Below, in pieces: positions 1-64,000 of a DNA stretch of 64,000 bases (its first letter is position 1; the number at the start of each line of letters is the position of its first letter). The notes beneath the pieces were generated by a model. The model worked only from the letters and a program-made list of their open reading frames with translations. It did no database searches and was not told where the DNA came from. The stretch lies in NCBI GenBank assembly GCA_902769255.1, contig CACXOM010000015.1:1-64000 (forward strand), read 5' to 3'. The translations under genes and the position numbers were made by a program. The stretch comes from Oscillospiraceae bacterium (GTDB lineage Bacteria; Bacillota; Clostridia; Oscillospirales; Acutalibacteraceae).

Positions 1-455
1 TCGAGAGGCTCGACACCCTCATCTTCGGCATAAAAGTCTGATTATTATAAACGCTTTGTGTCGCCTCAGGGATTGAAGTTTGATGAAAATATATAAATAC
101 CTTGTAGGGCGGGGGCTTGCTCCCGCCGTTTTTATTTTGTACAAACCCTACACCTCATCCGTCAAGCGTTCCGCTTGCCACCTTCTCCTCAAGGAGAAGG
201 CTTTTTTAATCTGTGATTTTATTAAAAATTTGATAAAAATATTCGCTTTTCTCATCGGGATGTCAAGGATGCCATCCCCTATAACGTTACTATTTATTTT
301 TATCTATTTTTTGTAGGGGTCGGCTTCCTATACGACCCGAATGGCCGTCTCTGTTAAGGGAAGGGGGCCCACTTGCGGTGGAAGGGTTGAAATTTTGATA
401 AAAACATATAAATCTGCAAAACGACGAAAGCCACACCACCGCCCTACAAGGTTTA
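1..455. repeat. Modular intergenic repeat, copy 1 (cut by window start)
   Basis: No convincing gene lies here. The stretch is built from short GC-richer modules that recur around 8024-8392: a TCGAG/GACACCCT block, a TGTCGCCTCAGG block, a TAGGGCGGGGGC block, CACCTCATCC plus an AAGGAGAAGG hairpin, GGGATGTCAAGGATGCC, TAGGGGTCGG...ACGACCCGAATGGCCGTC, and a GGGAAGGGGG...GGTGGAAGGGTTG block. Blocks like these are scattered through many gut Clostridia genomes (general knowledge). The outer three blocks sit on the left here but on the right and inverted in copy 2. Confidence 0.75.
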
Positions 456-471
456 TTTAATTACGCACTTA

Positions 472-1455
472 TTACCTTATTTTGCAGTTTTTGTAATACC
501 ACTTTAAAATGCTTTTATAATCGCTACCTTTTTGCGCCATATAATACGCTCCGTATTGGCTCATTCCGACACCGTGACCAAAACCCCTTACCGTAAAGCA
601 AAATCTTTTATTCTCGTATTTTAAATCAAAATTTGCGCTTTTTAAACCAAAAATTTCTCGCAATTTCTGCCCCGAATAAGCTTTTGTGCCGATAACCGCC
701 TTTTTCACACTCCCTGCCGAAGTTGTCGTTATTTTGCCTATATATTCTTTAGTTTTCGGCAATTTTCCGCCGAGCGTTTTTAGCCTTTTTAAAAATTCTT
801 TTTTTGAAAATGTAACCTTGCTTAAATAATTCGGGTTAAGCATATCTGAAATGCTGTTTACCGATTTTAAATAAGGGTAATCTTTGCCCCAAACATCTTT
901 GGCATTTTCGGTTTTACCGCCCGAAGTATCGTGATAAACCGCCATAATTGGCTGATTTTTGTAATAAATTATCTCGTTTTTAACCTGATTTATCGCGCTT
1001 TTTAATTTTTCTTCCAAATTTTCTAAATCATTTCCGTATTTTTCACGCCGTTTTTGAGCGGTAAAATAGCCTTGGTCGGTTAAATAAGAATCGGTAATAT
1101 CGTAATTTTTAGCTTTATTTTGCGCCTTTTTATACAAAAGCAAGGTATGGGCCGCAACCGCCTGTGCTTTTAAAGCTTCTATTGGGTAACCTTCGTCCAT
1201 TTCGCAAGCGAGCACGCCTAAAAGATATTCCGAAAGCGTAATTTTTTTGACTTGCTTTTTATCGGTTATGTAAACTAAAAACGACTGTTCGTTTTGCTTT
1301 TTGCCAAAATCAGCGATTTTTTGTGTTTTTTCGCTTTTTTTCGCCTTAATTTCGGCGTTTGCGACAGTAGTTTTTTCGGTTTTTACGGCAATAATCGGCG
1401 AAGACGCCATTACTATGAAAATAAACAGAAATAAAGATGCATATAATTTCCTCAA
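472..1455 (-). CDS. SpoIID/LytB-domain protein
   Basis: 327-residue exported protein with an N-terminal hydrophobic signal or anchor (residues 1-23) and a SpoIID/LytB domain filling the rest. SpoIID-type proteins are peptidoglycan lytic transglycosylases of sporulating Firmicutes. Visible family features are the LLGVLACEMDEGYP block near residue 80, whose Glu in CEM matches the proposed catalytic Glu of SpoIID, the ALKAQAVAAHT helix after it, and the C-terminal HGVGMSQYGA motif near residue 294. Translation starts at TTG 1455, preceded by the purine-rich AGAGGAAAAGGA ribosome site. It stands alone, without spoIIM/P/Q neighbours, so it may be a SpoIID paralogue rather than the engulfment enzyme itself. 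Confidence 0.85.
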   Translation of the reverse strand: MRKLYASLFLFIFIVMASSPIIAVKTEKTTVANAEIKAKKSEKTQKIADFGKKQNEQSFLVYITDKKQVKKITLSEYLLGVLACEMDEGYPIEALKAQAVAAHTLLLYKKAQNKAKNYDITDSYLTDQGYFTAQKRREKYGNDLENLEEKLKSAINQVKNEIIYYKNQPIMAVYHDTSGGKTENAKDVWGKDYPYLKSVNSISDMLNPNYLSKVTFSKKEFLKRLKTLGGKLPKTKEYIGKITTTSAGSVKKAVIGTKAYSGQKLREIFGLKSANFDLKYENKRFCFTVRGFGHGVGMSQYGAYYMAQKGSDYKSILKWYYKNCKIR

Positions 1456-1574
1456 AATCCTTTTCCTCTCTTGACTTTTTTGAAAAAATATTATAAAATA
1501 ATTATGTATAAATATTTAATTTTCGGCACTATTATATTTTATGCAAATAATCAACAAATTATTAGGGTGACTTT

Positions 1575-2450
1575 ATGAAAAGTAAATTACTTATAATTTC
1601 AAGTTCTTTGTTTTTTGGAATAGTGTTGGCAATCCTTCGATTGATTTGTTTTGGAAACTTCATTGACATAGAAAATGGCTTTTTCAAACCCGGCTATTCT
1701 TATTTAGGTTTAATATTGGCGGCCTTTGTGGTTGTTTTAGTTGTTGTTTACTCTGTTATTGCATTAAAAACAAGTAAATTTCCTATAGCTCCACGCAGAG
1801 GCTCTAAAACAATCGCTGTTGCAAGCTTAATTTTAGGCGTTGTTTGTTTAATTAACTTTTTCGGCAATTTCAATATGGTTTTAAACAAATACACATTAAT
1901 TATTATGGTTTTGTTTTTTGCAGATGCAGCTTATTTTATTTTATTAGGGCTTTCGCAGTTCCATCTTTTTAAACTAAGCTCAAAATATGCAATTATTCCG
2001 CTGTTTTATTTCCTTGCAAAATTAGGTTATTGTTTTTTAACATCGTTTGGAATTGTAGGCTCACAACAAATAAATTTTGAAATGTTCTGCTATGTTGTTT
2101 TGGTTTTGTATTTCCTTGTTTTTTCAAGATATCTTGCAAAATCAAAATTCAAAAAAATTCGCAAATATTTTTACATTTTATCTTTGGTAGCAGTTGTAGT
2201 AACTATAGGTTACGGCTTGTCTGATATGCTTTCATTCGCCGTTTATCAAAACTTCGCTTTTGCAAGAGATTTAAACGCTTTTGATGCATTAATATTCTTT
2301 TCTGTCGGCCTTTACATTGTCGTATTTATCGGTGCTTCTTTCTTACCGGAAAGAGTTTATATTAAACACGGCGACAGCTATTTAAACCCGAAAATTGAGA
2401 ATAATGAGAAAGTAGAATGGGATTCTTTAGAAGAAAAAGAAGAAAAATAG
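1575..2450 (+). CDS. Polytopic membrane protein, function unknown
   Basis: 291 residues with about seven or eight hydrophobic helices and a charged, glutamate-rich C-terminal tail (KVEWDSLEEKEEK). The start ATG 1575 follows AGGGTGA. I do not recognise a family. The last 34 bases overlap the start of the next gene, and dapF follows closely, so the three are probably cotranscribed; this makes a role in cell-envelope upkeep possible but is not evidence of function. Confidence 0.7.
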   Translation: MKSKLLIISSSLFFGIVLAILRLICFGNFIDIENGFFKPGYSYLGLILAAFVVVLVVVYSVIALKTSKFPIAPRRGSKTIAVASLILGVVCLINFFGNFNMVLNKYTLIIMVLFFADAAYFILLGLSQFHLFKLSSKYAIIPLFYFLAKLGYCFLTSFGIVGSQQINFEMFCYVVLVLYFLVFSRYLAKSKFKKIRKYFYILSLVAVVVTIGYGLSDMLSFAVYQNFAFARDLNAFDALIFFSVGLYIVVFIGASFLPERVYIKHGDSYLNPKIENNEKVEWDSLEEKEEK

Positions 2451-2728
2451 AAAACCCCGAAGTTTTAGCAAGAATAAACCAAAGGGCTATAAAATATGTT
2501 GCAACCCGAAATGAAGACGGAACTGAATATGTTCTGGGTCATTCGGGTTCAATTAATATAAAAGGCGAAGAGATAATTTGCTTTTCTGAAGGCAAAGATG
2601 TTTTTCGTTGCAATATTTATGATGTTAAGGTAGGCGAACTGCTTTCTAAAGACGGCGTTCGCCTTTCAAAAGTTAATGAGGACGGAACCGAATATTCCGT
2701 AATCGCTTATTATGTTTACAGAAGGTGA
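2417..2728 (+). CDS. Small conserved-looking protein, function unknown
   Basis: 103 residues beginning with a very basic FRRKRRK stretch, then a mostly beta-type soluble sequence in which NEDGTEY occurs twice (near residues 35 and 90), hinting at an internal duplication. It starts inside the end of the upstream membrane-protein gene in another frame and ends four bases before the dapF ATG, which suggests translational coupling in one operon. No family recognised. The close packing on both sides is the main reason to accept it as real. Confidence 0.65.
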   Translation: MGFFRRKRRKIENPEVLARINQRAIKYVATRNEDGTEYVLGHSGSINIKGEEIICFSEGKDVFRCNIYDVKVGELLSKDGVRLSKVNEDGTEYSVIAYYVYRR

Positions 2729-2732
2729 AATA

Positions 2733-3575
2733 ATGGTTTATAGTTTTACAAAAATGCACGGTTGCGGAAACGATTATATTTATTTTGACTGTTTTAAGCA
2801 AACAATTGAAAACCCCAACAAAATGGCTGAAAAACTGTCTGACAGGCACTTTTCAATCGGCGGTGACGGCATTGTTATGATTTGCCCTTCTGATGTTGCC
2901 GATGCGAAAATGAGAATGTTTAACATTGACGGCTCAGAGGGTAAAATGTGCGGTAACGCAATTCGCTGTGTTGCAAAATTTCTTTATGAAAAAGGTATTT
3001 GCAAAAAGAATAAAATCTCGATTGAGACGCTTTCGGGCATTAAATACTTAGATTTAAAAATTGAAGATGAAAAGGTTGTTTTAGTTACTGTAGATATGGG
3101 CAAGGCGATTTTAAAACCTGCTGAAATTCCCGCAGTTTTTGACGGCGAAAACGTGGTTAAAGAAACAATGGCGGTTGACGGCAAAGACTATGAAGTTACC
3201 TGTGTTTCAATGGGCAACCCGCATTGCATTGTTTTTGGTAAAGACGACCCTGACAATATTGAAATTGAAAAAATCGGACCAAAATTTGAAAAACACGAAA
3301 AATTTCCTGAACAGGTTAACACCGAATTTATTAAGGTTATTGACGAAAAAACTTTAAAAATGCGAGTTTGGGAACGTGGTTCGGGCGAAACACTCGCCTG
3401 CGGAACAGGCGCTTGCGCCTCGGTAGTTGCCGCTGTTTTAAACGGCTATTGCAAAAAGGGCGAAGATGTTACAGTTCACCTAACAGGCGGTGATTTGGTT
3501 ATAAAATATACCGATGATGCAGTATTTATGACAGGTCCTGCCGAAATCGCTTTTGACGGCACAGTTGAATATTAG
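2733..3575 (+). CDS. dapF: Diaminopimelate epimerase
   Basis: 280-residue DapF, which interconverts LL- and meso-diaminopimelate in the lysine and peptidoglycan pathway, in the cytoplasm, without a cofactor. Family signatures are HGCGNDYIYFD at the N-terminus, GGDGIV, and the two catalytic cysteines: Cys73 in MCGNAIRC and Cys223 in ACGTGACASV. I choose ATG 2733 over the in-frame ATG at 2712 because GAAGGTGAA sits just before it and the protein then begins at the usual family position. It implies a meso-DAP cell wall. Length is normal for the family. Confidence 0.97.
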   Translation: MVYSFTKMHGCGNDYIYFDCFKQTIENPNKMAEKLSDRHFSIGGDGIVMICPSDVADAKMRMFNIDGSEGKMCGNAIRCVAKFLYEKGICKKNKISIETLSGIKYLDLKIEDEKVVLVTVDMGKAILKPAEIPAVFDGENVVKETMAVDGKDYEVTCVSMGNPHCIVFGKDDPDNIEIEKIGPKFEKHEKFPEQVNTEFIKVIDEKTLKMRVWERGSGETLACGTGACASVVAAVLNGYCKKGEDVTVHLTGGDLVIKYTDDAVFMTGPAEIAFDGTVEY

Positions 3576-3586
3576 GAGTGATATTT

Positions 3587-4084
3587 ATGAAAAAAATTAC
3601 CGCTTTATTAGTTTGTTTTATTGTTTTATTTTCGCTTTGCGCTTGTGAAGACAAAGTGAACACTCAAAACAACAAAAACATTAATGTTACATTTGAACTT
3701 GACTCAAACAAAAGCAATAACGAAACTGTTTATGTTGCTACTTCTTTACCTGTTGGTATGAAATTGGAAGTTGAAATTAAACAGGGCAATTATGATTCGG
3801 TTGAAACGGTGGAAGTTCAAGGCGATATTAACGGCAATTATATTGAAACAGAACCGCAAAGAGATGAAAACGAAAAGCCTATAAAAGAGGGCAATTATAT
3901 TTTAAAAATCACTTCGCCGGAATATTACGAGCAATCTGCCGACATAATCAACCAAATAGGCGAAAAAGGCGAAAAACTTGTTGGAACAAGCGTTTTTTCT
4001 GACGAAGAAACCAAAGAAAAATTTATTAATTACAGCAAGCCTTTAAAGCTTAAAGACCACATTTTTTCAATTAACGAAAACTAA
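3587..4084 (+). CDS. Putative lipoprotein
   Basis: 165 residues: a lysine-start signal peptide, a lipobox ending LCAC (lipidated Cys near residue 20), and a soluble extracellular domain without a recognised fold. A GTG nine bases upstream (3578) is in frame, but it lies within the GGAG ribosome site that serves ATG 3587. It follows dapF by 11 bases and ends in a clear hairpin terminator, so it is the last gene of the 1575-4084 operon. Function unknown. Confidence 0.75.
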   Translation: MKKITALLVCFIVLFSLCACEDKVNTQNNKNINVTFELDSNKSNNETVYVATSLPVGMKLEVEIKQGNYDSVETVEVQGDINGNYIETEPQRDENEKPIKEGNYILKITSPEYYEQSADIINQIGEKGEKLVGTSVFSDEETKEKFINYSKPLKLKDHIFSINEN

Positions 4085-4087
4085 TTT

Positions 4088-4113
4088 AAAAGCAGTTTTA
4101 TAACTGCTTTTTT
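4088..4113 (+). terminator. Rho-independent terminator after the lipoprotein gene
   Basis: Ten-base stem AAAAGCAGTT / AACTGCTTTT with a TTAT loop, followed by a T run. Confidence 0.85.
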
Positions 4114-4128
4114 GTTTAAGGAGTAAAA

Positions 4129-4806
4129 ATGAACATTCAACAAGAACTTTTTGCTTTGCAAGACAAAGATTATAAGGCTTTTCACCAAAAATTAGTCCCG
4201 ACGGTTGAAAACGAGCGAATTATCGGAATCAGAACGCCAGAACTTCGAAAATTTGCAAAAAGCATTAAAGCCACAAACGAAGCGAACGAGTTTTTAAAAG
4301 CCCTTCCGCATTATTATCTTGAAGAAAACAATCTTCACGCATTTTTAATTGAGCAAATAAAAGATTTTGACACGTGTTTAAGCGAGGTTGAAAGATTTTT
4401 GCCTTTTGTTGACAATTGGGCGACTTGCGACAGCTTAAAACCTGCCGTTTTTAAGAAAAACCGCCAAAAACTTTTGCCAAAAATTAAGAAATGGCTAAAA
4501 TCAAACGATACTTACGCCGTTCGTTTTGCGATTGTTGCGCTTATGAATTGTTTTTTAGACGATGATTTTGAGCCTTATATGTATGACCTTGTAATTAACG
4601 CGGTTTGCGATGAATATTACATAAATATGGCGGTTGCTTGGTACTTTTCTTTTGCGCTGATAAAGCAATATGACACCGCAGTAAAGGTTTTTGAGCAAAA
4701 GAGAATTGCTGACAAACAAACTCACAATAAATCGCTTCAAAAGGCGAGAGAAAGTTTTAGAATTGACAAAAATACAAAAGAATATTTAAAAACTCTAAAA
4801 ATATAA
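4129..4806 (+). CDS. AlkD-like DNA alkylation repair protein
   Basis: 225-residue all-helical HEAT-repeat protein of the DNA alkylation repair (AlkD-like) family, DNA glycosylases that remove alkylated bases. Seen here are the family's N-terminal GIRTPELRKFAK block (residues 34-45), the DNWATCDSL motif in the middle, which corresponds to the Trp/Asp active-site region of AlkD, and AVAWYFSFAL near residue 175. Start ATG 4129 follows AAGGAG. Some family members lack activity, so substrate and activity are inferred from family only. Confidence 0.85.
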   Translation: MNIQQELFALQDKDYKAFHQKLVPTVENERIIGIRTPELRKFAKSIKATNEANEFLKALPHYYLEENNLHAFLIEQIKDFDTCLSEVERFLPFVDNWATCDSLKPAVFKKNRQKLLPKIKKWLKSNDTYAVRFAIVALMNCFLDDDFEPYMYDLVINAVCDEYYINMAVAWYFSFALIKQYDTAVKVFEQKRIADKQTHNKSLQKARESFRIDKNTKEYLKTLKI

Positions 4807-4825
4807 AAATTAACTCAAAAAACTG

Positions 4826-4854
4826 TTTACAATATGCTTAATTTATTGTATAAT
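4826..4854 (+). promoter_or_regulatory. Promoter of glyA
   Basis: TTTACA, 17-bp spacer, TATAAT; the glyA start codon is 37 bases downstream of the -10 box. Confidence 0.8.
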
Positions 4855-4891
4855 AATTATAATTAATTGCGAGAACGAAAGGAATAAAAAA

Positions 4892-6139
4892 ATGTATAAT
4901 GAGATTGTTGACACAATAGGATTTGTAGAAAAATTTGACAAAGAAGTAGCAGACGCTATGAACCAAGAGTTGCACCGCCAGCAAAGAAACATTGAGCTTA
5001 TCGCTTCAGAAAACTTTGTTTCACCTGCTGTTATGGCTGCAATGGGCTCACCGCTTACAAACAAATATGCCGAGGGTTTCCCCGGCAAACGTTATTACGG
5101 CGGTTGCGAATATGTTGATATAGTTGAAAATATCGCAATTGAACGTGCTAAAAAACTTTTTGGTGCAGAGCACGCTTGCGTTCAACCTCATTCGGGCGCT
5201 CAGGCTAACCAAGCAGTTTATACCGCATTTTTAAAACCAGGCGATACTGTTATGGGTATGAACCTCGCTCACGGCGGACACTTAACTCACGGCTCGCCTG
5301 TTAATATTTCAGGAATGTATTATAACTTTGTTCCTTACGGCGTAAATGACGAGGGTTATATTGATTATGACGAGTTTGAAAAACTCGCTTTGGAATGCAA
5401 ACCTAAACTTATCGTTGCAGGCGCTTCGGCATATGCGAGAATCATTGATTTTGAGCGTATTTCAAAGATTGCTAAAAAAGTTGACGCTTTGTTTATGGTA
5501 GATATGGCTCATATTGCAGGTCTTGTTGCTGCAGGGCTTCACCCATCGCCTGTACCTTATGCCGATATTGTTACAACAACTACTCATAAAACTTTACGTG
5601 GTCCTCGTGGCGGTCTTATTCTTTGCAAAGAGCAATATGCTAAAGCAATTAATAAAGGCGTTTTCCCTGGCACTCAAGGCGGTCCGCTTATGCACATTAT
5701 TGCAGCTAAAGCTGTTTGCTTCGGCGAAGCTTTGACTGATGAGTTTAAAGAATATCAAAAACAAATTGTTAAAAACGCTAAAGCTCTCGCAGAAGGTCTT
5801 GTTAAAAGAGGTCATAAATTGGTTTCAGGCGGTACTGACAACCACCTTATGTTGCTTGACTTAACAGGAACAGGCGTTACCGGTAAAGAACTTCAAAACA
5901 GACTTGACGAATGTTATATTACCGCTAACAAAAACGCTATTCCAAACGACCCTGAAAGTCCTTTTGTAACTTCGGGCGTAAGACTTGGAACACCTGCCGC
6001 TACTACAAGAGGCTTAAAAGAAGAAGATTTTGATGTAATCGCTGAATGTATTCACCGTTGCATTGTTGATTTTGAAAATAAAGACGAAATTAGAGCAATG
6101 GTTGAAAAAATCTGCGAAAAATATCCTTTATATAAATAA
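4892..6139 (+). CDS. glyA: Serine hydroxymethyltransferase
   Basis: 415-residue PLP enzyme that converts serine and tetrahydrofolate to glycine and methylene-tetrahydrofolate. Seen: [14 protein letters not shown] near residue 33, [29 protein letters not shown], and the PLP-lysine site [14 protein letters not shown] with the lysine at residue 233. Length and ends are normal for GlyA. Start ATG 4892 follows GAAAGG. It has its own strong promoter and is followed after 18 bases by rarA. Confidence 0.98.
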
Positions 6140-6157
6140 AATTTACGGAGTTTTAAA

Positions 6158-7426
6158 ATGTCAGCACCGTTAGCAGATAGATTAAGACCTAAAACCATTG
6201 ATGATATGGTGGGGCAACAGCATCTTATCGGTAAAGATAAAATGCTTTATAACATAATAAAAAGCGGAAAAATCCCTAATATGATTTTTTACGGTCCCTC
6301 CGGCGTGGGCAAAACTACGCTCGCTTCTATTATTGCAAACGGCGCTAATATGACATTGCACAAACTAAACGGAACTAATTGTTCTACCGCTGATATTAAG
6401 CAAATTGTCGAGGAAACTAAAACTTTTTCGGGTATTGACGGAATTTTGCTTTATCTTGATGAAATTCAGTACCTAAACAAAAAACAGCAACAATCGCTTT
6501 TGCAATATATCGAAAACGGTGCGATAACGCTTATCGCCTCAACTACCGAAAACCCTTATTTTTATGTTTACAGCGCAATTTTATCACGCTCGACTGTGTT
6601 TGAGTTTAAACCGGTTGAGGCTGATGATACTATTCCTGTAATCAAACGTGCTTTTGCCGAAATGCAAAAAGAAATCGGTGAAATAAAGGTTGATGAGGAA
6701 GTTGTTAAAACAATCGCTTCCCGTTGTGGCGGCGATGTCAGAAAAGCGATAAATGCAGTCGAACTTTGCGCTTTGTCGGCGTCTGACACGGGCGGAAAAA
6801 GAACAGTTAGCAAAGATTTAGCCGAACAGCTTACCCAGCAAAGCGGTATGCGCTATGACCGTGACGGCGACGAGCATTACGATATTATTTCAGCTTATCA
6901 AAAATCAATGCGCGGTTCTGACCCAAACGCAGCGCTTCATTACCTTGCAAGGCTATTGCAGGCGGGCGATTTGCCGAGCGCTTGCCGCAGGCTTATGGTT
7001 TGTGCAAATGAAGATGTGGGGCTTGCAAATCCGCAAATTATTCCTATAGTAAAATCGGCGGTTGATACGGCGCAGGCTTTGGGCTTGCCTGAGGCGAGAA
7101 TTCCGCTTGCAAACGCGGTTGTTTTGGTAAGTATTTCGCCAAAATCAAACTCGGCTTATAACGCTATTAACAGCGCTTTGCAAGATATTTCTTCGGGAAA
7201 TTCGGGTCCTGTTCCAAGACAGTTGCAAAACAAGCATTTTGACAGCGCCGAGGTTGAGAAAAAGGGGCAGTTTTACAAGTATCCCCACGATTATAAAAAC
7301 CATTATATTTACCAGCAATATTTGCCTGATAACATTAAAGACCGTGAATATTATTTTTACGGTAAAAATAAAAATGAGCAGGCTTATAAGAAATATTGGG
7401 ATATAATAAAAAACGAAACGGAGTGA
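6158..7426 (+). CDS. rarA: Replication-associated recombination protein A (AAA+ ATPase)
   Basis: 422-residue RarA/MgsA protein, a clamp-loader-like AAA+ ATPase acting at stalled replication forks. Seen: the N-terminal PLADRLRPKTIDDMVGQ, Walker A GPSGVGKTT (residues 46-54), Walker B with sensor LLYLDEIQYLN, STTENPYF with an arginine-finger region after it, and the C-terminal tetramer domain with ANEDVGLANPQ. Start ATG 6158 follows a GGAG site. It sits downstream of glyA, probably cotranscribed, and its stop lies within the ribosome site of the next gene. Confidence 0.95.
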   Translation: MSAPLADRLRPKTIDDMVGQQHLIGKDKMLYNIIKSGKIPNMIFYGPSGVGKTTLASIIANGANMTLHKLNGTNCSTADIKQIVEETKTFSGIDGILLYLDEIQYLNKKQQQSLLQYIENGAITLIASTTENPYFYVYSAILSRSTVFEFKPVEADDTIPVIKRAFAEMQKEIGEIKVDEEVVKTIASRCGGDVRKAINAVELCALSASDTGGKRTVSKDLAEQLTQQSGMRYDRDGDEHYDIISAYQKSMRGSDPNAALHYLARLLQAGDLPSACRRLMVCANEDVGLANPQIIPIVKSAVDTAQALGLPEARIPLANAVVLVSISPKSNSAYNAINSALQDISSGNSGPVPRQLQNKHFDSAEVEKKGQFYKYPHDYKNHYIYQQYLPDNIKDREYYFYGKNKNEQAYKKYWDIIKNETE

Positions 7427-7431
7427 ACGAA

Positions 7432-7950
7432 TTGAGTACAAAAGAACATAATATGTTTAGTATTGCATTTATAATTATTTTTGCAATCGCAACATCACTT
7501 TTATTGTTTTTGCTTATAAGAAAAATTTACCGTGACAGCAAATACGGTATGTATTTTGAGGAAAAAATCGGCGGTTTTTCAACGCAAAAACTTTGCGCTT
7601 TGGTAATTATGATGCCGGCGTTCTTTGAATTTTTGATGAACACTTATTACCACGTTTATTTGCAAAAAGACGAAGCGAATTTATGGTTTTCGACAATCGA
7701 CTTATTATTCTTGATTTGTGCGTTTTTTGTTTACAGAAATCTTGGTATTAAGTGGATGGTGCTTATTATGAATGTTGTTCAGGTTTACACATTTGGTCCG
7801 AGTATCACACGTCATATTAATGAAGATGTTTCACCGACATTGGTAAGATTTTTCATTTCTTTCGTTTATTATATAATAGTAGCTTGCGTGCTTATTAGAG
7901 TTATGTACCCTTCTATGTTTGTAAGAAAAAACAAAGTCGCAAGACTGTAA
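7432..7950 (+). CDS. Small polytopic membrane protein, function unknown
   Basis: 172 residues with about five hydrophobic helices and a basic C-terminus (VRKNKVARL). I take TTG 7432 as the start because GGAG at 7420-7423 is correctly spaced before it; an in-frame upstream start at 7396 would overlap rarA with no ribosome site. It is the last gene of the glyA-rarA transcription unit, closed by a strong terminator. No family recognised. Confidence 0.65.
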   Translation: MSTKEHNMFSIAFIIIFAIATSLLLFLLIRKIYRDSKYGMYFEEKIGGFSTQKLCALVIMMPAFFEFLMNTYYHVYLQKDEANLWFSTIDLLFLICAFFVYRNLGIKWMVLIMNVVQVYTFGPSITRHINEDVSPTLVRFFISFVYYIIVACVLIRVMYPSMFVRKNKVARL

Positions 7951-7972
7951 TAAAACTAATTATACACAATAA

Positions 7973-7997
7973 AACACCCGATTTTCGGGTGTTTTTT
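7973..7997 (+). terminator. Rho-independent terminator
   Basis: Perfect nine-base stem AACACCCGA / TCGGGTGTT with a TTT loop, running into a T tract. Confidence 0.92.
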
Positions 7998-8023
7998 AGT
8001 TTGCAAGAAATTTTAAAATAAAC

Positions 8024-8392
8024 CATGCACCTCATCCGAGTTTTGCTTATGCAAAACCCACCTTCTCCTCGAGGAGAAGGCTTGCGGGATGTCAAGGATG
8101 CCATCCCCTACATCGTAACTTAAATTTTTATCTATCTTTGTAGGGGTCGGATTCCTATACGACCCGAATGGCCGTCCCTGCTAAGGGAAGGGGGACCGCT
8201 TGCGGTGGAAGGGTTGCGGTTTGATAAAACATATAATTATACAAACGGCAGGAGCAAGCCCCTGCCCTACAAAGTATTTATATGTTTTTAGCAAACTTTA
8301 ACCCCTGAGGCGACACAAAGCTTTAAGTTAAATCAAACTTTAATGCCGAAGAGTAGGGTGTCGAGCCTCTTGACCGAGGCACTCGACTTTGT
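8024..8392. repeat. Modular intergenic repeat, copy 2
   Basis: This stretch between the terminator and the XRE gene holds the same modules as 1-455. The central modules (CACCTCATCC, the GGAGAAGG hairpin, GGATGTCAAGGATGCC, TAGGGGTCGG, GGGAAGGGGG) are in the same order and orientation. The GGCAGGAGCAAGCCCCTGCC, CCTGAGGCGACAC and GTAGGGTGTCGAGCC modules are inverted and moved to the right flank. It closes in a hairpin of GTCGAG/CTCGAC with an inner GCCTC/GAGGC stem. No transposase or open gene is inside. Confidence 0.8.
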
Positions 8393-8421
8393 GTTTACAA
8401 CCAACAAGTGTGTGACAATAA

Positions 8422-8450
8422 TTGACAAATTTCTCAAAATATTGTAAAAT
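8422..8450 (+). promoter_or_regulatory. Promoter of the XRE regulator gene
   Basis: TTGACA, 17-bp spacer, TAAAAT, just right of the repeat; the start codon at 8482 follows an AAAGGAGGTTT ribosome site. Confidence 0.85.
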
Positions 8451-8481
8451 TTTAACATATGAAAAGGAGGTTTAAAAAAGG

Positions 8482-8664
8482 ATGTTTAAATTAAGGGAAT
8501 ACCGAATTAAAAATGATTATACGCAAAGATATATTGCGTATAAAATGGGCGTTAGCCAACAAACCGTGGTAAAATGGGAAAAAGGGCAGGTTTTGCCCTC
8601 TGTTTCTCATTTAATAAAGCTTTCCTCGCTTATAGGTTGTTCTATTGAAGAGTTAATCGCATAA
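8482..8664 (+). CDS. Small XRE-family helix-turn-helix regulator
   Basis: 60 residues that are just one Cro/C1-type HTH domain: KLREYRIKNDYTQ, then MGVSQQTVVKWEKGQVLPS as the turn and recognition helix, and LIGCSIEELI at the end. Such stand-alone domains are small DNA-binding regulators, often from phages or mobile elements. It has a strong promoter and ribosome site. Target unknown; the DUF1492-like gene about 100 bases downstream may belong with it. Confidence 0.85.
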   Translation: MFKLREYRIKNDYTQRYIAYKMGVSQQTVVKWEKGQVLPSVSHLIKLSSLIGCSIEELIA

Positions 8665-8764
8665 AGCAAAGTGTCTTTTTTAATGGACAAGTAAGTGTAT
8701 ATAATGAAAATAAGCCCCAAACAAAAGCTCCGTTAAATTAATTTAAAACAAAGGGGAAATTATA

Positions 8765-9139
8765 ATGAACTACGAGGAAAAGAAAAAATATCTTGAAAGC
8801 TATAAATTTTTAGATATTCATATTAATGCATTACTCGATGAAAAGCAGGTGTGGTATGACCGTGCGCTGAAAATTAAACGTCAATTTCCAAGTGCAGAAT
8901 GTTTGAGAAAAGTTATGAGTTTAGAAGAAGAAATTAACTATAACATTGATTGTTTAGTCGATTTAAGAAGAGACATCAACAGAAACATCAACAAAATTGA
9001 TGATGAAATTTGCAAGAAAATTTTGACTTTAAAATACATTAATATGAAGACTTTTGAAGAAATTTCAGAGCAAATTGGCTACTCTGAAAAACAAATTTCA
9101 AGATTACACAAAAAAGCGGTTTTACTTTTAAAAATCTAA
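8765..9139 (+). CDS. DUF1492 / sigma-70 region-4-like phage-type regulator
   Basis: 124 residues. The N-terminal two thirds are helical and charged, probably a coiled coil (LEEEINYNIDCLVDLRRD). The C-terminus is a sigma region-4-like HTH (KYINMKTFEEISEQIGYSEKQISRLHKKA). This layout matches the DUF1492/ArpU-type proteins common in Firmicutes prophages, where they regulate late genes. Start ATG 8765 follows AAAGGGGA. No other phage gene is in sight, so it may be a domesticated or stranded remnant. Family call is from pattern, not a search. Confidence 0.7.
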   Translation: MNYEEKKKYLESYKFLDIHINALLDEKQVWYDRALKIKRQFPSAECLRKVMSLEEEINYNIDCLVDLRRDINRNINKIDDEICKKILTLKYINMKTFEEISEQIGYSEKQISRLHKKAVLLLKI

Positions 9140-9145
9140 AAAAAC

Positions 9146-9175
9146 AAAGGTGTAAGAATTTCTTCTTACACCTTT
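9146..9175. terminator. Bidirectional terminator between convergent genes
   Basis: Thirteen-base perfect stem AAAGGTGTAAGAA / TTCTTACACCTTT with a TTTC loop, A-rich on the left and T-rich on the right, between the ends of the DUF1492-like gene and the minus-strand binding-protein gene. Confidence 0.88.
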
Positions 9176-9205
9176 AATTTGCATGCAATTTTAAAATTTT
9201 AAATC

Positions 9206-10825
9206 TTAAACGTTACCGGTAATTTTATAACCTTTCCAAACTTTCTTATAAGTATTAGCAAGGGCTTTTTTCTTACCGCTGATTGCAGTAGCAACGCCTT
9301 TACCGTTTTTGATTTCATTAACAATAGAAAGTGTTGTAACATTTGCTTCAGCATCTTCGCAAACAGAAGTCCAAGTCATCTTAGATTTGTTGCCTTTTTT
9401 GCCGTATTTAATGTTAATAGCGTTTGTTACAGCGTTGCCGTCACCGAGATAAGATTCCCATCTGTATCTTGCGCAACGGTCAGCATAACGATAAGTATAA
9501 CGATAGTATTCATTTCTTGCAAACAAGATTTTTGCAGCAATTTTTTGGTGAACTATCGGAATAAATGCGATAAACTGAGCAAGGCTTACGCTTGTGAATT
9601 TCTTCGAAGGGTTCTTTGTCGGGAACGGAGCAATACCGAATACCGAGTTATCTTTTGCACTCTTCAAATTTTGAACTGTATCGTGGAAACCGAAAATCAT
9701 AGCGAGTTTTCCGTTTACGAGTTTGTTTTTAGCATAGTTCCAAGCTTCGCCTTTAAATGTGTCGCACCAAGCTTTTTTACCTACACACCAGCTTGAGAAT
9801 GTTTCTAAAGCAGATTTTACTTTAGAATCAGTAATGTTAGTTGTAGGAGATTGGCCTTTTTTAACTTTTGTTAAAGCAGTACCTAACTGAGTAGCGATTG
9901 CCTCAACCATTGATTCAGAATCAATAGTACCCATACCTGTAACGCTTTTGTCGTTATCAAATTTCTTTGCATAAGTTTCAAGAGTTGACCAAGTCCATTT
10001 GCCTTTTTCAGCAAGAGTTGCAGGGTCAGTTAAGCTTTTTCTTGCGAGCAAAGTTTTGTTGTAGATAATCATAAACGGTGTTGTATATTCATCTTCAACA
10101 GGAACCCAACCGTATTGTTTACCGTTGATGTTCAAGAAACCTTTTGCATCGCTGAAATACCATGGGTCATTAAAGTCAACAGCAGCCTCTCTCATAGCAG
10201 AAGCAAGGTCAGAAATATAACCTTTTTTGAAGTATGAAGCGAAGTTACCTTCTTGAGCATAGTAAATGTGGTTTGCACATTTTTTAGAAGCGAGCTCTGC
10301 AGCGAGACTTTCATTATATCTGTCCCATTTACCCTCTTCTTTAATTTTTATGCCGTAAGCTTTTTTAACATCGTTCATAGACTTAGTGTAATATGATTTA
10401 CACTTTGTTGCGCCGTAGATGTTTTCCCAAGGATATAAGATTTTAAGAGTAAATCCTTTAAGGCTTTTAACAAATTTTGCAGATGCGTTACCTGCTCTGT
10501 TTGTTGTACGAGCAATAAGGCCTTGAGTTGTTACATTAACTTTTTTTCTAAGCACAGGTTTTGTTGTAAACTGAGCTTTCTTTTTACCTTTTTTGCTACT
10601 TTTTTTGTCTTTAGACTTTTTGTCTTTAGACTTTTTGTCTTTAGACTTTTTGCCAGAAACTGTTGTGGTTGTTTCACCAGCTTTGGTAACAACACCAGTC
10701 ACAGACTGTTTAGCGCTTTGAGTTTGCTTTTGGTCGTCATTTTCGCCGCTACCGTCGCATGCAACCAGCGATAAAGCGAAAAGAAAAGCTAACGCAAATG
10801 CTGTAATTTTTTTCATTTTAGACAT
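9206..10825 (-). CDS. ABC transporter extracellular solute-binding lipoprotein
   Basis: 539 residues. Signal peptide with lipobox LVAC (Cys23), then a Ser/Thr/Lys-rich linker that includes three 15-bp tandem repeats encoding KDKKS units, then a family-1-like solute-binding domain. Typical features are WVPVEDEYTTPFMIIYNKTLL and GKWTWSTLETYAKKF, as in carbohydrate-binding proteins of ABC importers. The start ATG 10825 is set by GGAGGTAA immediately upstream; the longer in-frame reading to 10852 has no such site. No permease genes are adjacent. An MsmX/UgpC-type ATPase lies 1.2 kb upstream on the same strand and could energise a remote permease pair. Ligand unknown. Confidence 0.8.
   Translation of the reverse strand: MSKMKKITAFALAFLFALSLVACDGSGENDDQKQTQSAKQSVTGVVTKAGETTTTVSGKKSKDKKSKDKKSKDKKSSKKGKKKAQFTTKPVLRKKVNVTTQGLIARTTNRAGNASAKFVKSLKGFTLKILYPWENIYGATKCKSYYTKSMNDVKKAYGIKIKEEGKWDRYNESLAAELASKKCANHIYYAQEGNFASYFKKGYISDLASAMREAAVDFNDPWYFSDAKGFLNINGKQYGWVPVEDEYTTPFMIIYNKTLLARKSLTDPATLAEKGKWTWSTLETYAKKFDNDKSVTGMGTIDSESMVEAIATQLGTALTKVKKGQSPTTNITDSKVKSALETFSSWCVGKKAWCDTFKGEAWNYAKNKLVNGKLAMIFGFHDTVQNLKSAKDNSVFGIAPFPTKNPSKKFTSVSLAQFIAFIPIVHQKIAAKILFARNEYYRYTYRYADRCARYRWESYLGDGNAVTNAINIKYGKKGNKSKMTWTSVCEDAEANVTTLSIVNEIKNGKGVATAISGKKKALANTYKKVWKGYKITGNV
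10602..10646. repeat. Three 15-bp tandem repeats in the binding-protein linker
   Basis: TTTTTGTCTTTAGAC occurs three times head to tail, coding on the minus strand for the KDKKS linker units. Slippage here would change linker length in frame. Confidence 0.9.
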
Positions 10826-10891
10826 TCTTATTACCTCCAAAAAGATTTGCAATTATTGCCTAAATAACAGTTTAGATTACTGTACATACTA

Positions 10892-10920
10892 ATAATACAA
10901 CAAAACTACAAAATAGTCAA
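10892..10920 (-). promoter_or_regulatory. Promoter of the solute-binding protein gene
   Basis: Minus strand: TTGACT, 17-bp spacer, TATTAT, about 65 bases before the start codon. Confidence 0.7.
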
Positions 10921-10994
10921 TATTTAATGCAAGAAAACTTGCACAAACTTGTTATTAAATTTTTGTTTAATTTTTTTGAAACTTTTTTAAAATT

Positions 10995-11942
10995 TTAATA
11001 CACAGAATTTATTATATTCCCTTTTAAAAACTCGCTCAAATTGTTATAAACTATTTTTACAAGTCTTTGCCTTGTTTCAAGCCCTGCCCAAGCGATATGC
11101 GGTGTAATTATACAGTTATTCACGCCCAAAAGAGAGCAGTTTTTAGGCATTGGCTCGATATTTAAAACATCAAGACCTGCGCCCGAAATGTGTCCGCTTT
11201 CAAGCGCTTGTTTTAGCGCATTTTCATCAACAAGCGGTCCTCTTGCGGTGTTTATAAATATGGCGCCTTTTTTCATTTTTTCAAAAGCGTTTTTGTTCAT
11301 AATTCCTTTTGACTGCTCGTTTAACGGGCAATGAAGCGAAACAATGTCAGAATTTTTTAGCATTGTATCAAAATCGACCTGATTTACGCTTTTATCGGCT
11401 ATTTTGCTTCGGTTGCACACTAAAACATTCATACCAAAAGCTTTTGCAATGAGGTAAACTTTTTTGCCGATTGCGCCGAACCCTAAAATTCCCAAAGTTT
11501 TGCCCGAAAGCTCGTAGGCCGGCAACGGAAAATAAGAAAAAGTTTCGCTTTTAATCCACTCTTTGTTTTGCACAAGCTTGTTATAATCGTTTACCTTGCT
11601 GTAAAAGCTCAAAATATACGAAAAAGTCAGCTGTGCGACCGCATCGGTCGAATAGTCGGGCGCGTTGCAAACCGCAACGCCTTTTTGCTTTGCAAAATCA
11701 ATATCAACATTGTTAAAACCCGTTGCAAAAAGCCCGATATATTTAAGATTTTTCGCTATTTCTATTGTTTTCGCCGTAATTGGCGTTTTGTTGCAAAGAA
11801 GAATGTCGGCATCTTTTATTCGCTTTTCAAGTTGCGACTTACTTGTCATCTGATAAATTTCAACTTCACCTAAATTAGAAAAAACGTTTAAATCAATATC
11901 GCCTTCGGTTACGGTTTTAGCGTCTGTAATTATAATTTTCAT
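10995..11942 (-). CDS. D-2-hydroxyacid dehydrogenase (glycerate dehydrogenase-like)
   Basis: 315-residue NAD-dependent D-isomer-specific 2-hydroxyacid dehydrogenase, reducing a 2-keto acid such as hydroxypyruvate or glyoxylate. Seen: the substrate-loop block GFNNVDIDFAKQKG, the Rossmann motif LGILGFGAIGK, and the catalytic triad region: Arg in NTARGPLVDE, Glu in NIEPMP, His in ITPHIAWAG. ATG 11942 fits an AAAGG site; an upstream TTG at 11951 overlaps that site. The family has many substrate types, so the exact substrate is inference. Confidence 0.9.
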   Translation of the reverse strand: MKIIITDAKTVTEGDIDLNVFSNLGEVEIYQMTSKSQLEKRIKDADILLCNKTPITAKTIEIAKNLKYIGLFATGFNNVDIDFAKQKGVAVCNAPDYSTDAVAQLTFSYILSFYSKVNDYNKLVQNKEWIKSETFSYFPLPAYELSGKTLGILGFGAIGKKVYLIAKAFGMNVLVCNRSKIADKSVNQVDFDTMLKNSDIVSLHCPLNEQSKGIMNKNAFEKMKKGAIFINTARGPLVDENALKQALESGHISGAGLDVLNIEPMPKNCSLLGVNNCIITPHIAWAGLETRQRLVKIVYNNLSEFLKGNIINSVY

Positions 11943-11962
11943 AAAAAACAACCTTTATATAC

Positions 11963-11992
11963 AAAAACTCTGCGAAAATTCGCAGAGTTTTT
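11963..11992 (-). terminator. Terminator of the ABC ATPase gene
   Basis: Fourteen-base perfect stem AAAAACTCTGCGAA / TTCGCAGAGTTTTT with a two-base loop, symmetrical and so possibly active in both directions. It lies just downstream of the ABC ATPase gene on the minus strand. Confidence 0.88.
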
Positions 11993-12008
11993 AAAATTCA
12001 AATAATAA

Positions 12009-13151
12009 TTAGTGGCAAATAGCAATCTCAGTATCTTTATCGAAAAGATGGATTTTTTCAGGCTCGAATGTCATTTCAATTTCTTCGCCCATTTTTGCCG
12101 TTGTTGTAGGAGCAACCCTTGCGATAAGGTAATGAGTTTCGCAATTAACATAAAGATATGTTTCAGCACCCATAAGCTCTGTAACTTCAACATTAGCGGT
12201 TACTTTACCGTCAGGGAACTCTTTAAGAAGCTTCGGCTCGTCGTGAATATGTTCAGGACGAATACCCATAATAACTTCTTTATCAACATAATTTTCAAGT
12301 TGACCTTTTTCGTTTTTATAAGCAGGGAGTTTGATTTTGAATTTAACACCCAAACGGCGTTTTGTATCTTCAGAACCAAATTCTACAAAGAAGTCGTTAC
12401 CCTCTTTACGAACGTAAGAGTTAATGAAGTTCATTTGAGGTGAACCGATAAAGCCTGCAACGAATACATTACAAGGAATATCATAAAGATGTTGAGGAGT
12501 ATCAACCTGTTGAATAAGACCGTCTTTCATAACAACGATTCTGTCAGCCATTGTCATAGCTTCAGTCTGGTCGTGTGTTACGTAAATAAATGTAGTACCG
12601 AGTCTTTGGTGAAGTTTTGTAAGCTCGGTCCTCATTTGAGCACGGAGTTTTGCGTCAAGGTTTGAGAGCGGTTCGTCAAGTAAGAATACCTGAGGTTCAC
12701 GAACCAAAGCACGACCGAGCGCAACACGCTGACGCTGACCACCTGACAAAGCCTTCGGCTTTCTGTCAAGCAAATGAGAAATATCAAGAATTCTTGCAGC
12801 CTCGTCAACTCTGCGTTTAATTTCATCACGAGGAGTTTTACGAAGTTTAAGGCCGAATGCCATGTTTTCGTAAACCGACATATGAGGATAAAGAGCGTAG
12901 TTTTGGAAAACCATCGCAATATCTCTGTCTTTTGGAGCAACATCGTTTACAAGGCGGTCGCCTATGTAAAGTTCACCCTCTGAAATTTCTTCAAGTCCGG
13001 CAATCATACGAAGAGTTGTTGATTTTCCGCAACCCGAAGGTCCTACAAGTACAATAAATTCTTTATCTTTAATTTCAAGATTAAAGTCCGATACAGCGAT
13101 AACGCCGCCCGGATATTTTTTGTAAATACCCTTTAAAGATAAACCTGCCAT
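12009..13151 (-). CDS. Sugar ABC transporter ATPase, MsmX/UgpC family
   Basis: 380-residue cytoplasmic ATPase subunit of a carbohydrate importer. Seen: Walker [12 protein letters not shown]-loop [12 protein letters not shown], signature [11 protein letters not shown], Walker [18 protein letters not shown]-loop VTHDQTEAM, and a C-terminal OB/TOBE-type regulatory region with GIRPEHI. Start ATG 13151 follows GGGAGGAA; the upstream in-frame reading to 13238 covers the promoter. It is a single gene with its own promoter and terminator, as in B. subtilis msmX and similar cases, where one ATPase serves several sugar importers (established knowledge). Confidence 0.93.
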
Positions 13152-13209
13152 TAGTATTTTTCCTCCCTTATTAAAAAGGTTATAATTTTCATTTTTGTTA
13201 GATAATAAA

Positions 13210-13238
13210 ATAATACCATAAATATCAAAAAAATGCAA
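13210..13238 (-). promoter_or_regulatory. Promoter of the ABC ATPase gene
   Basis: Minus strand: TTGCAT, 17-bp spacer, TATTAT. Confidence 0.65.
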
Positions 13239-13322
13239 TTATTTTTACTTACAAAAAAAAGTCGCAATTATTATGCAATATATACAATAATTCTTGCAAA
13301 TTTGTGATATTTGGGCTTATTT

Positions 13323-14057
13323 TCAGTCTTTTTGACAATTTTTTGCTTTTTCAAATACCAAAAACGCTTGCGCTTTTTCGACTTTGTTCGCTTGTCCTTC
13401 GCTTAAATTTTCGGGCAGTTCAAGACCGCCGATTTTATAGCGGTGAAGCGATAAAATTTTGTTGCTAAACGCTCCTGCCATTCGCTTTATCTGGTGATAT
13501 TTGCCCTCGCAAATTATAAAATCAGCCGTTTTGCCGTCAGATGAAACCATTTCTATTTTTGCAGGCAAAAGTTTTGTGCCGTCTTTTAAAACAATTCCCT
13601 CTTGTGCTTGTTTTATTTCGCTATTAGTTATCGGGTTTTCAAGCGTTGCACGGTAGCGCTTTTCAATATGCTTTTTCGGTGAGATAACAGAATGTGAAAA
13701 CTCGCCGTCATTTGTTATTAAAAGCAGTCCTGTTGTGTCTTTATCGAGCCTGCCGACACAGAATAAATCTTTGCGCTTTAACTCTTTTGGCAAAGTCTCG
13801 CACGCATAAGGCGCGCTCGATTTATCATCGCAAACAACGCCGTTTGCCTTATTCATAATAATATAAACATTTTTCTCTAACAAAAGCTTTTCGCCGTCGG
13901 CTACAACCTCGTCAGTTTCGCTGATTTTTGTATCAAAAGCCTTTGCTTTTTCACCGTTTACAAAAACTTTGCCGATTTTGATAAGTCGGCGTGCGTCTGA
14001 ACGGGAAATGCACATATTATTTGAAATAATTTTATCAAGTCTTTCTATTTTTACCAA
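13323..14057 (-). CDS. Pseudouridine synthase, RsuA/RluB family
   Basis: About 244 residues: N-terminal S4 RNA-binding domain (ERLDKIISNNMCISRSDARRL...KVFVNG) followed by the catalytic domain with GRLDKDTTGLLLITNDGE, whose first Asp is the catalytic residue of the family, and the late KYHQIKRM motif. Such enzymes isomerise uridine in rRNA. The start is uncertain: TTG 14057 abuts a GAGGGG ribosome site with no spacing, a longer TTG start at 14099 has no site, and an ATA at 14048 would be ideally spaced and match the family's usual N-terminus. I give TTG 14057. Confidence 0.85.
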   Translation of the reverse strand: MVKIERLDKIISNNMCISRSDARRLIKIGKVFVNGEKAKAFDTKISETDEVVADGEKLLLEKNVYIIMNKANGVVCDDKSSAPYACETLPKELKRKDLFCVGRLDKDTTGLLLITNDGEFSHSVISPKKHIEKRYRATLENPITNSEIKQAQEGIVLKDGTKLLPAKIEMVSSDGKTADFIICEGKYHQIKRMAGAFSNKILSLHRYKIGGLELPENLSEGQANKVEKAQAFLVFEKAKNCQKD

Positions 14058-14100
14058 CCCCTCAAAAACTATTATATATGCACCGCCTAAAAAAAGCAAG

Positions 14101-14556
14101 TTACATTTTAAAGCCGTGCATAAAGCCGTTTAGCTCGGTTGAGTGAATGTCGCCGCCGATTATTTTGCCCTTTTTTACTAAAAGTGTGGCGTAAACATTT
14201 TTTGAATCTTTCGGGTAATTGGTTATTTTAAGCGAATATAAATTCACCTTTTCGCCCTTAAAATCCTCTAAATCAAACCCCATTGCCTTTTGAATTGAGT
14301 TGTAAGACAAATAAACATTGTCAAATTCGGCTGGAATAACAACCTGTTTTTTGGTTTCGCTGGTCTTTTCTGCCTCAAACCCGTGTTTTTTAAGAAAATT
14401 CACTCTTTGCTCAAGTGTTTTGGCTTCAAGGCTTTTATCTTCTTTATTAGAAATTTTGTAAGTATAAACCGAACTGAAAATCAAAAAAGGTATTAAAATT
14501 ACCGCCAAAATCACCGAAAGTCTTGTTTTTGTAAGTCTTATTATAAACCCGAACAT
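14101..14556 (-). CDS. DUF4830-type membrane-anchored protein
   Basis: 151 residues with one N-terminal membrane helix (residues 12-30) and an extracellular domain. The pattern FLKKHGFEAE, VVIPAEFDNVY, YNSIQKAMGFDLEDFKG, and a C-terminal KGKIIGGDIHSTELNGFMHGF matches the DUF4830 proteins I know from Clostridia; function unknown. ATG 14556 follows AGAGGGA. It ends 43 bases before the pseudouridine synthase start and is probably cotranscribed with it. Confidence 0.75.
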   Translation of the reverse strand: MFGFIIRLTKTRLSVILAVILIPFLIFSSVYTYKISNKEDKSLEAKTLEQRVNFLKKHGFEAEKTSETKKQVVIPAEFDNVYLSYNSIQKAMGFDLEDFKGEKVNLYSLKITNYPKDSKNVYATLLVKKGKIIGGDIHSTELNGFMHGFKM

Positions 14557-14630
14557 ATTAAAATCCCTCTGACATATAAATTCTATAAAATTATATGTCA
14601 AAGGGACGAGTTTTATAACTTTTAATATTT

Positions 14631-16685
14631 TTACAAAGTAAATTCCGCTTTATAAGTGCACAGCGAATCGGTACCGACAAAAACTTCAAATTCGCCTTTT
14701 TCAACAACATATTCTAAATTCTCGTTATAAAAGCCGAGATTATCATAAGGCAAATCAAATTCAATTTTCTTGCTTTCGCCACGTTTTAAAAAAACTTTTT
14801 TATAGCCTTTTAATTCACGAACAGGGCGAACTTTTGAAGCGAATTTATCGTGAATATAGAGTTGCACCGTTTCATGCCCGTCGACTTTGCCGACATTCGC
14901 AACTTTTACGCTGACTTTCACAAAATTTTTCTGTTTTTCAAGTTTTAAATTTGAATATTCAAAGTCAGTATAAGAAAGTCCTTGGCCGAACGAGTAAACA
15001 GGTTTTACTCTGCCGTCGTCATATTTAGAAGTCCACGGCGCAGAGTTGGACGATGCAGGTCTGCCGGTGCTCATGTGGTTGTAATAAGAAGGACATTCGC
15101 CCGATTTATAAGGAAAATTTGTTGTAAGTTTTCCGTAAGGGTTAAATCTGCCGAAAATAATATCCGCCAACGCTTCGCCCGCTTTAGTGCCGAGTTGCCA
15201 CGCTTCAATCACCGCGTCGCTATCCTCATCAAGTTCAGGAATGCACATAGGTCTGCCGTTATATAGCACCGAAATAAACGGAATTTTGCTGTTTTTTAAA
15301 TATCTTACAGCCTTTTTTTGCGGTTTTGACAATGAAATATCAGCATAAGAATGGGCTTCACCGCTCATAGACGAATTTTCGCCGAAAGTCGCTATTATTA
15401 AATCGGCGTTTGCTGCCGCCGCTTTAAACTCTTGCTCGTCAAAATCTTTTTTTACTCCGTAACATTCGGCATAATTAACGCCCTCTTTTTCAAGCGCGCT
15501 TTTGAGTGTTACCGCATATTCGTCTTTACCGTAAAAAGCCCAGCATCCGTAGTTTTCACTTATCTTTGCACCGAGTTCTCCGATAAGCAAAATGTTTTTA
15601 AATTTGTTTTTATTTATCGGCAAAACGCCGTTGTTTTTTAACAAAACTGTTGAGTGCAACGCCGATTTTTTCGCAAGGTTTAAATGTTCTTTTTTGCAAG
15701 AAATCGCCGCTAATTCTTTTTCATCACAATAAGGATTGTCAAAAAGACCGAGCGCAATTTTTAACCTTAAAACATTTCGCACCGCATTATCAATATCTTC
15801 AATTTTTATTCTTTTTTGTTTTAATAATTCTTCTAAAAAATCAATATATGAGCGAGATATCATATCAACATCAACGCCTGCGTCCAACGCGTTTTTGGCG
15901 GCTTCAAGAGAATTTGCCGAATAGCCGTGATTTACAGTTTCTTCAATTGCCGAAGCATCGCTTACAACAACGCCCTCAAAACCCAAATCTTCACGCAAAA
16001 GCGACTTTAAAAGTCGCTTATTCGTTGTTACGGGCACGCCGTTTATATCGTTAAACGAAGTCATAACAGAGGCGACACCTGCGTCTATTGCATTTTTAAA
16101 AGGCGGCAAATAAACATCGTAAAGTTTTGAAAAACTCATATCGACCGAATTATAGTCTTTTCCGCCCTCGCAAGCGCCGTAAGCGAGAAAATGTTTTGCA
16201 CAACAAGCAATTTTTTCCTTGCTTGACAAATCGTCGCCCTGATAACCTTTTACTTTTCTTTCGGCGTAACGCTGGGCAAGAAAAGTGTCTTGCCCCATAC
16301 TTTCGGCAATTCTTCCCCAGCGTGCATCACGCGAGATATCAATCATAGGCGCAAAAATCCAGTTAATACCTGCGGCGCGAGCCTCTTTTGCCGAAACAGT
16401 TGCTGTTTGTTCGAATAATTCATCGTCAAAACAGCAACTTTCAGCAAGAGGTGTAGGAAAAACCGTATTAAAACCGTGAATAACATCACAACCGATAAGA
16501 AGTGGAATATGTAATCTTGACTCTTCAACCGCTATTCTTTGCAAACGATTTATTTTTTCGGGTTCTGCAACCCCGAGCATAGAGCCTATTCGCCCCGCTC
16601 TTATTTCATCTTCGTTGCGGTCGAAAATATCGCCTTTTTGCGCGCTTTCATATTCTTTTAAAGTAATTCTTCCCGATTCGAGCAT
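14631..16685 (-). CDS. GH3 beta-glucosidase-type enzyme, main portion (5' end out of frame)
   Basis: 684 residues covering nearly all of a family-3 glycoside hydrolase: the (beta/alpha)8 domain, with HIPLLIGCDVIHGF, KGYQGDD, CAKHFLAYGACEGGKDYN, and the nucleophile region GVVVSDASAIEE; the second alpha/beta domain; and a C-terminal fibronectin-like domain (LSYTDFEYSNL...VFVGTD). There is no signal peptide, so it acts in the cytoplasm, probably on imported cello-oligosaccharides. The first 50 or so residues lie in another frame (16658-16840); the two parts join perfectly if one A is added to an A7 tract at 16684-16690. Internal ATG 16685 alone would lose the N-terminal helix. Confidence 0.85.
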   Translation of the reverse strand: MLESGRITLKEYESAQKGDIFDRNEDEIRAGRIGSMLGVAEPEKINRLQRIAVEESRLHIPLLIGCDVIHGFNTVFPTPLAESCCFDDELFEQTATVSAKEARAAGINWIFAPMIDISRDARWGRIAESMGQDTFLAQRYAERKVKGYQGDDLSSKEKIACCAKHFLAYGACEGGKDYNSVDMSFSKLYDVYLPPFKNAIDAGVASVMTSFNDINGVPVTTNKRLLKSLLREDLGFEGVVVSDASAIEETVNHGYSANSLEAAKNALDAGVDVDMISRSYIDFLEELLKQKRIKIEDIDNAVRNVLRLKIALGLFDNPYCDEKELAAISCKKEHLNLAKKSALHSTVLLKNNGVLPINKNKFKNILLIGELGAKISENYGCWAFYGKDEYAVTLKSALEKEGVNYAECYGVKKDFDEQEFKAAAANADLIIATFGENSSMSGEAHSYADISLSKPQKKAVRYLKNSKIPFISVLYNGRPMCIPELDEDSDAVIEAWQLGTKAGEALADIIFGRFNPYGKLTTNFPYKSGECPSYYNHMSTGRPASSNSAPWTSKYDDGRVKPVYSFGQGLSYTDFEYSNLKLEKQKNFVKVSVKVANVGKVDGHETVQLYIHDKFASKVRPVRELKGYKKVFLKRGESKKIEFDLPYDNLGFYNENLEYVVEKGEFEVFVGTDSLCTYKAEFTL

Positions 16686-16840
16686 TTTTTTAGCTCATCT
16701 TTAGAAATTTCAAATGCCCCCACAGGCGAAGAAGCAGACTGATTAAGTTGTCCCACTTTTTCTTCAAGTGTCATTTTGCAAAGCAGTTTTTCTATTTTCT
16801 TTTCTGTTTCTTTGTTTAACTTTTTGCTTTTTAAATGCAT
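16658..16840 (-). pseudogene. GH3 enzyme, out-of-frame N-terminus
   Basis: Encodes the start of the GH3 protein: KKIEKLLCKMTLEEKVGQLNQ, the classic first helix of GH3 beta-glucosidases, to ISKDELKK, then runs out of frame at the A7 tract. ATG 16840 is preceded by AGGTG at good distance; a GTG at 16852 is in frame too. Together with 14631-16685 it makes one normal-length GH3. The interruption could be a sequencing indel, a true mutation, or a slippage site. Confidence 0.8.
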
Positions 16841-16864
16841 TAACTTTTTCACCTGTGAAAATAA

Positions 16865-17770
16865 TTACTTTTTAGTTTTAACAGTTATTTTTTTATAAGA
16901 GGTGTAAAACTTTTTACCGTTTGTTTTTACAAACGCTCTTATTCTCAAATAGTATTTTTTGTTCTTTTTAAGGTTTTTTATAGTAATTTTATTTGAACTT
17001 GAAATTTTAACCTTTTCTTTTTTACCGTTTTTTACAGAATATTTCACTTCATATTGCTTTGCGCCTGCAACCTTGCCGATATTAAGAACTATTTTGTTTT
17101 TAACGGCTTTTTTGCTTAGTTTTGCAATTTTTTTAGCAAGAGTGGTAACTTTTAAAACGCTTGAATAATCTGACAAAAATGTTGTATTTCCAACGGTTGC
17201 GCAAGGAATTATTTTGTATTTATAAGTTTTTCCTCTTGCAAGAGTATCTGAAAAACTGTCAGAAAAAACGGTTTTTAAATATGCGTAGCCCCCCGAGTTT
17301 GTCGCTCTGTAAATTCTGTAGCTGTCGGCATTCGCCGCTTTATCCCAAGTAAGTTTTACCTTGTTTACGCAAGTAAACACCGCTTTAAAACCATTTGGAC
17401 TGCCGATATACGGCTTTGATATAACTGTGGTGGAAGTTGTTTTTGCCAAAGTGCTTAAAGGCTGAGTAGCTGTTGTGTTATAATTTTGCGTTTGAGTTGT
17501 TGTTGACGGCTTGGTTGAAATGGGCGCAACAGTTGTAACGCTAATGCCTTTTTGCGCATTATCAATCAACGCTGAAACAATTGAAGGGTAAGCGATTTGA
17601 TAAGTTGAACGGTCAATTAAACAAAACGCATCTTCACCGCTTTTGCTTGCGACAGTTGTACCGTTATCCCACCAAATTGCTTTAATTCCGTATTTATTGC
17701 AGTTTGTTATAACAGTTTTTGCATAGTCTGCTCTTGCATCGGTATTATTTTTGTTAATTCTTTTGTTATT
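16865..17770 (-). pseudogene. GH5 cellulase-type C-terminus plus fibronectin-type region (remnant)
   Basis: Reading continues without stop from about 17770 to 16865. The first 75 or so residues are the tail of a GH5 catalytic domain: INKNNTDARADYAK, then YGIKAIWWDNG, then AFCLIDRSTYQIAYPSIVSAL, all typical of the last barrel strands of clostridial GH5 cellulases. After that come a Ser/Thr/Pro-rich linker, an FN3-type domain starting near GSPNGFKAVFTCVNKVKLTW, and a lysine-rich second beta domain like those at the end of the scaffoldin. The catalytic acid and nucleophile are absent because the rest of the barrel is missing upstream. Confidence 0.75.
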
Positions 17771-19083
17771 TTCGGGTCGGGATTGTTGTTTGCATATTTT
17801 ACCGCATTAGCCATTTGAGTCGAATAGTCATACTTTTCGCCTTGCGCTTTAAGCGGTTTATGATCCTGCGTTTCCTTTACTCTGTTTTCATCTTCAATTT
17901 TGCCCGATTTCCAATAAGAAGACTGATACTGAGGTTGTGATTTTTCAAATCCGCTGTTTATTTGCAACTGATATCCGCTTGAAGATAATTTTGAAGCGGT
18001 TTTATAATCTTCAATATATTTTTTGTCGCCCGATACCTTTGTGCCCGAAGATTTATTGTTTTTATATGTATGATTTTCGAGAGAATATCTTTGATAATAG
18101 TCGCTGAACAAAAAGTCGATATTTGACGGATTGTTACCGTAGGTTTCATCGAGCGCTTCTTGTTTAAAATCGAAGAAATGATAGCCCGCATATTCATAAT
18201 CGTCATTGCCTGATTTTGCGGTGGTTGTTGTGTTTTGAGTTGCTGTAGTAACTTCAACGCCTTCGGCAACTGTGTTTATTGAAGAAATAAAAACTTCAAC
18301 ATCTTTCATTACTCTGCTTGTAAGCGTTTTGTTTGTAACATCAACATTTTCATTGCCGAGATTATCAGAGCAATAAACTTTACCGTCTTTTTCCGTTTTT
18401 TTATCATAGTCATAATATCTGCCGTCTGCCTCGCAGTATTTCCAGAAATTTTGAATACTCAATTTAATATGCGAAACTGTGTTTAAATCAATTTGCGAAA
18501 CATCAAATATTATGTTTTTTATATCGCCCGATTTTACCCAAGTTTTATTGAGCGTTTTAACTTCGCCGTCAAACATAAAAAATTGCAATTCAAATTCCGA
18601 TGACATTTCTTTATCTTGAGAATCGTTAAGTTTTACAATATTTAAAGTCAAATATGCTTTTTTGGAGCCACCTTGCTGATTTGCGGTTACCAAGCCTTTG
18701 TTAAACTGGTCTATATCAAAATCATAATAAAGAGTCAACGCTTTTGAAGACACTTCGTTAATGTTTTTAAAATAAACATCGCCTACTTCGCCTGTTTTTT
18801 TGTATTTTGAGGAATCATAACCGCCTGCGGCGCTGTATTTTACCGTGGTAGGATGACCCGGCCAAACCTTATCATATTCACCGCGATATTTCATCATCAG
18901 CACGCTTTTATTTGCTGATTCGGCGACGGGCTGTTGATAAGTTTTTAATTTTGGCGAATTGTCTTTATAGGCTATTCCTGAAAATTCAAGAGTCGCCTCG
19001 GTATATTCAAACTGATACAAACTGATTATTATGCTTTGAACATTATTTAAATTTTCAAGTGTTTCATCATCAAAATCAACCAA
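17707..19083 (-). pseudogene. Decayed secreted glycoside hydrolase gene, central portion
   Basis: A 458-residue open stretch, the middle of a broken gene. It holds a beta-rich module (about residues 1-270, probably carbohydrate-binding; I cannot name the family), a TTATQNTTTTAK linker, and a second module that ends in KYANNNPDPKITK. There the reading leaves the frame, and the next recognisable sequence is the GH5 tail in another frame. The core of the GH5 barrel, several hundred residues, is not present in any frame, so this is an internal deletion, not just an indel. The 5' end is also out of frame with 19047-19253. Confidence 0.7.
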
Positions 19084-19693
19084 TTGAACTCTTTATCTTT
19101 AAACGGTTGATATGCTTTTGCGTAAACACTTTTTAAACTTGAACTTTTCAAATAACTTGTATAAGATTGTTCATCAACAACTATTGTACCTGTGTTTTTA
19201 AAACGGGTATAAACTCTTATTTGCGTATCTTTAAACAAATTATCTTTTGACAATGATTTTGAAAGAAAAAACGATACATTAAGGGTGTGAGATGTGTTTT
19301 TTAAATATTCGCTTTTTTATTTCATCGGTAATAGGAACTTCAAGATTTACGCCGTAAAGTATCGAAGGCTTTTGAAAGAGTAACCGAACCGTCATCATTA
19401 TAAGTTACCTTTGCACCTGAGGTGGTGTTTTCTTTCTCGTAATTGCCGCCGTTTGCAATCGGCTGACCGAGCAAAGTTGACATTTCGTCGCAAGTGAGCA
19501 ATTTGTTTTGCGAAGATGATGAAAACTTAATCACATAATCATCTGTTGATTTTTTTGTAGTTTCTGCTTGTGTTAATGTTGTGCCGTTCAGATTATCTGT
19601 CGAATCGTTTTCATTTGCGTTTGCTAACAATGCGATTTGCAACATAATAACAATCAAAAGCGCAAAACTTAAAACAATTTTTATGTTTCTCAT
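19047..19693 (-). pseudogene. Decayed secreted glycoside hydrolase gene, 5' portion
   Basis: Starts at ATG 19693 with a good signal peptide (MRNIKIVLSFALLIVIMLQ) after an AAGAGG site. The frame is lost near 19355 (FDTL then YGVNLEVPITDE), lost again at an A6 run near 19290 (IFK then NTSHTLNVSFFLSK), and again near 19088 (KDKE then QLVDFDDETLENL). Splicing the pieces by eye gives a continuous beta-type secreted protein leading into 17707-19083. It begins 20 bases after the GH9 gene, so it was the second gene of that operon. Confidence 0.7.
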
Positions 19694-19713
19694 TATTGTA
19701 TTAAACCTCTTTC

Positions 19714-21741
19714 TTAGTTTTCGCCGTCAAGATTTACAATATAGCCGAATGCGAGTATTGCCGAAGAATTCCAATAAACGCAAACTTCGTTGCAAGCGTA
19801 GTTATCGTGATTATCTTCATAAAAATGTCCGTTGTTATAAGAGCCGCCTACCATAAAGCCGACAGCCGGAGTGTAAAGGCCGTATTTTACACGCAAATAG
19901 GCCGAAGGAGCGTGGCAAATGTCTTTCGGCGTGTCGCTGCCAAACCCTGTTATATAAGATTTATTTACGGCGTTTCTGCCGAGAATGTAACAAACCGCAT
20001 TTCTTATCGCTTTTTCATAATTATGCGTTTGATTTACAAAGTCAACAATCGCCATTGTTTTAAGTTTTACGCAAACAATTTGGTTAGAACCCCAGCCGTA
20101 TTGAGTTGACATTTCTATAACATTGTTATATCTGTCGTTATTGCTGATTTTTAAATTATTGTCGGCAGAAGTTGTTAAGGTTGCAAGCACCGCTTGTTTT
20201 ACCTCGCTGTTTGCGCCATTTGCCATAAGATAAGCAAAAGAGCCTGCCCCGCCGATATTATAAGCGGAAATTTCGGTAAGGGTAAAACCTATTTCGCCGT
20301 TTATTTTTCTGTTATATAAACTAATTACATCTTCATTATAAGTTTGCTCGCCGGTTGTTCTGAACAATTCGCAAGCAGCCCACCAAATGTCGCCCCACGC
20401 TTTTGAATTGTCGCCGTAAGAGCCTGCATTTATTACAGGATATTCTGTTTCATTGGCAAAGCCTATATGCGCTTTCGCATTTTCCTGATTTGCTTTTACA
20501 TAAGTGTAAGCGCTTTTTGCCGCCGCCAAACATTCTGTGGCAAAATCGGGGTCAAGTGTGGCAAAAACTCTTGCACACATTGCAGCCGCACCCGCAAAAC
20601 CTGCGGTTGATTTTAATGTTTCGTGAGAAACATATAAACCGCTGTTGTTAAAATATTTGTCTTGGTCGGGGCGGTCGCCGTAAGAAACAAACTCTTTGGT
20701 AGCAATTCGCCAATAAACACCGCCGCTCCCTTTATTTTGCATTTTAAGAAGCCATTTCATTTCGTGTTTCGCTTCTTCGAGCAAATCGGAGTTGCTGTTT
20801 GGTATTACTTTGCAGTCGGCACTATCTCCGTACATTTCATAGGTCATCAATAAATCGGCAACAACTTGATTTGCAGGGGTGGTATATCTGCCGTAATCGC
20901 CTGCGTCGTGCAAACCGTAGCAAAAATCAGAAGCTTTTGCAGTACCGCTTTGAATATATTTACCGTAAGTTGCGCTGTTTTCATCGGTATCTAATTTGTT
21001 TAAAATATAAACCGGCGTATCACCGCTGTGGCAAACATCGTGTTCAAAATGTTCGCCGACAACGCTTTTATCTAAAGCAACTCCGCAACGGTTATAATAA
21101 AGCGCGGTTATTAAAGCTTGTTGCACATCTTTATAAGGATTATCTTTAATTTCAAATGTATAAGAATAGCCGAAAGGCGCAAAAACTTTATAAGTTCCTG
21201 GTGTCTTTACCGCCGAAAAATCAAATGTAGAAACATTTTTATCGGTAATATCATCATATTTTCTTTTGGTCGAAAGTGCCGAATAAACAACGCTGTTGTC
21301 TGATTCTTTAACAACATAGCAACGAGCGTTTGTTATTTGCGAATTTGCCTTTAAAACGCCCGAATCTTCGGTTAATTTGGCGCACTTTTCGGAATTTGTT
21401 TCGTAACCTATTTGGTTTATTTGAACATCGCTTGTAAACGCATTGTTATAACTTGCGGGAATATTATTTTCTAAATCTTCAAGCCCTGCAAGTTTTTTTC
21501 TTAAACACAAAATGTCAAGCGCGCCGACTGTTGAATCATTATTATAATCTGCCGCATCTAAATCAATGTTGTCTTTATAGCCTACAAAGTATCTTCTTAA
21601 CAACAGCAAGTCTTTTACATCTACAATTCCGTCGGAATTTAAATCTCCTTTCAAATTAGCAGCGCCCAAAACAGCGGTACCGATATTCGGCACTGCGAAA
21701 GAAATAATTACAACTAAAATCATTGATAAAAATCTTTTCAT
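19714..21741 (-). CDS. GH9 cellulase with N-terminal dockerin
   Basis: 675-residue secreted cellulase. Order: signal peptide (1-27); type I dockerin (about 30-90) with two calcium-loop repeats, GDLNSDGIVDVKDLLLLRRYF and AADYNNDSTVGALDILCLRKKL; an Ig-like CelD-N domain with QINQIGYETN; and the GH9 (alpha/alpha)6 barrel with DAGDYGRYTTP (catalytic base Asp pair) and the C-terminal NEVCVYWNSS, where the Glu is the catalytic acid. It hydrolyses beta-1,4-glucans outside the cell and should dock onto a cohesin. An N-terminal dockerin is less usual than a C-terminal one. First gene of a minus operon with the GH5 remnant and GH3. Confidence 0.95.
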   Translation of the reverse strand: MKRFLSMILVVIISFAVPNIGTAVLGAANLKGDLNSDGIVDVKDLLLLRRYFVGYKDNIDLDAADYNNDSTVGALDILCLRKKLAGLEDLENNIPASYNNAFTSDVQINQIGYETNSEKCAKLTEDSGVLKANSQITNARCYVVKESDNSVVYSALSTKRKYDDITDKNVSTFDFSAVKTPGTYKVFAPFGYSYTFEIKDNPYKDVQQALITALYYNRCGVALDKSVVGEHFEHDVCHSGDTPVYILNKLDTDENSATYGKYIQSGTAKASDFCYGLHDAGDYGRYTTPANQVVADLLMTYEMYGDSADCKVIPNSNSDLLEEAKHEMKWLLKMQNKGSGGVYWRIATKEFVSYGDRPDQDKYFNNSGLYVSHETLKSTAGFAGAAAMCARVFATLDPDFATECLAAAKSAYTYVKANQENAKAHIGFANETEYPVINAGSYGDNSKAWGDIWWAACELFRTTGEQTYNEDVISLYNRKINGEIGFTLTEISAYNIGGAGSFAYLMANGANSEVKQAVLATLTTSADNNLKISNNDRYNNVIEMSTQYGWGSNQIVCVKLKTMAIVDFVNQTHNYEKAIRNAVCYILGRNAVNKSYITGFGSDTPKDICHAPSAYLRVKYGLYTPAVGFMVGGSYNNGHFYEDNHDNYACNEVCVYWNSSAILAFGYIVNLDGEN

Positions 21742-21774
21742 TTTAAACCACCCATTAATCTTTTTGTTGTCTTC

Positions 21775-21803
21775 ATAATAGCCTATTGTTTTTATAATTG
21801 CAA
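21775..21803 (-). promoter_or_regulatory. Promoter of the GH9 operon
   Basis: Minus strand: TTGCAA, 17-bp spacer, TATTAT, 34 bases before the GH9 start codon. The GTGCAC/GTGCAT operator candidate lies 18 bp upstream of the -35 box. Confidence 0.7.
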
Positions 21804-21820
21804 TACCTTTGGCAACAATC

Positions 21821-21884
21821 GTGCACGAATTCTAACTCGCTGTGCATTTTTTTGAATGAAATCTATATTTGGATTGATTATAAT
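21821..21884 (+). promoter_or_regulatory. Scaffoldin promoter with paired GTGCAC/GTGCAT operator
   Basis: GTGCAC at 21821-21826, 15 bp, GTGCAT at 21842-21847, then a T run and, exactly 31 bp on, a -10 box TATAAT at 21879-21884. There is no good -35 at the proper distance, as expected for an activator-dependent promoter. The same arrangement, inverted, sits at 26525-26588. The 21-bp period of the two half-sites (two helical turns) is typical of AraC-family dimer sites. Confidence 0.7.
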
Positions 21885-21957
21885 GAAAATGCAAAAACAC
21901 ACTTGATTTTTGCGTGATGAAAAAATAATTTTAATCATAGGAAGGAGAACTGCAGTA

Positions 21958-24120
21958 ATGAAAAAAGTTCTTATATCATCATTCATTCTCATTTTGTCAT
22001 TGATGATTCTTATTTCATCAATAGGCGTTTCGGCTGATTGGGATACAAGCCAAATTGTTGTTCCCGAAACAGCGGCTACATTAAACGGAGGTTGGGGCGC
22101 TGGCGCGAGTAACCCTACTTATTCCTCTAACCAAAAACTGTTTACTTTAAACGCAAAAGCAACAGCCTCAGGCTACACTCAACAGTTTCAATGTTTAATT
22201 TACATTTCAAACTTCTCAACCGTTTTATCGGGCGCTAAAAAAGTTGCGTTTGATTTTTACCCCTCTTTTACCAACCAAAACGGAGCCGACAGTTGCTATA
22301 TGAAATATTCTTTTGACGACAGCACTTGGTCGAGCGATTTTGATAATCCTTTAAAGAGTAATGAGAAATACACATTAATTCTTGATTCTTCAAGCATTGC
22401 TTCGACTGCAAAGTTCATTCATTTGCAATTCCAAAACTACGGCAACCAAGTTTCATCTGATGCTGTTATTATGGGTACCGCACCTTATATTTATGAAGCA
22501 GGCACACCTGATAACACAACAAGCTCTCAAAGTTCGACAGACTCAACAAGCTCGACTCAGGGCTCAACAAACCCTACTCAATCAGGAGAAGGATTTGACC
22601 CCTCAACAATTACTTTCCCCGAAACTGTCGTTTCAATGACAAAAGGCTGGGAGGCAGATTGCTCTCTTATTGTTGCGGTAAACAAAAAATATGCAACATT
22701 TACATCGAATACTACCTCTTCGGGATACAGACAGCAATTCCAAGGTTACATTAATTACACAAATTTCAGCAATTTATTTAATTCAACATCTCAAATTGCT
22801 ATTGATTTTTATCCGACATTTGGCAACAAAGAAAATTGGGATAAAAACTGCTACCTTAAGTATTCGTTTGACCAGCAAACCTATTCGGGCGAATATTCAA
22901 ACGCATTAAAATCAGGCGAAAAATATACATTAGTAATTGATTCAAGCGACATTCCGACAAGCGCAAAAGCAATTCATATGGTTTTCCAAAACTACGGAAG
23001 CGCTTTATCTGACGACGCTCAGATTATTGTTTCGGCTCCTTATGCTTACGGCGAAGTTGTAACATCTCCTTCAACCGAACCTTCAACTCAAAGCCAAAGC
23101 AACCCTACAAATACTACAATCGAGCCTCCGACACTCAACACCTCAAAAGCATATTTCAAAATTAATAATGTTAAAGTTAGCGGTGGCGACTTGACAGAAG
23201 TTCCGATTACAATCGGCAACAACCCCGGAATTTTTATCGCAAAACTCAATATCGCTTATGACAACACTTTATTAACTTTTAAAGAAATAAAAGCAGGCGA
23301 TGTTTTCGGCAGTGATGAAATTTATTACGGCACAACAATTCCCGGCAAAATTAACATTGCTTTTGAATCAAGCGATTTAATGAACAACAACTCCAAAAAC
23401 GGTACTGTTGCAAAATTGGTATTCCAAATTAATAAAAATGCCGACACAACAACTACCCTGTTAAACTTTACCGATTACAGCGAAAATGATTACATTAATT
23501 GCACCGCCGAAACCGTACCTTTCACATTTGGCAACGGAATTGTAAGCATTACAAAAAAAGTGCCGACTTTGGCAGCTCCAAGTGGGGTAAAAGTTACTTT
23601 AAACAATAACAAAAAAGCCACTATTACTTGGAAAGCTTCCGCCGATGCAAAAGGTTACGAAGTTTTCAGAAAAGTAAATTCGGGTGCTTGGAAGTCATAT
23701 AAAACAGTATTAGGCGGCAGTGTTAAATTTGTCGATGGCTCGCTCAAAGCAGGTAAAAAATATACCTATAAAGTAAGAGCGTTCTCATCTACATTAGTAA
23801 GCGCTTTTTCAAGCAATTCAAAGACAGTCGTAACATATAAACTTGCGCAGGTTAAATCATTAAAAGCAAAAGTTAAAGGCAAAAAAGTTACTTTAAGTTG
23901 GAAAAAGGTTACGAGTGCTCAAAAATATGAGATTTTTGTTTCAACCAAAAAATCTTCGGGCTTTAAAAAAGTTAAAACCTTAAAATCAAAAAAAGCGACT
24001 TTAAAATTAAAAGCCAAGAAAAAATATTATATTAAAGTAAGGGCTTTAAGAACAGTAGGCACCGCAAAACAAAAAGTTTATTCAAAATACTCTGCAGTAA
24101 AAACAGCAAAAGCAAAATAA
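21958..24120 (+). CDS. Scaffoldin-like protein with one cohesin domain
   Basis: 720-residue secreted protein. Order: signal peptide (1-26); two similar beta modules (about 27-184 and 216-370) sharing SGY.QQFQ and FDFYP/IDFYP, probably carbohydrate-binding; Ser/Thr linkers after each; a cohesin domain (about 400-540) with VPITIGNNPGIFIAKLNIAY, LTFKEIKAGDVF and the late GNGIVSI strand; then two lysine-rich FN3-type domains. There is no sortase motif, dockerin or C-terminal membrane anchor. It should bind one dockerin enzyme and carry it to polysaccharide. ATG 21958 follows GGAAGGAG; an in-frame start at 21910 lacks one. Divergent from the dockerin-GH9 gene. Confidence 0.88.
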   Translation: MKKVLISSFILILSLMILISSIGVSADWDTSQIVVPETAATLNGGWGAGASNPTYSSNQKLFTLNAKATASGYTQQFQCLIYISNFSTVLSGAKKVAFDFYPSFTNQNGADSCYMKYSFDDSTWSSDFDNPLKSNEKYTLILDSSSIASTAKFIHLQFQNYGNQVSSDAVIMGTAPYIYEAGTPDNTTSSQSSTDSTSSTQGSTNPTQSGEGFDPSTITFPETVVSMTKGWEADCSLIVAVNKKYATFTSNTTSSGYRQQFQGYINYTNFSNLFNSTSQIAIDFYPTFGNKENWDKNCYLKYSFDQQTYSGEYSNALKSGEKYTLVIDSSDIPTSAKAIHMVFQNYGSALSDDAQIIVSAPYAYGEVVTSPSTEPSTQSQSNPTNTTIEPPTLNTSKAYFKINNVKVSGGDLTEVPITIGNNPGIFIAKLNIAYDNTLLTFKEIKAGDVFGSDEIYYGTTIPGKINIAFESSDLMNNNSKNGTVAKLVFQINKNADTTTTLLNFTDYSENDYINCTAETVPFTFGNGIVSITKKVPTLAAPSGVKVTLNNNKKATITWKASADAKGYEVFRKVNSGAWKSYKTVLGGSVKFVDGSLKAGKKYTYKVRAFSSTLVSAFSSNSKTVVTYKLAQVKSLKAKVKGKKVTLSWKKVTSAQKYEIFVSTKKSSGFKKVKTLKSKKATLKLKAKKKYYIKVRALRTVGTAKQKVYSKYSAVKTAKAK

Positions 24121-24201
24121 GTTAATAAACTTAAAAAACCGCTCGTTAAACAAGTGGTTTTGTTTTGCGCAAAAATGCGTGTTTTACTTATTTTATTCAA
24201 G

Positions 24202-24236
24202 TTTAAAGACGGTCATTTTAAATGACCGTCTTTAAA
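24202..24236. terminator. Long perfect inverted repeat after the scaffoldin gene
   Basis: Sixteen-base perfect stem TTTAAAGACGGTCATT / AATGACCGTCTTTAAA with a three-base loop. It lies between the scaffoldin stop and the end of the minus-strand small gene, so a bidirectional terminator is the simplest reading, though the T tract is short. Confidence 0.6.
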
Positions 24237-24266
24237 TAGGAGTTTATGAAAATTTCAACTAATAAA

Positions 24267-24404
24267 CTAAAATTTATCATCTTCATAAGGGTCGTTTGCG
24301 CCCTCGTTTGAAAATGTTGTTTGAGTAGGCTCTTCAGAACTTTCTGCTACCACATCATTTACAGAGAGTTTTTCAAATTCTATTTTAATTTCTTCAAATT
24401 TCAT
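24267..24404 (-). CDS. 45-residue acidic peptide
   Basis: Short open frame M-KFEEIKIEFEKLSVNDVV to a very acidic tail ending PYEDDKF, with no cysteine, signal or membrane segment. It is supported by a strong AAAGGAGG site at 24415-24422 spaced nine bases from ATG 24404, which overlaps the stop of the surface-protein gene just upstream, so translation is probably coupled. Function unknown; the arrangement (small leader-like acidic peptide behind a secreted protein) could be a peptide precursor, but no maturation gene is nearby. Confidence 0.6.
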   Translation of the reverse strand: MKFEEIKIEFEKLSVNDVVAESSEEPTQTTFSNEGANDPYEDDKF

Positions 24405-24420
24405 TTAACTTTGCCTCCTT

Positions 24421-25521
24421 TTAAGCGTTAGCCCATTCGGTAACCATTGCTTTTTGAGCATCGTTTAAGTATGAAAATGAATAAGATTCAATATCGTTTA
24501 TCCACGCATTTGCAAGTGTTTTTAATGAACGAGCGTTATCGCTTTGTTCAGCATAATAAGTTGCTACTAATTCATCGCCGTCAAATACTTTTACATAGCC
24601 TCTGCCGATAAAATCACGAGTAATATTTTTATTAAGGTTTACTATAATCGAACCTGCAATTTGATTATCTTCATAATAACCTGTTGTCGGAACATCAGTA
24701 TAATTGCCGTTATCAACATCAAAAGTTAAAGCGTTTGCGCCTAACAAATTAACCGGTGCAATAAGCGTTCCCATTTGAACGGTGTAACCCGCATCAGTTG
24801 TTTGCGAAATAGCAGAAGCATTAACCTCGGTAATAAAACGAATACCGTTTCTTGCGCCAATTCTAAGCGATGCGCCTTCAAGCATTTCGGCGCTGTCAAC
24901 TGCAACTGTTGTAAGTTCTAAATCGTCTGTTACAACAACGCTGTCGCCTGCTTTATAACGATTTACACCGTCGAAATAGCCGATAAAGCCGTTTGCATTG
25001 CTTGCAGGCAATTCAAATGAATCGCCCTCGTCAGCGGTATCAACTTCAACACCGTCAATGCTTATCGAATATGAAGGAGTTGCAGCCGCAGGGCCTACAT
25101 AAGTTGCAGTCTCACCGTCAGGTACTGCGTCGAGCGATTCAAAAATAAACGCTTTAAAGAACATTTGACCGCCCGAAGTAACTGTGAATTTAACATCAAC
25201 ATCGGTATCGCCTGTAACTACTAAATAGCCTATATCGTTTCTGCTTAAAGCAGCGCCTGTGTCGCCACTCTTATCTTGTTTGTAATTTGTGCTGATAATT
25301 TGAGCGTCTGCCCCTTCGGTTGCAACCGAAACTTGCGCTGCCGCACGGCTTTGATGTGAACGGGCATAAGTATAAAAACTATAAATACCCTCTTCTAAAC
25401 TAAATGTAAACTGAACAAAATCGCCTGCTGCATAACCGCTCGGTCTGCCCGCCGTAATACAATGACCTGCTGAGGCATCGTAAAATGTACCGACATTTTT
25501 TGACCAAGTTGCGTCAGAAAC
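24421..25521 (-). pseudogene. Surface protein, C-terminal portion after an in-frame stop
   Basis: Directly in frame with 25522-26493 and separated from it by a single TGA (25522-25524); reading through gives one protein of about 690 residues. This part begins VSDATWSKNVGTFYDASAG, a beta-sandwich module that looks carbohydrate-binding (about 120 residues), then a spacer, then a module starting LRIGARNGIRFITEVNA that I know only as a recurring domain in clostridial surface proteins. An internal ATG 25164 exists without a convincing ribosome site. It ends TEWANA with no anchor. Confidence 0.75.
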
Positions 25522-26493
25522 TCACGGAATGTTTGCCTTTGCGGCGGTTTCGTTGTTGTAGGTAACATCTCCGCTCGGAACAGTTATTGAATTATAAACG
25601 GTATAAGGGTCGCCGTCGTCTGCAATTTGGTTTGTTGCTGCGACATATTTATAAGTTTTTGCTTTTAAATAAACAAAATCATCTTGTTTTGTTTCATGAC
25701 ATCTTGAACACTCATATTCTGTATAACCGGGTTGAGAAGCAGTAGCCTCAACAACTGTACCTGTTGCTACCCAATTATGACCCAACGCGGGGTTAAGTTC
25801 ATCATAAACTTTAACTGTTTCGTTGCAATCAGGGCAGGTGTATTCGTCGTAAGCTCCCTCGTCGCAAGTAGCGGCAACTGTTTTAACGAAAACTTTGTTT
25901 TCATGTTGACAGTTTTCCTGATAAACAAATTGAATTTTTTGAATGTAACCTACTGCGCCGTCGCATGGATTTTTACCGAACGATAAGTAAGTTGCTTCGG
26001 GGAATTGTGAAAAATCAACAGCTGTTAAATCAAAAACAAATTCAAAAGTTTCGCCAGTTGCGATTGTAAAGTCTGCATCTGTTTCAATTGCGCCTAAATC
26101 ATAAGCCTTTGCGTCTGAAATTATAGGATAACTCCAGTTTTCATATCTTGCAAGACCTGTAGACTGTCTGTTTACGCTGATACCTCGTGTACCTTCATCG
26201 CTTGCAGTAACTTTAAACTTAATACCAATTAAGTTGTCCGCTTTCCAATCAGCAGGAAGTTTAATTTTAATCGCTTCATAATTTGCGTTACAGGTAAATC
26301 TAACTGCTTTTTCTTCGTTAAAGTCAACAACTTCAAACGAAGCGTTATTGGAATATGCTATTGTGGTTGCTGGTTTTTGGTCATAGTCAATAACTGTTTC
26401 TGTATACTCACCAAGGGCATTTGCAATGTAAGCAATATTAAAATAGGAAAAAGCCATTAACAATGAAATGAGAATTGCTATAGTTTTCTTCAT
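25522..26493 (-). CDS. Secreted surface protein, N-terminal portion ending at TGA
   Basis: 323 residues: signal peptide (1-26), a beta-rich module (about 30-190), then a Cys-rich stretch with CQHENK, TCPDC and ECSRC, the treble-clef-like CxxC repeats seen in many Ruminococcus and Clostridia surface proteins, with the spacer LNPALGHNWV. It stops at TGA between CCG and GTT inside an otherwise continuous reading frame. ATG 26493 follows AAAGGAGG. Divergent from the PocR/AraC regulator and preceded by the GTGCAC/GTGCAT operator. Substrate unknown; probably polysaccharide attachment. Confidence 0.8.
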   Translation of the reverse strand: MKKTIAILISLLMAFSYFNIAYIANALGEYTETVIDYDQKPATTIAYSNNASFEVVDFNEEKAVRFTCNANYEAIKIKLPADWKADNLIGIKFKVTASDEGTRGISVNRQSTGLARYENWSYPIISDAKAYDLGAIETDADFTIATGETFEFVFDLTAVDFSQFPEATYLSFGKNPCDGAVGYIQKIQFVYQENCQHENKVFVKTVAATCDEGAYDEYTCPDCNETVKVYDELNPALGHNWVATGTVVEATASQPGYTEYECSRCHETKQDDFVYLKAKTYKYVAATNQIADDGDPYTVYNSITVPSGDVTYNNETAAKANIP

Positions 26494-26524
26494 TACGAAA
26501 ACCTCCTTTAATATTGGTATGTTA

Positions 26525-26588
26525 ATTCTAACTTATATCAACAATAAAAACATTAAAAAATATGCACGGTGCATTTAAATATGTGCAC
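26525..26588 (-). promoter_or_regulatory. Surface-protein promoter with paired GTGCAC/GTGCAT operator
   Basis: On the minus strand: GTGCAC (26588-26583), 15 bp, GTGCAT (26567-26562), a T-rich run, and exactly 31 bp further the -10 box TAGAAT (26530-26525). This equals the scaffoldin promoter in motif, spacing and T-rich context. An extra GTGCAT on the plus strand (26569-26574) makes a tight palindrome with the second half-site. The regulator gene's own -35 lies 8 bp to the right, so the site could also give autoregulation. Confidence 0.7.
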
Positions 26589-26595
26589 AGCATTA

Positions 26596-26624
26596 TTGAC
26601 AAGTGCTATTTTATTTGTTAGAAT
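26596..26624 (+). promoter_or_regulatory. Promoter of the PocR/AraC regulator gene
   Basis: TTGACA, 17-bp spacer, TAGAAT; start codon 25 bases downstream after a GGAGGTG site. Confidence 0.85.
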
Positions 26625-26648
26625 AATGATATATTGGAGGTGTTTATA

Positions 26649-27527
26649 ATGAGATTGAATATTATTGATGAAATTTGCGATTACATAAGATTTTTAAATA
26701 CCACTTATGACATTGAAGTAACTATTCACCCTTTGGGGTGGGACGATTATTTGTATCACACAAGAGCGGTTGAATGTAATGTTCATAAAAATCTTTTTTG
26801 TCATCAAATGAAAATGTTTAGCGATGAGCAGAACAATTTGTGCTATAAAGAGCAATATAATTGTTTTAAGCAATGCAACGCCAACGACCCGTTCTATTAC
26901 ACCTGTTTTGCAGGCGTTACACAATTAATTTTTCCTATGTATAATAAAAACTCAAAAATAGGTTATGTGGCAGTCGGAAATTTTTATGACGACAGAGAAG
27001 AATCTTTAAATAAACTTAAATCGCATTGCAAAAAATACAATATTAAATATGAAGTTATAGCGCCGCTTTTTGATATTAGTTTAAAAAAATCAAAACACGC
27101 AAAAACTCTTATTTCCACACTTGTAAGCCCGATTTTGTCAATGATAGAAATTGCTTATGCCCAAGACGAAAAAGTGCCGACTTACGACGACGACAACAGT
27201 TTTTATTTGCGTATGATTTCTTATATAAGCACAAACTATACTTCAAACATTACTATTGAATATTTGGCGACAAGGTCAACCTGTTCGGTTTCTTATTTAA
27301 GCCATTTTTTCAAAAAGCAAAGCGGAATGTCGTTGCCCGAATATATTAATTTTTTACGAATTAACGATGCAAAAATATTTTTGGAAATGACCAATATGAG
27401 TATTCAGGAAATAGCCTATTCGCTCGGTTATTCAAGTTCAAATTATTTTTCAACCGTTTTTAAAAATCAATTAGGCGTTTCTCCTAAACTTTACAGAGAA
27501 AACCTTAAAAAAGCAAAAAATCCTTGA
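26649..27527 (+). CDS. PocR-type sensor / AraC-family transcription regulator
   Basis: 292 residues. The N-terminal half resembles the PocR ligand-binding domain: conserved cysteines in LFCHQ, LCYKE, CFKQC and TCFAG, then IGYVAVGNFYDD. The C-terminal 100 residues are an AraC-type double HTH with YISTNYTSNITIEYLA, YLSHFFKKQSGMSLPEYIN and the signature IQEIAYSLGYSSSNYFSTVFK. PocR/AraC proteins activate catabolic genes in response to a small ligand. ATG 26649 is chosen because GGAGGTG lies eight bases before. Its position between the surface gene and tRNA, and the paired operators nearby, suggest it controls the cellulosome island. Confidence 0.85.
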   Translation: MRLNIIDEICDYIRFLNTTYDIEVTIHPLGWDDYLYHTRAVECNVHKNLFCHQMKMFSDEQNNLCYKEQYNCFKQCNANDPFYYTCFAGVTQLIFPMYNKNSKIGYVAVGNFYDDREESLNKLKSHCKKYNIKYEVIAPLFDISLKKSKHAKTLISTLVSPILSMIEIAYAQDEKVPTYDDDNSFYLRMISYISTNYTSNITIEYLATRSTCSVSYLSHFFKKQSGMSLPEYINFLRINDAKIFLEMTNMSIQEIAYSLGYSSSNYFSTVFKNQLGVSPKLYRENLKKAKNP

Positions 27528-27552
27528 AACTGTTTTGTTTCAAGGATTTTTT
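27516..27552 (+). terminator. Terminator of the regulator gene
   Basis: Fifteen-base stem AAAAATCCTTGAAAC / GTTTCAAGGATTTTT with a TGTTTT loop; the gene's stop codon lies inside the stem. Confidence 0.88.
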
Positions 27553-27629
27553 TGGCGCGCTGCAAGGGATTCGAACCCCTGACCTACTGGTTCGTAGCCA
27601 GTCACTCTATCCAGCTGAGCTAGCAGCGC
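27553..27629 (-). tRNA. tRNA-Arg (anticodon ACG)
   Basis: 77 bases including an encoded CCA. Acceptor stem GCGCTGC / GCAGCGC, D-arm with GCTCAGCTGG, anticodon stem ACTGG / CCAGT with loop CTACGAA (anticodon ACG, read as ICG after A34 deamination), and T-arm with GGTTCGAATCC. All arms pair. Confidence 0.97.
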
Positions 27630-27648
27630 AAATTTTTACTACCAAAAA

Positions 27649-27677
27649 ATTATATCACATTGGCTCTTAAAAATCAA
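27649..27677 (-). promoter_or_regulatory. Promoter of tRNA-Arg
   Basis: Minus strand: TTGATT, 17-bp spacer, TATAAT, 19 bases before the mature 5' end. Confidence 0.75.
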
Positions 27678-27692
27678 TACTTTTTTTACAAA

Positions 27693-27727
27693 AAATGCCT
27701 TAAAGTTCAAAAAACTTCAAGGCATTT
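27693..27727 (-). terminator. Terminator of the V-ATPase operon
   Basis: Fifteen-base stem that pairs fully (with one G-U) only as minus-strand RNA, AAATGCCTTGAAGTT / AACTTTAAGGCATTT, followed by a T run, eight bases beyond the ntpD stop. Confidence 0.85.
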
Positions 27728-27734
27728 AACATTT

Positions 27735-28412
27735 TTATGCGTCAACGAGTCCGTCACGAGCGCGATTTTCCATAATCTGCTTTTCAACCATCATATCTTT
27801 TACTTTCATAAGTCGGGTTTGCGAACTTCTTTCCGACTCGTCAAGTTTCATTGTTATCATTTTAATAGTTTCCTGCAACTGCGGAATCATTACATGTTCA
27901 AGCGCATTTACTCTTCTTCTTGTTTTTTCGATTTCCGAAGCCATAAGTTGCGCCGATTTTTCACATTCAGCCAAATGAAGCAACTCGGGCAACAAGTCGG
28001 CTAACTGATAAACCGCATCGTCAAGGTCGCTGTAAGTGTAAGCAAGACCGTAAGAATAAATGTCGGCAGGGTCGGAAGTTTTGGTTTTGGTAATGTATTT
28101 CGGTACCTCAACGCTCATAACATTTTTATATTCAACTTCGAGCGAAACTTCCTGTTTCGGCGCTAAAAGAGCGGAGCCTACAACCTCGTGTTGCATTACC
28201 GAGCCTGCAAGAACAAAGTGCGAGTTTGCCTGCACAATTTTTTGCTCGACTTCACGGCGCAATTGTTTATTTTCTTTAACAATATTTAAAAATTGGCGCA
28301 TAAGTTCATCACGCTTATCTTTTAACAGTTTATGGCCTCTTGTAGCAGTTACAAGACGCTTTTTTAAGCGTGATAATTCCATTCTGGTCGGGTTTACATT
28401 CATAACCGCCAT
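27735..28412 (-). CDS. ntpD: V-type ATPase subunit D
   Basis: 225-residue central-shaft subunit, two long helices forming a coiled coil inside the A3B3 head. The N-terminal [31 protein letters not shown] is unmistakable for the family, and the C-terminal half returns with [19 protein letters not shown]. The start is taken at ATG 28412 (MAVMNVNPT), with AAGGAG about 11 bases upstream; ATG 28403 is an alternative. Last gene of the operon. Confidence 0.96.
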
Positions 28413-28433
28413 TAAAGCCCACACTCCTTAAAA

Positions 28434-29804
28434 TTATTTTTCATAATATTTATCAAGATATTCGTCTGAAATACGCTTTAACTCGCTTCTTGGCAAAATT
28501 CGAAGCAATTCCCAGCCGATTTCGAGAGTTTCTTCGATTGTGCGGTTGGTTTCATAGCCTTGCGAAACATATTTATTTTCAAACTCATCAGCAAATTTAG
28601 CATAAAGTTTATCAATTTCGGTTAAAGCCGCTTCGCCCAAAATTACCATTAACTCTTTAGCCTCTTTACCTCTTGCGTAAGCCGCAAAAAGCTGGTTCAT
28701 TGTGTTTGCGTGGTCGGCTCTTGTTTTGCCCTCGCCGATACCTTTATCTTTCAAACGAGAAAGCGAAGGTAAAACATCAATCGGTGGCATTATACCTTTT
28801 CGATAAAGTTCACGGGAAAGAATTACCTGACCTTCGGTAATGTAGCCTGTAAGGTCGGGGATTGGGTGAGTTTTATCATCTTCCGGCATTGTTAAAATCG
28901 GAATAAGAGTAATTGAACCGTCAGAACCTTTTTTTCTGCCCGCACGCTCATAAAGAGTAGCCAAGTCGGTATACATATAACCTGGGTAGCCTCTACGGCC
29001 GGGAACTTCTTTTCGAGCGGCCGAAACCTCACGAAGCGCATCGGCATAGTTGGTAATATCGGTCATAATAACAAGCACGTGCATATTTTTCTCAAAAGCG
29101 AGATATTCTGCAGCGGTAAGCGCCATTTTCGGCGTTGCAATACGCTCAACAGCGGGGTCGTTTGCAAGGTTTACAAACATAACCGTTCTGTCGATTGCGC
29201 CTGTTTCTTTAAAACTTTCGATAAAATAGTTAGACTCTTCAAAAGTGATACCCATTGCGGCAAAAACAACCGCAAACTGCTCATCTTTACCCAAAACAGT
29301 TGCTTGACGGGCAATTTGAGCGGCGAGGTTTGCGTGAGGCAAACCCGAAGCCGAGAAAATAGGCAATTTTTGACCTCTAACCAAAGTGTTAAGTCCGTCA
29401 ATTGCAGAAACGCCTGTTTGAATAAACTCGGAAGGGTAGTTTCTTGCGGCAGGGTTCATTGGTGTGCCGTTTACATCAAGGCGTTTTTCCGGAATAATTT
29501 CAGGACCGCCGTCTTTCGGTCTGCCGAGTCCGTCAAAAACTCGTGAGAGCATATCGTCAGAAACGGCGAGTTCCATTGACCTGCCGATAAATCTTACCTT
29601 TGATTCGGCAAGGTTAATTCCTGCGGAGTTTTCAAACAACTGAACAAGTGCATTTGAACCGTTGATTTCAAGCACTTTGCAACGGCGAATTTCGCCGTTA
29701 GGGAGTTCAATTTCGCCGAGTTCGTCATATTTTACATTTTCAACATCTTTTACAAGCATCAAAGGGCCTGCAACCTCTTGTATTGTTCTATATTCTCTTG
29801 GCAT
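28434..29804 (-). CDS. ntpB: V-type ATPase subunit B
   Basis: 456-residue non-catalytic nucleotide-site subunit of the V1 head. Family features: [36 protein letters not shown] in place of a functional P-loop, [20 protein letters not shown], and the C-terminal [12 protein letters not shown]. Length is normal. AGGGGGGA precedes ATG 29804. It lies 12 bases downstream of ntpA. Confidence 0.98.
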
Positions 29805-29816
29805 TGTTCTCCCCCC

Positions 29817-31586
29817 TTAATCTTCGGTAGTTTTAACCGCTTCGTCAACCTCTGCGGAAATTTGTTTATCAATCTTTTCAAATTCGGCATCTACTTCTTT
29901 TTCGGTGTTATATTTAAATCTGCCGATTTGTTCACGAACAGGAAGCGCAACTAATTTTTCAACGCTTGCGCCTTTTTCAAGACCTTCAGCCGCTTTGTCG
30001 TAATAACTCATAATAAGTTTCATCATAAGATATTGCTTGTTAAGCGAGGTGTAAGTGTCAACCTCGTGGAAAGCATTTTGATGTAAAAAGTCCTCACGAA
30101 TTGAGCGTGCAGTTTCAAGTTTTAAGCGGTCGGGAGCAGAAAGTGCGTCCATACCGACGAGTTTTACAATTTCTTCAAGTTCCGACTCTTCTTGCAACAT
30201 ATTCATAAGTTTTTGACGATATTGCATCCAGTCAGGCGCTGCATTTTTTGAGAACCAGCCCGAAAGCATATCGGTATAAAGTGAATAAGAAGTAAGCCAG
30301 TTAATAGCAGGGAAATGACGCTTGTAAGCGAGCGAAGAATCAAGTCCCCAGAACACTTTTACAATTCGAAGTGTTGCTTGCGAAACCGGCTCGGAAATGT
30401 CACCGCCCGGAGGGGAAACAGCGCCGATTACCGACAAAGCACCTTCGGTTTTACCGCTGCCGTTTACTAAAACTCGACCTGCTCGCTCATAAAACTGAGC
30501 CAAACGAGAGCCAAGGTATGCAGGGTAACCCTCTTCACCCGGCATTTCTTCAAGACGGCCTGACATTTCCCTAAGCGCCTCTGCCCAACGGGAAGTTGAG
30601 TCAGCCATAAGCGCAACGGTATAGCCCATATCTCTAAAATATTCGGCAATTGTTATACCTGTGTAAATTGAGGCCTCACGAGCCGCAACAGGCATATCCG
30701 AAGTGTTTGCGATAAGCACGGTTCTTTCCATAAGCGAAGAACCGGTTTTTGGGTCTTTAAGTTCAGGGAACTCGTTTAAAACGTCGGTCATTTCGTTACC
30801 GCGTTCACCGCAACCGATATAAACGATAATATCGGCGGCAGCCCATTTTGCAAGTTGGTGTTGAACAACGGTTTTACCCGAACCGAAAGGACCGGGAACA
30901 GCCGCAACGCCGCCTTTTGCAATTGGGAACATAGTATCAATAACACGCTGACCCGTTACAAGCGGAATGTCAGGTGATAATTTTTCTTTGTAAGGTCTGC
31001 CAATACGAACAGGCCATTTTTGCATAAGCGAAATTTTTTCTTCGCCTTTTTCGGTTTTAATAACTGCTACTGTGTCTTCAACCGAAAATTCGCCCGAAGA
31101 AATATCAGTTACCTCACCGCAAACGCCGTTTGGCACCATAATTTTTTGTGTAACAACAGAAGTTTCTTCAACTTTACCCAATTCATCGCCCGAAACTACC
31201 TTGTCGCCTACCTTTACAGTAGCGGTAAATTTCCATTTTTTATCTCTGTCGAGCGCAGGCACTTCAACGCCTCTTTTAAGGTTTGAGCCTGCTTTTTTCA
31301 TAATTCCCTCAAGCGGTCTTTGAATACCGTCAAAAATTGAGCCGATAAGGCCGGGACCGAGTTCAACCGAAAGCGGTGCGCCTGTTGACTCAACCTCTTC
31401 ACCAGGGCCCAATCCGGAAGTTTCTTCATAAACCTGAATTGAAGCCAAATCACCGTGAATTTCGATTATTTCGCCGATAAGTCTTTGCTTTGAAACACGC
31501 ACAACATCATACATATTAGCGTCACGCATACCCTCGGCAATTACAAGAGGACCTGCTACTTTTTTTATAGTTCCTTTACTGAACAT
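29817..31586 (-). CDS. ntpA: V-type ATPase catalytic subunit A
   Basis: 589-residue catalytic subunit. Seen: N-terminal [16 protein letters not shown], the A-subunit-specific insertion (residues about 110-200), Walker A GPFGSGKT near residue 235, [13 protein letters not shown], and [20 protein letters not shown]. Hydrolyses ATP to drive ion transport, or makes ATP in reverse. ATG 31586 follows AAGGAG. Length is normal for bacterial V/A-type enzymes. Confidence 0.98.
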
Positions 31587-31602
31587 AAACTAATTTCTCC
31601 TT

Positions 31603-31920
31603 TTAATCATTTGATAAAATGTCGGAACCTACCGCTTTTTCCACCGAACGTGAAACATTGCTCATTCCTATTCCATTGTTGCCGAATGTTCCCGGTATAG
31701 GAATTACGGCAACCTCTTTTTTTTCATCAAATTTCTGAATTTCGTTAGCGCAAAGCGAAAACAGTCTTTCGGTGATATAAATAATTGAAAAATCATTGTC
31801 CGCCAAACTTTTTATTAATTTTTCGGCGGTTTCTTTGTCGTCAGCCGTAAAAACGTCAAGACCTACCGCCCTGAACCCTTTAACGCTGTCGGCATTTCCG
31901 ATAACTGCGATTTTTTTCAT
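31603..31920 (-). CDS. ntpG: V-type ATPase subunit F (NtpG)
   Basis: 105-residue Rossmann-like subunit of the central stalk. Family pattern: KIAVIGNADSVKGFRAVGLD at the N-terminus, IIYITERLF in the middle, and VIPIPGTFGNNGIGMSNV at the end. Encoded between C and A, as expected for this operon type. Confidence 0.95.
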   Translation of the reverse strand: MKKIAVIGNADSVKGFRAVGLDVFTADDKETAEKLIKSLADNDFSIIYITERLFSLCANEIQKFDEKKEVAVIPIPGTFGNNGIGMSNVSRSVEKAVGSDILSND

Positions 31921-31935
31921 TTATTTCACCCCTTT

Positions 31936-32898
31936 TTAATAAACTGCTCTAATTCTTTGTTTTATTTCATTTTCGGCAAGGCCTGCACGCTTGCCGGAAA
32001 TTATAATTCTTATAGTTTTTTGCAAAGCCTCTGCCCTTACAACATAAGCGGCAAGGGGAGCGGGACCGAAACTTGAATAGCGTGATGACTCAACAAAATC
32101 AACCAGCGCATTATCGCACCATTTTTCAAAATCGCCTACCGATTTTGAAAGTTCTGCCGCCGCTAAAGAAAATTTAGTGTTTGAAATATATTCGCCGACC
32201 GCCTGAACGCCTTCGGCAGCGGCTTCGATTAATTTTTTGGCAGAAAGTGATTTTGTGTCGCACAAAGCCTGTTTTAAAATGTTGTCAGACTGCTTTATTT
32301 TAGCCGCTCTTACCGCAATTCGCATATTTGCGCTTGCGACAATAAGTTCGCCCAAATCTCTTATAAAAGCGTTTTGGTTGTTCTGCGACAAGGCTAAAAC
32401 CGCCAAAAGCGAGCCTTTATCAATACAAATATCAGATAACTGCCCGTCAGAAGTTGTTACAAAATAATCATAAGCGGTTTGCGCTGTATCGCTCATATAT
32501 TTCGGCAATAGCGAAAATTTTTGCTCTTTTACCGCCGTTTTTATAATTTCTGTATCAACAACGCTCGGCTTTATTAAATATTCTTCATAATCAGTATCGG
32601 TAATAACGCCTTTTAAAACAGTTTTTAAATTGTGAAAATCGTTTTTAATAAGCAAAAAGTCAAATTCATTTTTATCGGGCGCAATTTCTTTAATTAAAGA
32701 AAACGCTTTTGAAACTACGCTTTCAAGGGCAGTTTCAACATTTTCACCCGCCGATAAAAATCCTTTTTCCTGTAAAACGGCAATAGCCTCTTGCTCTGAT
32801 TTTGTACCGCACAACCTGTCAATATCAGAAGTCGAAAGCAAAGAGTTTTCATTTACCCTAACTCTCGCTACCGCCGTTGCGTAATCTATATCTCTCAA
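31936..32898 (-). CDS. ntpC: V-type ATPase subunit C
   Basis: 320-residue subunit (d/C type) that joins the rotor ring to the central stalk. Mostly helical; DYATAVARVRVNENSLLS at the start and LKTVLKGVIT in the middle match the family. I choose TTG 32898, because AAAGGTG sits eight bases before it and just after the ntpE stop; the longer frame to 32946 would overlap ntpE by 32 bases. Position between E and F supports the call. Confidence 0.92.
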   Translation of the reverse strand: MRDIDYATAVARVRVNENSLLSTSDIDRLCGTKSEQEAIAVLQEKGFLSAGENVETALESVVSKAFSLIKEIAPDKNEFDFLLIKNDFHNLKTVLKGVITDTDYEEYLIKPSVVDTEIIKTAVKEQKFSLLPKYMSDTAQTAYDYFVTTSDGQLSDICIDKGSLLAVLALSQNNQNAFIRDLGELIVASANMRIAVRAAKIKQSDNILKQALCDTKSLSAKKLIEAAAEGVQAVGEYISNTKFSLAAAELSKSVGDFEKWCDNALVDFVESSRYSSFGPAPLAAYVVRAEALQKTIRIIISGKRAGLAENEIKQRIRAVY

Positions 32899-32914
32899 GG
32901 GTTTCGCACCTTTC

Positions 32915-33508
32915 TCAACCGAATAAACAACTGTTAACTTTATCAATCAATCGTTCTTTTTCAGACGCAATAATTGCGCCGAATTCACAGTTGATTTCGA
33001 TTTCCTCGTATTTAATAATCATACCGCCTTTGATTGAATTATCAACACTTTCGGAAAGTTTAACTTTCTTTTCTTTGCCCAAAAGTTTTTGAACTTCATC
33101 AAAAAAGCCACTTGGAACATTATTTTTATCTTTTTCGCAAAAAACAACATCGCCCTCACCGCAAACAGCGTAAGCGACAATAAGTTTTTTAATAACTTCA
33201 AAATAACTCTTTGTTTCAAGCGAACAAAGTTTATTTTCCGCCTGTTCAAAGGCCTCATTAATAAGCGAAATTTTAGCGTTAAGAATTTTATTTTTCTTAT
33301 CGAGCGCAATAGCGCTTTCGGCATTTGCTTTTATGCTTTCAACCTTTTTATCGGCTTTTTGCAAAATAACTGCTGTGTCACTCTCGACCTCTTCTTTTGC
33401 CGAATTTGCTATTTTACTTGCTTTTTGCTCCGCTTCGCTTAAAATTTCATTCGCTTTTTTGTCAGCGGAAGAGATTATTTCCTGTTTAATCTTATCTATA
33501 CCGGCCAT
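32915..33508 (-). CDS. ntpE: V-type ATPase subunit E
   Basis: 197-residue peripheral-stalk subunit. The first 110 residues are a long, alanine- and lysine-rich amphipathic helix (SADKKANEILSEAEQKASKI) that pairs with the NtpF-type subunit; the C-terminal globular part includes IKGGMIIKYEEIEINCEFGA, the family hallmark. Between K and C in the operon. Confidence 0.94.
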   Translation of the reverse strand: MAGIDKIKQEIISSADKKANEILSEAEQKASKIANSAKEEVESDTAVILQKADKKVESIKANAESAIALDKKNKILNAKISLINEAFEQAENKLCSLETKSYFEVIKKLIVAYAVCGEGDVVFCEKDKNNVPSGFFDEVQKLLGKEKKVKLSESVDNSIKGGMIIKYEEIEINCEFGAIIASEKERLIDKVNSCLFG

Positions 33509-33525
33509 AAAAACTTGCCTTTCTG

Positions 33526-34044
<519 letters not shown>

Positions 34045-34077
34045 TTATTTTTTAAACCGAATTGTCGGTTTTTAGTT

Positions 34078-36039
34078 TTATTTTTTTAATCTGAAAAATT
34101 TTGTTTTAAGGCTGAACGGTTTAAATTCTTGACCGCCACCCTCATAAAATTTTCCGAAAAATTCTACATATTGCAAACGAATTGTGTGAACATAAGCGCC
34201 GAGCGCATTCATTGCAAATGAAATTGCGTTACCGATTATAAAAATAATTACAAATTTTATAACACCGCCAACGCCTTTGCCTATACCCAATTGGTTAATA
34301 ACCTGTGCAAAAACGCCTGTTGCAAGACCGAGCGCCATAAGACGAGAATAAGAAAGCATATCAGAAGCGTAAGAGGTAATATCATAAAGGCTTGCGATAC
34401 CGCCGATAATTTTACCTGCGCCCTTGTTGTTTCTACCTTGTGTTAAAACAAGTCCTACTGCACCTGCGCCTAAAACATAAAGTCCGTAAGGCGTTATATT
34501 TGAATAACCGCCCATTGCGCCGACAATGGCGATAATTGCGCCTGTTAATGTTACAAACCAAAGCCCGACATCAAAAATCGCATCTTTAACTTTGCCGAGC
34601 CTGCAAAGGTTGTAAAAATTCATTGCCATACCGTAATAAATATGAATAACGCCCATTGCGATACCCAAAATCAAAAGCGGCAACGCATCTTTAATAGGGT
34701 CTAAAAGTTGCGGCATAACAATTTCGGTGTCAAAATAGGTTTTTGCAACCTGCGGAATTAAGTCACCGAAAAATCCGCCGAATAAAACGCCCCAAAAACA
34801 AGTTGAAATTCCGCAAAACAGGAACATTTTAAGGTTGTTTTTCCAATTTTCTTCCAAATTGAATTTTAAAAGACCAATTAGGCAACCCATTACTATTAAA
34901 AGTCCGTAACCTGCATCGGAAAGCATCATTCCAAAGAAAATGTAGAAGAAAACCGCCATTGGCGAAGTTGGGTCAACATCACGCTTTGAAGGCATTGAAT
35001 ACATTGAAACCAAACTTTCGCAAGGCCTTGTAAACGAATTGTTTGAAAGCGCAACCGGCACTTCCTCATCATCGCTCGGTTGGGTAATTTCAACCGCTGC
35101 GCTGAATTTTTCTTCGGTAGCATTTTTTATTTTTTCGGCAAATTTTTCAGGAATAAATCCGTCAATAATCGCCGTGTTTTCACTTTGTTTTAATTCGCCG
35201 TAAAGTTCGTAACGCTTTGCCCTTGAACTGTAATAATCGACAAAAAATTCAATTTCTTCTCTAAATTGCGAATATTCTTCAATAAGTGCTAAAATTTGCT
35301 TTGAGTCGGCTTCGAGTCCTGCTTTTCTGATTTCGAGTTCTTCAATTCGCTCAATAGGAACCAAAGTGTTGCTCGGTGAAGAAACATAATTAAAACCGCA
35401 TTTTCGCAAAGTGCTTTCGAGCAAATCAGCATCGCTTTTTAAACAAGAAATAAACACATTTGTTTGAATTTTTGAAGTGGAAACCACCTCAATTTCAGCG
35501 GTGTTTTGATACCCTTTTTCTTCTAAAAGTGCGCCTATTTCGCCGGCGGTTAAACTGTTTGCAAAACTGCCAATAAAACAAGCGGTGCTTTTTGTTCCTT
35601 TAAAACCTGTCGGCACATCAAGCCCACGCCAGCCGAAAAGTTCGTCAAGTTCAATATTTATTCGCCCGATTTCTGCAAGCTCATCATAATATTGCTTATC
35701 AAGCGAAATAATATCGTAACAATACATAATTGTTGAGGTTGATTTGCTTACCATTTTTTGATAAGCCTCTTCATCAATCTCTTTTCTGCCGTTTAAAAAA
35801 CTCAACATTCCCTTTTTTTCGGGCGATTTTTTATCAAGAATTTCAAGCGCATTTGAGGCGGAAGATACCATTCGCTCGAAAGTTAGCCTTTGCGAAAGAA
35901 AATCTTTTGTTTCAAAGCCCTCAATTTGCTCGGTTTGCTTAATTTGCACAACGCCCGCTTTTTGCAAAAAAGATACGCATTTTTTCAAATCGTTTTTTGC
36001 AACGGCAATGCGAATATTTTTCATTTTTAAAACAGCCAA
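34078..36039 (-). CDS. ntpI: V-type ATPase subunit I
   Basis: 653-residue stator subunit (a/I type). The N-terminal 330 residues are soluble and helical and bind the peripheral stalks; the C-terminal part has about eight membrane helices and holds the ion half-channels. Seen: SMYSMPSKRDVDPTSPMA at the domain border, FGMMLSDAGYGLL, and the channel-lining helix SYSRLMALGLATGVFA with the essential Arg. Length is normal. Confidence 0.95.
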   Translation of the reverse strand: MAVLKMKNIRIAVAKNDLKKCVSFLQKAGVVQIKQTEQIEGFETKDFLSQRLTFERMVSSASNALEILDKKSPEKKGMLSFLNGRKEIDEEAYQKMVSKSTSTIMYCYDIISLDKQYYDELAEIGRINIELDELFGWRGLDVPTGFKGTKSTACFIGSFANSLTAGEIGALLEEKGYQNTAEIEVVSTSKIQTNVFISCLKSDADLLESTLRKCGFNYVSSPSNTLVPIERIEELEIRKAGLEADSKQILALIEEYSQFREEIEFFVDYYSSRAKRYELYGELKQSENTAIIDGFIPEKFAEKIKNATEEKFSAAVEITQPSDDEEVPVALSNNSFTRPCESLVSMYSMPSKRDVDPTSPMAVFFYIFFGMMLSDAGYGLLIVMGCLIGLLKFNLEENWKNNLKMFLFCGISTCFWGVLFGGFFGDLIPQVAKTYFDTEIVMPQLLDPIKDALPLLILGIAMGVIHIYYGMAMNFYNLCRLGKVKDAIFDVGLWFVTLTGAIIAIVGAMGGYSNITPYGLYVLGAGAVGLVLTQGRNNKGAGKIIGGIASLYDITSYASDMLSYSRLMALGLATGVFAQVINQLGIGKGVGGVIKFVIIFIIGNAISFAMNALGAYVHTIRLQYVEFFGKFYEGGGQEFKPFSLKTKFFRLKK

Positions 36040-36083
36040 AATCTCACCCCTTTTTAATAAAAAGATTTAAAAATTCAGTTTAT

Positions 36084-36398
36084 TTACTGAGGAATAATCT
36101 CGTTAATAATTAAGTCAACTGCACGCTCTATGTTCTTTTCGCCTTCTTTTTTCAACTGGTCGGCTTCTTCGCTGTTTTTTTCAAAAGCCTTTGTTTTTAC
36201 CTTATAGGCGTTGTTGTCGGCAGTTGCGATTTTGGTATTTGCCGTATTTGAAGCGTTTTCAATTTCCTGCTTTTTAAACTCTTCGCCACTTTTCTTTGCC
36301 GATAAAATTAAGTCATTCGCCTTATTTTCGGCATCTAAAATAATTTGTTCGGCGTTTTTTTCGCATTCTCTGATTTCTTCAATCAAATCTTTTGCCAA
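36084..36398 (-). CDS. ntpF: V-type ATPase subunit G/H (NtpF)
   Basis: 104-residue, almost wholly helical, charged protein (IEEIRECEKNAEQIILDAENKAND) with a heptad-like pattern, the partner of subunit E in the peripheral stalk. Place at the head of the operon before ntpI matches E. hirae ntpF. Confidence 0.88.
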   Translation of the reverse strand: MAKDLIEEIRECEKNAEQIILDAENKANDLILSAKKSGEEFKKQEIENASNTANTKIATADNNAYKVKTKAFEKNSEEADQLKKEGEKNIERAVDLIINEIIPQ

Positions 36399-36405
36399 AA
36401 TCTTT

Positions 36406-37362
36406 TCACCCTTTCTTTATTTTTACGGTTTGTTTGCCTTTGCCGTTATGATTTATTCTTATTAGATTATTTTCATTATCAAAAAAGTAAAAATGTTCGT
36501 CATCAATAGAAATTGCCTTTGCCTTACCTTTTTGCAAAAGTTTTGCGCTATAACCTTTTTCTTTTTTAATAAGTTTGTTTATATTGCAATGGTAAATGCC
36601 TTTTTCGTTTGAATAAACAAGATATTCGCCGAAAACAGCATATTCTTTAGCCGAAACTATATTCGCTTTTATAAGTTGTTTGCCCGAAAGCATAACTGAA
36701 TACAAGCTTTCGCCGTCAAGATAGAAAATGTATTGCCCGTCAATCGAAAGTTTTGAAGCGGATTTGTTCGCTTTAATAAAAGTTTCATTTTTTTTGCCGT
36801 CAAAAGCGACTTTGCAAATGTTGCCTTTACCGTCAACATAATAAATTCTGCGGTAGTAAACCAAAAATTCTTTAATGTTTTTGCCTTTTAAAACAAGCGA
36901 ATTCTTTTTAGTAAGCGTTGAATATTTGCAAAGATTTTTATTTTTATCGATATAAAAGATTAACGAGCCTACAATAAGCGGTTTTTTGGCGTAGTTTAAC
37001 AAAACTTTTTCGCCCTTGCCGTTCCAGTCGCAAGAAATTAATTTGTTATTATCATTATAATAATATGTATCTTTTACATTTTGTAAAAATGAGTCGCCCT
37101 TTTCATCTATTTTTTCGGCGCCGTTGTTTTTTTGCGTTTCGGTACGCCAAATACCTTTTTCATTCGGCTTTGTGAAAAACAAAAAGCCCTCGTCTTCAAC
37201 TAAATAACCGCCGTTTGCAATATTTATTGTATAATTGCCGGCCGTTCCTGAAACAACTTCGGCAGGAGTTGAATTAATAATCAAGCATAAGGCAATTACA
37301 AAAACCGCAATAAATGCTGAAAACACCGCAGCAATTACTTTTGTATTTTTCGCCTGCAACAT
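36406..37362 (-). CDS. Membrane-anchored DUF5050-like protein at the head of the ATPase operon
   Basis: 318 residues: one N-terminal membrane helix (about 10-28), then an extracellular region made of repeated YY-D-KGNICKVAFDGK-type units (for example IFYIDKNKNLCKYS, IYYVDGKGNICKV, IFYLDGESLYSV, FYFFDNENNLIRI), which suggests a beta-propeller of the DUF5050/TolB kind. Function unknown. It ends eight bases before ntpF and has the only promoter seen for the operon, so it is cotranscribed with the ATPase; it is not a known V-ATPase subunit. Confidence 0.75.
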   Translation of the reverse strand: MLQAKNTKVIAAVFSAFIAVFVIALCLIINSTPAEVVSGTAGNYTINIANGGYLVEDEGFLFFTKPNEKGIWRTETQKNNGAEKIDEKGDSFLQNVKDTYYYNDNNKLISCDWNGKGEKVLLNYAKKPLIVGSLIFYIDKNKNLCKYSTLTKKNSLVLKGKNIKEFLVYYRRIYYVDGKGNICKVAFDGKKNETFIKANKSASKLSIDGQYIFYLDGESLYSVMLSGKQLIKANIVSAKEYAVFGEYLVYSNEKGIYHCNINKLIKKEKGYSAKLLQKGKAKAISIDDEHFYFFDNENNLIRINHNGKGKQTVKIKKG

Positions 37363-37403
37363 AAAAATTCACCTCTCACAAACATATAGTTATAATTAAA
37401 GAT

Positions 37404-37412
37404 ATTATACCA
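37404..37412 (-). promoter_or_regulatory. Extended -10 promoter of the V-ATPase operon
   Basis: Minus strand TGGTATAAT (TG-N-TATAAT extended -10); no good -35 box. The first start codon lies about 42 bases downstream after a GAGAGGTG site. Confidence 0.6.
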
Positions 37413-37544
37413 CAAATTATTAGAAATTGGTAGTGTTTTTTTAATTTATTACCCATTTGTTTTAAATTTTACATAAAAAAGACAGATTTTCAATGGTCAA
37501 ATATGGACAAATGATGAATTTTACAAGAATTTTTTAAAATACTA

Positions 37545-37573
37545 TTGAAAAGTAGACTAAAATGGTATATTAT
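37545..37573 (+). promoter_or_regulatory. Promoter of the nifS-iscU operon
   Basis: TTGAAA, 17-bp spacer, TATTAT, about 50 bases before the start codon. No IscR-type gene is adjacent. Confidence 0.65.
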
Positions 37574-37623
37574 ATATGTGCTGGTACAATTAATTATTCT
37601 TTTAATATAAAGGAGCGTTCATT

Positions 37624-38814
37624 TTGGACAAAAGATTTGTTTATGCCGATAATGCGGCAACAACCAAAATCACAGAGCCTGTAAAACAGGCTATTATAAA
37701 TGCGCTTGATATTTACGGAAACCCTTCAAGCCTTTATAATCTCGGTGGCGAGGCAAAGGCTGCCGTTGAAACATCACGCGAAACCATTGCAAAATGTGTA
37801 GGCGCAACTCCTAATGAAATTTATTTTACCTCTTGCGGCAGCGAGGCTGACAACTGGGCAATAAAAGGCGCAGCGGAGCAAATGCTTAAAAAAGGTAAAA
37901 AGCATATTATTTCAACAGTTTTTGAACACCACGCTGTTTTGCACACTTTGCAACACCTTGAAAAACAAGGGTTTGAGGTAACTTATTTACCGGTTTACGA
38001 AAACGGAATTGTTAAAGTAAGTGACCTTGAAAACGCAATTAAAGATGACACAGGTCTTGTTACAATAATGTTTGCAAACAACGAAATCGGCACAATTCAG
38101 CCGATAAAAGAACTCGGCGAAGTTTGCAAAAAACACAATATTTTATTCCATGTTGACGCAGTTCAAGCACTCGGAAATGTTGAAATTGATGTAAATGATT
38201 TAAACATTGATTTAATGAGCGTTTCGGGCCACAAAATCCACGCTCAAAAGGGAATAGGCTTTTTGTATATTCGCAAAGGCGTTAGAATTGCAACATTTAT
38301 GGACGGTGGCGCTCAAGAGCGAGGCAAAAGAGCAGGAACTGAAAATGTTCCGTCAATTGTCGGTTTTGCAAAAGCCTGCGAACTCGCATGCGCTGATATT
38401 GCTAAAAAAAGAGAATATGTAACAGCACTTCGCAACCGCTTTATTGACGGTGCACTCAAAATTGAGCGTTCTCATTTAAACGGTGACAGAGATACTCGCT
38501 TGCCGGGTAATGCAAATGTTTCTTTTGAGGGAATTGAGGGCGAAAGTTTGTTGCTTTTGCTTGATATGAACGGAATTTGCGCTTCTTCGGGTTCAGCCTG
38601 CACATCTGGCTCGCTCGACCCTTCGCACGTTTTACTCGCAATCGGCAGACCGCACGAAATTGCGCACGGTTCGCTTCGAATTTCAATAAACGAATTTACA
38701 ACACAAGAAGATATTGATTATATTTTAGAAAAATTACCGCCTATTGTTGAGCGACTTCGCAATATGTCGCCACTTTGGGAGAAAATTAAAAAAGAAGAAA
38801 AGGAAGGAAAATAG
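37624..38814 (+). CDS. nifS: Cysteine desulfurase (NifS/IscS family)
   Basis: 396-residue PLP enzyme that takes sulfur from cysteine for Fe-S cluster assembly. Seen: [11 protein letters not shown] at the start, [14 protein letters not shown], the PLP-lysine motif [12 protein letters not shown] with Lys204, and the sulfur-accepting Cys326 in [17 protein letters not shown]. The start is TTG 37624, placed by AAAGGAGCG. It is two bases from iscU and forms a minimal clostridial ISC pair. Confidence 0.96.
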
Positions 38815-38816
38815 TT

Positions 38817-39242
38817 ATGTATACAGAACAGGTTATGGACCATTTCACCAACCCGAGAAATGTCGGCGAAATTGAAAACGCTGACGGTATTGGCGAAGTT
38901 GGCAACGCAAAATGCGGCGATATAATGAAAATGTATATCAAAGTTGACAATGATGTTATTACAGATGTTAAATTTAAAACTTTCGGTTGTGGTAGCGCAA
39001 TTGCGACTTCTTCAATCGCTACTGAAATGATTAAAGGCAAAACAATACCGCAGGCGCTCGAACTTTCTAACAAAGCGGTTGTTGAGGCACTCGGCGGACT
39101 TCCTACTCACAAAATTCATTGTTCGGTTTTGGCAGAGCAGTCTATAAAAGCGGCAATTGCCGATTATTATAAAAAACAGGGTATCGACCCCGAGCCGATT
39201 GTCGGCAAAATTCCGAATTGCGAAGACGGCCATTGCCATTAA
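38817..39242 (+). CDS. iscU: Fe-S cluster scaffold protein
   Basis: 141-residue IscU/NifU-N protein. The three cluster cysteines are Cys33 (NAKCGD, with the destabilising Asp), Cys58 (FGCGSA) and Cys102 (IHCSVLAE). The C-terminus carries an extra Cys/His tail, CEDGHCH, common in clostridial versions. Directly behind nifS; receives sulfur from it. Confidence 0.96.
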   Translation: MYTEQVMDHFTNPRNVGEIENADGIGEVGNAKCGDIMKMYIKVDNDVITDVKFKTFGCGSAIATSSIATEMIKGKTIPQALELSNKAVVEALGGLPTHKIHCSVLAEQSIKAAIADYYKKQGIDPEPIVGKIPNCEDGHCH

Positions 39243-39256
39243 GCGAGGTGAAATTT

Positions 39257-39508
39257 ATGCAGTTTTCGGCTACACCGAAAGGTGTCTGTTCAAGACAAAT
39301 TAATTTTGAAATTGAGAACGGCAAAATTAAAAATGTTTCATTTTTAGGCGGTTGCAACGGCAACTTAAAAGGCATTTCAAAACTTGTTGAGGGAATGGAA
39401 GTAAACGAGGCTATAAATCGCCTTGAAGGAATTGACTGCAACGGTAAAGGAACTTCTTGTCCCGACCAATTCGCAGTCGCTCTAAAACAAGCAAAAGAGA
39501 AAATGTAA
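39257..39508 (+). CDS. TSCPD-domain protein (TIGR03905-type)
   Basis: 83 residues that are essentially one TSCPD domain: FSATPKGVCSRQINFEIENG, VSFLGGCNGNLKGI, and the naming motif GTSCPDQFAVAL. The same domain occurs at the end of some vitamin B12-dependent ribonucleotide reductases; the stand-alone form has no established function. ATG 39257 follows GAGGTG; an in-frame longer start at 39218 would overlap iscU. In an operon with nifS-iscU, so a link to Fe-S or thiol chemistry is possible. Confidence 0.85.
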   Translation: MQFSATPKGVCSRQINFEIENGKIKNVSFLGGCNGNLKGISKLVEGMEVNEAINRLEGIDCNGKGTSCPDQFAVALKQAKEKM

Positions 39509-39513
39509 ATTTT

Positions 39514-39543
39514 AAACGGCAGGAACAAAATCCTGCCGTTTTG
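39514..39543 (+). terminator. Terminator of the nifS-iscU operon
   Basis: Eleven-base stem AAACGGCAGGA / TCCTGCCGTTT with an ACAAAA loop and trailing T's. Confidence 0.9.
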
Positions 39544-39562
39544 TTAAAAAGCAAAAAAATCC

Positions 39563-39591
39563 TTGAAATATTTAAAATATGGTGCTATAAT
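39563..39591 (+). promoter_or_regulatory. Promoter ahead of the tRNA-Pro region
   Basis: TTGAAA, 17-bp spacer, perfect TATAAT. It lies 42 bases before the broken tRNA-Pro copy and about 245 bases before the intact tRNA, for which no other clear promoter is seen. Confidence 0.75.
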
Positions 39592-39632
39592 ATATTAGTC
39601 TTTGAGAAAATATTTCATTTCAACCAACATTT

Positions 39633-39788
39633 CGAGGTGTGGCTCAGTTTGGGGACGTTTGCGACCGCTGCCTATGGCAGAATAAGGGAGCAATAAGGAG
39701 TGGCAGTAACACGAGAATTTTTTGCGAAATTTTTTGCGAATAGCAAAAAAGGCGAAGATGTTACAACAGGAAGAGCGCTGCGTCGCAG
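39633..39788 (+). pseudogene. Broken tRNA-Pro copy
   Basis: Bases 39629-39652 repeat exactly the leader end, acceptor 5' strand and D-arm start of the intact tRNA-Pro (39833-39856). Then comes about 119 bp of unrelated sequence, after which AGAGCGCTGCGT resumes at 39772 and CGCAG closes the anticodon stem with about seven loop bases lost. T-arm and acceptor 3' strand are absent. The inserted part holds a 12-bp tandem repeat (39717-39728, 39729-39740). It cannot fold as a tRNA. Confidence 0.7.
39717..39740. repeat. Two 12-bp tandem repeats inside the broken tRNA-Pro copy
   Basis: ATTTTTTGCGAA twice head to tail; the T6GC part is complementary to GCAAAAAA just downstream at 39743, so a hairpin is possible. 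Confidence 0.8.
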
Positions 39789-39836
39789 CGGAATTAGTTT
39801 TTAGTTTTGATTTTTTATATATAAAATAGAATATTT

Positions 39837-39913
39837 CGAGGTGTGGCTCAGTTTGGTAGAGCGCTGCGTTCGGGACGCAGAGGTCGTGGGTTCAAGTCCC
39901 GTCACCTCGACCA
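39837..39913 (+). tRNA. tRNA-Pro (anticodon CGG)
   Basis: 77 bases with encoded CCA. Acceptor CGAGGTG / CACCTCG, D-arm GGCTCAGTTTGGTAGAGC, anticodon stem CTGCG / CGCAG with loop TTCGGGA (anticodon CGG), and T-arm with GGTTCAAGTCC. All arms pair. Confidence 0.97.
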
Positions 39914-40081
39914 AAAGAAAAACCGTTGGCTTTTTACAGTCAACGGTTTTTTATTATTTATTACCATTATGCTAAAAAGGGAATTCTGCTTTAATAAATC
40001 TACCTTATATTATATTTTTTATATTTTTATTTTTGAAACAACCGAATTTAATTTTTAAATTTACAAAATGCTTGGAATTTC

Positions 40082-40110
40082 TTGCAAAATTAATTTTTTG
40101 ATGTTATAAT
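40082..40110 (+). promoter_or_regulatory. Promoter of the diguanylate cyclase gene
   Basis: TTGCAA, 17-bp spacer, TATAAT, 37 bases before the start codon. Confidence 0.75.
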
Positions 40111-40147
40111 AACTATAACTAATATTTTATGTTAGGTGGAGTATATA

Positions 40148-41770
40148 ATGCATTCATTAAGAACAAGATTTACAGTACTGACTATTTGTGTTGTTATGCT
40201 TGCGGTAGCGGGTATATCGCTTACGAGTATTCTTTTTATAAGAAGTAACGAGCATAACAAATCGGACCAACTTTTGCTGCTTTTGTGTGAAACAGGCGAA
40301 AAGAATCTCAACAACTATTTTGACGGAGTTCAAAAATCTGTTACAAAAATGGCTAACTATGCAGAATCCAATTTACACGAATTGAATGACAAAACCCTTA
40401 AAAGCCATATTAAATATGTAAGAGAATATTTTGATGAAGTCGCTTCAAAAACAAGCGGTGTTTTGACCTACTATTACCGAATTGACCCGAATGTTTCAAA
40501 AAAAGTCAAAGGTTTTTGGTACACCAACCTTGACGGTGAAGGTTTTGTTAATCATAAGGTTACAGACATCGCCCTTTATGATACAGAAGATACTTCAAAG
40601 TTGGTTTGGTTTACCGTTCCTAAACGCGAGGGAAAACCGATTTGGATTCCGCCGTATATAACCGATAACCTTAATAAACGTGTAATTTCCTATAATGTTC
40701 CTATTTACTGCAAAGGAAGATTTGTAGGCGTATTAGGCATTGAAATCGATTATACTACAATGGCAGAACAAGTCAACAGTATTCATCTTTACAGCAACGG
40801 TTATGCGTTTTTAAACGACTCCGAAGGAAACCTTTTCTATCATCCGAGAATTGATATAAAAAAGTATCCTGATGTTGAAATTCCGAAAAATATAATCAGC
40901 AACAACACATATTTTAAATATACTTATAAAGGTGTCGAAAAAGAAGCAGCTTGGCTTCCTTTGACAAACGGAATGCGTATTAATGTTGCTGTTCCGATTG
41001 AAGAATCGGAAGGTTCTTGGGCGCGCTTGTTTGCCAACATCTCTATTATTTCTCTTATTATTTTGCTTTTGGCTTGTATTTTTACAATGTTCTATACAAG
41101 ACATATTGCGAAGCCCCTTAAACAGTTAACCGAAGCGGCAGAAAATGTTGATAAAGGAAATTACGATTATAAGCTTACATACTTTAAAGATGATGAAGTG
41201 GGCAAGCTTACAAGAACCTTTAAACACCTTGTTGATGATTTTAAAAAGCATATAGGCGACTTAAATTATAAGGTATTTACAGACGCCCTTACAAATATAA
41301 AAAATAAGGCGGCATTTACCGCTGCTTGCAATGAAATTCAGGAGCAAATTGATAATAAATCAGTAGAGCAACCTTTTGCAATCGGAATTTTTGACTGTAA
41401 CAATCTTAAATATATCAATGATGTTTTCGGCCACGAAAAAGGCGATATTTATTTAAGAAAAGCAAGCAGTGCAATTTGCAATGTATTTGTGCATAGTCCT
41501 GTGTTCAGAATAGGCGGTGATGAATTCGCAGTAATTCTACGCAATTTTGACTATGAACGCAGAGAAAGCCTTTTAAAACAATTTGAAGCTACAACAACGG
41601 AGATAAATGTTTCGACTAAAAATAAATGGGAAACGGTCGATATAGCAGTCGGCATTGCAGATTTTGATGAAACCAGCGACCAATATGTTGCTGATGTAGT
41701 TCGTCGTGCCGATAAAATTATGTATGAAAACAAACAAAAACTTAAAGCGGGCAGAAGAAAAATAGACTAA
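40148..41770 (+). CDS. Membrane diguanylate cyclase with Cache sensor
   Basis: 540 residues: membrane helix (about 8-30), extracellular dCache-type sensor (about 40-285, with VFFGVLGIEID-like strand FVGVLGIEIDYTTM), second helix (about 298-318), HAMP linker (HIAKPLKQLTEAAENVDKGNYDY) and a C-terminal GGDEF domain with an intact IGGDEF motif (about residues 455-460) and FDCNNLKYINDVFGHEKGD. It should make c-di-GMP in response to an outside ligand. No RxxD inhibitory site is visible before the motif. ATG 40148 follows AGGTGGAG. Twenty bases upstream of the GGDEF-EAL gene, probably an operon. Confidence 0.92.
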   Translation: MHSLRTRFTVLTICVVMLAVAGISLTSILFIRSNEHNKSDQLLLLLCETGEKNLNNYFDGVQKSVTKMANYAESNLHELNDKTLKSHIKYVREYFDEVASKTSGVLTYYYRIDPNVSKKVKGFWYTNLDGEGFVNHKVTDIALYDTEDTSKLVWFTVPKREGKPIWIPPYITDNLNKRVISYNVPIYCKGRFVGVLGIEIDYTTMAEQVNSIHLYSNGYAFLNDSEGNLFYHPRIDIKKYPDVEIPKNIISNNTYFKYTYKGVEKEAAWLPLTNGMRINVAVPIEESEGSWARLFANISIISLIILLLACIFTMFYTRHIAKPLKQLTEAAENVDKGNYDYKLTYFKDDEVGKLTRTFKHLVDDFKKHIGDLNYKVFTDALTNIKNKAAFTAACNEIQEQIDNKSVEQPFAIGIFDCNNLKYINDVFGHEKGDIYLRKASSAICNVFVHSPVFRIGGDEFAVILRNFDYERRESLLKQFEATTTEINVSTKNKWETVDIAVGIADFDETSDQYVADVVRRADKIMYENKQKLKAGRRKID

Positions 41771-41790
41771 TTTAAAGAGGAATTTACAAT

Positions 41791-44712
41791 ATGATTAAGG
41801 CAAAACGAATTGGCAGAATTCTGTCATCAGCAATGCTTGTGCTTTTTATAATAATCTCAATACCAATATCACAAGCGACACTGGCTCAAAAAAGCCCAAA
41901 AACTGTGCGTGTCGGCTGGTATGATTCATCATTTAATTCTAAAGATGATGAAAACAGACGAACCGGATATGCTTATGAATATCAACAGGAAATCGCCTCA
42001 TATACAAATTGGGAATACGAATATGTCGAAGGTAGTTGGACCGACCTTTTACAAATGTTAATCGATGGAAAAATCGATTTATTAAGTGATGTTTCTTATA
42101 CCAAACAACGCTCTGAAAACATGCTTTTTTCAGAAATTTCTATGGGAGAAGAGGATTATTATCTTTATACAACATCCGGCAAAGGCAATGTTGATGTTCA
42201 TGACTATTCCTCCTTTAAAGGAAAGATTGTAGGCATAAACAAGGATTCGGTTCAAGTTTCGATTTTCAAGCAATGGGCAAAAGACAACAATTTGAAAATG
42301 AAGGTTGTTGAACTTACCGATTCGACAAAAGAAAGTGTTGCCATGCTTACATCAGGAAAGATTGATTTTTATGTTTCTCCTGAGAATTTGAGTAAAAACA
42401 ATTATGTACTTCCGATTACCAAAATCGGCTCATCAAATATTTATTTTTCGGTAAATAAAAACCGACCTGATTTGTTGTCAGAACTTAATCTTGCAATGAA
42501 TAAGATTACTGACGATAATCCTTATTATAATTCGCAGCTTCACTCAAAATACCTGTATTTTTCACAAATGCACCGTTACTTTAGTTCTGAAGAATTAAAA
42601 TGGATTAAAGAACATAAAAAAATCAGAGTCGGATATCAAGATAATTATCTTGCTTTTTGTGCTAAAGACAAAAAAACCGGCAAATTAATAGGTGCGCTTA
42701 AAGATTACCTTAAAGAAGCTTCACGCTGTATGGAAAACGCAAAAATTAAGTTTGAAACTGTAGCTTTTCCAACCTCAAAGGAAGCACTCGAAGCTTTGAA
42801 AAAAGGCAAGATTGATTGTATGTTCCCTGCAAATCTTACAGATTATTACGGTGAAATCAAAGGCTATTATATCACAAATCCGCTTATGACAACCGAAATG
42901 TCGGCTATTGTCGGCGCGAAGGATAAGGATTCGTTTTTATCAAGGGAAAAGATAACTGTTGCCGTAAACACGGGAAACACCAATTACGAAATGTTTTTGG
43001 AAAATAATTTTCCTGATTGGCGACCTATTTACTTTAAGGATTCTCAAGAGTGCCTTAAAGCCATTTCACAAGGCAAGGCAGAGTGCCTTATTATAAGTAA
43101 TTATAGATATAACAATTTGATAGATACCTGTAAAAAACTTAATTTAACCTCGATACCGCTAGGCGTAGAAATGGATTATTGCTATGCCGTTAATAATGGC
43201 GATACAGTTCTTTATTCAATTCTTAACCGAATCAATTCAGTTGTTGACCCTTTAACAACTAAAAAAGCGCTTGATAACTATTACAAGGCAGATGATTTTC
43301 AGGTAACTTTTGGATATTTCTTGTCACAAAACATAATTTCTGTTATTATAACTGCCTGCATAATAGTTGCAGTGTTATTAATTTATATTCTTTCGATTTT
43401 GAGTATAAGAAAAAAAGCAAAAGAGAAAGAAGAGCTTATTGTTGCAACACAAAAAGATGAATTGACAGGACTTTATATAAGAAGTTATTTCTACGAATAC
43501 GCCAACAAGCTTTTTGAAGACAACCCTGAAATGCCGATGGATACTGTCGTGATAAATATTAACAATTTCCACTCGGTTAACAGTATTAACAGCTACGAGT
43601 TCGGCGATATAGTTTTAAAAGAGCTTGGCGAGGAAATTTCAATGTTTTTAGACTCGCAAGGCGGTATTGCCTCACGAACCGAAGCGGACCACTTTGCAAT
43701 TTACTGTTCACAAATTAATAATTACCATGATTTATACAACCGACTACAAGAAAGATTAGACTCGATTGTGTCAAAAACAAGCGTTCAAATAAGAATGGGC
43801 GTAATGCCGTGGCACAGAGGAATGGAGCCTAAGTCGTTGGTTGACTGTGCTGTAATCGCTTGTAATATGGCACGAACTATTTATAAATCGCCAATGTTGG
43901 TTTATGACGAAGAAATGCGTGAAAAAGAATTGTTTGACCAGACCTTGTTAAACGATTTAAACAGAGCATTAGAAAATAATGAGTTTTTGATTTATTATCA
44001 GCCAAAATATGATATTCAGCAAACTCCGTACAAAGTAGTTGGCGCTGAAGCGCTTGTTCGTTGGCAGCACCCGAAGCTTGGCAGACTCTCCCCACATCAG
44101 TTTATCGAATTGTTTGAAAAACACAGTAAAATAAGCTTGGTTGACAAATATGTTTTTGAAAAAGTTGTTGACCAGATTGCCATTTGGAAAGAAAAATACG
44201 GAGCAACTATTCCAGTTTCGATAAACCTTTCCCGAATTGATGTTCTTAGTCCATTGCTTGAAGATACGCTTGATTCAACCCTTGAAAAGTATGGGCTCAC
44301 GCCAGATGCAATAAGGCTTGAAATAACCGAATCGGCTTATATTGAGAACGAAAAAGACTTTGTTAGTGTTATTGTTTCTTTGCGCAATAAGGGATATAGA
44401 ATTGAAATGGACGATTTCGGCTCAGCATATTCCTCACTTAATTTGCTTACTGAAATGCCGATTGACACGCTGAAAATGGATAAGATATTAGTTAAAGATA
44501 TTGATACTGATAAAAGAAGATTCAGAGTTGCTGAACTTGTTATGAGAATTGCCGAAAATTTAGATGTTCCGGTTATTGCAGAAGGTGTTGAAAACGAAAA
44601 GCAATTGCGAATTCTACAAAACACCGGTTGTGCTTTTGCGCAAGGATTCTATTTTGCGCCTGCGCTGACCGCAGAAGAATTTGAAAAGAAAGCAATTGAA
44701 AATCAAGACTAA
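41791..44712 (+). CDS. Sensor c-di-GMP phosphodiesterase: two SBP3 domains, degenerate GGDEF, EAL
   Basis: 973 residues. Signal or anchor helix (1-30), two tandem family-3 solute-binding-like domains (about 38-265 and 275-500; VRVGWYDSSF and IRVGYQDNYLAF start them), a membrane helix (about 513-535), a GGDEF domain whose motif is replaced by TEADHF near residue 630, and an intact EAL domain: GAEALVRWQHP (EAL 753-755), SINLSRIDVL, LEITES, EMDDFGSAYSSL, DTLKMDK, VIAEGVE. So it should degrade, not make, c-di-GMP, sensing an amino-acid-like ligand. Partner of the cyclase just upstream. Confidence 0.92.
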   Translation: MIKAKRIGRILSSAMLVLFIIISIPISQATLAQKSPKTVRVGWYDSSFNSKDDENRRTGYAYEYQQEIASYTNWEYEYVEGSWTDLLQMLIDGKIDLLSDVSYTKQRSENMLFSEISMGEEDYYLYTTSGKGNVDVHDYSSFKGKIVGINKDSVQVSIFKQWAKDNNLKMKVVELTDSTKESVAMLTSGKIDFYVSPENLSKNNYVLPITKIGSSNIYFSVNKNRPDLLSELNLAMNKITDDNPYYNSQLHSKYLYFSQMHRYFSSEELKWIKEHKKIRVGYQDNYLAFCAKDKKTGKLIGALKDYLKEASRCMENAKIKFETVAFPTSKEALEALKKGKIDCMFPANLTDYYGEIKGYYITNPLMTTEMSAIVGAKDKDSFLSREKITVAVNTGNTNYEMFLENNFPDWRPIYFKDSQECLKAISQGKAECLIISNYRYNNLIDTCKKLNLTSIPLGVEMDYCYAVNNGDTVLYSILNRINSVVDPLTTKKALDNYYKADDFQVTFGYFLSQNIISVIITACIIVAVLLIYILSILSIRKKAKEKEELIVATQKDELTGLYIRSYFYEYANKLFEDNPEMPMDTVVININNFHSVNSINSYEFGDIVLKELGEEISMFLDSQGGIASRTEADHFAIYCSQINNYHDLYNRLQERLDSIVSKTSVQIRMGVMPWHRGMEPKSLVDCAVIACNMARTIYKSPMLVYDEEMREKELFDQTLLNDLNRALENNEFLIYYQPKYDIQQTPYKVVGAEALVRWQHPKLGRLSPHQFIELFEKHSKISLVDKYVFEKVVDQIAIWKEKYGATIPVSINLSRIDVLSPLLEDTLDSTLEKYGLTPDAIRLEITESAYIENEKDFVSVIVSLRNKGYRIEMDDFGSAYSSLNLLTEMPIDTLKMDKILVKDIDTDKRRFRVAELVMRIAENLDVPVIAEGVENEKQLRILQNTGCAFAQGFYFAPALTAEEFEKKAIENQD

Positions 44713-44718
44713 AAAAAG

Positions 44719-44746
44719 CAGGCTGCCCGCAAATGCGGACAGCCTG
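44719..44746. terminator. Terminator between the c-di-GMP operon and the exopolysaccharide locus
   Basis: Twelve-base stem CAGGCTGCCCGC / GCGGACAGCCTG with an AAAT loop. One pair is C-A on the plus strand but G-U on the minus strand, and an A7 run on the left gives a T tract to minus-strand RNA. So it chiefly ends the priming-transferase transcript, and probably acts both ways. Confidence 0.85.
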
Positions 44747-44760
44747 TTAGTCTTTTATAA

Positions 44761-45444
44761 TTATCTTCCCGTTCCAGAAAGCATTGCAAACGGTGTTTTG
44801 AAAATGATTTTCAAATCGCCGAAAGTAGTACGATTTTCAATGTATTCCAAATCCATTTCAACCCATTTGTCAAACGGAATATCGTTGCGATTAACGGCAA
44901 TTTGCCAGTCACAAGTAATGCCCGGAGTTACAATCAATCTTAGTTTATCATAATCGGTGTATTGTTCAACTTCGTTTGGGAGCGGAGGTCTTGGACCTAC
45001 CAAACTCATTTCACCTTTTAAAACATTAAAAAGCTGTGGTAATTCATCAAAGGAAAGCTTTCTAAGATATTTACCAAGACGAGTAATTCTCGGGTCATCT
45101 TTAATCTTAAACACAGGGCCTTCCATTTCGTTTTGCTCTAAAAGGTCTTGCTTGCGTTTTTCAGCGTCAACATACATAGTACGGAATTTGTACATATAAA
45201 ACTTTTTACCGTGTCGACCTATTCTGATTTGCTTGAAAAACGGACCGCCGTGTGGGTCGTCAATAACAATCGCCAGTGCAATAAGCAAAATAGGTATTAT
45301 TGCAAAAATCATAATAATTGTAGCAACAATAATATCAAAAATTCTTTTTTTGCGCCAAAAAGCCTTAAACGATTTATTTTCAATCATTTCTTTAAGGCGC
45401 TGTTCAGTTTTTTTATCAATTTTACCAAACTCAAGAAAAGTCAT
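44761..45444 (-). CDS. Undecaprenyl-phosphate sugar phosphotransferase (priming)
   Basis: 227-residue short-form polyprenyl-phosphate hexose-1-phosphate transferase, which loads the first sugar onto the lipid carrier. Seen: KRIFDIIVA and the single re-entrant membrane helix (about 33-55), GPFFKQIRIGRHGKKFYMYKFRTM, LRKLSFDELPQLFNVLKGEMSLVGPRP with the catalytic Asp-Glu, and TPGITC. It lacks the four extra helices of long WbaP-type enzymes. First step of the polysaccharide made by this locus. Confidence 0.94.
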   Translation of the reverse strand: MTFLEFGKIDKKTEQRLKEMIENKSFKAFWRKKRIFDIIVATIIMIFAIIPILLIALAIVIDDPHGGPFFKQIRIGRHGKKFYMYKFRTMYVDAEKRKQDLLEQNEMEGPVFKIKDDPRITRLGKYLRKLSFDELPQLFNVLKGEMSLVGPRPPLPNEVEQYTDYDKLRLIVTPGITCDWQIAVNRNDIPFDKWVEMDLEYIENRTTFGDLKIIFKTPFAMLSGTGR

Positions 45445-45488
45445 TGTAAAAAACCTCTTATTTATTGCTTTTTCTATATCCCTAATTA

Positions 45489-45518
45489 ATTATAACATAG
45501 TCTTTTGGCATTTTTCAA
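45489..45518 (-). promoter_or_regulatory. Promoter of the priming transferase gene
   Basis: Minus strand: TTGAAA, 18-bp spacer, TATAAT, 44 bases before the start codon, which follows AAGAGGT. Confidence 0.7.
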
Positions 45519-45557
45519 GAGAAATTTAAAAAAATTGCAACAAAAAGTCAAATTTTG

Positions 45558-46745
45558 TCAACTAAGCAAATCGTTAATCTTGCGTTTTACTTTTGCAGGT
45601 ATCATATTTTTGATAGTGCGTATAATATGGTCTTTAATATGTTTTTTATATCCCGCTTTGAACGAAGAATAACCGTTTTCTATGTAACCGTTTAAAAGCG
45701 TTTTATGTTCAGGAAGCGGAACGCTTGGAGCAGTTAGTTGATGATTTCTTTTTTGTACTGCTTGTCTGCTTGATTTTGCAAGGGATATATTGTCTTTTAC
45801 AGAATCAAGCCATTTTTCGCCTTTTTCGGTGTTGACTAAAACGCAAGAAACACCTAAATCAGCGTTTACATCGCCCATTTTTTCGATTAAATCAAGGCTT
45901 ATTCCCCAATAATCGCCAAGCGTTATATCGCCTTGTCGGTTTTCAAGCGGATAACGGCAATTATAGCAACTTTCACGGTAAACTTCGCCTTTAAGGAAGT
46001 AAAAATAATATGGTGAGTTGCCAGCGTTATACTTAACTTTAGAATTATCAAGCTTTATTGAGCCTTTCACTCCCCAACCGTAGCTTTTATCTCTGAAGCT
46101 TATGTTTTCAATTTTAGAATATTTATCGTTTAAGACATTTTTTAAATCGTCTTTAAGCATTTTTATATTAGGAACACCGTGGCAAACTAAATCAACAGTA
46201 AAAAGATTTTTGTAATCTTTTTTCAAAAATGCTTTTAATGCTGAAACCTGACAAGGTGTACCGCAAAAGCACACTTGCCTTTCTTCATCTAAAAGCTTTT
46301 TTGCAAGGCTAAAGGAAGTTCCCGTATTACTTTGAACATATTTTGAACCTCTTAATTTTGTAAGGTCTTGCTCATTTTCTACGCAAATATGTTTAAGTGT
46401 AAAATCATCTGACCAAGCAGCGCCGAAAACTACACCGCCGTTTTTTAGAATTCCTTTTGCAAGTTCAGTAAAAATTCCGCCCGATGAAGATGATTTTAAC
46501 ACATCTTTACTTTTTGAAGCAGCAGCATATACTGCTATTTCGCCGTTTGCACCTTCGCCTTTTTTTGTAAATGCGCAAACATCTACACATTTACCGCATT
46601 CAACACAAGAGTAAGTATCAACAAACGGATAAATAAATCCTGCTTTATCCTCTTTCATTGTTATTGCGCCTAAATTACAAGCATTTAAGCAGGCTCCGCA
46701 GCCACAACAAAGTTCAGCGTTTTCAATGGTTATATGTTTTCTCAT
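45558..46745 (-). CDS. Coenzyme F420 hydrogenase/dehydrogenase beta-subunit-like protein
   Basis: 395 residues. Two [4Fe-4S] clusters of ferredoxin type at the N-terminus (CCGCGACLNACNLGAI and CVECGKCVDVC), then an FrhB-type domain with SSSGGIFTELAKGIL, GSKYVQSNTG, CFCGTPCQVSALKAFL and GDYWGI. F420 is not expected in this group of bacteria; FrhB-like proteins are frequent in polysaccharide loci together with pyruvyl transferases, as here, where their redox role is unclear. ATG 46745 follows AAGGAGGAA. Confidence 0.88.
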   Translation of the reverse strand: MRKHITIENAELCCGCGACLNACNLGAITMKEDKAGFIYPFVDTYSCVECGKCVDVCAFTKKGEGANGEIAVYAAASKSKDVLKSSSSGGIFTELAKGILKNGGVVFGAAWSDDFTLKHICVENEQDLTKLRGSKYVQSNTGTSFSLAKKLLDEERQVCFCGTPCQVSALKAFLKKDYKNLFTVDLVCHGVPNIKMLKDDLKNVLNDKYSKIENISFRDKSYGWGVKGSIKLDNSKVKYNAGNSPYYFYFLKGEVYRESCYNCRYPLENRQGDITLGDYWGISLDLIEKMGDVNADLGVSCVLVNTEKGEKWLDSVKDNISLAKSSRQAVQKRNHQLTAPSVPLPEHKTLLNGYIENGYSSFKAGYKKHIKDHIIRTIKNMIPAKVKRKINDLLS

Positions 46746-46765
46746 ATTTCCTCCTTATAATATGG

Positions 46766-46794
46766 TTGATAATAATAAAAATTTATGATATAAT
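46766..46794 (+). promoter_or_regulatory. Promoter of the first plus-strand exopolysaccharide genes
   Basis: TTGATA, 17-bp spacer, TATAAT, about 57 bases before the glycosyltransferase start. Confidence 0.75.
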
Positions 46795-46850
46795 AATTAA
46801 TATATAATAATGTCGTTTTAAGGCATTTTTTGACAAAATGGGGTGCATAT

Positions 46851-47981
46851 ATGAAAATTGCAATGATAGGGCATAAACGAATACCCGGAAGAAACGGCGG
46901 TGTTGAAGCAGTAGTTGAAGACCTTTCAACAAGAATGGTTGAAAAAGGTCATAATGTAACTGTTTACAACCGCAACTGCGGTGAAGAAAAATTGCGTGAA
47001 TATAAAGGTGTTAAAATCGCCGAAGTTCGTACATTTCGCAACTCTTCGCTTAATGCAATGGTATATTCTTTATTTGCAACTTTGCGTTGCGTTTTTAAAA
47101 GATATGATGTAGTGCATTTTCACGCTGAAGGTTCTTGCGCTATGCTTCCGCTCGCTCGCCTTTTCAAAAAAAAGACAGTTGCCACAATTCACGGGCTTGA
47201 TTGGCAAAGAAATAAATGGGGTGGTTTTGCCTCTAAATATATACTTTTCGGAGAAAAAATGGCGGCAAAATACGCTGACCAAATTATTGTGCTTTCCGAA
47301 AATGTAAAAAATTATTTTAAAGAAAAATATGACAGAGAAACTATATTTGTTCCCAACGGTATAAACCCTGTAACTTTCGAGGGACCAGATGAAATAAGCA
47401 AAAAATTCGGCTTGGAAAAAGACGGCTATATACTTTTCTTAGCAAGGATAACGCCTGAAAAAGGACTTGATTATCTGATTGATGCTTACAAAAAACTTAA
47501 TACAGATAAAAAGCTTGTAATAGCCGGCGCTATAGAGCCAAAAACCGATTATATCAATTCTGTTTTGCAAAAAGCACAAGGGTTTGACAATATTATTTTT
47601 ACGGGATTTGTCAGCGGAAAAACTTTATCAGCATTATTTACAAACTGCTATATATATGTATTACCTAGCGATATTGAGGGTATGCCGATGAGTTTGCTTG
47701 AAGCGATTGGATATGATGCTCGTGTAATTGTCAGCGATATTCATGAAAATATTGCTTGTCTTGACGGATACGGCAATTCCTTTGAAAAAGGAAATGTTGA
47801 CTCGCTTAAAGAAATTCTTGAATTTTGTTTAGAAAATCCTGAACTAAAATCAAGTGATTTCAAAAAAGAATGTTCCGAAGAACAAACTAAAGCTAAACGA
47901 AAAGAACTAATATCAAAATACGATTGGGACACTATAACTGACAGAACAATCGAAATATATCAAAGTTTAAATAAAAAATAG
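46851..47981 (+). CDS. Family 4 glycosyltransferase
   Basis: 376-residue GT-B glycosyltransferase. N-terminal KIAMIGHKRIPGRNGGVEAVVEDL and a GHNVTVYNR strand mark the acceptor side (like rhamnosyltransferase-type GT4 enzymes); the donor side has GYILFLARITPEKGLDYLIDAY and the EGMPMSLLEAIGY motif with its E-x7-E glutamates. ATG 46851 follows TGGGGTG; an in-frame ATG-like start upstream at 46830 has no site. Adds a sugar to the growing lipid-linked unit at the inner membrane face. Confidence 0.92.
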   Translation: MKIAMIGHKRIPGRNGGVEAVVEDLSTRMVEKGHNVTVYNRNCGEEKLREYKGVKIAEVRTFRNSSLNAMVYSLFATLRCVFKRYDVVHFHAEGSCAMLPLARLFKKKTVATIHGLDWQRNKWGGFASKYILFGEKMAAKYADQIIVLSENVKNYFKEKYDRETIFVPNGINPVTFEGPDEISKKFGLEKDGYILFLARITPEKGLDYLIDAYKKLNTDKKLVIAGAIEPKTDYINSVLQKAQGFDNIIFTGFVSGKTLSALFTNCYIYVLPSDIEGMPMSLLEAIGYDARVIVSDIHENIACLDGYGNSFEKGNVDSLKEILEFCLENPELKSSDFKKECSEEQTKAKRKELISKYDWDTITDRTIEIYQSLNKK

Positions 47982-47991
47982 GGCGAAAAAA

Positions 47992-49551
47992 ATGGCAAGT
48001 AGAACACAAAATGCAAGAAGAAATATTGTTACATCGGTAATCAATAAATTGATTATTATGCTTACAAACTTTATAATGCGAACAGTACTTATCTGGTACT
48101 TAGGTAAAGTTTATCTGGGTCTTGACAGTCTGTTTACATCTATTCTGCAAATTCTTTCGCTTACCGAACTCGGTATCGGCTCGGCTATGGTTTACAGTAT
48201 GTATAAACCTCTTGCTGAAAATGACATTCCGGCAATTTGTGCATTACTAAAACTTTATCGCACCGTATATCGTTTCATTGCCTTAATTATGACGGTAATA
48301 GGCGTAGCGATTACACCGTTTTTACCTTTAATTGTCAAGAATGATTTACCGGGTGGGCTTAATCTTTATACGCTTTATTTTATCAACCTCGGCAATACAA
48401 TACTTTCCTATTTGCTGTTTGCCTATCGGTCTGCTTTGTTTACGGCAGATCAACGGTATTCAATCAACAATAATATTTACTCTGTTTTCAAAGTCGGCAC
48501 TACAGTAATGCAGATTTTGGCTATAATCTTACTTAAAAGCCAACCATATCTTGCTTACTATTTCTATTCCCTGGCACTGCCTGTTACAACAGTGCTGAAA
48601 AATTTGGTTACATACTATCTCTCTAAAAAAATGTATCCGCAATACGCTTGTGAGGGTAAAGTGCCGAAATCTGAAATTAACGGTATCAAAAAACGTGTTG
48701 CAGGAATGTTTTTGCATAAAGTCAGCTTTGTTTTCCGCAATTCGCTTGACAGCATTGTTATATCAGCATTTCTCGGTTTGGAAATATTGGGACAATATAA
48801 CAGTTATTACTTCATTATCAACGCCGTATCCGGCATAATGATTTTAGTTTCCAACAGTGTAACGGCATCGGTAGGAAATTCTATTGTAGTAGAAACCAAA
48901 AAGAAAAACTATACCGATTTCAAAAAAATCCAAATGCTTTATATGTGGCTGACCTCTTGGCTTACAGTATGTTTTGCCGCTTGCTTGCAACCTTTCATAA
49001 GGTTATGGGTTGGAAAAGATATGCTATTTGGCGACGGAATTATGACAATTTTCTGCATATACTTCTTCTCAATGCATTTCAGCCGTGTTTGCCATATTTA
49101 TCGAGATGCCGCAGGTCTTTGGTGGCAAGACCGTTTTCGTCCGATCGTTGAAACGGTTGTAAATTTAACACTTAATATCTTACTCGTTAAATTTATAGGT
49201 GTCAGCGGTGTTATGCTTTCAACAATTTTCTGTATTGTCTTTATTGAAGGCACTTGGGGAACGGCAATTCTTTTCAGACACTATTTTACCGAAGAAAAGC
49301 AGTCAAAATATATGCTTAAACTTCTTTGGACTTGGACTTTAACTGCAATTGCTTGTGCAATATGCTATGTAATTTATCGTTTTACAGGATTACAAGGCAT
49401 AACGGCGATAATCGTTTATGGCATAGTTGCCACAGTTGTGTTGAATGTGGTTTATGTATTAGGCAACAGTTTCTTGCCGGAGTTCAAACCTTCTGTAAAA
49501 TTTGCACTAAGAATTACAGGGCTTTCTCGAATAATTAAAAAGTTTAAATAA
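47992..49551 (+). CDS. Polysaccharide flippase (Wzx/PST family)
   Basis: 519 residues with about 12-14 membrane helices. N-terminal NIVTSVINKLIIMLTNFIMRTVLI and YLGLDSLFTSILQILSLTELGIGSAMVYSMY are typical of PST-family exporters, with the conserved amphipathic break RNSLDSIVISAFLG in the middle. It should flip the lipid-linked repeat unit outward. Its stop codon directly abuts the stop of the opposing gene. Confidence 0.9.
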   Translation: MASRTQNARRNIVTSVINKLIIMLTNFIMRTVLIWYLGKVYLGLDSLFTSILQILSLTELGIGSAMVYSMYKPLAENDIPAICALLKLYRTVYRFIALIMTVIGVAITPFLPLIVKNDLPGGLNLYTLYFINLGNTILSYLLFAYRSALFTADQRYSINNNIYSVFKVGTTVMQILAIILLKSQPYLAYYFYSLALPVTTVLKNLVTYYLSKKMYPQYACEGKVPKSEINGIKKRVAGMFLHKVSFVFRNSLDSIVISAFLGLEILGQYNSYYFIINAVSGIMILVSNSVTASVGNSIVVETKKKNYTDFKKIQMLYMWLTSWLTVCFAACLQPFIRLWVGKDMLFGDGIMTIFCIYFFSMHFSRVCHIYRDAAGLWWQDRFRPIVETVVNLTLNILLVKFIGVSGVMLSTIFCIVFIEGTWGTAILFRHYFTEEKQSKYMLKLLWTWTLTAIACAICYVIYRFTGLQGITAIIVYGIVATVVLNVVYVLGNSFLPEFKPSVKFALRITGLSRIIKKFK

Positions 49552-50718
49552 TTAAAGATTTTTTATTGCTTCAAAATTACGCTGGCAGTTATTTGTATCG
49601 TTAAATTTAAAAAATGCGTTCATTCTGTTAAGATAAATTTCTTCAGGCTTTAAGTTGTTTTTTAAAATGCGGTTTAAACTTTCGGTAACTTCATCACCTG
49701 TTAATGCAACTTCGCCGAAACCGTCTGTTTTGATATGAAAATAACCTTCCTTGTAATGCGAAGAGCGAAATTCCGCATCATTATAATGAAAATAAACTAT
49801 TGGTTTTCTCATATATGCAAAATCAAAAAATACGCTTGAATAATCAGTAACCAAAACATCGCTCTTTATAAGCAATTGTTGAACATCATTATGTTGAAAA
49901 TCAGCAATTTTCACCCTTTTTGAAGATGCTTCAAAACAGTCAATAAAATGTTGTATTTCATAATGCGGATAGAAAATAAATTCATAGTCGTATTTTTCTA
50001 ACAGTTCTATAAGATTTTTATTATTTAATAAAGCGTTGTATGTAAGAAAATATTCACTTTGTAAAAATTTACGCTTACCGCAGGTTCGCAAATTAGAACG
50101 CCATGTCGGCATAAATAAAATCTTTTTGGTTGGTTTTTCTTCTCTTTTAAGATTATCATAGCGACAAAGACCCGCAAGGCACAAAACACTTTCATTATAA
50201 CCAAAAGTTTTCTTAATAAACTCATATTCCGGTACTGCGGTGCAGATAAACAAATCAACATCTGTTTGATTTGCGTGGCAAAAAGCCAAATCGTTACTCA
50301 TAATACCGTGTTGAAGAAATACTTTTTTCGCTTTATCAGGAAAGAATTTTCCGAATTTATGAAAAAACAAAATATCAGGCGAATAACCGTCAATATGCGA
50401 GCTTACTCTGTAACTTGCCAATAAATAGCAAAGATAGTGTTTAAAACTACCGTATTCAACTATTTTGCCGACGCTCGCCACTTTTTCAAAATCCGGCGAA
50501 TCTTTTGAAATAATGTAAACCGAGTTTATTTCGGAATGCTCTTTACTTAGATATTTGAAAAAGTGATAGCCGTTATCTCTTGCGTCTATACCTCGCTCCG
50601 ACACAATCCAAAGCCCTTTATAGCTTTTATTATGCTTTAAAAAAATGCATACTGCTTTTGTAGCGATGGTTATAAATAAAACCTTGATATAAATAAATAC
50701 TCGTTTGAATTTATACAT
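49552..50718 (-). CDS. CDP-glycerol glycerophosphotransferase (TagB/TagF-like)
   Basis: 388 residues with an N-terminal hydrophobic segment and a TagB-type GT-B fold: VFLQHGIMSNDLAF (catalytic His region), ILFMPTWRSNL, FYPHYEIQHF, and the late DVLVTDYSSVFFDFAYMRKPIVYF, which is the family hallmark. It transfers glycerol phosphate (or a related polyol phosphate) to a polysaccharide or teichoic acid. Sits on the opposite strand inside the locus with its own promoter and meets the flippase gene tail to tail with no gap. Confidence 0.9.
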   Translation of the reverse strand: MYKFKRVFIYIKVLFITIATKAVCIFLKHNKSYKGLWIVSERGIDARDNGYHFFKYLSKEHSEINSVYIISKDSPDFEKVASVGKIVEYGSFKHYLCYLLASYRVSSHIDGYSPDILFFHKFGKFFPDKAKKVFLQHGIMSNDLAFCHANQTDVDLFICTAVPEYEFIKKTFGYNESVLCLAGLCRYDNLKREEKPTKKILFMPTWRSNLRTCGKRKFLQSEYFLTYNALLNNKNLIELLEKYDYEFIFYPHYEIQHFIDCFEASSKRVKIADFQHNDVQQLLIKSDVLVTDYSSVFFDFAYMRKPIVYFHYNDAEFRSSHYKEGYFHIKTDGFGEVALTGDEVTESLNRILKNNLKPEEIYLNRMNAFFKFNDTNNCQRNFEAIKNL

Positions 50719-50754
50719 TGTTTTCTCCTCGTAATTTCTTCATAATCCAAAAAA

Positions 50755-50783
50755 ATTATACATTAACAAAATAAACTTGTCAA
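50755..50783 (-). promoter_or_regulatory. Promoter of the TagB-like gene
   Basis: Minus strand: TTGACA, 17-bp spacer, TATAAT, 36 bases before the start codon. Confidence 0.85.
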
Positions 50784-50824
50784 GTCGACAATATATGTAT
50801 TTTTCTTACGCTGACCGTTGATTT

Positions 50825-50852
50825 TTGACAATAAACCTTGATTTTTTATAAT
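50825..50852 (+). promoter_or_regulatory. Promoter of the main exopolysaccharide operon (50.9-60.3 kb)
   Basis: TTGACA, 16-bp spacer, TATAAT; a second ATATTATAAT lies 20 bases on. The GT2 start codon is 66 bases downstream after AAGAGAAAG. Confidence 0.75.
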
Positions 50853-50918
50853 ATTCTGTTATATTATAATATTATATATTATTATCTTTTATAATCCAAA
50901 AGAAAAGAGAAAGAAATT

Positions 50919-52028
50919 ATGGCAATTAAACTTAGCATAGGAAGTGCTGTTTACAATATTGAGCCATCATTTTTGCGTGCTCATATTGAGGGCATTAAGC
51001 GTCAACTTACAGATGAAACCGAACTTCTTTTGATAGATGACTGCTCAACAAATGAGTCAGCACAAATTTGTCGTGAATATGCAGATTCCGATAATAGAAT
51101 CCGTTATGTAAAATTGGAGCAAAACGGCGGTTTGAGCCGTGTTAGAAACCGCACAATTGAAGAAGCAGTCGGCAAGTGGGTTTTCTTTGCCGATGCCGAT
51201 GATTTGCTTTCGGATTATTTTATAAAAACCGCTTTACAGTTTTGCGAAAGTGATAAAGATATTATTATTCATAATCGTCTTAAATTTACAACGCAAAAGC
51301 AAGAAGAATCGCCTTGTGAATTAAAAGAACTTATTGATTTACCTGAAAATGCCGGCAGGGAGTTAAGCATTTCCTGTCTTTGCCTTGACCCGACTTTAGC
51401 AAGACAATTCGGTCTTTCAAAATATGCTTTTTACCACGCCGCTTGGGGAATGTTATACAGAAAAGAGTTTTTAATTAACAACAATCTTTTATTCCCTGCC
51501 GGTCAAAAAAAGGCGCAAGATTCTGTTTTTAATACAGCAGTGTATTTTTGCGCAAAGAAAATTGCTTATTTACCTTACTATATGTACTATTATCGTACAA
51601 ATCCCAGTGGCATTACTCAGCGATACAGTGCTGATTTTCCGCAAATGGCGAAGTCTTTGCTCGTTCATTTAGACAAACAGTTAGAAACATTGTTTTTAGA
51701 TGACGCTGATGTACAAGAGCGTTATCTTAACAATCGCTTAATGGCACTTGTTATGGATAATATGCGTCTTAACATTTTTCATAAAGACAATAAAAAAACG
51801 AAAAAAGAAAGAAAGAAAGAATTTCTCAACTTTATTGATACAAAGCCTTATAAAAACGCAATCAATAAATTTAACCCTGTAAAAAGCGGACGATATGAAT
51901 GGCATTTGCCTGCCGTACTTATTCGCAAAAAACGCTTCTCATTGCTTAATATATTTATGGGTAACAATAAACTTCTCGGTATTCTTTGCGGTGTAGATAA
52001 ACGCTTATTAAAACTTTTTAAAAAATGA
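50919..52028 (+). CDS. Family 2 glycosyltransferase
   Basis: 369-residue inverting GT-A enzyme. Seen: KLSIGSAVYNIEPSFLRAHI, LLLIDDCSTNESAQICREYA, NGGLSRVRNRTIEEAVGKW, and the metal-binding FADADDLLS motif (DxD-type), then HAAWGMLYRKEFL. C-terminal 100 residues are basic and probably hold it to the membrane. First gene of the long plus-strand operon. Confidence 0.92.
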   Translation: MAIKLSIGSAVYNIEPSFLRAHIEGIKRQLTDETELLLIDDCSTNESAQICREYADSDNRIRYVKLEQNGGLSRVRNRTIEEAVGKWVFFADADDLLSDYFIKTALQFCESDKDIIIHNRLKFTTQKQEESPCELKELIDLPENAGRELSISCLCLDPTLARQFGLSKYAFYHAAWGMLYRKEFLINNNLLFPAGQKKAQDSVFNTAVYFCAKKIAYLPYYMYYYRTNPSGITQRYSADFPQMAKSLLVHLDKQLETLFLDDADVQERYLNNRLMALVMDNMRLNIFHKDNKKTKKERKKEFLNFIDTKPYKNAINKFNPVKSGRYEWHLPAVLIRKKRFSLLNIFMGNNKLLGILCGVDKRLLKLFKK

Positions 52029-52069
52029 ATTTGAATCCGATGTGAATTGGTTTTAAAAAAGGAGGACTA

Positions 52070-53431
52070 ATGAAAGAATTTTATCCTAAAAAATCAAAAA
52101 TCTTCATCGGTATTTACATCTTTTTTATTTTTGGTGCCGCAATGGGAGATTGGAAGGTTGTAAATACGGCGCTCGGTGCATTGCCTAAAATAATCTCTGC
52201 AGGTGCAGTCGGTTTAGCACTCGTTTACCTTCTTTGGTCTGGAAATTTCAAAAACTTAAAAATATTATCACGCTTTTCAATAATGTTTGGTTCTATTGTA
52301 ATCGGAATAATTTTTTGTTCAATTTTTATTTGGATTTTAGATTTACAGTCTTTCGGCTACATATTGAAAGGTACTTCAAAAATTTCATATCAGTTGCTGA
52401 ATATCGCAATTGTTATATCCGCTGTATATCTTTTTGAAGAAAATGCGGCAAAATATACTTTTTTCGGAATTGCAGCCGCTAACTTTGTAATTATTTTTCT
52501 CGGTGCCGCAACAACAGGCATCGCCGGTGCGGCTCAGGATATGATAGCAAACATAACCTCATTCGGTGCAAACGATGTTATTAACAACTCAACCTTTATC
52601 AGAGCGATTGAAATACATGATATCACATTTGTTATGGGTGTTTTTGTTATTTATTTTCTCTTTTTCAGCCCCGGCGAAAAACATCGCTTTATATATGCAG
52701 GAATTGCACTGTTTTTATTCTTTGCCGGATTAAAACGAATTGCATTTTTAAGTATGTTTTTGGCAATTGCTTTTGCAGTTTTTTGCAATTTTTTCACAGC
52801 AAAAGGCAAAAGAAAATTACTTATTTTTACTGCGCTTGCTATCGTAGTATTTTGTTATTATTATATTGTAATTATTCAAAAAGGAATTTTCACACAATTC
52901 TGTATCGACCACGAGATTGAACTCAACGGCAGAGAAAAAATCTATGATTTTATTGCCAGGTTCTATAAAGTTTCACCATCATACAAAGGAAAAGGGTATG
53001 AATTTTGCGTTCAGCTGTTAAAGACTATGAAGGGTACAAAAGACCAGGTTGTTGCTATTACCGCTGTACATAACGATATTCTTAAAATGTATGTTGAAAT
53101 GGGATTTTGGGGATTCTTAGTTTGGATTTTCAGCTATTATGTATACCAAACCAATTGGTTTATCACTCGTTGCGGTGAAAGAGTTGCGGTTTGTTTTATG
53201 ACAATCAATGTTTATATGCTCATTACTTATATGACTGATAATACAATGTTTTACTATTGGTCAAGTATGGTAATTCGTATGATTCCGATGTCGTTCTTCT
53301 TTTCTCCTGTCAAGCAAACACCGTTAAAGAAAACAAATATTTTAGAAATGAGCAAATTCGAGAAATGGATTTACAGAAGACGGCAACGCGATAAAAAAGA
53401 ACAACTTAAACCAAGAATGAAAGTACAATAA
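52070..53431 (+). CDS. O-antigen polymerase/ligase-like membrane protein (Wzy)
   Basis: 453 residues with about ten membrane helices, a large outside loop between late helices (IELNGREKIYDFIARFYKVSPSYKGKGYEF), and AVHNDILKMYVEMGFWGFLVW, which matches the HN-L-x-x-E-G pattern of O-antigen polymerases and ligases. It should join repeat units outside the membrane. Fits the Wzx/Wzy-dependent scheme with the flippase and the Wzz-like proteins. Confidence 0.85.
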   Translation: MKEFYPKKSKIFIGIYIFFIFGAAMGDWKVVNTALGALPKIISAGAVGLALVYLLWSGNFKNLKILSRFSIMFGSIVIGIIFCSIFIWILDLQSFGYILKGTSKISYQLLNIAIVISAVYLFEENAAKYTFFGIAAANFVIIFLGAATTGIAGAAQDMIANITSFGANDVINNSTFIRAIEIHDITFVMGVFVIYFLFFSPGEKHRFIYAGIALFLFFAGLKRIAFLSMFLAIAFAVFCNFFTAKGKRKLLIFTALAIVVFCYYYIVIIQKGIFTQFCIDHEIELNGREKIYDFIARFYKVSPSYKGKGYEFCVQLLKTMKGTKDQVVAITAVHNDILKMYVEMGFWGFLVWIFSYYVYQTNWFITRCGERVAVCFMTINVYMLITYMTDNTMFYYWSSMVIRMIPMSFFFSPVKQTPLKKTNILEMSKFEKWIYRRRQRDKKEQLKPRMKVQ

Positions 53432-53446
53432 ATTAAAGAGGTAGTT

Positions 53447-54556
53447 ATGATTAGAGTTTTACATTCGGTCAGCAATATGGACCGTGGCGGCATCGAAACG
53501 ATGTTGATGAATTTTTACAGGCATATCGACCGTGAACAAATTCAATTCGATTTTTTGGCTAATAAGCCGGATAAAGGTGATTATGACGAAGAAATAAAGG
53601 CTATGGGCGGCAATATTTTTGTTACGCCGGGTTATATGAATTATAAAGCATATCTTGCCTTTATGACTGATTTGTTCAAAAAACACCCTGAGTACAAGAT
53701 TATTCACACTCATAACGGGTCACTGATGATTTATGCATTGCAATCGGCAAAAAAGAACGATATTCCTATAAGAATTGCTCACGCTCATGCAACGGCTGTA
53801 CCGATAGGATTCAAAAATGAGTTGAAAAAGATTATAAGACCGCTTATTAAATATGTCGCAACTGATTATTGGGGTTGTTCTAACGCCGCTGGAGAATTCT
53901 ATTTTTCAAAAAAGCGTTGGAATAATGCAAATGAGTTAATTCATAATGCGATTGCGGTTGATGATTTTACTTTTAATGAGTCAAAAAGAGCAGAAATCCG
54001 CAGACAATACGGACTGTCTGATAAGTTTGTTATAGGCAATGTCGGAAGATTGGCACCGCAAAAAAACCAGAAAAAACTTATTGAAGTATTCTCCGTTATC
54101 CATAAAAAAAGACCTGATTCGCATTTAGTTATAATAGGTACAGGCGAATTAGAATCTAAATTAAAACAGCAAGTTACACAGCTCGGACTATCCGATTCGG
54201 TAACATTTACAGGGGTATTAAGTAATGTAAACGAATGGTACAGCGCCTTTGATGTTTTTGCTATGACTTCAATTTATGAGGGACTGCCTGTTGTGGCAAT
54301 CGAAGCACAAGCTGCAGATTTGCCTTGCATACTTACAAACACAATTACACCGGAAGTAAAAATTACTGAAAATATGTGCTTTTTAGGACTTAATGATGAT
54401 GCTCAAACTTGGGCTGAACGCATTTTGCAAAGTAAAGTGAATAAAAGAATAAATCGTGAATCAGCACTCAAAAGTGCAGGTTATGATATAGAATCAGAAG
54501 CGCAAAGAATGCAAAATCTTTATTTAGGGCTTTATAATAAAATAAATGAGAGATAA
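53447..54556 (+). CDS. Family 4 glycosyltransferase (EpsF-like)
   Basis: 369-residue GT-B enzyme close in pattern to EpsF: MIRVLHSVSNMDRGGIETMLMNFYRHIDR at the start (of which RGGIETMLMN is the family block), IHTHNGSLM, donor-side VIGNVGRLAPQKNQKKLIEVF and the TSIYEGLPVVAIEAQA E-x7-E motif. Adds a hexose-type residue to the repeat unit. Confidence 0.93.
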   Translation: MIRVLHSVSNMDRGGIETMLMNFYRHIDREQIQFDFLANKPDKGDYDEEIKAMGGNIFVTPGYMNYKAYLAFMTDLFKKHPEYKIIHTHNGSLMIYALQSAKKNDIPIRIAHAHATAVPIGFKNELKKIIRPLIKYVATDYWGCSNAAGEFYFSKKRWNNANELIHNAIAVDDFTFNESKRAEIRRQYGLSDKFVIGNVGRLAPQKNQKKLIEVFSVIHKKRPDSHLVIIGTGELESKLKQQVTQLGLSDSVTFTGVLSNVNEWYSAFDVFAMTSIYEGLPVVAIEAQAADLPCILTNTITPEVKITENMCFLGLNDDAQTWAERILQSKVNKRINRESALKSAGYDIESEAQRMQNLYLGLYNKINER

Positions 54557-54559
54557 ATA

Positions 54560-55633
54560 ATGAAAATTGGAATTATAACACATCACAAAATAAATAATTA
54601 CGGCGCTTTCTTGCAATGTTGGGCTTTGCAGGAAAAAATCAAAGCGCTTTTTCCTGATGATGATGTATATGTCATCAATTATAATATCCTGAAGCAAAAC
54701 ATTATCAACATAGGCGGATTTTTCCGTTTTTACCCAAAAAGCGAAACGCCGATTTCTTGGCTTAACAAAATTACTCAACCATGTATTTTTTCTTCAAATC
54801 AGAAAAAACATCTTAATTTAACCAAAAAAGTTTATAACGAAAAACAAATCAATGATTTGAATTTTGACTGCATAGTAATCGGCAGCGATGAGGTTTGGAA
54901 TTATCTTGACCCAAAAAGTTTTTCGCTTATAAAATACAGCGCAGGACTAAACTGCAAGCGCATTGTCGCTTATGCACCAAGCACAGGCAAAGCTACCGGC
55001 GAAGGTGCTCCTGAATCAGTTAAAAAGGCAATGAGCGGTTTTACAAGTGTTTCTGCAAGAGATAAAGGCGCTCAAACTTTATGTGAAAACACGATAAATA
55101 AAAAACCGCAGTTGGTTTGCGACCCGACTTTTTTGACTGATACACCAAGAATTGACAACGAAAAAATCAATAAACTTACAAAAAAACCTTATGTACTGTT
55201 TTATTACTGTAACGGTATTCCTCAATCTCTTAAAAGAAAATTGATTGATTCTGCAAGAGAAAAGGGTTATGAAATACTTGGTGGCGGCGAATACGATAAA
55301 ATGTATTCAAAAATGTCAATTCGACTTACTCCGTTTGAATGGGCAGAACTTTTCAGAAGAGCATCTTATGTTTATACGGGCACATTTCACGGTGTTGTTT
55401 TTTCAATTCTTAATAAAAAAGATTTTCGTGTTTTCGCCTCAATTGACAGCCGTATTAAAAAAATCGGCGCGTTGCTTAATCAATTTGGCATAGGCGAAAG
55501 AAATATTACCGAACAAACAGTATTTGATGAAAATGATACTATAGATTATGATGAAGTTTATAAATATGTTTCAAAATTGAGAGAAAGCAGCAGCGAATAT
55601 CTTAAAACCGCTATAAGCGGTGCTGAAAAATAA
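54560..55633 (+). CDS. Polysaccharide pyruvyl transferase family protein
   Basis: 357 residues. N-terminal KIGIITHHKINNYGAFLQCWAL is the signature of this family (NYGA-LQ), followed by CIVIGSDEVWN, VCDPTFL and YVYTGTFHGVVFSI, the late catalytic-His region. It would attach a pyruvate ketal from PEP to a sugar, making the polymer acidic. Starts three bases after the EpsF-like gene. Commonly paired with FrhB-like proteins such as the one at 45558-46745. Confidence 0.9.
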   Translation: MKIGIITHHKINNYGAFLQCWALQEKIKALFPDDDVYVINYNILKQNIINIGGFFRFYPKSETPISWLNKITQPCIFSSNQKKHLNLTKKVYNEKQINDLNFDCIVIGSDEVWNYLDPKSFSLIKYSAGLNCKRIVAYAPSTGKATGEGAPESVKKAMSGFTSVSARDKGAQTLCENTINKKPQLVCDPTFLTDTPRIDNEKINKLTKKPYVLFYYCNGIPQSLKRKLIDSAREKGYEILGGGEYDKMYSKMSIRLTPFEWAELFRRASYVYTGTFHGVVFSILNKKDFRVFASIDSRIKKIGALLNQFGIGERNITEQTVFDENDTIDYDEVYKYVSKLRESSSEYLKTAISGAEK

Positions 55634-55645
55634 GGGAGAAAAAGT

Positions 55646-56224
55646 ATGATAAAAAGTAAAGCCGATTTAAAGCGATATCTTGAGCAAGACAGAATAGCGT
55701 TATACAAACACAAAAAACGCCCTTCAATTGCCGGTGATGAAATTTGGCAATATGAAATTCTTTTGCGCAAAACCGAATACTATATGAACTGCAAAAAAAG
55801 TCCTTTAGGCAAAGGATTTGCACTTTTTCTTCATTACAGATTGCGTAAAAAGGGAAGAAAGCTTTGCGGTTTTCACATTCCGCCAAACACTTTTGAAGAG
55901 GGTCTTTCAATTGCACATTGGGGACCTATAGTAGTTCATCCTTCGGCACGTATAGGTAAAAACTGCCGAATTCATCAATGTGTTACAATCGGCGCTACAA
56001 ACGGACAGACAAAAGCTGCAAAAATAGGCGATAATGTTTTTATCGGTCCTTGTTCATCTGTTATCGGAAATATTGAAATAGGTAATGATATTGCAATCGG
56101 TGCAAATACTGTTGTAACCAAAAGTTTTTTGGAAAACGGAATTACTATTGCAGGAACGCCTGCAAAAAAAATCAGCGATAATAATTCACATTCAAATTTA
56201 GCCGCCGGCTTAAATTTAGACTGA
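55646..56224 (+). CDS. Serine acetyltransferase-like hexapeptide transferase
   Basis: 192 residues. A helical N-terminus and a left-handed beta helix of hexapeptide repeats (IVVHPSARIGKNCRIHQCVTIGATNG, then IGDNVFIGPCSSVIGN and IGNDIAIGANTVVT), ending AGTPAKKI. The HWGPIVVHP block is like CysE, but in this context O-acetylation of the polysaccharide is more likely than cysteine synthesis. Confidence 0.88.
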   Translation: MIKSKADLKRYLEQDRIALYKHKKRPSIAGDEIWQYEILLRKTEYYMNCKKSPLGKGFALFLHYRLRKKGRKLCGFHIPPNTFEEGLSIAHWGPIVVHPSARIGKNCRIHQCVTIGATNGQTKAAKIGDNVFIGPCSSVIGNIEIGNDIAIGANTVVTKSFLENGITIAGTPAKKISDNNSHSNLAAGLNLD

Positions 56225-56240
56225 AAGGAAGAATAGTATA

Positions 56241-57137
56241 ATGAGTAAAATCAAGAAGGATAAGCAAGGCTCAAAGAAAAAACGCAGAATACCTTTGCCG
56301 GTAAAATTTTTATTGATTGTTCTGTCAGTTTTAGTTGTATTTTCCTCATCAACCATTGGCGTAAATTATTATATAAACAAGAATTTTACCACAACGTTTT
56401 ATCAGATTAATTCAGATAAGGTAACTGATAATATACGAATTGTCGAACTTTCGGACCTTCATAACAGCCAGTTCGGCGAAAAAAACAGCAAGTTGATTTC
56501 AAAGATTAAATCGCTCAAGCCTGATTTGATTTTTTATGCGGGTGATATGATTAACGAAGATGAAAGTGATTATTCAGTTCTTTTCGATTTATCGGATAAT
56601 CTTTCAAAAATTGCTCCGATTTATGCTTGCTACGGAAACCATGAACTTGACCGATATCTTTTTAAAGATAAAAAGTTTACTGAAAAACTTGAAGCACATA
56701 ATGTTAATTTGCTCAGCAACGAGGCAACAGATGTTACAGTTAAAAGTTCTGTAATTCAGCTTATTGCAATTTCAGATAATGTAAAACAATTTGATATTAA
56801 AACCAATAACGCCAAAAAGTTTATTAATTCACTTAAACCGACAAGCAATTGCCGAATTTGTTTAACTCATTATCCGGAATTGTTTAACGAAAAGCTTTTA
56901 AATAAGGGGATTGATATTGCCTTTACAGGTCATGTCCACGGCGGTCACATTCGCCTGCCTTACATCGGCGGTTTATATAGCAACGGCGAAGGTTTTCTGC
57001 CTAATTTTACCGAAGGTGTTGTTAAGACAAAAGACAACACAAAGGTCGTTGTAAGCCGAGGTCTCGGAAACCATAACCCAATTCCGAGAATCAACAATCA
57101 ACCGGAACTCGTTGTGGTTGATATTTGTTGGTATTAA
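56241..57137 (+). CDS. Membrane-anchored metallophosphoesterase (YkuE-like)
   Basis: 298 residues: basic N-terminus, one membrane helix (about 22-44), then a calcineurin-like phosphoesterase domain facing outward. Metal ligands seen: DLH in VELSDLHNSQFG, AGDMIN, YGNHELDR, LTHYPE and GHVHGGHIRLP. Members act on UDP-lipids or other phosphodiesters; here it may release undecaprenyl-phosphate or trim the polymer, which is inference from position in the operon. Confidence 0.88.
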   Translation: MSKIKKDKQGSKKKRRIPLPVKFLLIVLSVLVVFSSSTIGVNYYINKNFTTTFYQINSDKVTDNIRIVELSDLHNSQFGEKNSKLISKIKSLKPDLIFYAGDMINEDESDYSVLFDLSDNLSKIAPIYACYGNHELDRYLFKDKKFTEKLEAHNVNLLSNEATDVTVKSSVIQLIAISDNVKQFDIKTNNAKKFINSLKPTSNCRICLTHYPELFNEKLLNKGIDIAFTGHVHGGHIRLPYIGGLYSNGEGFLPNFTEGVVKTKDNTKVVVSRGLGNHNPIPRINNQPELVVVDICWY

Positions 57138-57166
57138 TATGCAAAAAGTCGAAAGGAGGAAGGTAA

Positions 57167-58513
57167 ATGAAAAGCAAAAAATATATTAATAAAGTACTTG
57201 ACGGTATTAAAACCGATTATTCTGACAGTTCAACTTTCAGGAAGGTGCTTATTGCCATATTTAAACTTAAAGTACCGATTTGCATTTTGCTTGTTATTGT
57301 AATTGCTTGTTCAGGTTGTTGTTTTTATATTGACAGTAACCAAACGGCTTATACCGAAATGAGCCTTAACTATGAAGAAAGCGCTTACGGACTAAACCCT
57401 AACTCAACACGCTTTAATGTTTATGATATTGAAAGTCCGGAAGTTGTAAAAAATATGCTTACTTACTGCGGTATAAATCCCGATGATGTAGATATTAATG
57501 ATGTTATTTCCAGTATTTCGGTATCACCGACTAATACAAAAGAATTTTCCGAAGAAAGTTTTTTCATATCTACTACATATACAATCTCGATGAAAAAGCC
57601 TGATTCAATAAAAGATGTAGATGTAAATACTCTTTTAACCTTTTTGTGCAAAGCATATAAAGATAATTTATATTTAAATTATACAGAAAACCGTTCTATA
57701 TTAAGTTTTGATATTGACAGATTTAATGATGACGAGTTTATGGTTATAGCTGACCTTTTGGATTTAAAGGCACAGCAGATTGAAAAATATCTTAATACAA
57801 GGGCTAAACAAAGTAAATCTTTTACCGATGAAGAAAGTGACGAAACCTTTAAATCACTTTCACAAAAAGTTGAAGATATTCGTAATTATGATATTAAGAA
57901 ATACCGATCCTTTGTAGAAGAAACAGGTTGTACTCACGATAAAATAAGTTATATCAATGCACTTTCTTATTATAATCGTATGAAAAATATTGATTTTTCA
58001 AAAAATATGACTGCGTATTCGGTATATAACAAAGGTATTAAAATGTATGATAAAGCAATGGTAAATGTCATTATGATACCGTCTGTTGACAAGGAAAAAA
58101 ATGCTTATTATATGTCAAGAACAAAAACCGGTATGGACTATATGGCAAAACAAGCAAATGATTTCCTTTTGACAGCCCAAGAAACCGAAAAAGAAATAAG
58201 TGTTAATAAAGACCTTATTGAAAAGATGCGCAAATCCAATAATAATATAGCCGATATAAGAGCGGCAACAAATATGATTAAGGATATACGCACTAAGTTT
58301 TCCAACCTTTCAAAGCAAATTGAATTGGTTGATAAGGCTTACATAAAGTATAAAACAAAAGATTATCTTACATTTAAAAGTTATAACGCTTCGCTTGCAA
58401 AAAGACTGCATTTAGAAATATTGTTAGTTATTGCTATCGGTATAATTGCAGTTATATTCGCTGCGATTTGGTTAAAGCTTTCTTTGCGTATCGGAGGTGA
58501 GAAAAAACAATGA
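57167..58513 (+). CDS. Wzz-like polysaccharide co-polymerase, paralogue 1
   Basis: 448 residues with one membrane helix near each end (about 33-53 and 415-438) and a large helical outside domain. After the first helix comes YIDSNQTAYTEMSLNYE...GLNPNSTRFNVYDIESPEVV, the beta strand region of Wzz/PCP proteins, which set polymer length with Wzy. It lacks a tyrosine kinase domain and none is encoded nearby. Its outside domain aligns by eye with the next protein (DSNQ.AYT; GLNPNSTRF versus GLTPNGTKL). ATG 57167 follows AAAGGAGGAAGG; its end overlaps the next start. Confidence 0.8.
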   Translation: MKSKKYINKVLDGIKTDYSDSSTFRKVLIAIFKLKVPICILLVIVIACSGCCFYIDSNQTAYTEMSLNYEESAYGLNPNSTRFNVYDIESPEVVKNMLTYCGINPDDVDINDVISSISVSPTNTKEFSEESFFISTTYTISMKKPDSIKDVDVNTLLTFLCKAYKDNLYLNYTENRSILSFDIDRFNDDEFMVIADLLDLKAQQIEKYLNTRAKQSKSFTDEESDETFKSLSQKVEDIRNYDIKKYRSFVEETGCTHDKISYINALSYYNRMKNIDFSKNMTAYSVYNKGIKMYDKAMVNVIMIPSVDKEKNAYYMSRTKTGMDYMAKQANDFLLTAQETEKEISVNKDLIEKMRKSNNNIADIRAATNMIKDIRTKFSNLSKQIELVDKAYIKYKTKDYLTFKSYNASLAKRLHLEILLVIAIGIIAVIFAAIWLKLSLRIGGEKKQ

Positions 58514-60279
58514 AAGAATTTCAGTTGTTAAGATACCTTTCAAAAGGAAAAATTCTCATTTTAATTGTTGCGCTTTTAGGCTCAATGGGTGTTTATTATT
58601 ATGCCGATTCAAATCAGGTTTATACTGCTAAAACCGTTATTCGCTATGCAAATTCGGCAATAAATGACGGCCTTACTCCTAACGGTACAAAATTAGATGT
58701 TTCCGAAATCTATTCAACAACCGTTATAAGAGGTGCAATAGAAGACTTGGGACTCAATTGCTCGGTTGATGAAATTCGTTCTAAGATTAAAGTAACTCCA
58801 ATAATTACCGAAGAGGAAGAGCAGAAGAAAGAAGCCGCTTTAACCAAAGGCGAGGAATACAATTATTTCCCGACCGATTATGTTATTTCTTATGAAGTCG
58901 GTTCGGAAAGGTCGCGTAATTTTGCAGGTAATATGCTTGATGCAGTTGTTAAAAACTATTATTCATTTTACAGTGAAAAATATGTTGACCAGTTAATTCT
59001 GCCTAATAATGCTTCAAATATCAGTTCAAATGATTATGACTATATTGAAAGTGCTGAAATAATTCAGCAAACTTTAAAAGATATTGATAATTATCTTTTG
59101 CAGAAAAAGACAAACTATCCTGATTTCAGAGCGTCGGCAACCGGCTATTCATTTACCGACCTTGAGAATATTTACAATTATATTCTCAATAACAAGGCGC
59201 CTAGTCTTTTTGAAAATATTATTCAACACAAATACACAAAAAACAACAGTTTGCTTTTGAAAAAGCAAAGCAGTGCTGTTAAAGGTATTGATATTGATAT
59301 TAAAAACAATCAAAGTAGAGCAAAAAGATTAAAAAAGATTATCAAGAATTACAGCAAAAAGAACGGCGGCGATTTAAAACAGCGTGGTTCTTCCGATGAA
59401 AGCTCAGAAAACTCAATAATTAACGATGTTGACGACACAGACAGAGATTTAGATGTTACAACAACCTATGACGATTTGCTTCAAGAGTATGTTAGCATAA
59501 ATCAAACTATTGAAGAAAATAAGATTGATAAAGAACATGCCCAATACATATTGAAAGAGTTTGCCAACAATAAGAAAAATCAGAATTTAAGCGGCGATGT
59601 TGAAAACGATATTGAAGAACTTATCGCATTGCTTAACGACCAATACAAAATTGTTAAAGCAACAGCTAACGAGCTCAACGAGTATCTCGGTGCAAGTTAT
59701 TTGAATATTCTTAACTCTATTGTTACCGAGCAAATGGTAAATATTAAACTTTACATTGCTTTAGCGGTTGTATTCTTCTTGTTCTTCGGTTGTGTAGGCG
59801 CAATTGTTATCGGTAGAATTAACGACTTTATTCAATATGTTCTTTACACCGATAAGGTAACCAATCTTCCAAACAGGCAGATGTGCGATGTACAGATAAA
59901 TTCTTTAAGTTCAAAAGATCTTGGTGAGCAGTTTACTTGTATGATGATAAAACTGAATAATCTGGCTAAAATCAACGAAACTATGGGACGAAGCGCAGGC
60001 GATACCGTTTTAAGAGATTTCGGTGAAATGCTTAAATCAATTTCCTCTAACTACGGTTTTATCAGCTGGAACCAAGGCGGTTGGTTTATGGGCTTGTTTG
60101 ACCATTGTTCTGAAGATAAAGCCAATCTATATTTAGAAATGCTTGAAAAGAGAGTAAATGATTATAATAAAAATATGGTAGATATTCAAATAGAATATTC
60201 AGTTGGATATTGCAACTCGTCTAAAGAAAAAATATATGATATCAGAAGACTTATTCACAGTACCCGTGAAAGTTTTTAA
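58510..60279 (+). CDS. Wzz-like co-polymerase fused to a degenerate GGDEF domain
   Basis: 589 residues. Membrane helix (about 15-33), outside PCP/Wzz-like domain with long coiled segments (about 35-410), second helix (about 413-436), and a cytoplasmic GGDEF-fold domain (about 448-589): TDKVTNLPNRQM, LNNLAKINETMGRSAGDTVLRDFGEML, and QGGWFMGLF where GGDEF should be, so catalysis is not expected. It could bind c-di-GMP or GTP and pass the signal to chain-length control. The start overlaps the previous stop by four bases (ATGA). Last gene of the operon, followed by a strong terminator. I know no standard name for this fusion. Confidence 0.85.
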   Translation: MKEFQLLRYLSKGKILILIVALLGSMGVYYYADSNQVYTAKTVIRYANSAINDGLTPNGTKLDVSEIYSTTVIRGAIEDLGLNCSVDEIRSKIKVTPIITEEEEQKKEAALTKGEEYNYFPTDYVISYEVGSERSRNFAGNMLDAVVKNYYSFYSEKYVDQLILPNNASNISSNDYDYIESAEIIQQTLKDIDNYLLQKKTNYPDFRASATGYSFTDLENIYNYILNNKAPSLFENIIQHKYTKNNSLLLKKQSSAVKGIDIDIKNNQSRAKRLKKIIKNYSKKNGGDLKQRGSSDESSENSIINDVDDTDRDLDVTTTYDDLLQEYVSINQTIEENKIDKEHAQYILKEFANNKKNQNLSGDVENDIEELIALLNDQYKIVKATANELNEYLGASYLNILNSIVTEQMVNIKLYIALAVVFFLFFGCVGAIVIGRINDFIQYVLYTDKVTNLPNRQMCDVQINSLSSKDLGEQFTCMMIKLNNLAKINETMGRSAGDTVLRDFGEMLKSISSNYGFISWNQGGWFMGLFDHCSEDKANLYLEMLEKRVNDYNKNMVDIQIEYSVGYCNSSKEKIYDIRRLIHSTRESF

Positions 60280-60286
60280 AGAAAAA

Positions 60287-60322
60287 ACAAAAAGCAGACA
60301 CAAAAATGTGTCTGCTTTTTGT
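60287..60322 (+). terminator. Terminator of the exopolysaccharide operon
   Basis: Sixteen-base perfect stem ACAAAAAGCAGACACA / TGTGTCTGCTTTTTGT with an AAAA loop. Confidence 0.93.
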
Positions 60323-60460
60323 TTATTTTACTGTTAGTTTTTTGCCTAAACCGTTTGCGGCGTAAACATAAATTTCTGCCTTGCCTATTGATTTAGCAGT
60401 AATTTTACCGTTTTTATCAATTGTTGCTACGCTTTTATCATTTGAATAATAAATGAAAAA
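60323..60460 (-). pseudogene. Remnant of a bacterial Ig-like (BIG2) surface protein end
   Basis: Minus-strand reading FIYYSNDKSVATIDKNG, then KITAKSIGKAEIYVYAANG and a stop at 60323. The SVATIDKNGKITAKSIGKA pattern is the classic BIG2 domain of surface adhesins. There is no start codon or upstream part: the next thing on that strand is the terminator of the 60477 gene. So it is the stranded 3' end of a lost gene. Confidence 0.65.
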
Positions 60461-60463
60461 AGA

Positions 60464-60481
60464 CTTGAGGATACCCTCAAG
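60464..60481 (-). terminator. Terminator of the small membrane-protein gene
   Basis: Minus strand stem CTTGAGG / CCTCAAG with a GTAT loop, then TCTTTTTT; it overlaps the last codons of the gene. Confidence 0.8.
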
Positions 60482-60734
60482 CCTTTATACTTTGTTTTTT
60501 TGTTAAAACAATAGTTTTCACAATATTAGTAATTGAGAAAAAGAAGAAATTCAATGTTAAAACAAACAGCGAAAACCAGCGCGAAACGCCAAACGGTCTG
60601 AAAATCAAAAGCCAAAAACCTATTATATAGATTATCAATGAAATCAAATTAATAAGTATAAAAATTCTATACTTTTGCTTATTTTCTTCTGTAATTTGTT
60701 CTGCGTATTTATTAGTAAACTCTTTCTTTTTCAT
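60477..60734 (-). CDS. Small two-helix membrane protein, function unknown
   Basis: 85 residues: charged N-terminus (KKKEFTNKYAEQITEENKQKYR), two hydrophobic helices (about 25-45 and 52-74) with an FRPFGVSRW turn, and a basic tail. ATG 60734 follows GGGGTG. No family recognised. It has a long leader (about 190 bases) with base-pairing potential and a well-formed promoter, unusual for so small a gene. Confidence 0.65.
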   Translation of the reverse strand: MKKKEFTNKYAEQITEENKQKYRIFILINLISLIIYIIGFWLLIFRPFGVSRWFSLFVLTLNFFFFSITNIVKTIVLTKKQSIKA

Positions 60735-60928
60735 ATAAGCACCCCGCTTATTTTATAGATTTTTTGCAAAAACTGTTATTACGCTAATGCTTTTCAATGC
60801 GAAATGCTTTAATGCTTAAAAAATCATTGATTACCTCCAAATCAATAATTCTCTTAAAAACCAAAATTCAATTGTTTATTTACTTAAAAATAAACCCTTT
60901 CGCATTGCTGAAATACTGCCAAAAGGCA
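60735..60928 (-). other. Long structured leader of the two-helix membrane-protein gene
   Basis: Between the predicted start of transcription (about 60928) and ATG 60734 there are some 190 bases. They include CAATGCGAAA (60907-60898 on the minus strand), perfectly complementary to TTTCGCATTG (60804-60795); a three-codon frame ATG-ATT-TTT-TAA (60827-60816) behind a strong GGAGG; and four GCATT elements spaced 7-10 bases apart. No known riboswitch is recognised. Confidence 0.45.
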
Positions 60929-60934
60929 TTTTTG

Positions 60935-60963
60935 ATTGTATCATATTTTTTGTAAAATGTCAA
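60935..60963 (-). promoter_or_regulatory. Promoter of the two-helix membrane-protein gene
   Basis: Minus strand: perfect TTGACA, 17-bp spacer, TACAAT. Confidence 0.85.
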
Positions 60964-60996
60964 CAAATTTAATCGAATTCTCTGAAATTTTGTCAC

Positions 60997-61031
60997 AAAA
61001 AAACCTACAAACTTTGTTTGTAGGTTTTTTT
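60997..61031 (-). terminator. Terminator of the DUF4177-like gene
   Basis: Fifteen-base stem AAAAAAACCTACAAA / TTTGTAGGTTTTTTT with a five-base loop. Confidence 0.9.
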
Positions 61032-61050
61032 AGCTAATTCACACAATTGA

Positions 61051-61305
61051 TTAAACGATTTTTTCAAAAACAAGCGTTGCTTGAATTCTGTCACCGCCCA
61101 TTAAGCCTTTGCTTCCGCCGTTTGAAGTGGTAATTGTGTGCAAACGGTAACCTTTTGCAGCTTGGTCGTTAATGCATTTTTCGAGTTCGGTAAGATTGCC
61201 CGAACCTGTGCCGAAAAATTTTTCTTTAAGCGTAACTTGCAAAACAACATATTGCAAATTTTGACCAGAAGCGGTTGAAAAAGTAGAAGAATCTTCGTAA
61301 TTCAT
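61051..61305 (-). CDS. DUF4177-like small protein
   Basis: 84 residues. LQYVVLQVTLKEKFFGTGSGN, LEKCINDQAAKGYRLHTITTSNGG, and a closing strand RIQATLVFEKIV give the beta-helix-beta pattern of DUF4177, proteins of unknown role in Firmicutes. ATG 61305 is placed by AGGGGGTG; a longer frame to 61329 includes that site. Single gene with its own promoter and terminator. Confidence 0.8.
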   Translation of the reverse strand: MNYEDSSTFSTASGQNLQYVVLQVTLKEKFFGTGSGNLTELEKCINDQAAKGYRLHTITTSNGGSKGLMGGDRIQATLVFEKIV

Positions 61306-61340
61306 AAATTCACCCCCTTGTTTTTTCATTATTTTTGTTT

Positions 61341-61369
61341 ATTATATCATAGAAAACTTTTTATGTCAA
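61341..61369 (-). promoter_or_regulatory. Promoter of the DUF4177-like gene
   Basis: Minus strand: TTGACA, 17-bp spacer, TATAAT. Confidence 0.9.
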
Positions 61370-61376
61370 GAAACGA

Positions 61377-61404
61377 AAAAAGCCTTGTAAAAACAAGGCT
61401 TTTT
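61377..61404 (-). terminator. Terminator after the GH31 remnant
   Basis: Eleven-base stem AAAAAGCCTTG / CAAGGCTTTTT with a TAAAAA loop, four bases beyond the stop codon. Confidence 0.88.
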
Positions 61405-61408
61405 GTAA

Positions 61409-62125
61409 TTATTTTTTAAGTTTTAATGTAAAATCTTCGCTTGTGTTCATCTCAAACTTAACAAGCAAATCTTTGCCGTCTTTTTGAATTTTTGCACATT
61501 CGCAAGATGGTTTAAAGTTTTTCTCACCCTGCAAAGCAAAGCGAAAAGTAACATTTCTTTTTTCAGGTAAAACCGATTTATCGCCTTTTGGCTTTGCAAT
61601 GTTAATAAACAAGCCCTCTTTGTCTTCGCCTGCCGAAATTTCAGTTGTAGCAAACACGCCTTTTTTGTAATCGAGCGTTACGCCGTCATCTTCATAAAGG
61701 GTGTAAGTTTCTTGACCGTTCGGGTAAACCAAAAATTCAATATTTTCTAATTTTTCGCTGTGTTCAACAAAGCATTTTTTCTCTTGCAACGGAATAATGC
61801 CGCCTTGTTTTACAAACAAAGGCATTTTCATAAGGTCAGAAGTATCGACAGTTATTACCTGACCGCCCTCATATTCCTTGCCATCAAAATAATCATACCA
61901 TTTACAACCTGACGGCAAATAAACTCTTTTTGTTTCACTTTCATCAAAAACAGGAGCAACCAGAATTGATGAACCGAACATATACTCATAAGGGAATTGG
62001 TTTTGATTGCAAAGTTCATCTTGCTCAAACTCAACCATTAAAGGACGGGTAAACGGCAAACCTGTTTCATAAGCCTCGTGCGCCAAAGTATAAATGTACG
62101 GCAACAAACGGTATCTGAGGCGCAA
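61409..62125 (-). pseudogene. GH31 alpha-glucosidase, C-terminal third only
   Basis: 238 residues matching the end of GH31 enzymes: LRLRYRLLPYIYTLAHEAY (end of the barrel), GLPFTRPLMVEFEQD, MFGSSILVAPVFDE, VYLPSGCKWYDYFDGKEYEGG, and the distal beta domains with YTLYEDDGVTLDYKKG. The catalytic Asp pair and the N-terminal domain are absent. Upstream, the sequence changes abruptly at about 62125 into the start of a different gene in another frame. Not expected to be active. Confidence 0.88.
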
Positions 62126-62210
62126 AGCGTTTTATGTAATGGCCTGCATTGTTTTCTTCATCACGACCAAAAACAAAATAAGTCGGCGAATAAAAAGTAA
62201 AATTATTCAT
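62126..62210 (-). pseudogene. Iron-containing alcohol dehydrogenase, first 28 or so residues only
   Basis: ATG 62210 behind AGAGGG, with a good promoter, begins MNNFTFYSPTYFVFGRDEEN then AGHYIKRF, the typical start of butanol-type iron alcohol dehydrogenases (family pattern NFxFYSPTxxxFGKDT). At about 62125 the sequence switches to GH31. The rest of the dehydrogenase is missing. It marks a deletion that fused the head of one gene to the tail of another, out of frame. Confidence 0.75.
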
Positions 62211-62238
62211 AAAATCAGCCCTCTTTTAGTTTTTAATA

Positions 62239-62267
62239 ATCATACCATAAAACCCCAAAACAGTCAA
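62239..62267 (-). promoter_or_regulatory. Promoter of the chimeric remnant
   Basis: Minus strand: TTGACT, 17-bp spacer, TATGAT. Confidence 0.7.
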
Positions 62268-62292
62268 TGGGATGAAGGGGAGAGAAAAGGAA

Positions 62293-62325
62293 AAATCCTG
62301 TTCAAGCACAAATTGAACAGGATTT
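62293..62325 (-). terminator. Terminator of the DUF262-HNH gene
   Basis: Thirteen-base stem AAATCCTGTTCAA / TTGAACAGGATTT with a seven-base loop. Confidence 0.88.
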
Positions 62326-62332
62326 AAATTTA

Positions 62333-63430
62333 TTAATGTGCACTTTTTCTCAAATTACATTCAGTACAAAGCATTTGACCGTTTTCAAGAGTAGTTCTTC
62401 CGCCTTTCGACCAAGGTTTAATATGATCTCCGTGCATTTCAGAAATATCTTTTTCTTTACCGCAAATTGCGCATTTATGCTTTTGGCGTTCATACATAAC
62501 AAGTTTATCGCTTTCAGGGAAAGCACGCATAGATATCGCTCTTTCATTTCCTGTAATTAAATACTCGTAAACACCCTTGTTCCTTGAAATATCTGGATTT
62601 GCAAATAATTCTTTTATTTTTTCTTCCATAGCAATAGGGTCATACTCATTATCTTTATATTTGTTATAGAATTTACCCCAAGCAAGCCCTTTCATTTGAC
62701 TTCTTTTATGCGGAAATAATTTTTCAACCCAATCAATCACATCTCTGAAATACTGCCATAGTTCTTTTGCGTTTTCATCGTGCATATGAAATGCCATGTA
62801 ATCTTCGATAGAAATACCGTCTCTGTCGCCTATCCAAGATAACACTCTTTCAAAATAGTCTTGTCTGATTGGCGAATCTTTAGAATCCATATAATCGCAA
62901 GCAAGTCTGTATGCAGGACAGCCACTTTTCGAAAAATACTTTTTTGCGTCTGTTGTCCATGTGTCAGCATAAACAGCATTTCTTAACTCTTGTTCTGTTA
63001 ATTCTTCGCCTGCTATATTGATAATCTTAAACCATTCTAACTTTTCGCTTTCAGTTCCCTCACAAACATAAACATAAAGTTCATAATCAAGTATTTTTTC
63101 ACGAATATCAGCAGGAAGATTATCAAAAATCATTCCGTCAACCGAATAATTACCGTCAAGGTATTCACAAATTGAAATGGTACGCTGTTGTCCGTCTAAC
63201 ATTTCATATGTACCGTCTTCATTTTTACTCCAATAAAACACATTAAGCGGAAATCCTTTTTTAACTGTTCTGATAACTTCATCTCTTTGTGCATCTTTAT
63301 AAACAAATTCACGCTGATATTTTGGACGAATATTAAGTTTTTCATAATAACCGACAACGCCTTCTTCGTCATCGTTAAAATAATCTTCGTAAAGTTCTCT
63401 AACCTTAATTTTTGTTTCTTCTATTTTCAT
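62333..63430 (-). CDS. DUF262 (ParB/GmrS-like) protein with C-terminal HNH nuclease
   Basis: 365 residues. The N-terminal DUF262 domain has YQREFVYKDAQRDEVI and the DGQQRTISICEYL motif (near residue 80), the ParB-like nucleotide-binding core seen in GmrS-type restriction proteins. The C-terminal HNH domain has CAICG, MHGDHIKPWSKGG and CTECN, with two Cys pairs for zinc and the catalytic His. Likely a DNA endonuclease. Its ATG follows the stop of the methyltransferase gene by four bases, and its GAGGAG site lies in that gene's last codons, so the two form an operon and probably a restriction-modification or related defence unit. Confidence 0.88.
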   Translation of the reverse strand: MKIEETKIKVRELYEDYFNDDEEGVVGYYEKLNIRPKYQREFVYKDAQRDEVIRTVKKGFPLNVFYWSKNEDGTYEMLDGQQRTISICEYLDGNYSVDGMIFDNLPADIREKILDYELYVYVCEGTESEKLEWFKIINIAGEELTEQELRNAVYADTWTTDAKKYFSKSGCPAYRLACDYMDSKDSPIRQDYFERVLSWIGDRDGISIEDYMAFHMHDENAKELWQYFRDVIDWVEKLFPHKRSQMKGLAWGKFYNKYKDNEYDPIAMEEKIKELFANPDISRNKGVYEYLITGNERAISMRAFPESDKLVMYERQKHKCAICGKEKDISEMHGDHIKPWSKGGRTTLENGQMLCTECNLRKSAH

Positions 63431-63434
63431 TTTT

Positions 63435-64000
63435 CTACTCCTCTGGGTGTTTATTACGTATTAGTATTCTTTTAAATGTTGGACAAGCTTTGCCGTTATT
63501 ATCATAATAAACAACGCTCGTCATATTTGCAGTGTAATGTCCACGACCACCTTGTTTCCTATAGTTTGACATCCATTCTTCACCTATTCTTTGAACTCCC
63601 ATCCAATCTGATCCATATAATCCTGTGAAATCTGCACAGCCTATTATTTCAAATTGGTCGGGGTTATATTTATTCAAAAATGTTATTGGCACACCCATTT
63701 TGCCTTCATAATCTCGTGGTATATCAGTTACTTTTGAAACCTCAATTGCGTCGTAGTTTATGTATTTTGGATATTCTTCAGGTATATACTTTTTGGTGAG
63801 TATCATTTCTTCATGACGCTTTTTTAGATCTAAATTTGTATACCACATAATGCCTTTTACGAAAGCATACTTAATACCATTTTCAATTTTTCCGGTTTTT
63901 TCTGTTAGATCATAGTATTCAGGTACTCTAAAATATCTATTGCTTCCATTTGTTGTGACTCCCCAAAAGATTTTGTTTTCTTTAATATAAGGAAATATTT
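63435..64000 (-). CDS. EcoRI-family adenine-specific DNA methyltransferase (5' end beyond window)
   Basis: The last 188 or so residues of a protein whose frame is open to the window edge. FWGVTTNGSNRYFRVPEYY, MWYTNLDLKKRHEEMILTKK, YPKYINYDAIEVSKVTDIP and GVPITFLNKYNPDQFEIIG are the C-terminal blocks of the EcoRI methylase family (N6-adenine methyltransferases). The SAM and NPPY-type motifs would lie upstream, out of view. The late start at 63848 is internal. It would protect host DNA from the nuclease encoded just downstream. Confidence 0.88.
   Translation of the reverse strand, partial: IFPYIKENKIFWGVTTNGSNRYFRVPEYYDLTEKTGKIENGIKYAFVKGIMWYTNLDLKKRHEEMILTKKYIPEEYPKYINYDAIEVSKVTDIPRDYEGKMGVPITFLNKYNPDQFEIIGCADFTGLYGSDWMGVQRIGEEWMSNYRKQGGRGHYTANMTSVVYYDNNGKACPTFKRILIRNKHPEE

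Follow-up and report, generated by a model that had tools for sequence, protein, structure and literature searches.

The stretch of DNA analyzed here (the window; 64,000 nucleotides) carries on its plus strand a scaffoldin-like gene (21958 to 24120), whose product contains one cohesin (Pfam Cohesin, 5.9e-13) and an fn3 match (9.1e-11); a signal peptide and a pair of similar modules near the N terminus were recognized by eye. Divergent from it on the minus strand lies a dockerin-bearing GH9 gene (19714 to 21741; GH9, CelD_N, and Dockerin_1). A secreted surface protein is encoded at 24421 to 26493, also on the minus strand, in one frame with a single in-frame TGA at 25522-25524; the two pieces of this gene gave no match in Pfam or NCBIfam. 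The scaffoldin-like and surface proteins probably serve in fibre handling. The surface-protein gene is in turn divergent from a regulator gene on the plus strand (26649 to 27527), which encodes 292 amino acids.

The regulator was assigned as a PocR-AraC one-component protein (Pfam PF10114 PocR, 1.2e-8; HTH_18, 5.1e-20). Its N-terminal PocR domain (residues 48-163) scored 35.3 bits against a cut-off of 23.9, and the C-terminal AraC-type double helix-turn-helix scored 72 bits against 33.6 for HTH_18 and 64.9 against 26.6 for HTH_AraC. The protein does not qualify as an orthologue of PocR, the pdu/cob activator (NCBIfam NF047788, 88.3 versus 500 bits). In its AlphaFold2 model the mean pLDDT was 92. 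The best Foldseek matches were AraC-type DNA-binding domains; among the matches listed, the fit was good over the DNA-binding half only, and all 29 solved-structure matches started at profile position 131 or later. No ligand is therefore proposed. Across 33 members of the regulator's clade, His46, Cys51, and Cys65 are invariant and His27 and Cys86 nearly so; a metal or redox site formed by these residues would be speculation. Identity with the relatives used below was only 25-35%. The own genome holds 16 more matches to the regulator, mostly to its DNA-binding part.

Two operator-like sites flank the scaffoldin-like and surface-protein genes. Site 1, GTGCAC GAATTCTAACTCGCT GTGCAT, is located 5' of the scaffoldin-like gene on the plus strand (21821 to 21847), and site 2, GTGCAC ATATTTAAATGCACC GTGCAT, between the surface-protein and regulator genes on the minus strand (26562 to 26588). 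At both, the half-site period is 21 bp, the second half-site is followed by a T-rich run, and a -10 box stands 31 bp beyond the site: TATAAT at 21879 to 21884 (plus strand) for the scaffoldin promoter and TAGAAT at 26525 to 26530 (minus strand) for the surface-protein promoter. The original prediction of an operator-promoter layout shared by the two places was thus confirmed, and both match TGCA-N17-TGCA-N32-TANNNT exactly. Its statement that the scaffoldin promoter has no -35 box at the right distance did not hold, since a promoter scan found a weak one there, ATGAAA at 21856-21861 (plus strand; 4/6 match, 17-bp spacer). The same scan found no promoter-like -35/-10 pair for the surface-protein -10 box. 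The regulator's own promoter is near consensus (TTGACA-17-TAGAAT with TG before the -10; 26596 to 26624, plus strand).

The site is rare in the host. The exact motif GTGCAC-N15-GTGCAT occurs in the 1.79-Mb genome at sites 1 and 2 alone, and relaxing it to GTGCAY-N15-GTGCAY still returned these 2 places only. When one mismatch was allowed in the pair, 11 more places appeared, and TANNNT at N30 to N32 was absent from all of them save two, which had it at N30. With up to two mismatches, the window alone contained 6 matches versus a shuffle mean of 8.64. The unusual feature is therefore the exact match together with its geometry, loose matches not being enriched in the window. In 158.5 kb of the own genome the layout TGCA-N17-TGCA-N32-TANNNT had 2 exact fits, which were both window sites. 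A position weight matrix was also built from 14 sites, all from other genomes and with the near twins L187 and L191 excluded. Over about 190 kb of the own genome, it ranked site 2 first and site 1 second (17.2); the third match, at C1:16243-16307, lacked TGCA and, at 15.0, scored near site 1.

Relatives of the regulator at class level served as a held-out set: 43 were used of 50 listed, after removal of L153, L155, L195, and four partial rows (from one relative listing, L153, identical to L056, L155, which is the window itself, and the truncated L160 were dropped). One of 22 training regulators and one of 39 others were left out of the test, having less than 150 bp upstream. TGCA pairs at exactly 21 bp were found within 300 bp upstream of 12/43 held-out regulators; the next-best spacing reached 4, and the random control gave a mean of 0.46 with a maximum of 3 in 500. 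The full layout directed toward the divergent gene was present at 10/43 (random mean 0.008, maximum 1), and the layout directed toward the regulator itself at 0/43. A coding-sequence control yielded 1 pair and 0 layouts. The near-twin pairs L186/L187 and L190/L191 in the held-out set were covered by clustering at 50% identity, after which the layout was retained in 8/25 clusters. These results lend strong comparative support to the original prediction that the sites belong to the adjacent PocR/AraC-type gene.

Regulators with at least 200 bp upstream were divided by their score against the clade profile, 50 reaching 200 bits and 52 falling below (the latter including 11 class-set and 3 training-set members). 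With a looser TGC core, the layout was seen in 20/50 above and in 1/52 below; the sole carrier below, L191, scores 199.7 bits and has a near twin inside the clade. The computation thus links the layout to this clade across the class. The link is not uniform: even with the TGC core the layout was missing in 30/50 clade members, the looser core reached 7/50 at other distances (N27, N37, N40), and in 6/12 held-out pairs TANNNT also occurred at N27. The half-sites of the window start with GTGCA and those of most relatives with TTGCA or ATGCA. The literal GTGCAY pair was not conserved near family homologues, the best match being 11/12 at one of 29 loci scanned (L067); what the relatives have in common is limited to the TGCA core and its 21-bp spacing. 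Their usual divergent gene encodes an FAD oxidoreductase.

Within the genus, matches to the regulator in three other genomes were restricted to its DNA-binding part, so orthologous promoters could not be aligned. A scan of genome contigs gave six distant matches, all to the DNA-binding part, and these were set aside. The surface protein had no match at E 1e-6 in the same three genomes. Their distant scaffoldin-like genes showed no 21-bp TGCA pair in the upstream DNA examined, which argues against conservation at genus level.

We consider it likely, with a probability of about 0.85, that the adjacent PocR-AraC activator drives the promoters of the scaffoldin-like and secreted-protein genes through the 21-bp pairs of TGCA half-sites. 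From the sequence we infer the following course. The product of the gene at 26649-27527 would be an AraC-family activator of the one-component kind, its ligand being bound by the PocR domain. A pair of its AraC-type DNA-binding domains, most likely contributed by a single dimer, would occupy the two half-sites centred on TGCA; with a period of 21 bp, these lie near -70 and -49 relative to the presumed transcription start. The bound activator would then recruit RNA polymerase to promoters with a good -10 and a poor -35, and would in this way control the single-cohesin scaffoldin-like gene and the divergent secreted-protein gene. Pairs of direct-repeat half-sites 5' of or over a weak -35, a trait of AraC/XylS regulators, are present among the predicted sites of the window and the relatives, and a class-II activator position, from which polymerase would be contacted beside the -35, fits at the window promoters when start sites are estimated.

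The araI1/araI2 half-sites at araBAD have a spacing of 21 bp and lie at about -70 and -50, which the window sites match. The clade layout resembles the class-II geometry of araBAD. At that promoter, AraC with arabinose is described as recruiting polymerase from araI1 plus araI2 (PMC4760080). AraC shares the AraC-type DNA-binding domain with the window regulator; it differs in its arabinose-binding domain and its targets, whereas the window system has a PocR sensor and a TGCA core. PocR of pdu/cob, a ligand-responsive activator, shares both domains, and its two known binding boxes at Pcob measure 20 and 48 bp (PMC11264322). In Clostridium cellulolyticum, XydS/XydR exerts AraC-type control of cellulosome-related, CBM-bearing genes, and XydR binds 5' of two separate loci, like the two predicted here (PMC3572039). 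XydR is, however, the response regulator of a two-component system and not a one-component PocR sensor, and its binding regions, -237 to -599 from the start codons, carry no defined half-site (PMC3572039). In AraC-family carbohydrate regulons of Caldicellulosiruptor bescii, widely spaced tandem repeats precede the promoters and are likewise interpreted as activator sites; regulators and targets differ, and the available text mentions no PocR regulator (PMC8579813).

The sites might instead be repressor operators, or be read by another AraC-type protein or a palindrome-binding repressor. GTGCAC is itself palindromic, and at site 2 the second half-site and an extra ATGCAC together form a 13-bp palindrome (ATGCAC-C-GTGCAT); in principle, the protein behind any of the genome's 16 additional AraC-type matches could read the sites. 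However, the 13-bp palindrome is absent from site 1, for which reason the palindrome-operator reading was dropped. Relatives conserve the 21-bp pair beside the regulator clade, where it precedes the divergent gene's -10 box, and PocR-AraC proteins outside the clade nearly lack the layout. Such a reading is thus quite improbable. Chance resemblance, or functionless duplication of one upstream region, is extremely improbable, although the motif was picked after the window had been seen and the 70-base stretches at the two sites are identical at 44/70 positions (26/49 outside the motif). First-order Markov sequence is expected to contain 0.05 layout matches per 64 kb, and the rule re-emerged in held-out genomes, between whose sites the median pairwise identity outside the motif is 0.39.

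The main reading leaves room for an extension in which the adjacent regulator also governs GH9, other dockerin enzymes, and itself. The GH9 start lies 80 bp from site 1, and site 2 adjoins the regulator's promoter, the -10 of which stands at N31 from the outer TGCA. Against this, the site was absent from 9/9 dockerin genes outside the window (search range 400 bp from the selected start codon; highest half-site score 9/12) and from 5/5 other cohesin genes, the window scaffoldin-like gene being the only carrier among six. The wider cellulosome regulon originally envisaged was therefore not borne out. Nor was the membership proposed for GH9: at the conserved distance its strand reads ACAATA instead of a -10 box, and the -10 candidate of its best promoter, TATTAT, stands at 21780-21775 (N41). 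Since the conserved geometry is lacking, adjacency alone favours control of GH9. Together with the missing regulator-directed layouts in the held-out relatives, these findings make the extension as a whole rather unlikely, although the regulator may still act on its own promoter. Judged from the sequence, a small local regulon, with its two predicted target promoters 4.7 kb apart, is very likely real; it does not seem to extend to the rest of the cellulosome.

To our knowledge, the switching-on of scaffoldin genes is poorly understood beyond a few model clostridia. Here, the prediction reaches single-base resolution for regulator, sites, and promoters, which makes binding, start sites, and inducer directly testable. 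The operator code permits targets to be assigned for a regulator clade of which we found no description and most members of which adjoin FAD oxidoreductases of unknown role. We propose tentatively, at somewhat less than even odds, that an undescribed, class-wide PocR-AraC clade uses a strict code (TGCA-N17-TGCA-N32 to the -10) normally for a divergent FAD-dependent oxidoreductase and has here been rewired to scaffoldin-like and secreted-protein genes; no FAD oxidoreductase of the relatives' family is encoded on the window's contig. If this rewiring is true, a small cellulosome-like scaffold would be tied to a metabolite sensed by the PocR domain.

Both elements were re-read in the window sequence. 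Site 1 (GTGCAC-N15-GTGCAT, 21821-21847, plus strand) lies between the dockerin-GH9 gene (19714-21741, minus strand) and the scaffoldin-like gene, for a secreted protein of 720 amino acids with one cohesin and fn3. Site 2 (26562-26588, minus strand) is flanked by a minus-strand gene for a secreted surface protein without known domains and by the plus-strand gene for a 292-amino-acid PocR-AraC regulator (26649-27527). Orientation, 21-bp half-site period, 31-bp gap and -10 boxes were as originally described for an operator-promoter architecture shared by two promoters; the statement that the scaffoldin promoter has no -35 box at the right distance needs slight correction, as a weak one, ATGAAA, was found. 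In the own genome (1,791,303 bases, 35 contigs, 99.71% complete), GTGCAY-N15-GTGCAY had two exact matches, both inside the window. Allowing one mismatch gave 11 other places; two of them have TANNNT at N30, and no place has it at N31 or N32. When up to two mismatches were allowed, matches were not enriched in the window (6 versus a shuffled mean of 8.64), so half-sites alone are little informative; the information sits in exact match plus geometry.

The reading frames of the GH9, scaffoldin and regulator genes are open. The surface-protein gene, otherwise one open frame from 26493 to 24421, contains a single in-frame TGA (25522-25524, minus strand), for which nonsense mutation, assembly error and recoding are not distinguished. 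The GH3 gene (14631-16852, minus strand) is split into two frames, 16658-16852 and 14631-16685, and 17707-19693 (minus strand), downstream of GH9, holds three ORFs in different frames, apparently one secreted-protein gene. Judged by these split ORFs, several genes of the cluster look broken.

A close orthologue of the regulator was not found; three other genomes of the genus matched its DNA-binding part only. In 300 genomes of the family, identity was 27-36% for the best relatives that match over the full length. Upstream of the family relatives, TTGCAAAT-like repeats occurred 21 bp apart. From these and an order-level set a rule was taken, TGCA-N17-TGCA-N32-TANNNT, which reads toward the divergent gene; in this training set 5 of 21 regulators had a TGCA pair at 21 bp, four of them with the box at N32. 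Profile searches gave matches in 15/394 genomes of the order and 36/391 of the class, own genome counted in both. Across 33 clade members, His/Cys residues at positions 27, 46, 51, 65 and 86 of the PocR part are invariant or nearly so, and are perhaps a metal or redox site.

The rule was applied to a held-out class-level set of 43 regulators, fetched after it had been seen. A TGCA pair at 21 bp preceded 12 of them; the runner-up spacing was found 4 times, and every other spacing between 5 and 60 bp, summed, came to 41. TANNNT stood at exactly N32 in 10 of the 12 pairs (N27 was second, with 6). In 500 first-order Markov randomisations the mean number of regulators with the pair was 0.46 (maximum 3) and with the full layout 0.008 (maximum 1), and coding sequence of the same genes yielded one pair and no full layout. 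After collapsing at 50% identity, the layout remained in 8/25 clusters. It accompanied 13/50 regulators scoring above 200 bits against the clade profile and 1/52 below, the sole low-scoring carrier (L191, 199.7 bits) being a near twin of L190. With a looser TGC core these values became 20/50 and 1/52, leaving 30/50 clade members without the layout; distances other than N32 reached at most 7/50.

Sites 1 and 2 fit the layout exactly, and no other fit was seen in 158,506 bases of the own genome (window plus eight further stretches), the Markov expectation being 0.05 per 64 kb. With a weight matrix built from 14 sites of other genomes, site 2 (21.5) and site 1 (17.2) took the top two ranks, in that order, in about 190 kb. 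Next came a match of 15.0 (stretch C1, 16243-16307) that lies upstream of a dockerin gene, points away from it and lacks TGCA; the fourth scored 13.6 (C1, 956-1020). The held-out test lends comparative backing to control of the scaffoldin and surface-protein promoters by the adjacent PocR/AraC regulator. The predicted two-promoter local regulon of this regulator is well supported and very likely real.

If transcription starts 7 bp past the -10 box, the half-sites would begin at about -70 and -49. At araBAD, the araI1 and araI2 half-sites likewise have a spacing of 21 bp, and their positions are almost identical to these. Because the -35 boxes are poor, the -10 distance is fixed and the layout is directed toward the target, the sequences point to activation adjacent to polymerase; regulator binding at the sites, activation, dimerisation and ligand are what we infer. 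The nearest experimental precedent is XydR, which regulates cellulosomal genes as a response regulator of AraC type (PMC3572039). In the portions available of the literature on PocR with AraC, on AraC with cellulosome and scaffoldin, and on Ruminococcus scaffoldin promoters, PMC3162504, PMC4760080, PMC8579813, PMC10766802 and PMC11264322 included, neither this operator code nor a PocR regulator of a scaffoldin was described; no paper joining FAD-dependent oxidoreductases with AraC and PocR turned up.

The wider claim of a regulon across the cellulosome was overstated. The genome has ten Dockerin_1 matches, one being the window GH9; the other nine had no site within 400 bp upstream of the script-chosen start codon. 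Among six cohesin matches, a site precedes only that of the window and is absent before the other five. In three stretches of the genus with scaffoldin-like matches (L150, L151, L152), every 21-bp TGCA pair lay within the matches or downstream of them. GH9, originally taken as probably controlled from site 1, lacks the conserved geometry: read on the GH9 strand, N32 from site 1 holds the hexamer ACAATA, and the -10 of the best promoter, TTGCAA-17-TATTAT, stands at N41. Control of GH9 is therefore possible, but nothing found supports it. Measured from the outer TGCA of site 2, the -10 of the regulator's promoter (TTGACA-17-TAGAAT) stands at N31, a placement suggestive of autoregulation, but the layout was directed at the regulator in none of the 43 held-out cases. 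In 13/16 site-bearing relatives the site starts 4-36 bp from the regulator start codon, which suggests negative autoregulation there; the window has about 60 bp between the two.

Elsewhere the usual target is different. The strand opposite to that of the regulator carried an FAD_oxidored-like ORF in 42/51 clade loci versus 12/53 others, and in 13/14 site-bearing clade loci; six loci were checked with Pfam. Upstream of L061, L161, L180, L186 and other clade members, TGCA-N17-TGCA-N32 joins PocR-AraC regulators with divergent FAD_oxidored genes class-wide. At L217, the one site-bearing clade locus of the 14 without such an ORF, the product of the divergent gene carries SLH, golvesin and GH16 domains, and more GH16 and GH95 genes follow beyond; this locus is the nearest analogue of the window arrangement. 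The own genome has 11 FAD_oxidored matches, none on the window's contig, and the TGCA layout was absent from the loci around them, 1.5-kb flanks included. On these grounds the target of the regulator in this lineage appears to have changed instead of widened. At L232 (1-16000; G706:C51), in a genome from another family, the operator of a clade regulator precedes the gene for a protein that combines SLH, golvesin and GH16, and GH16 and GH95 genes lie close by; this locus combines the regulator type of the window with surface polysaccharide targets.
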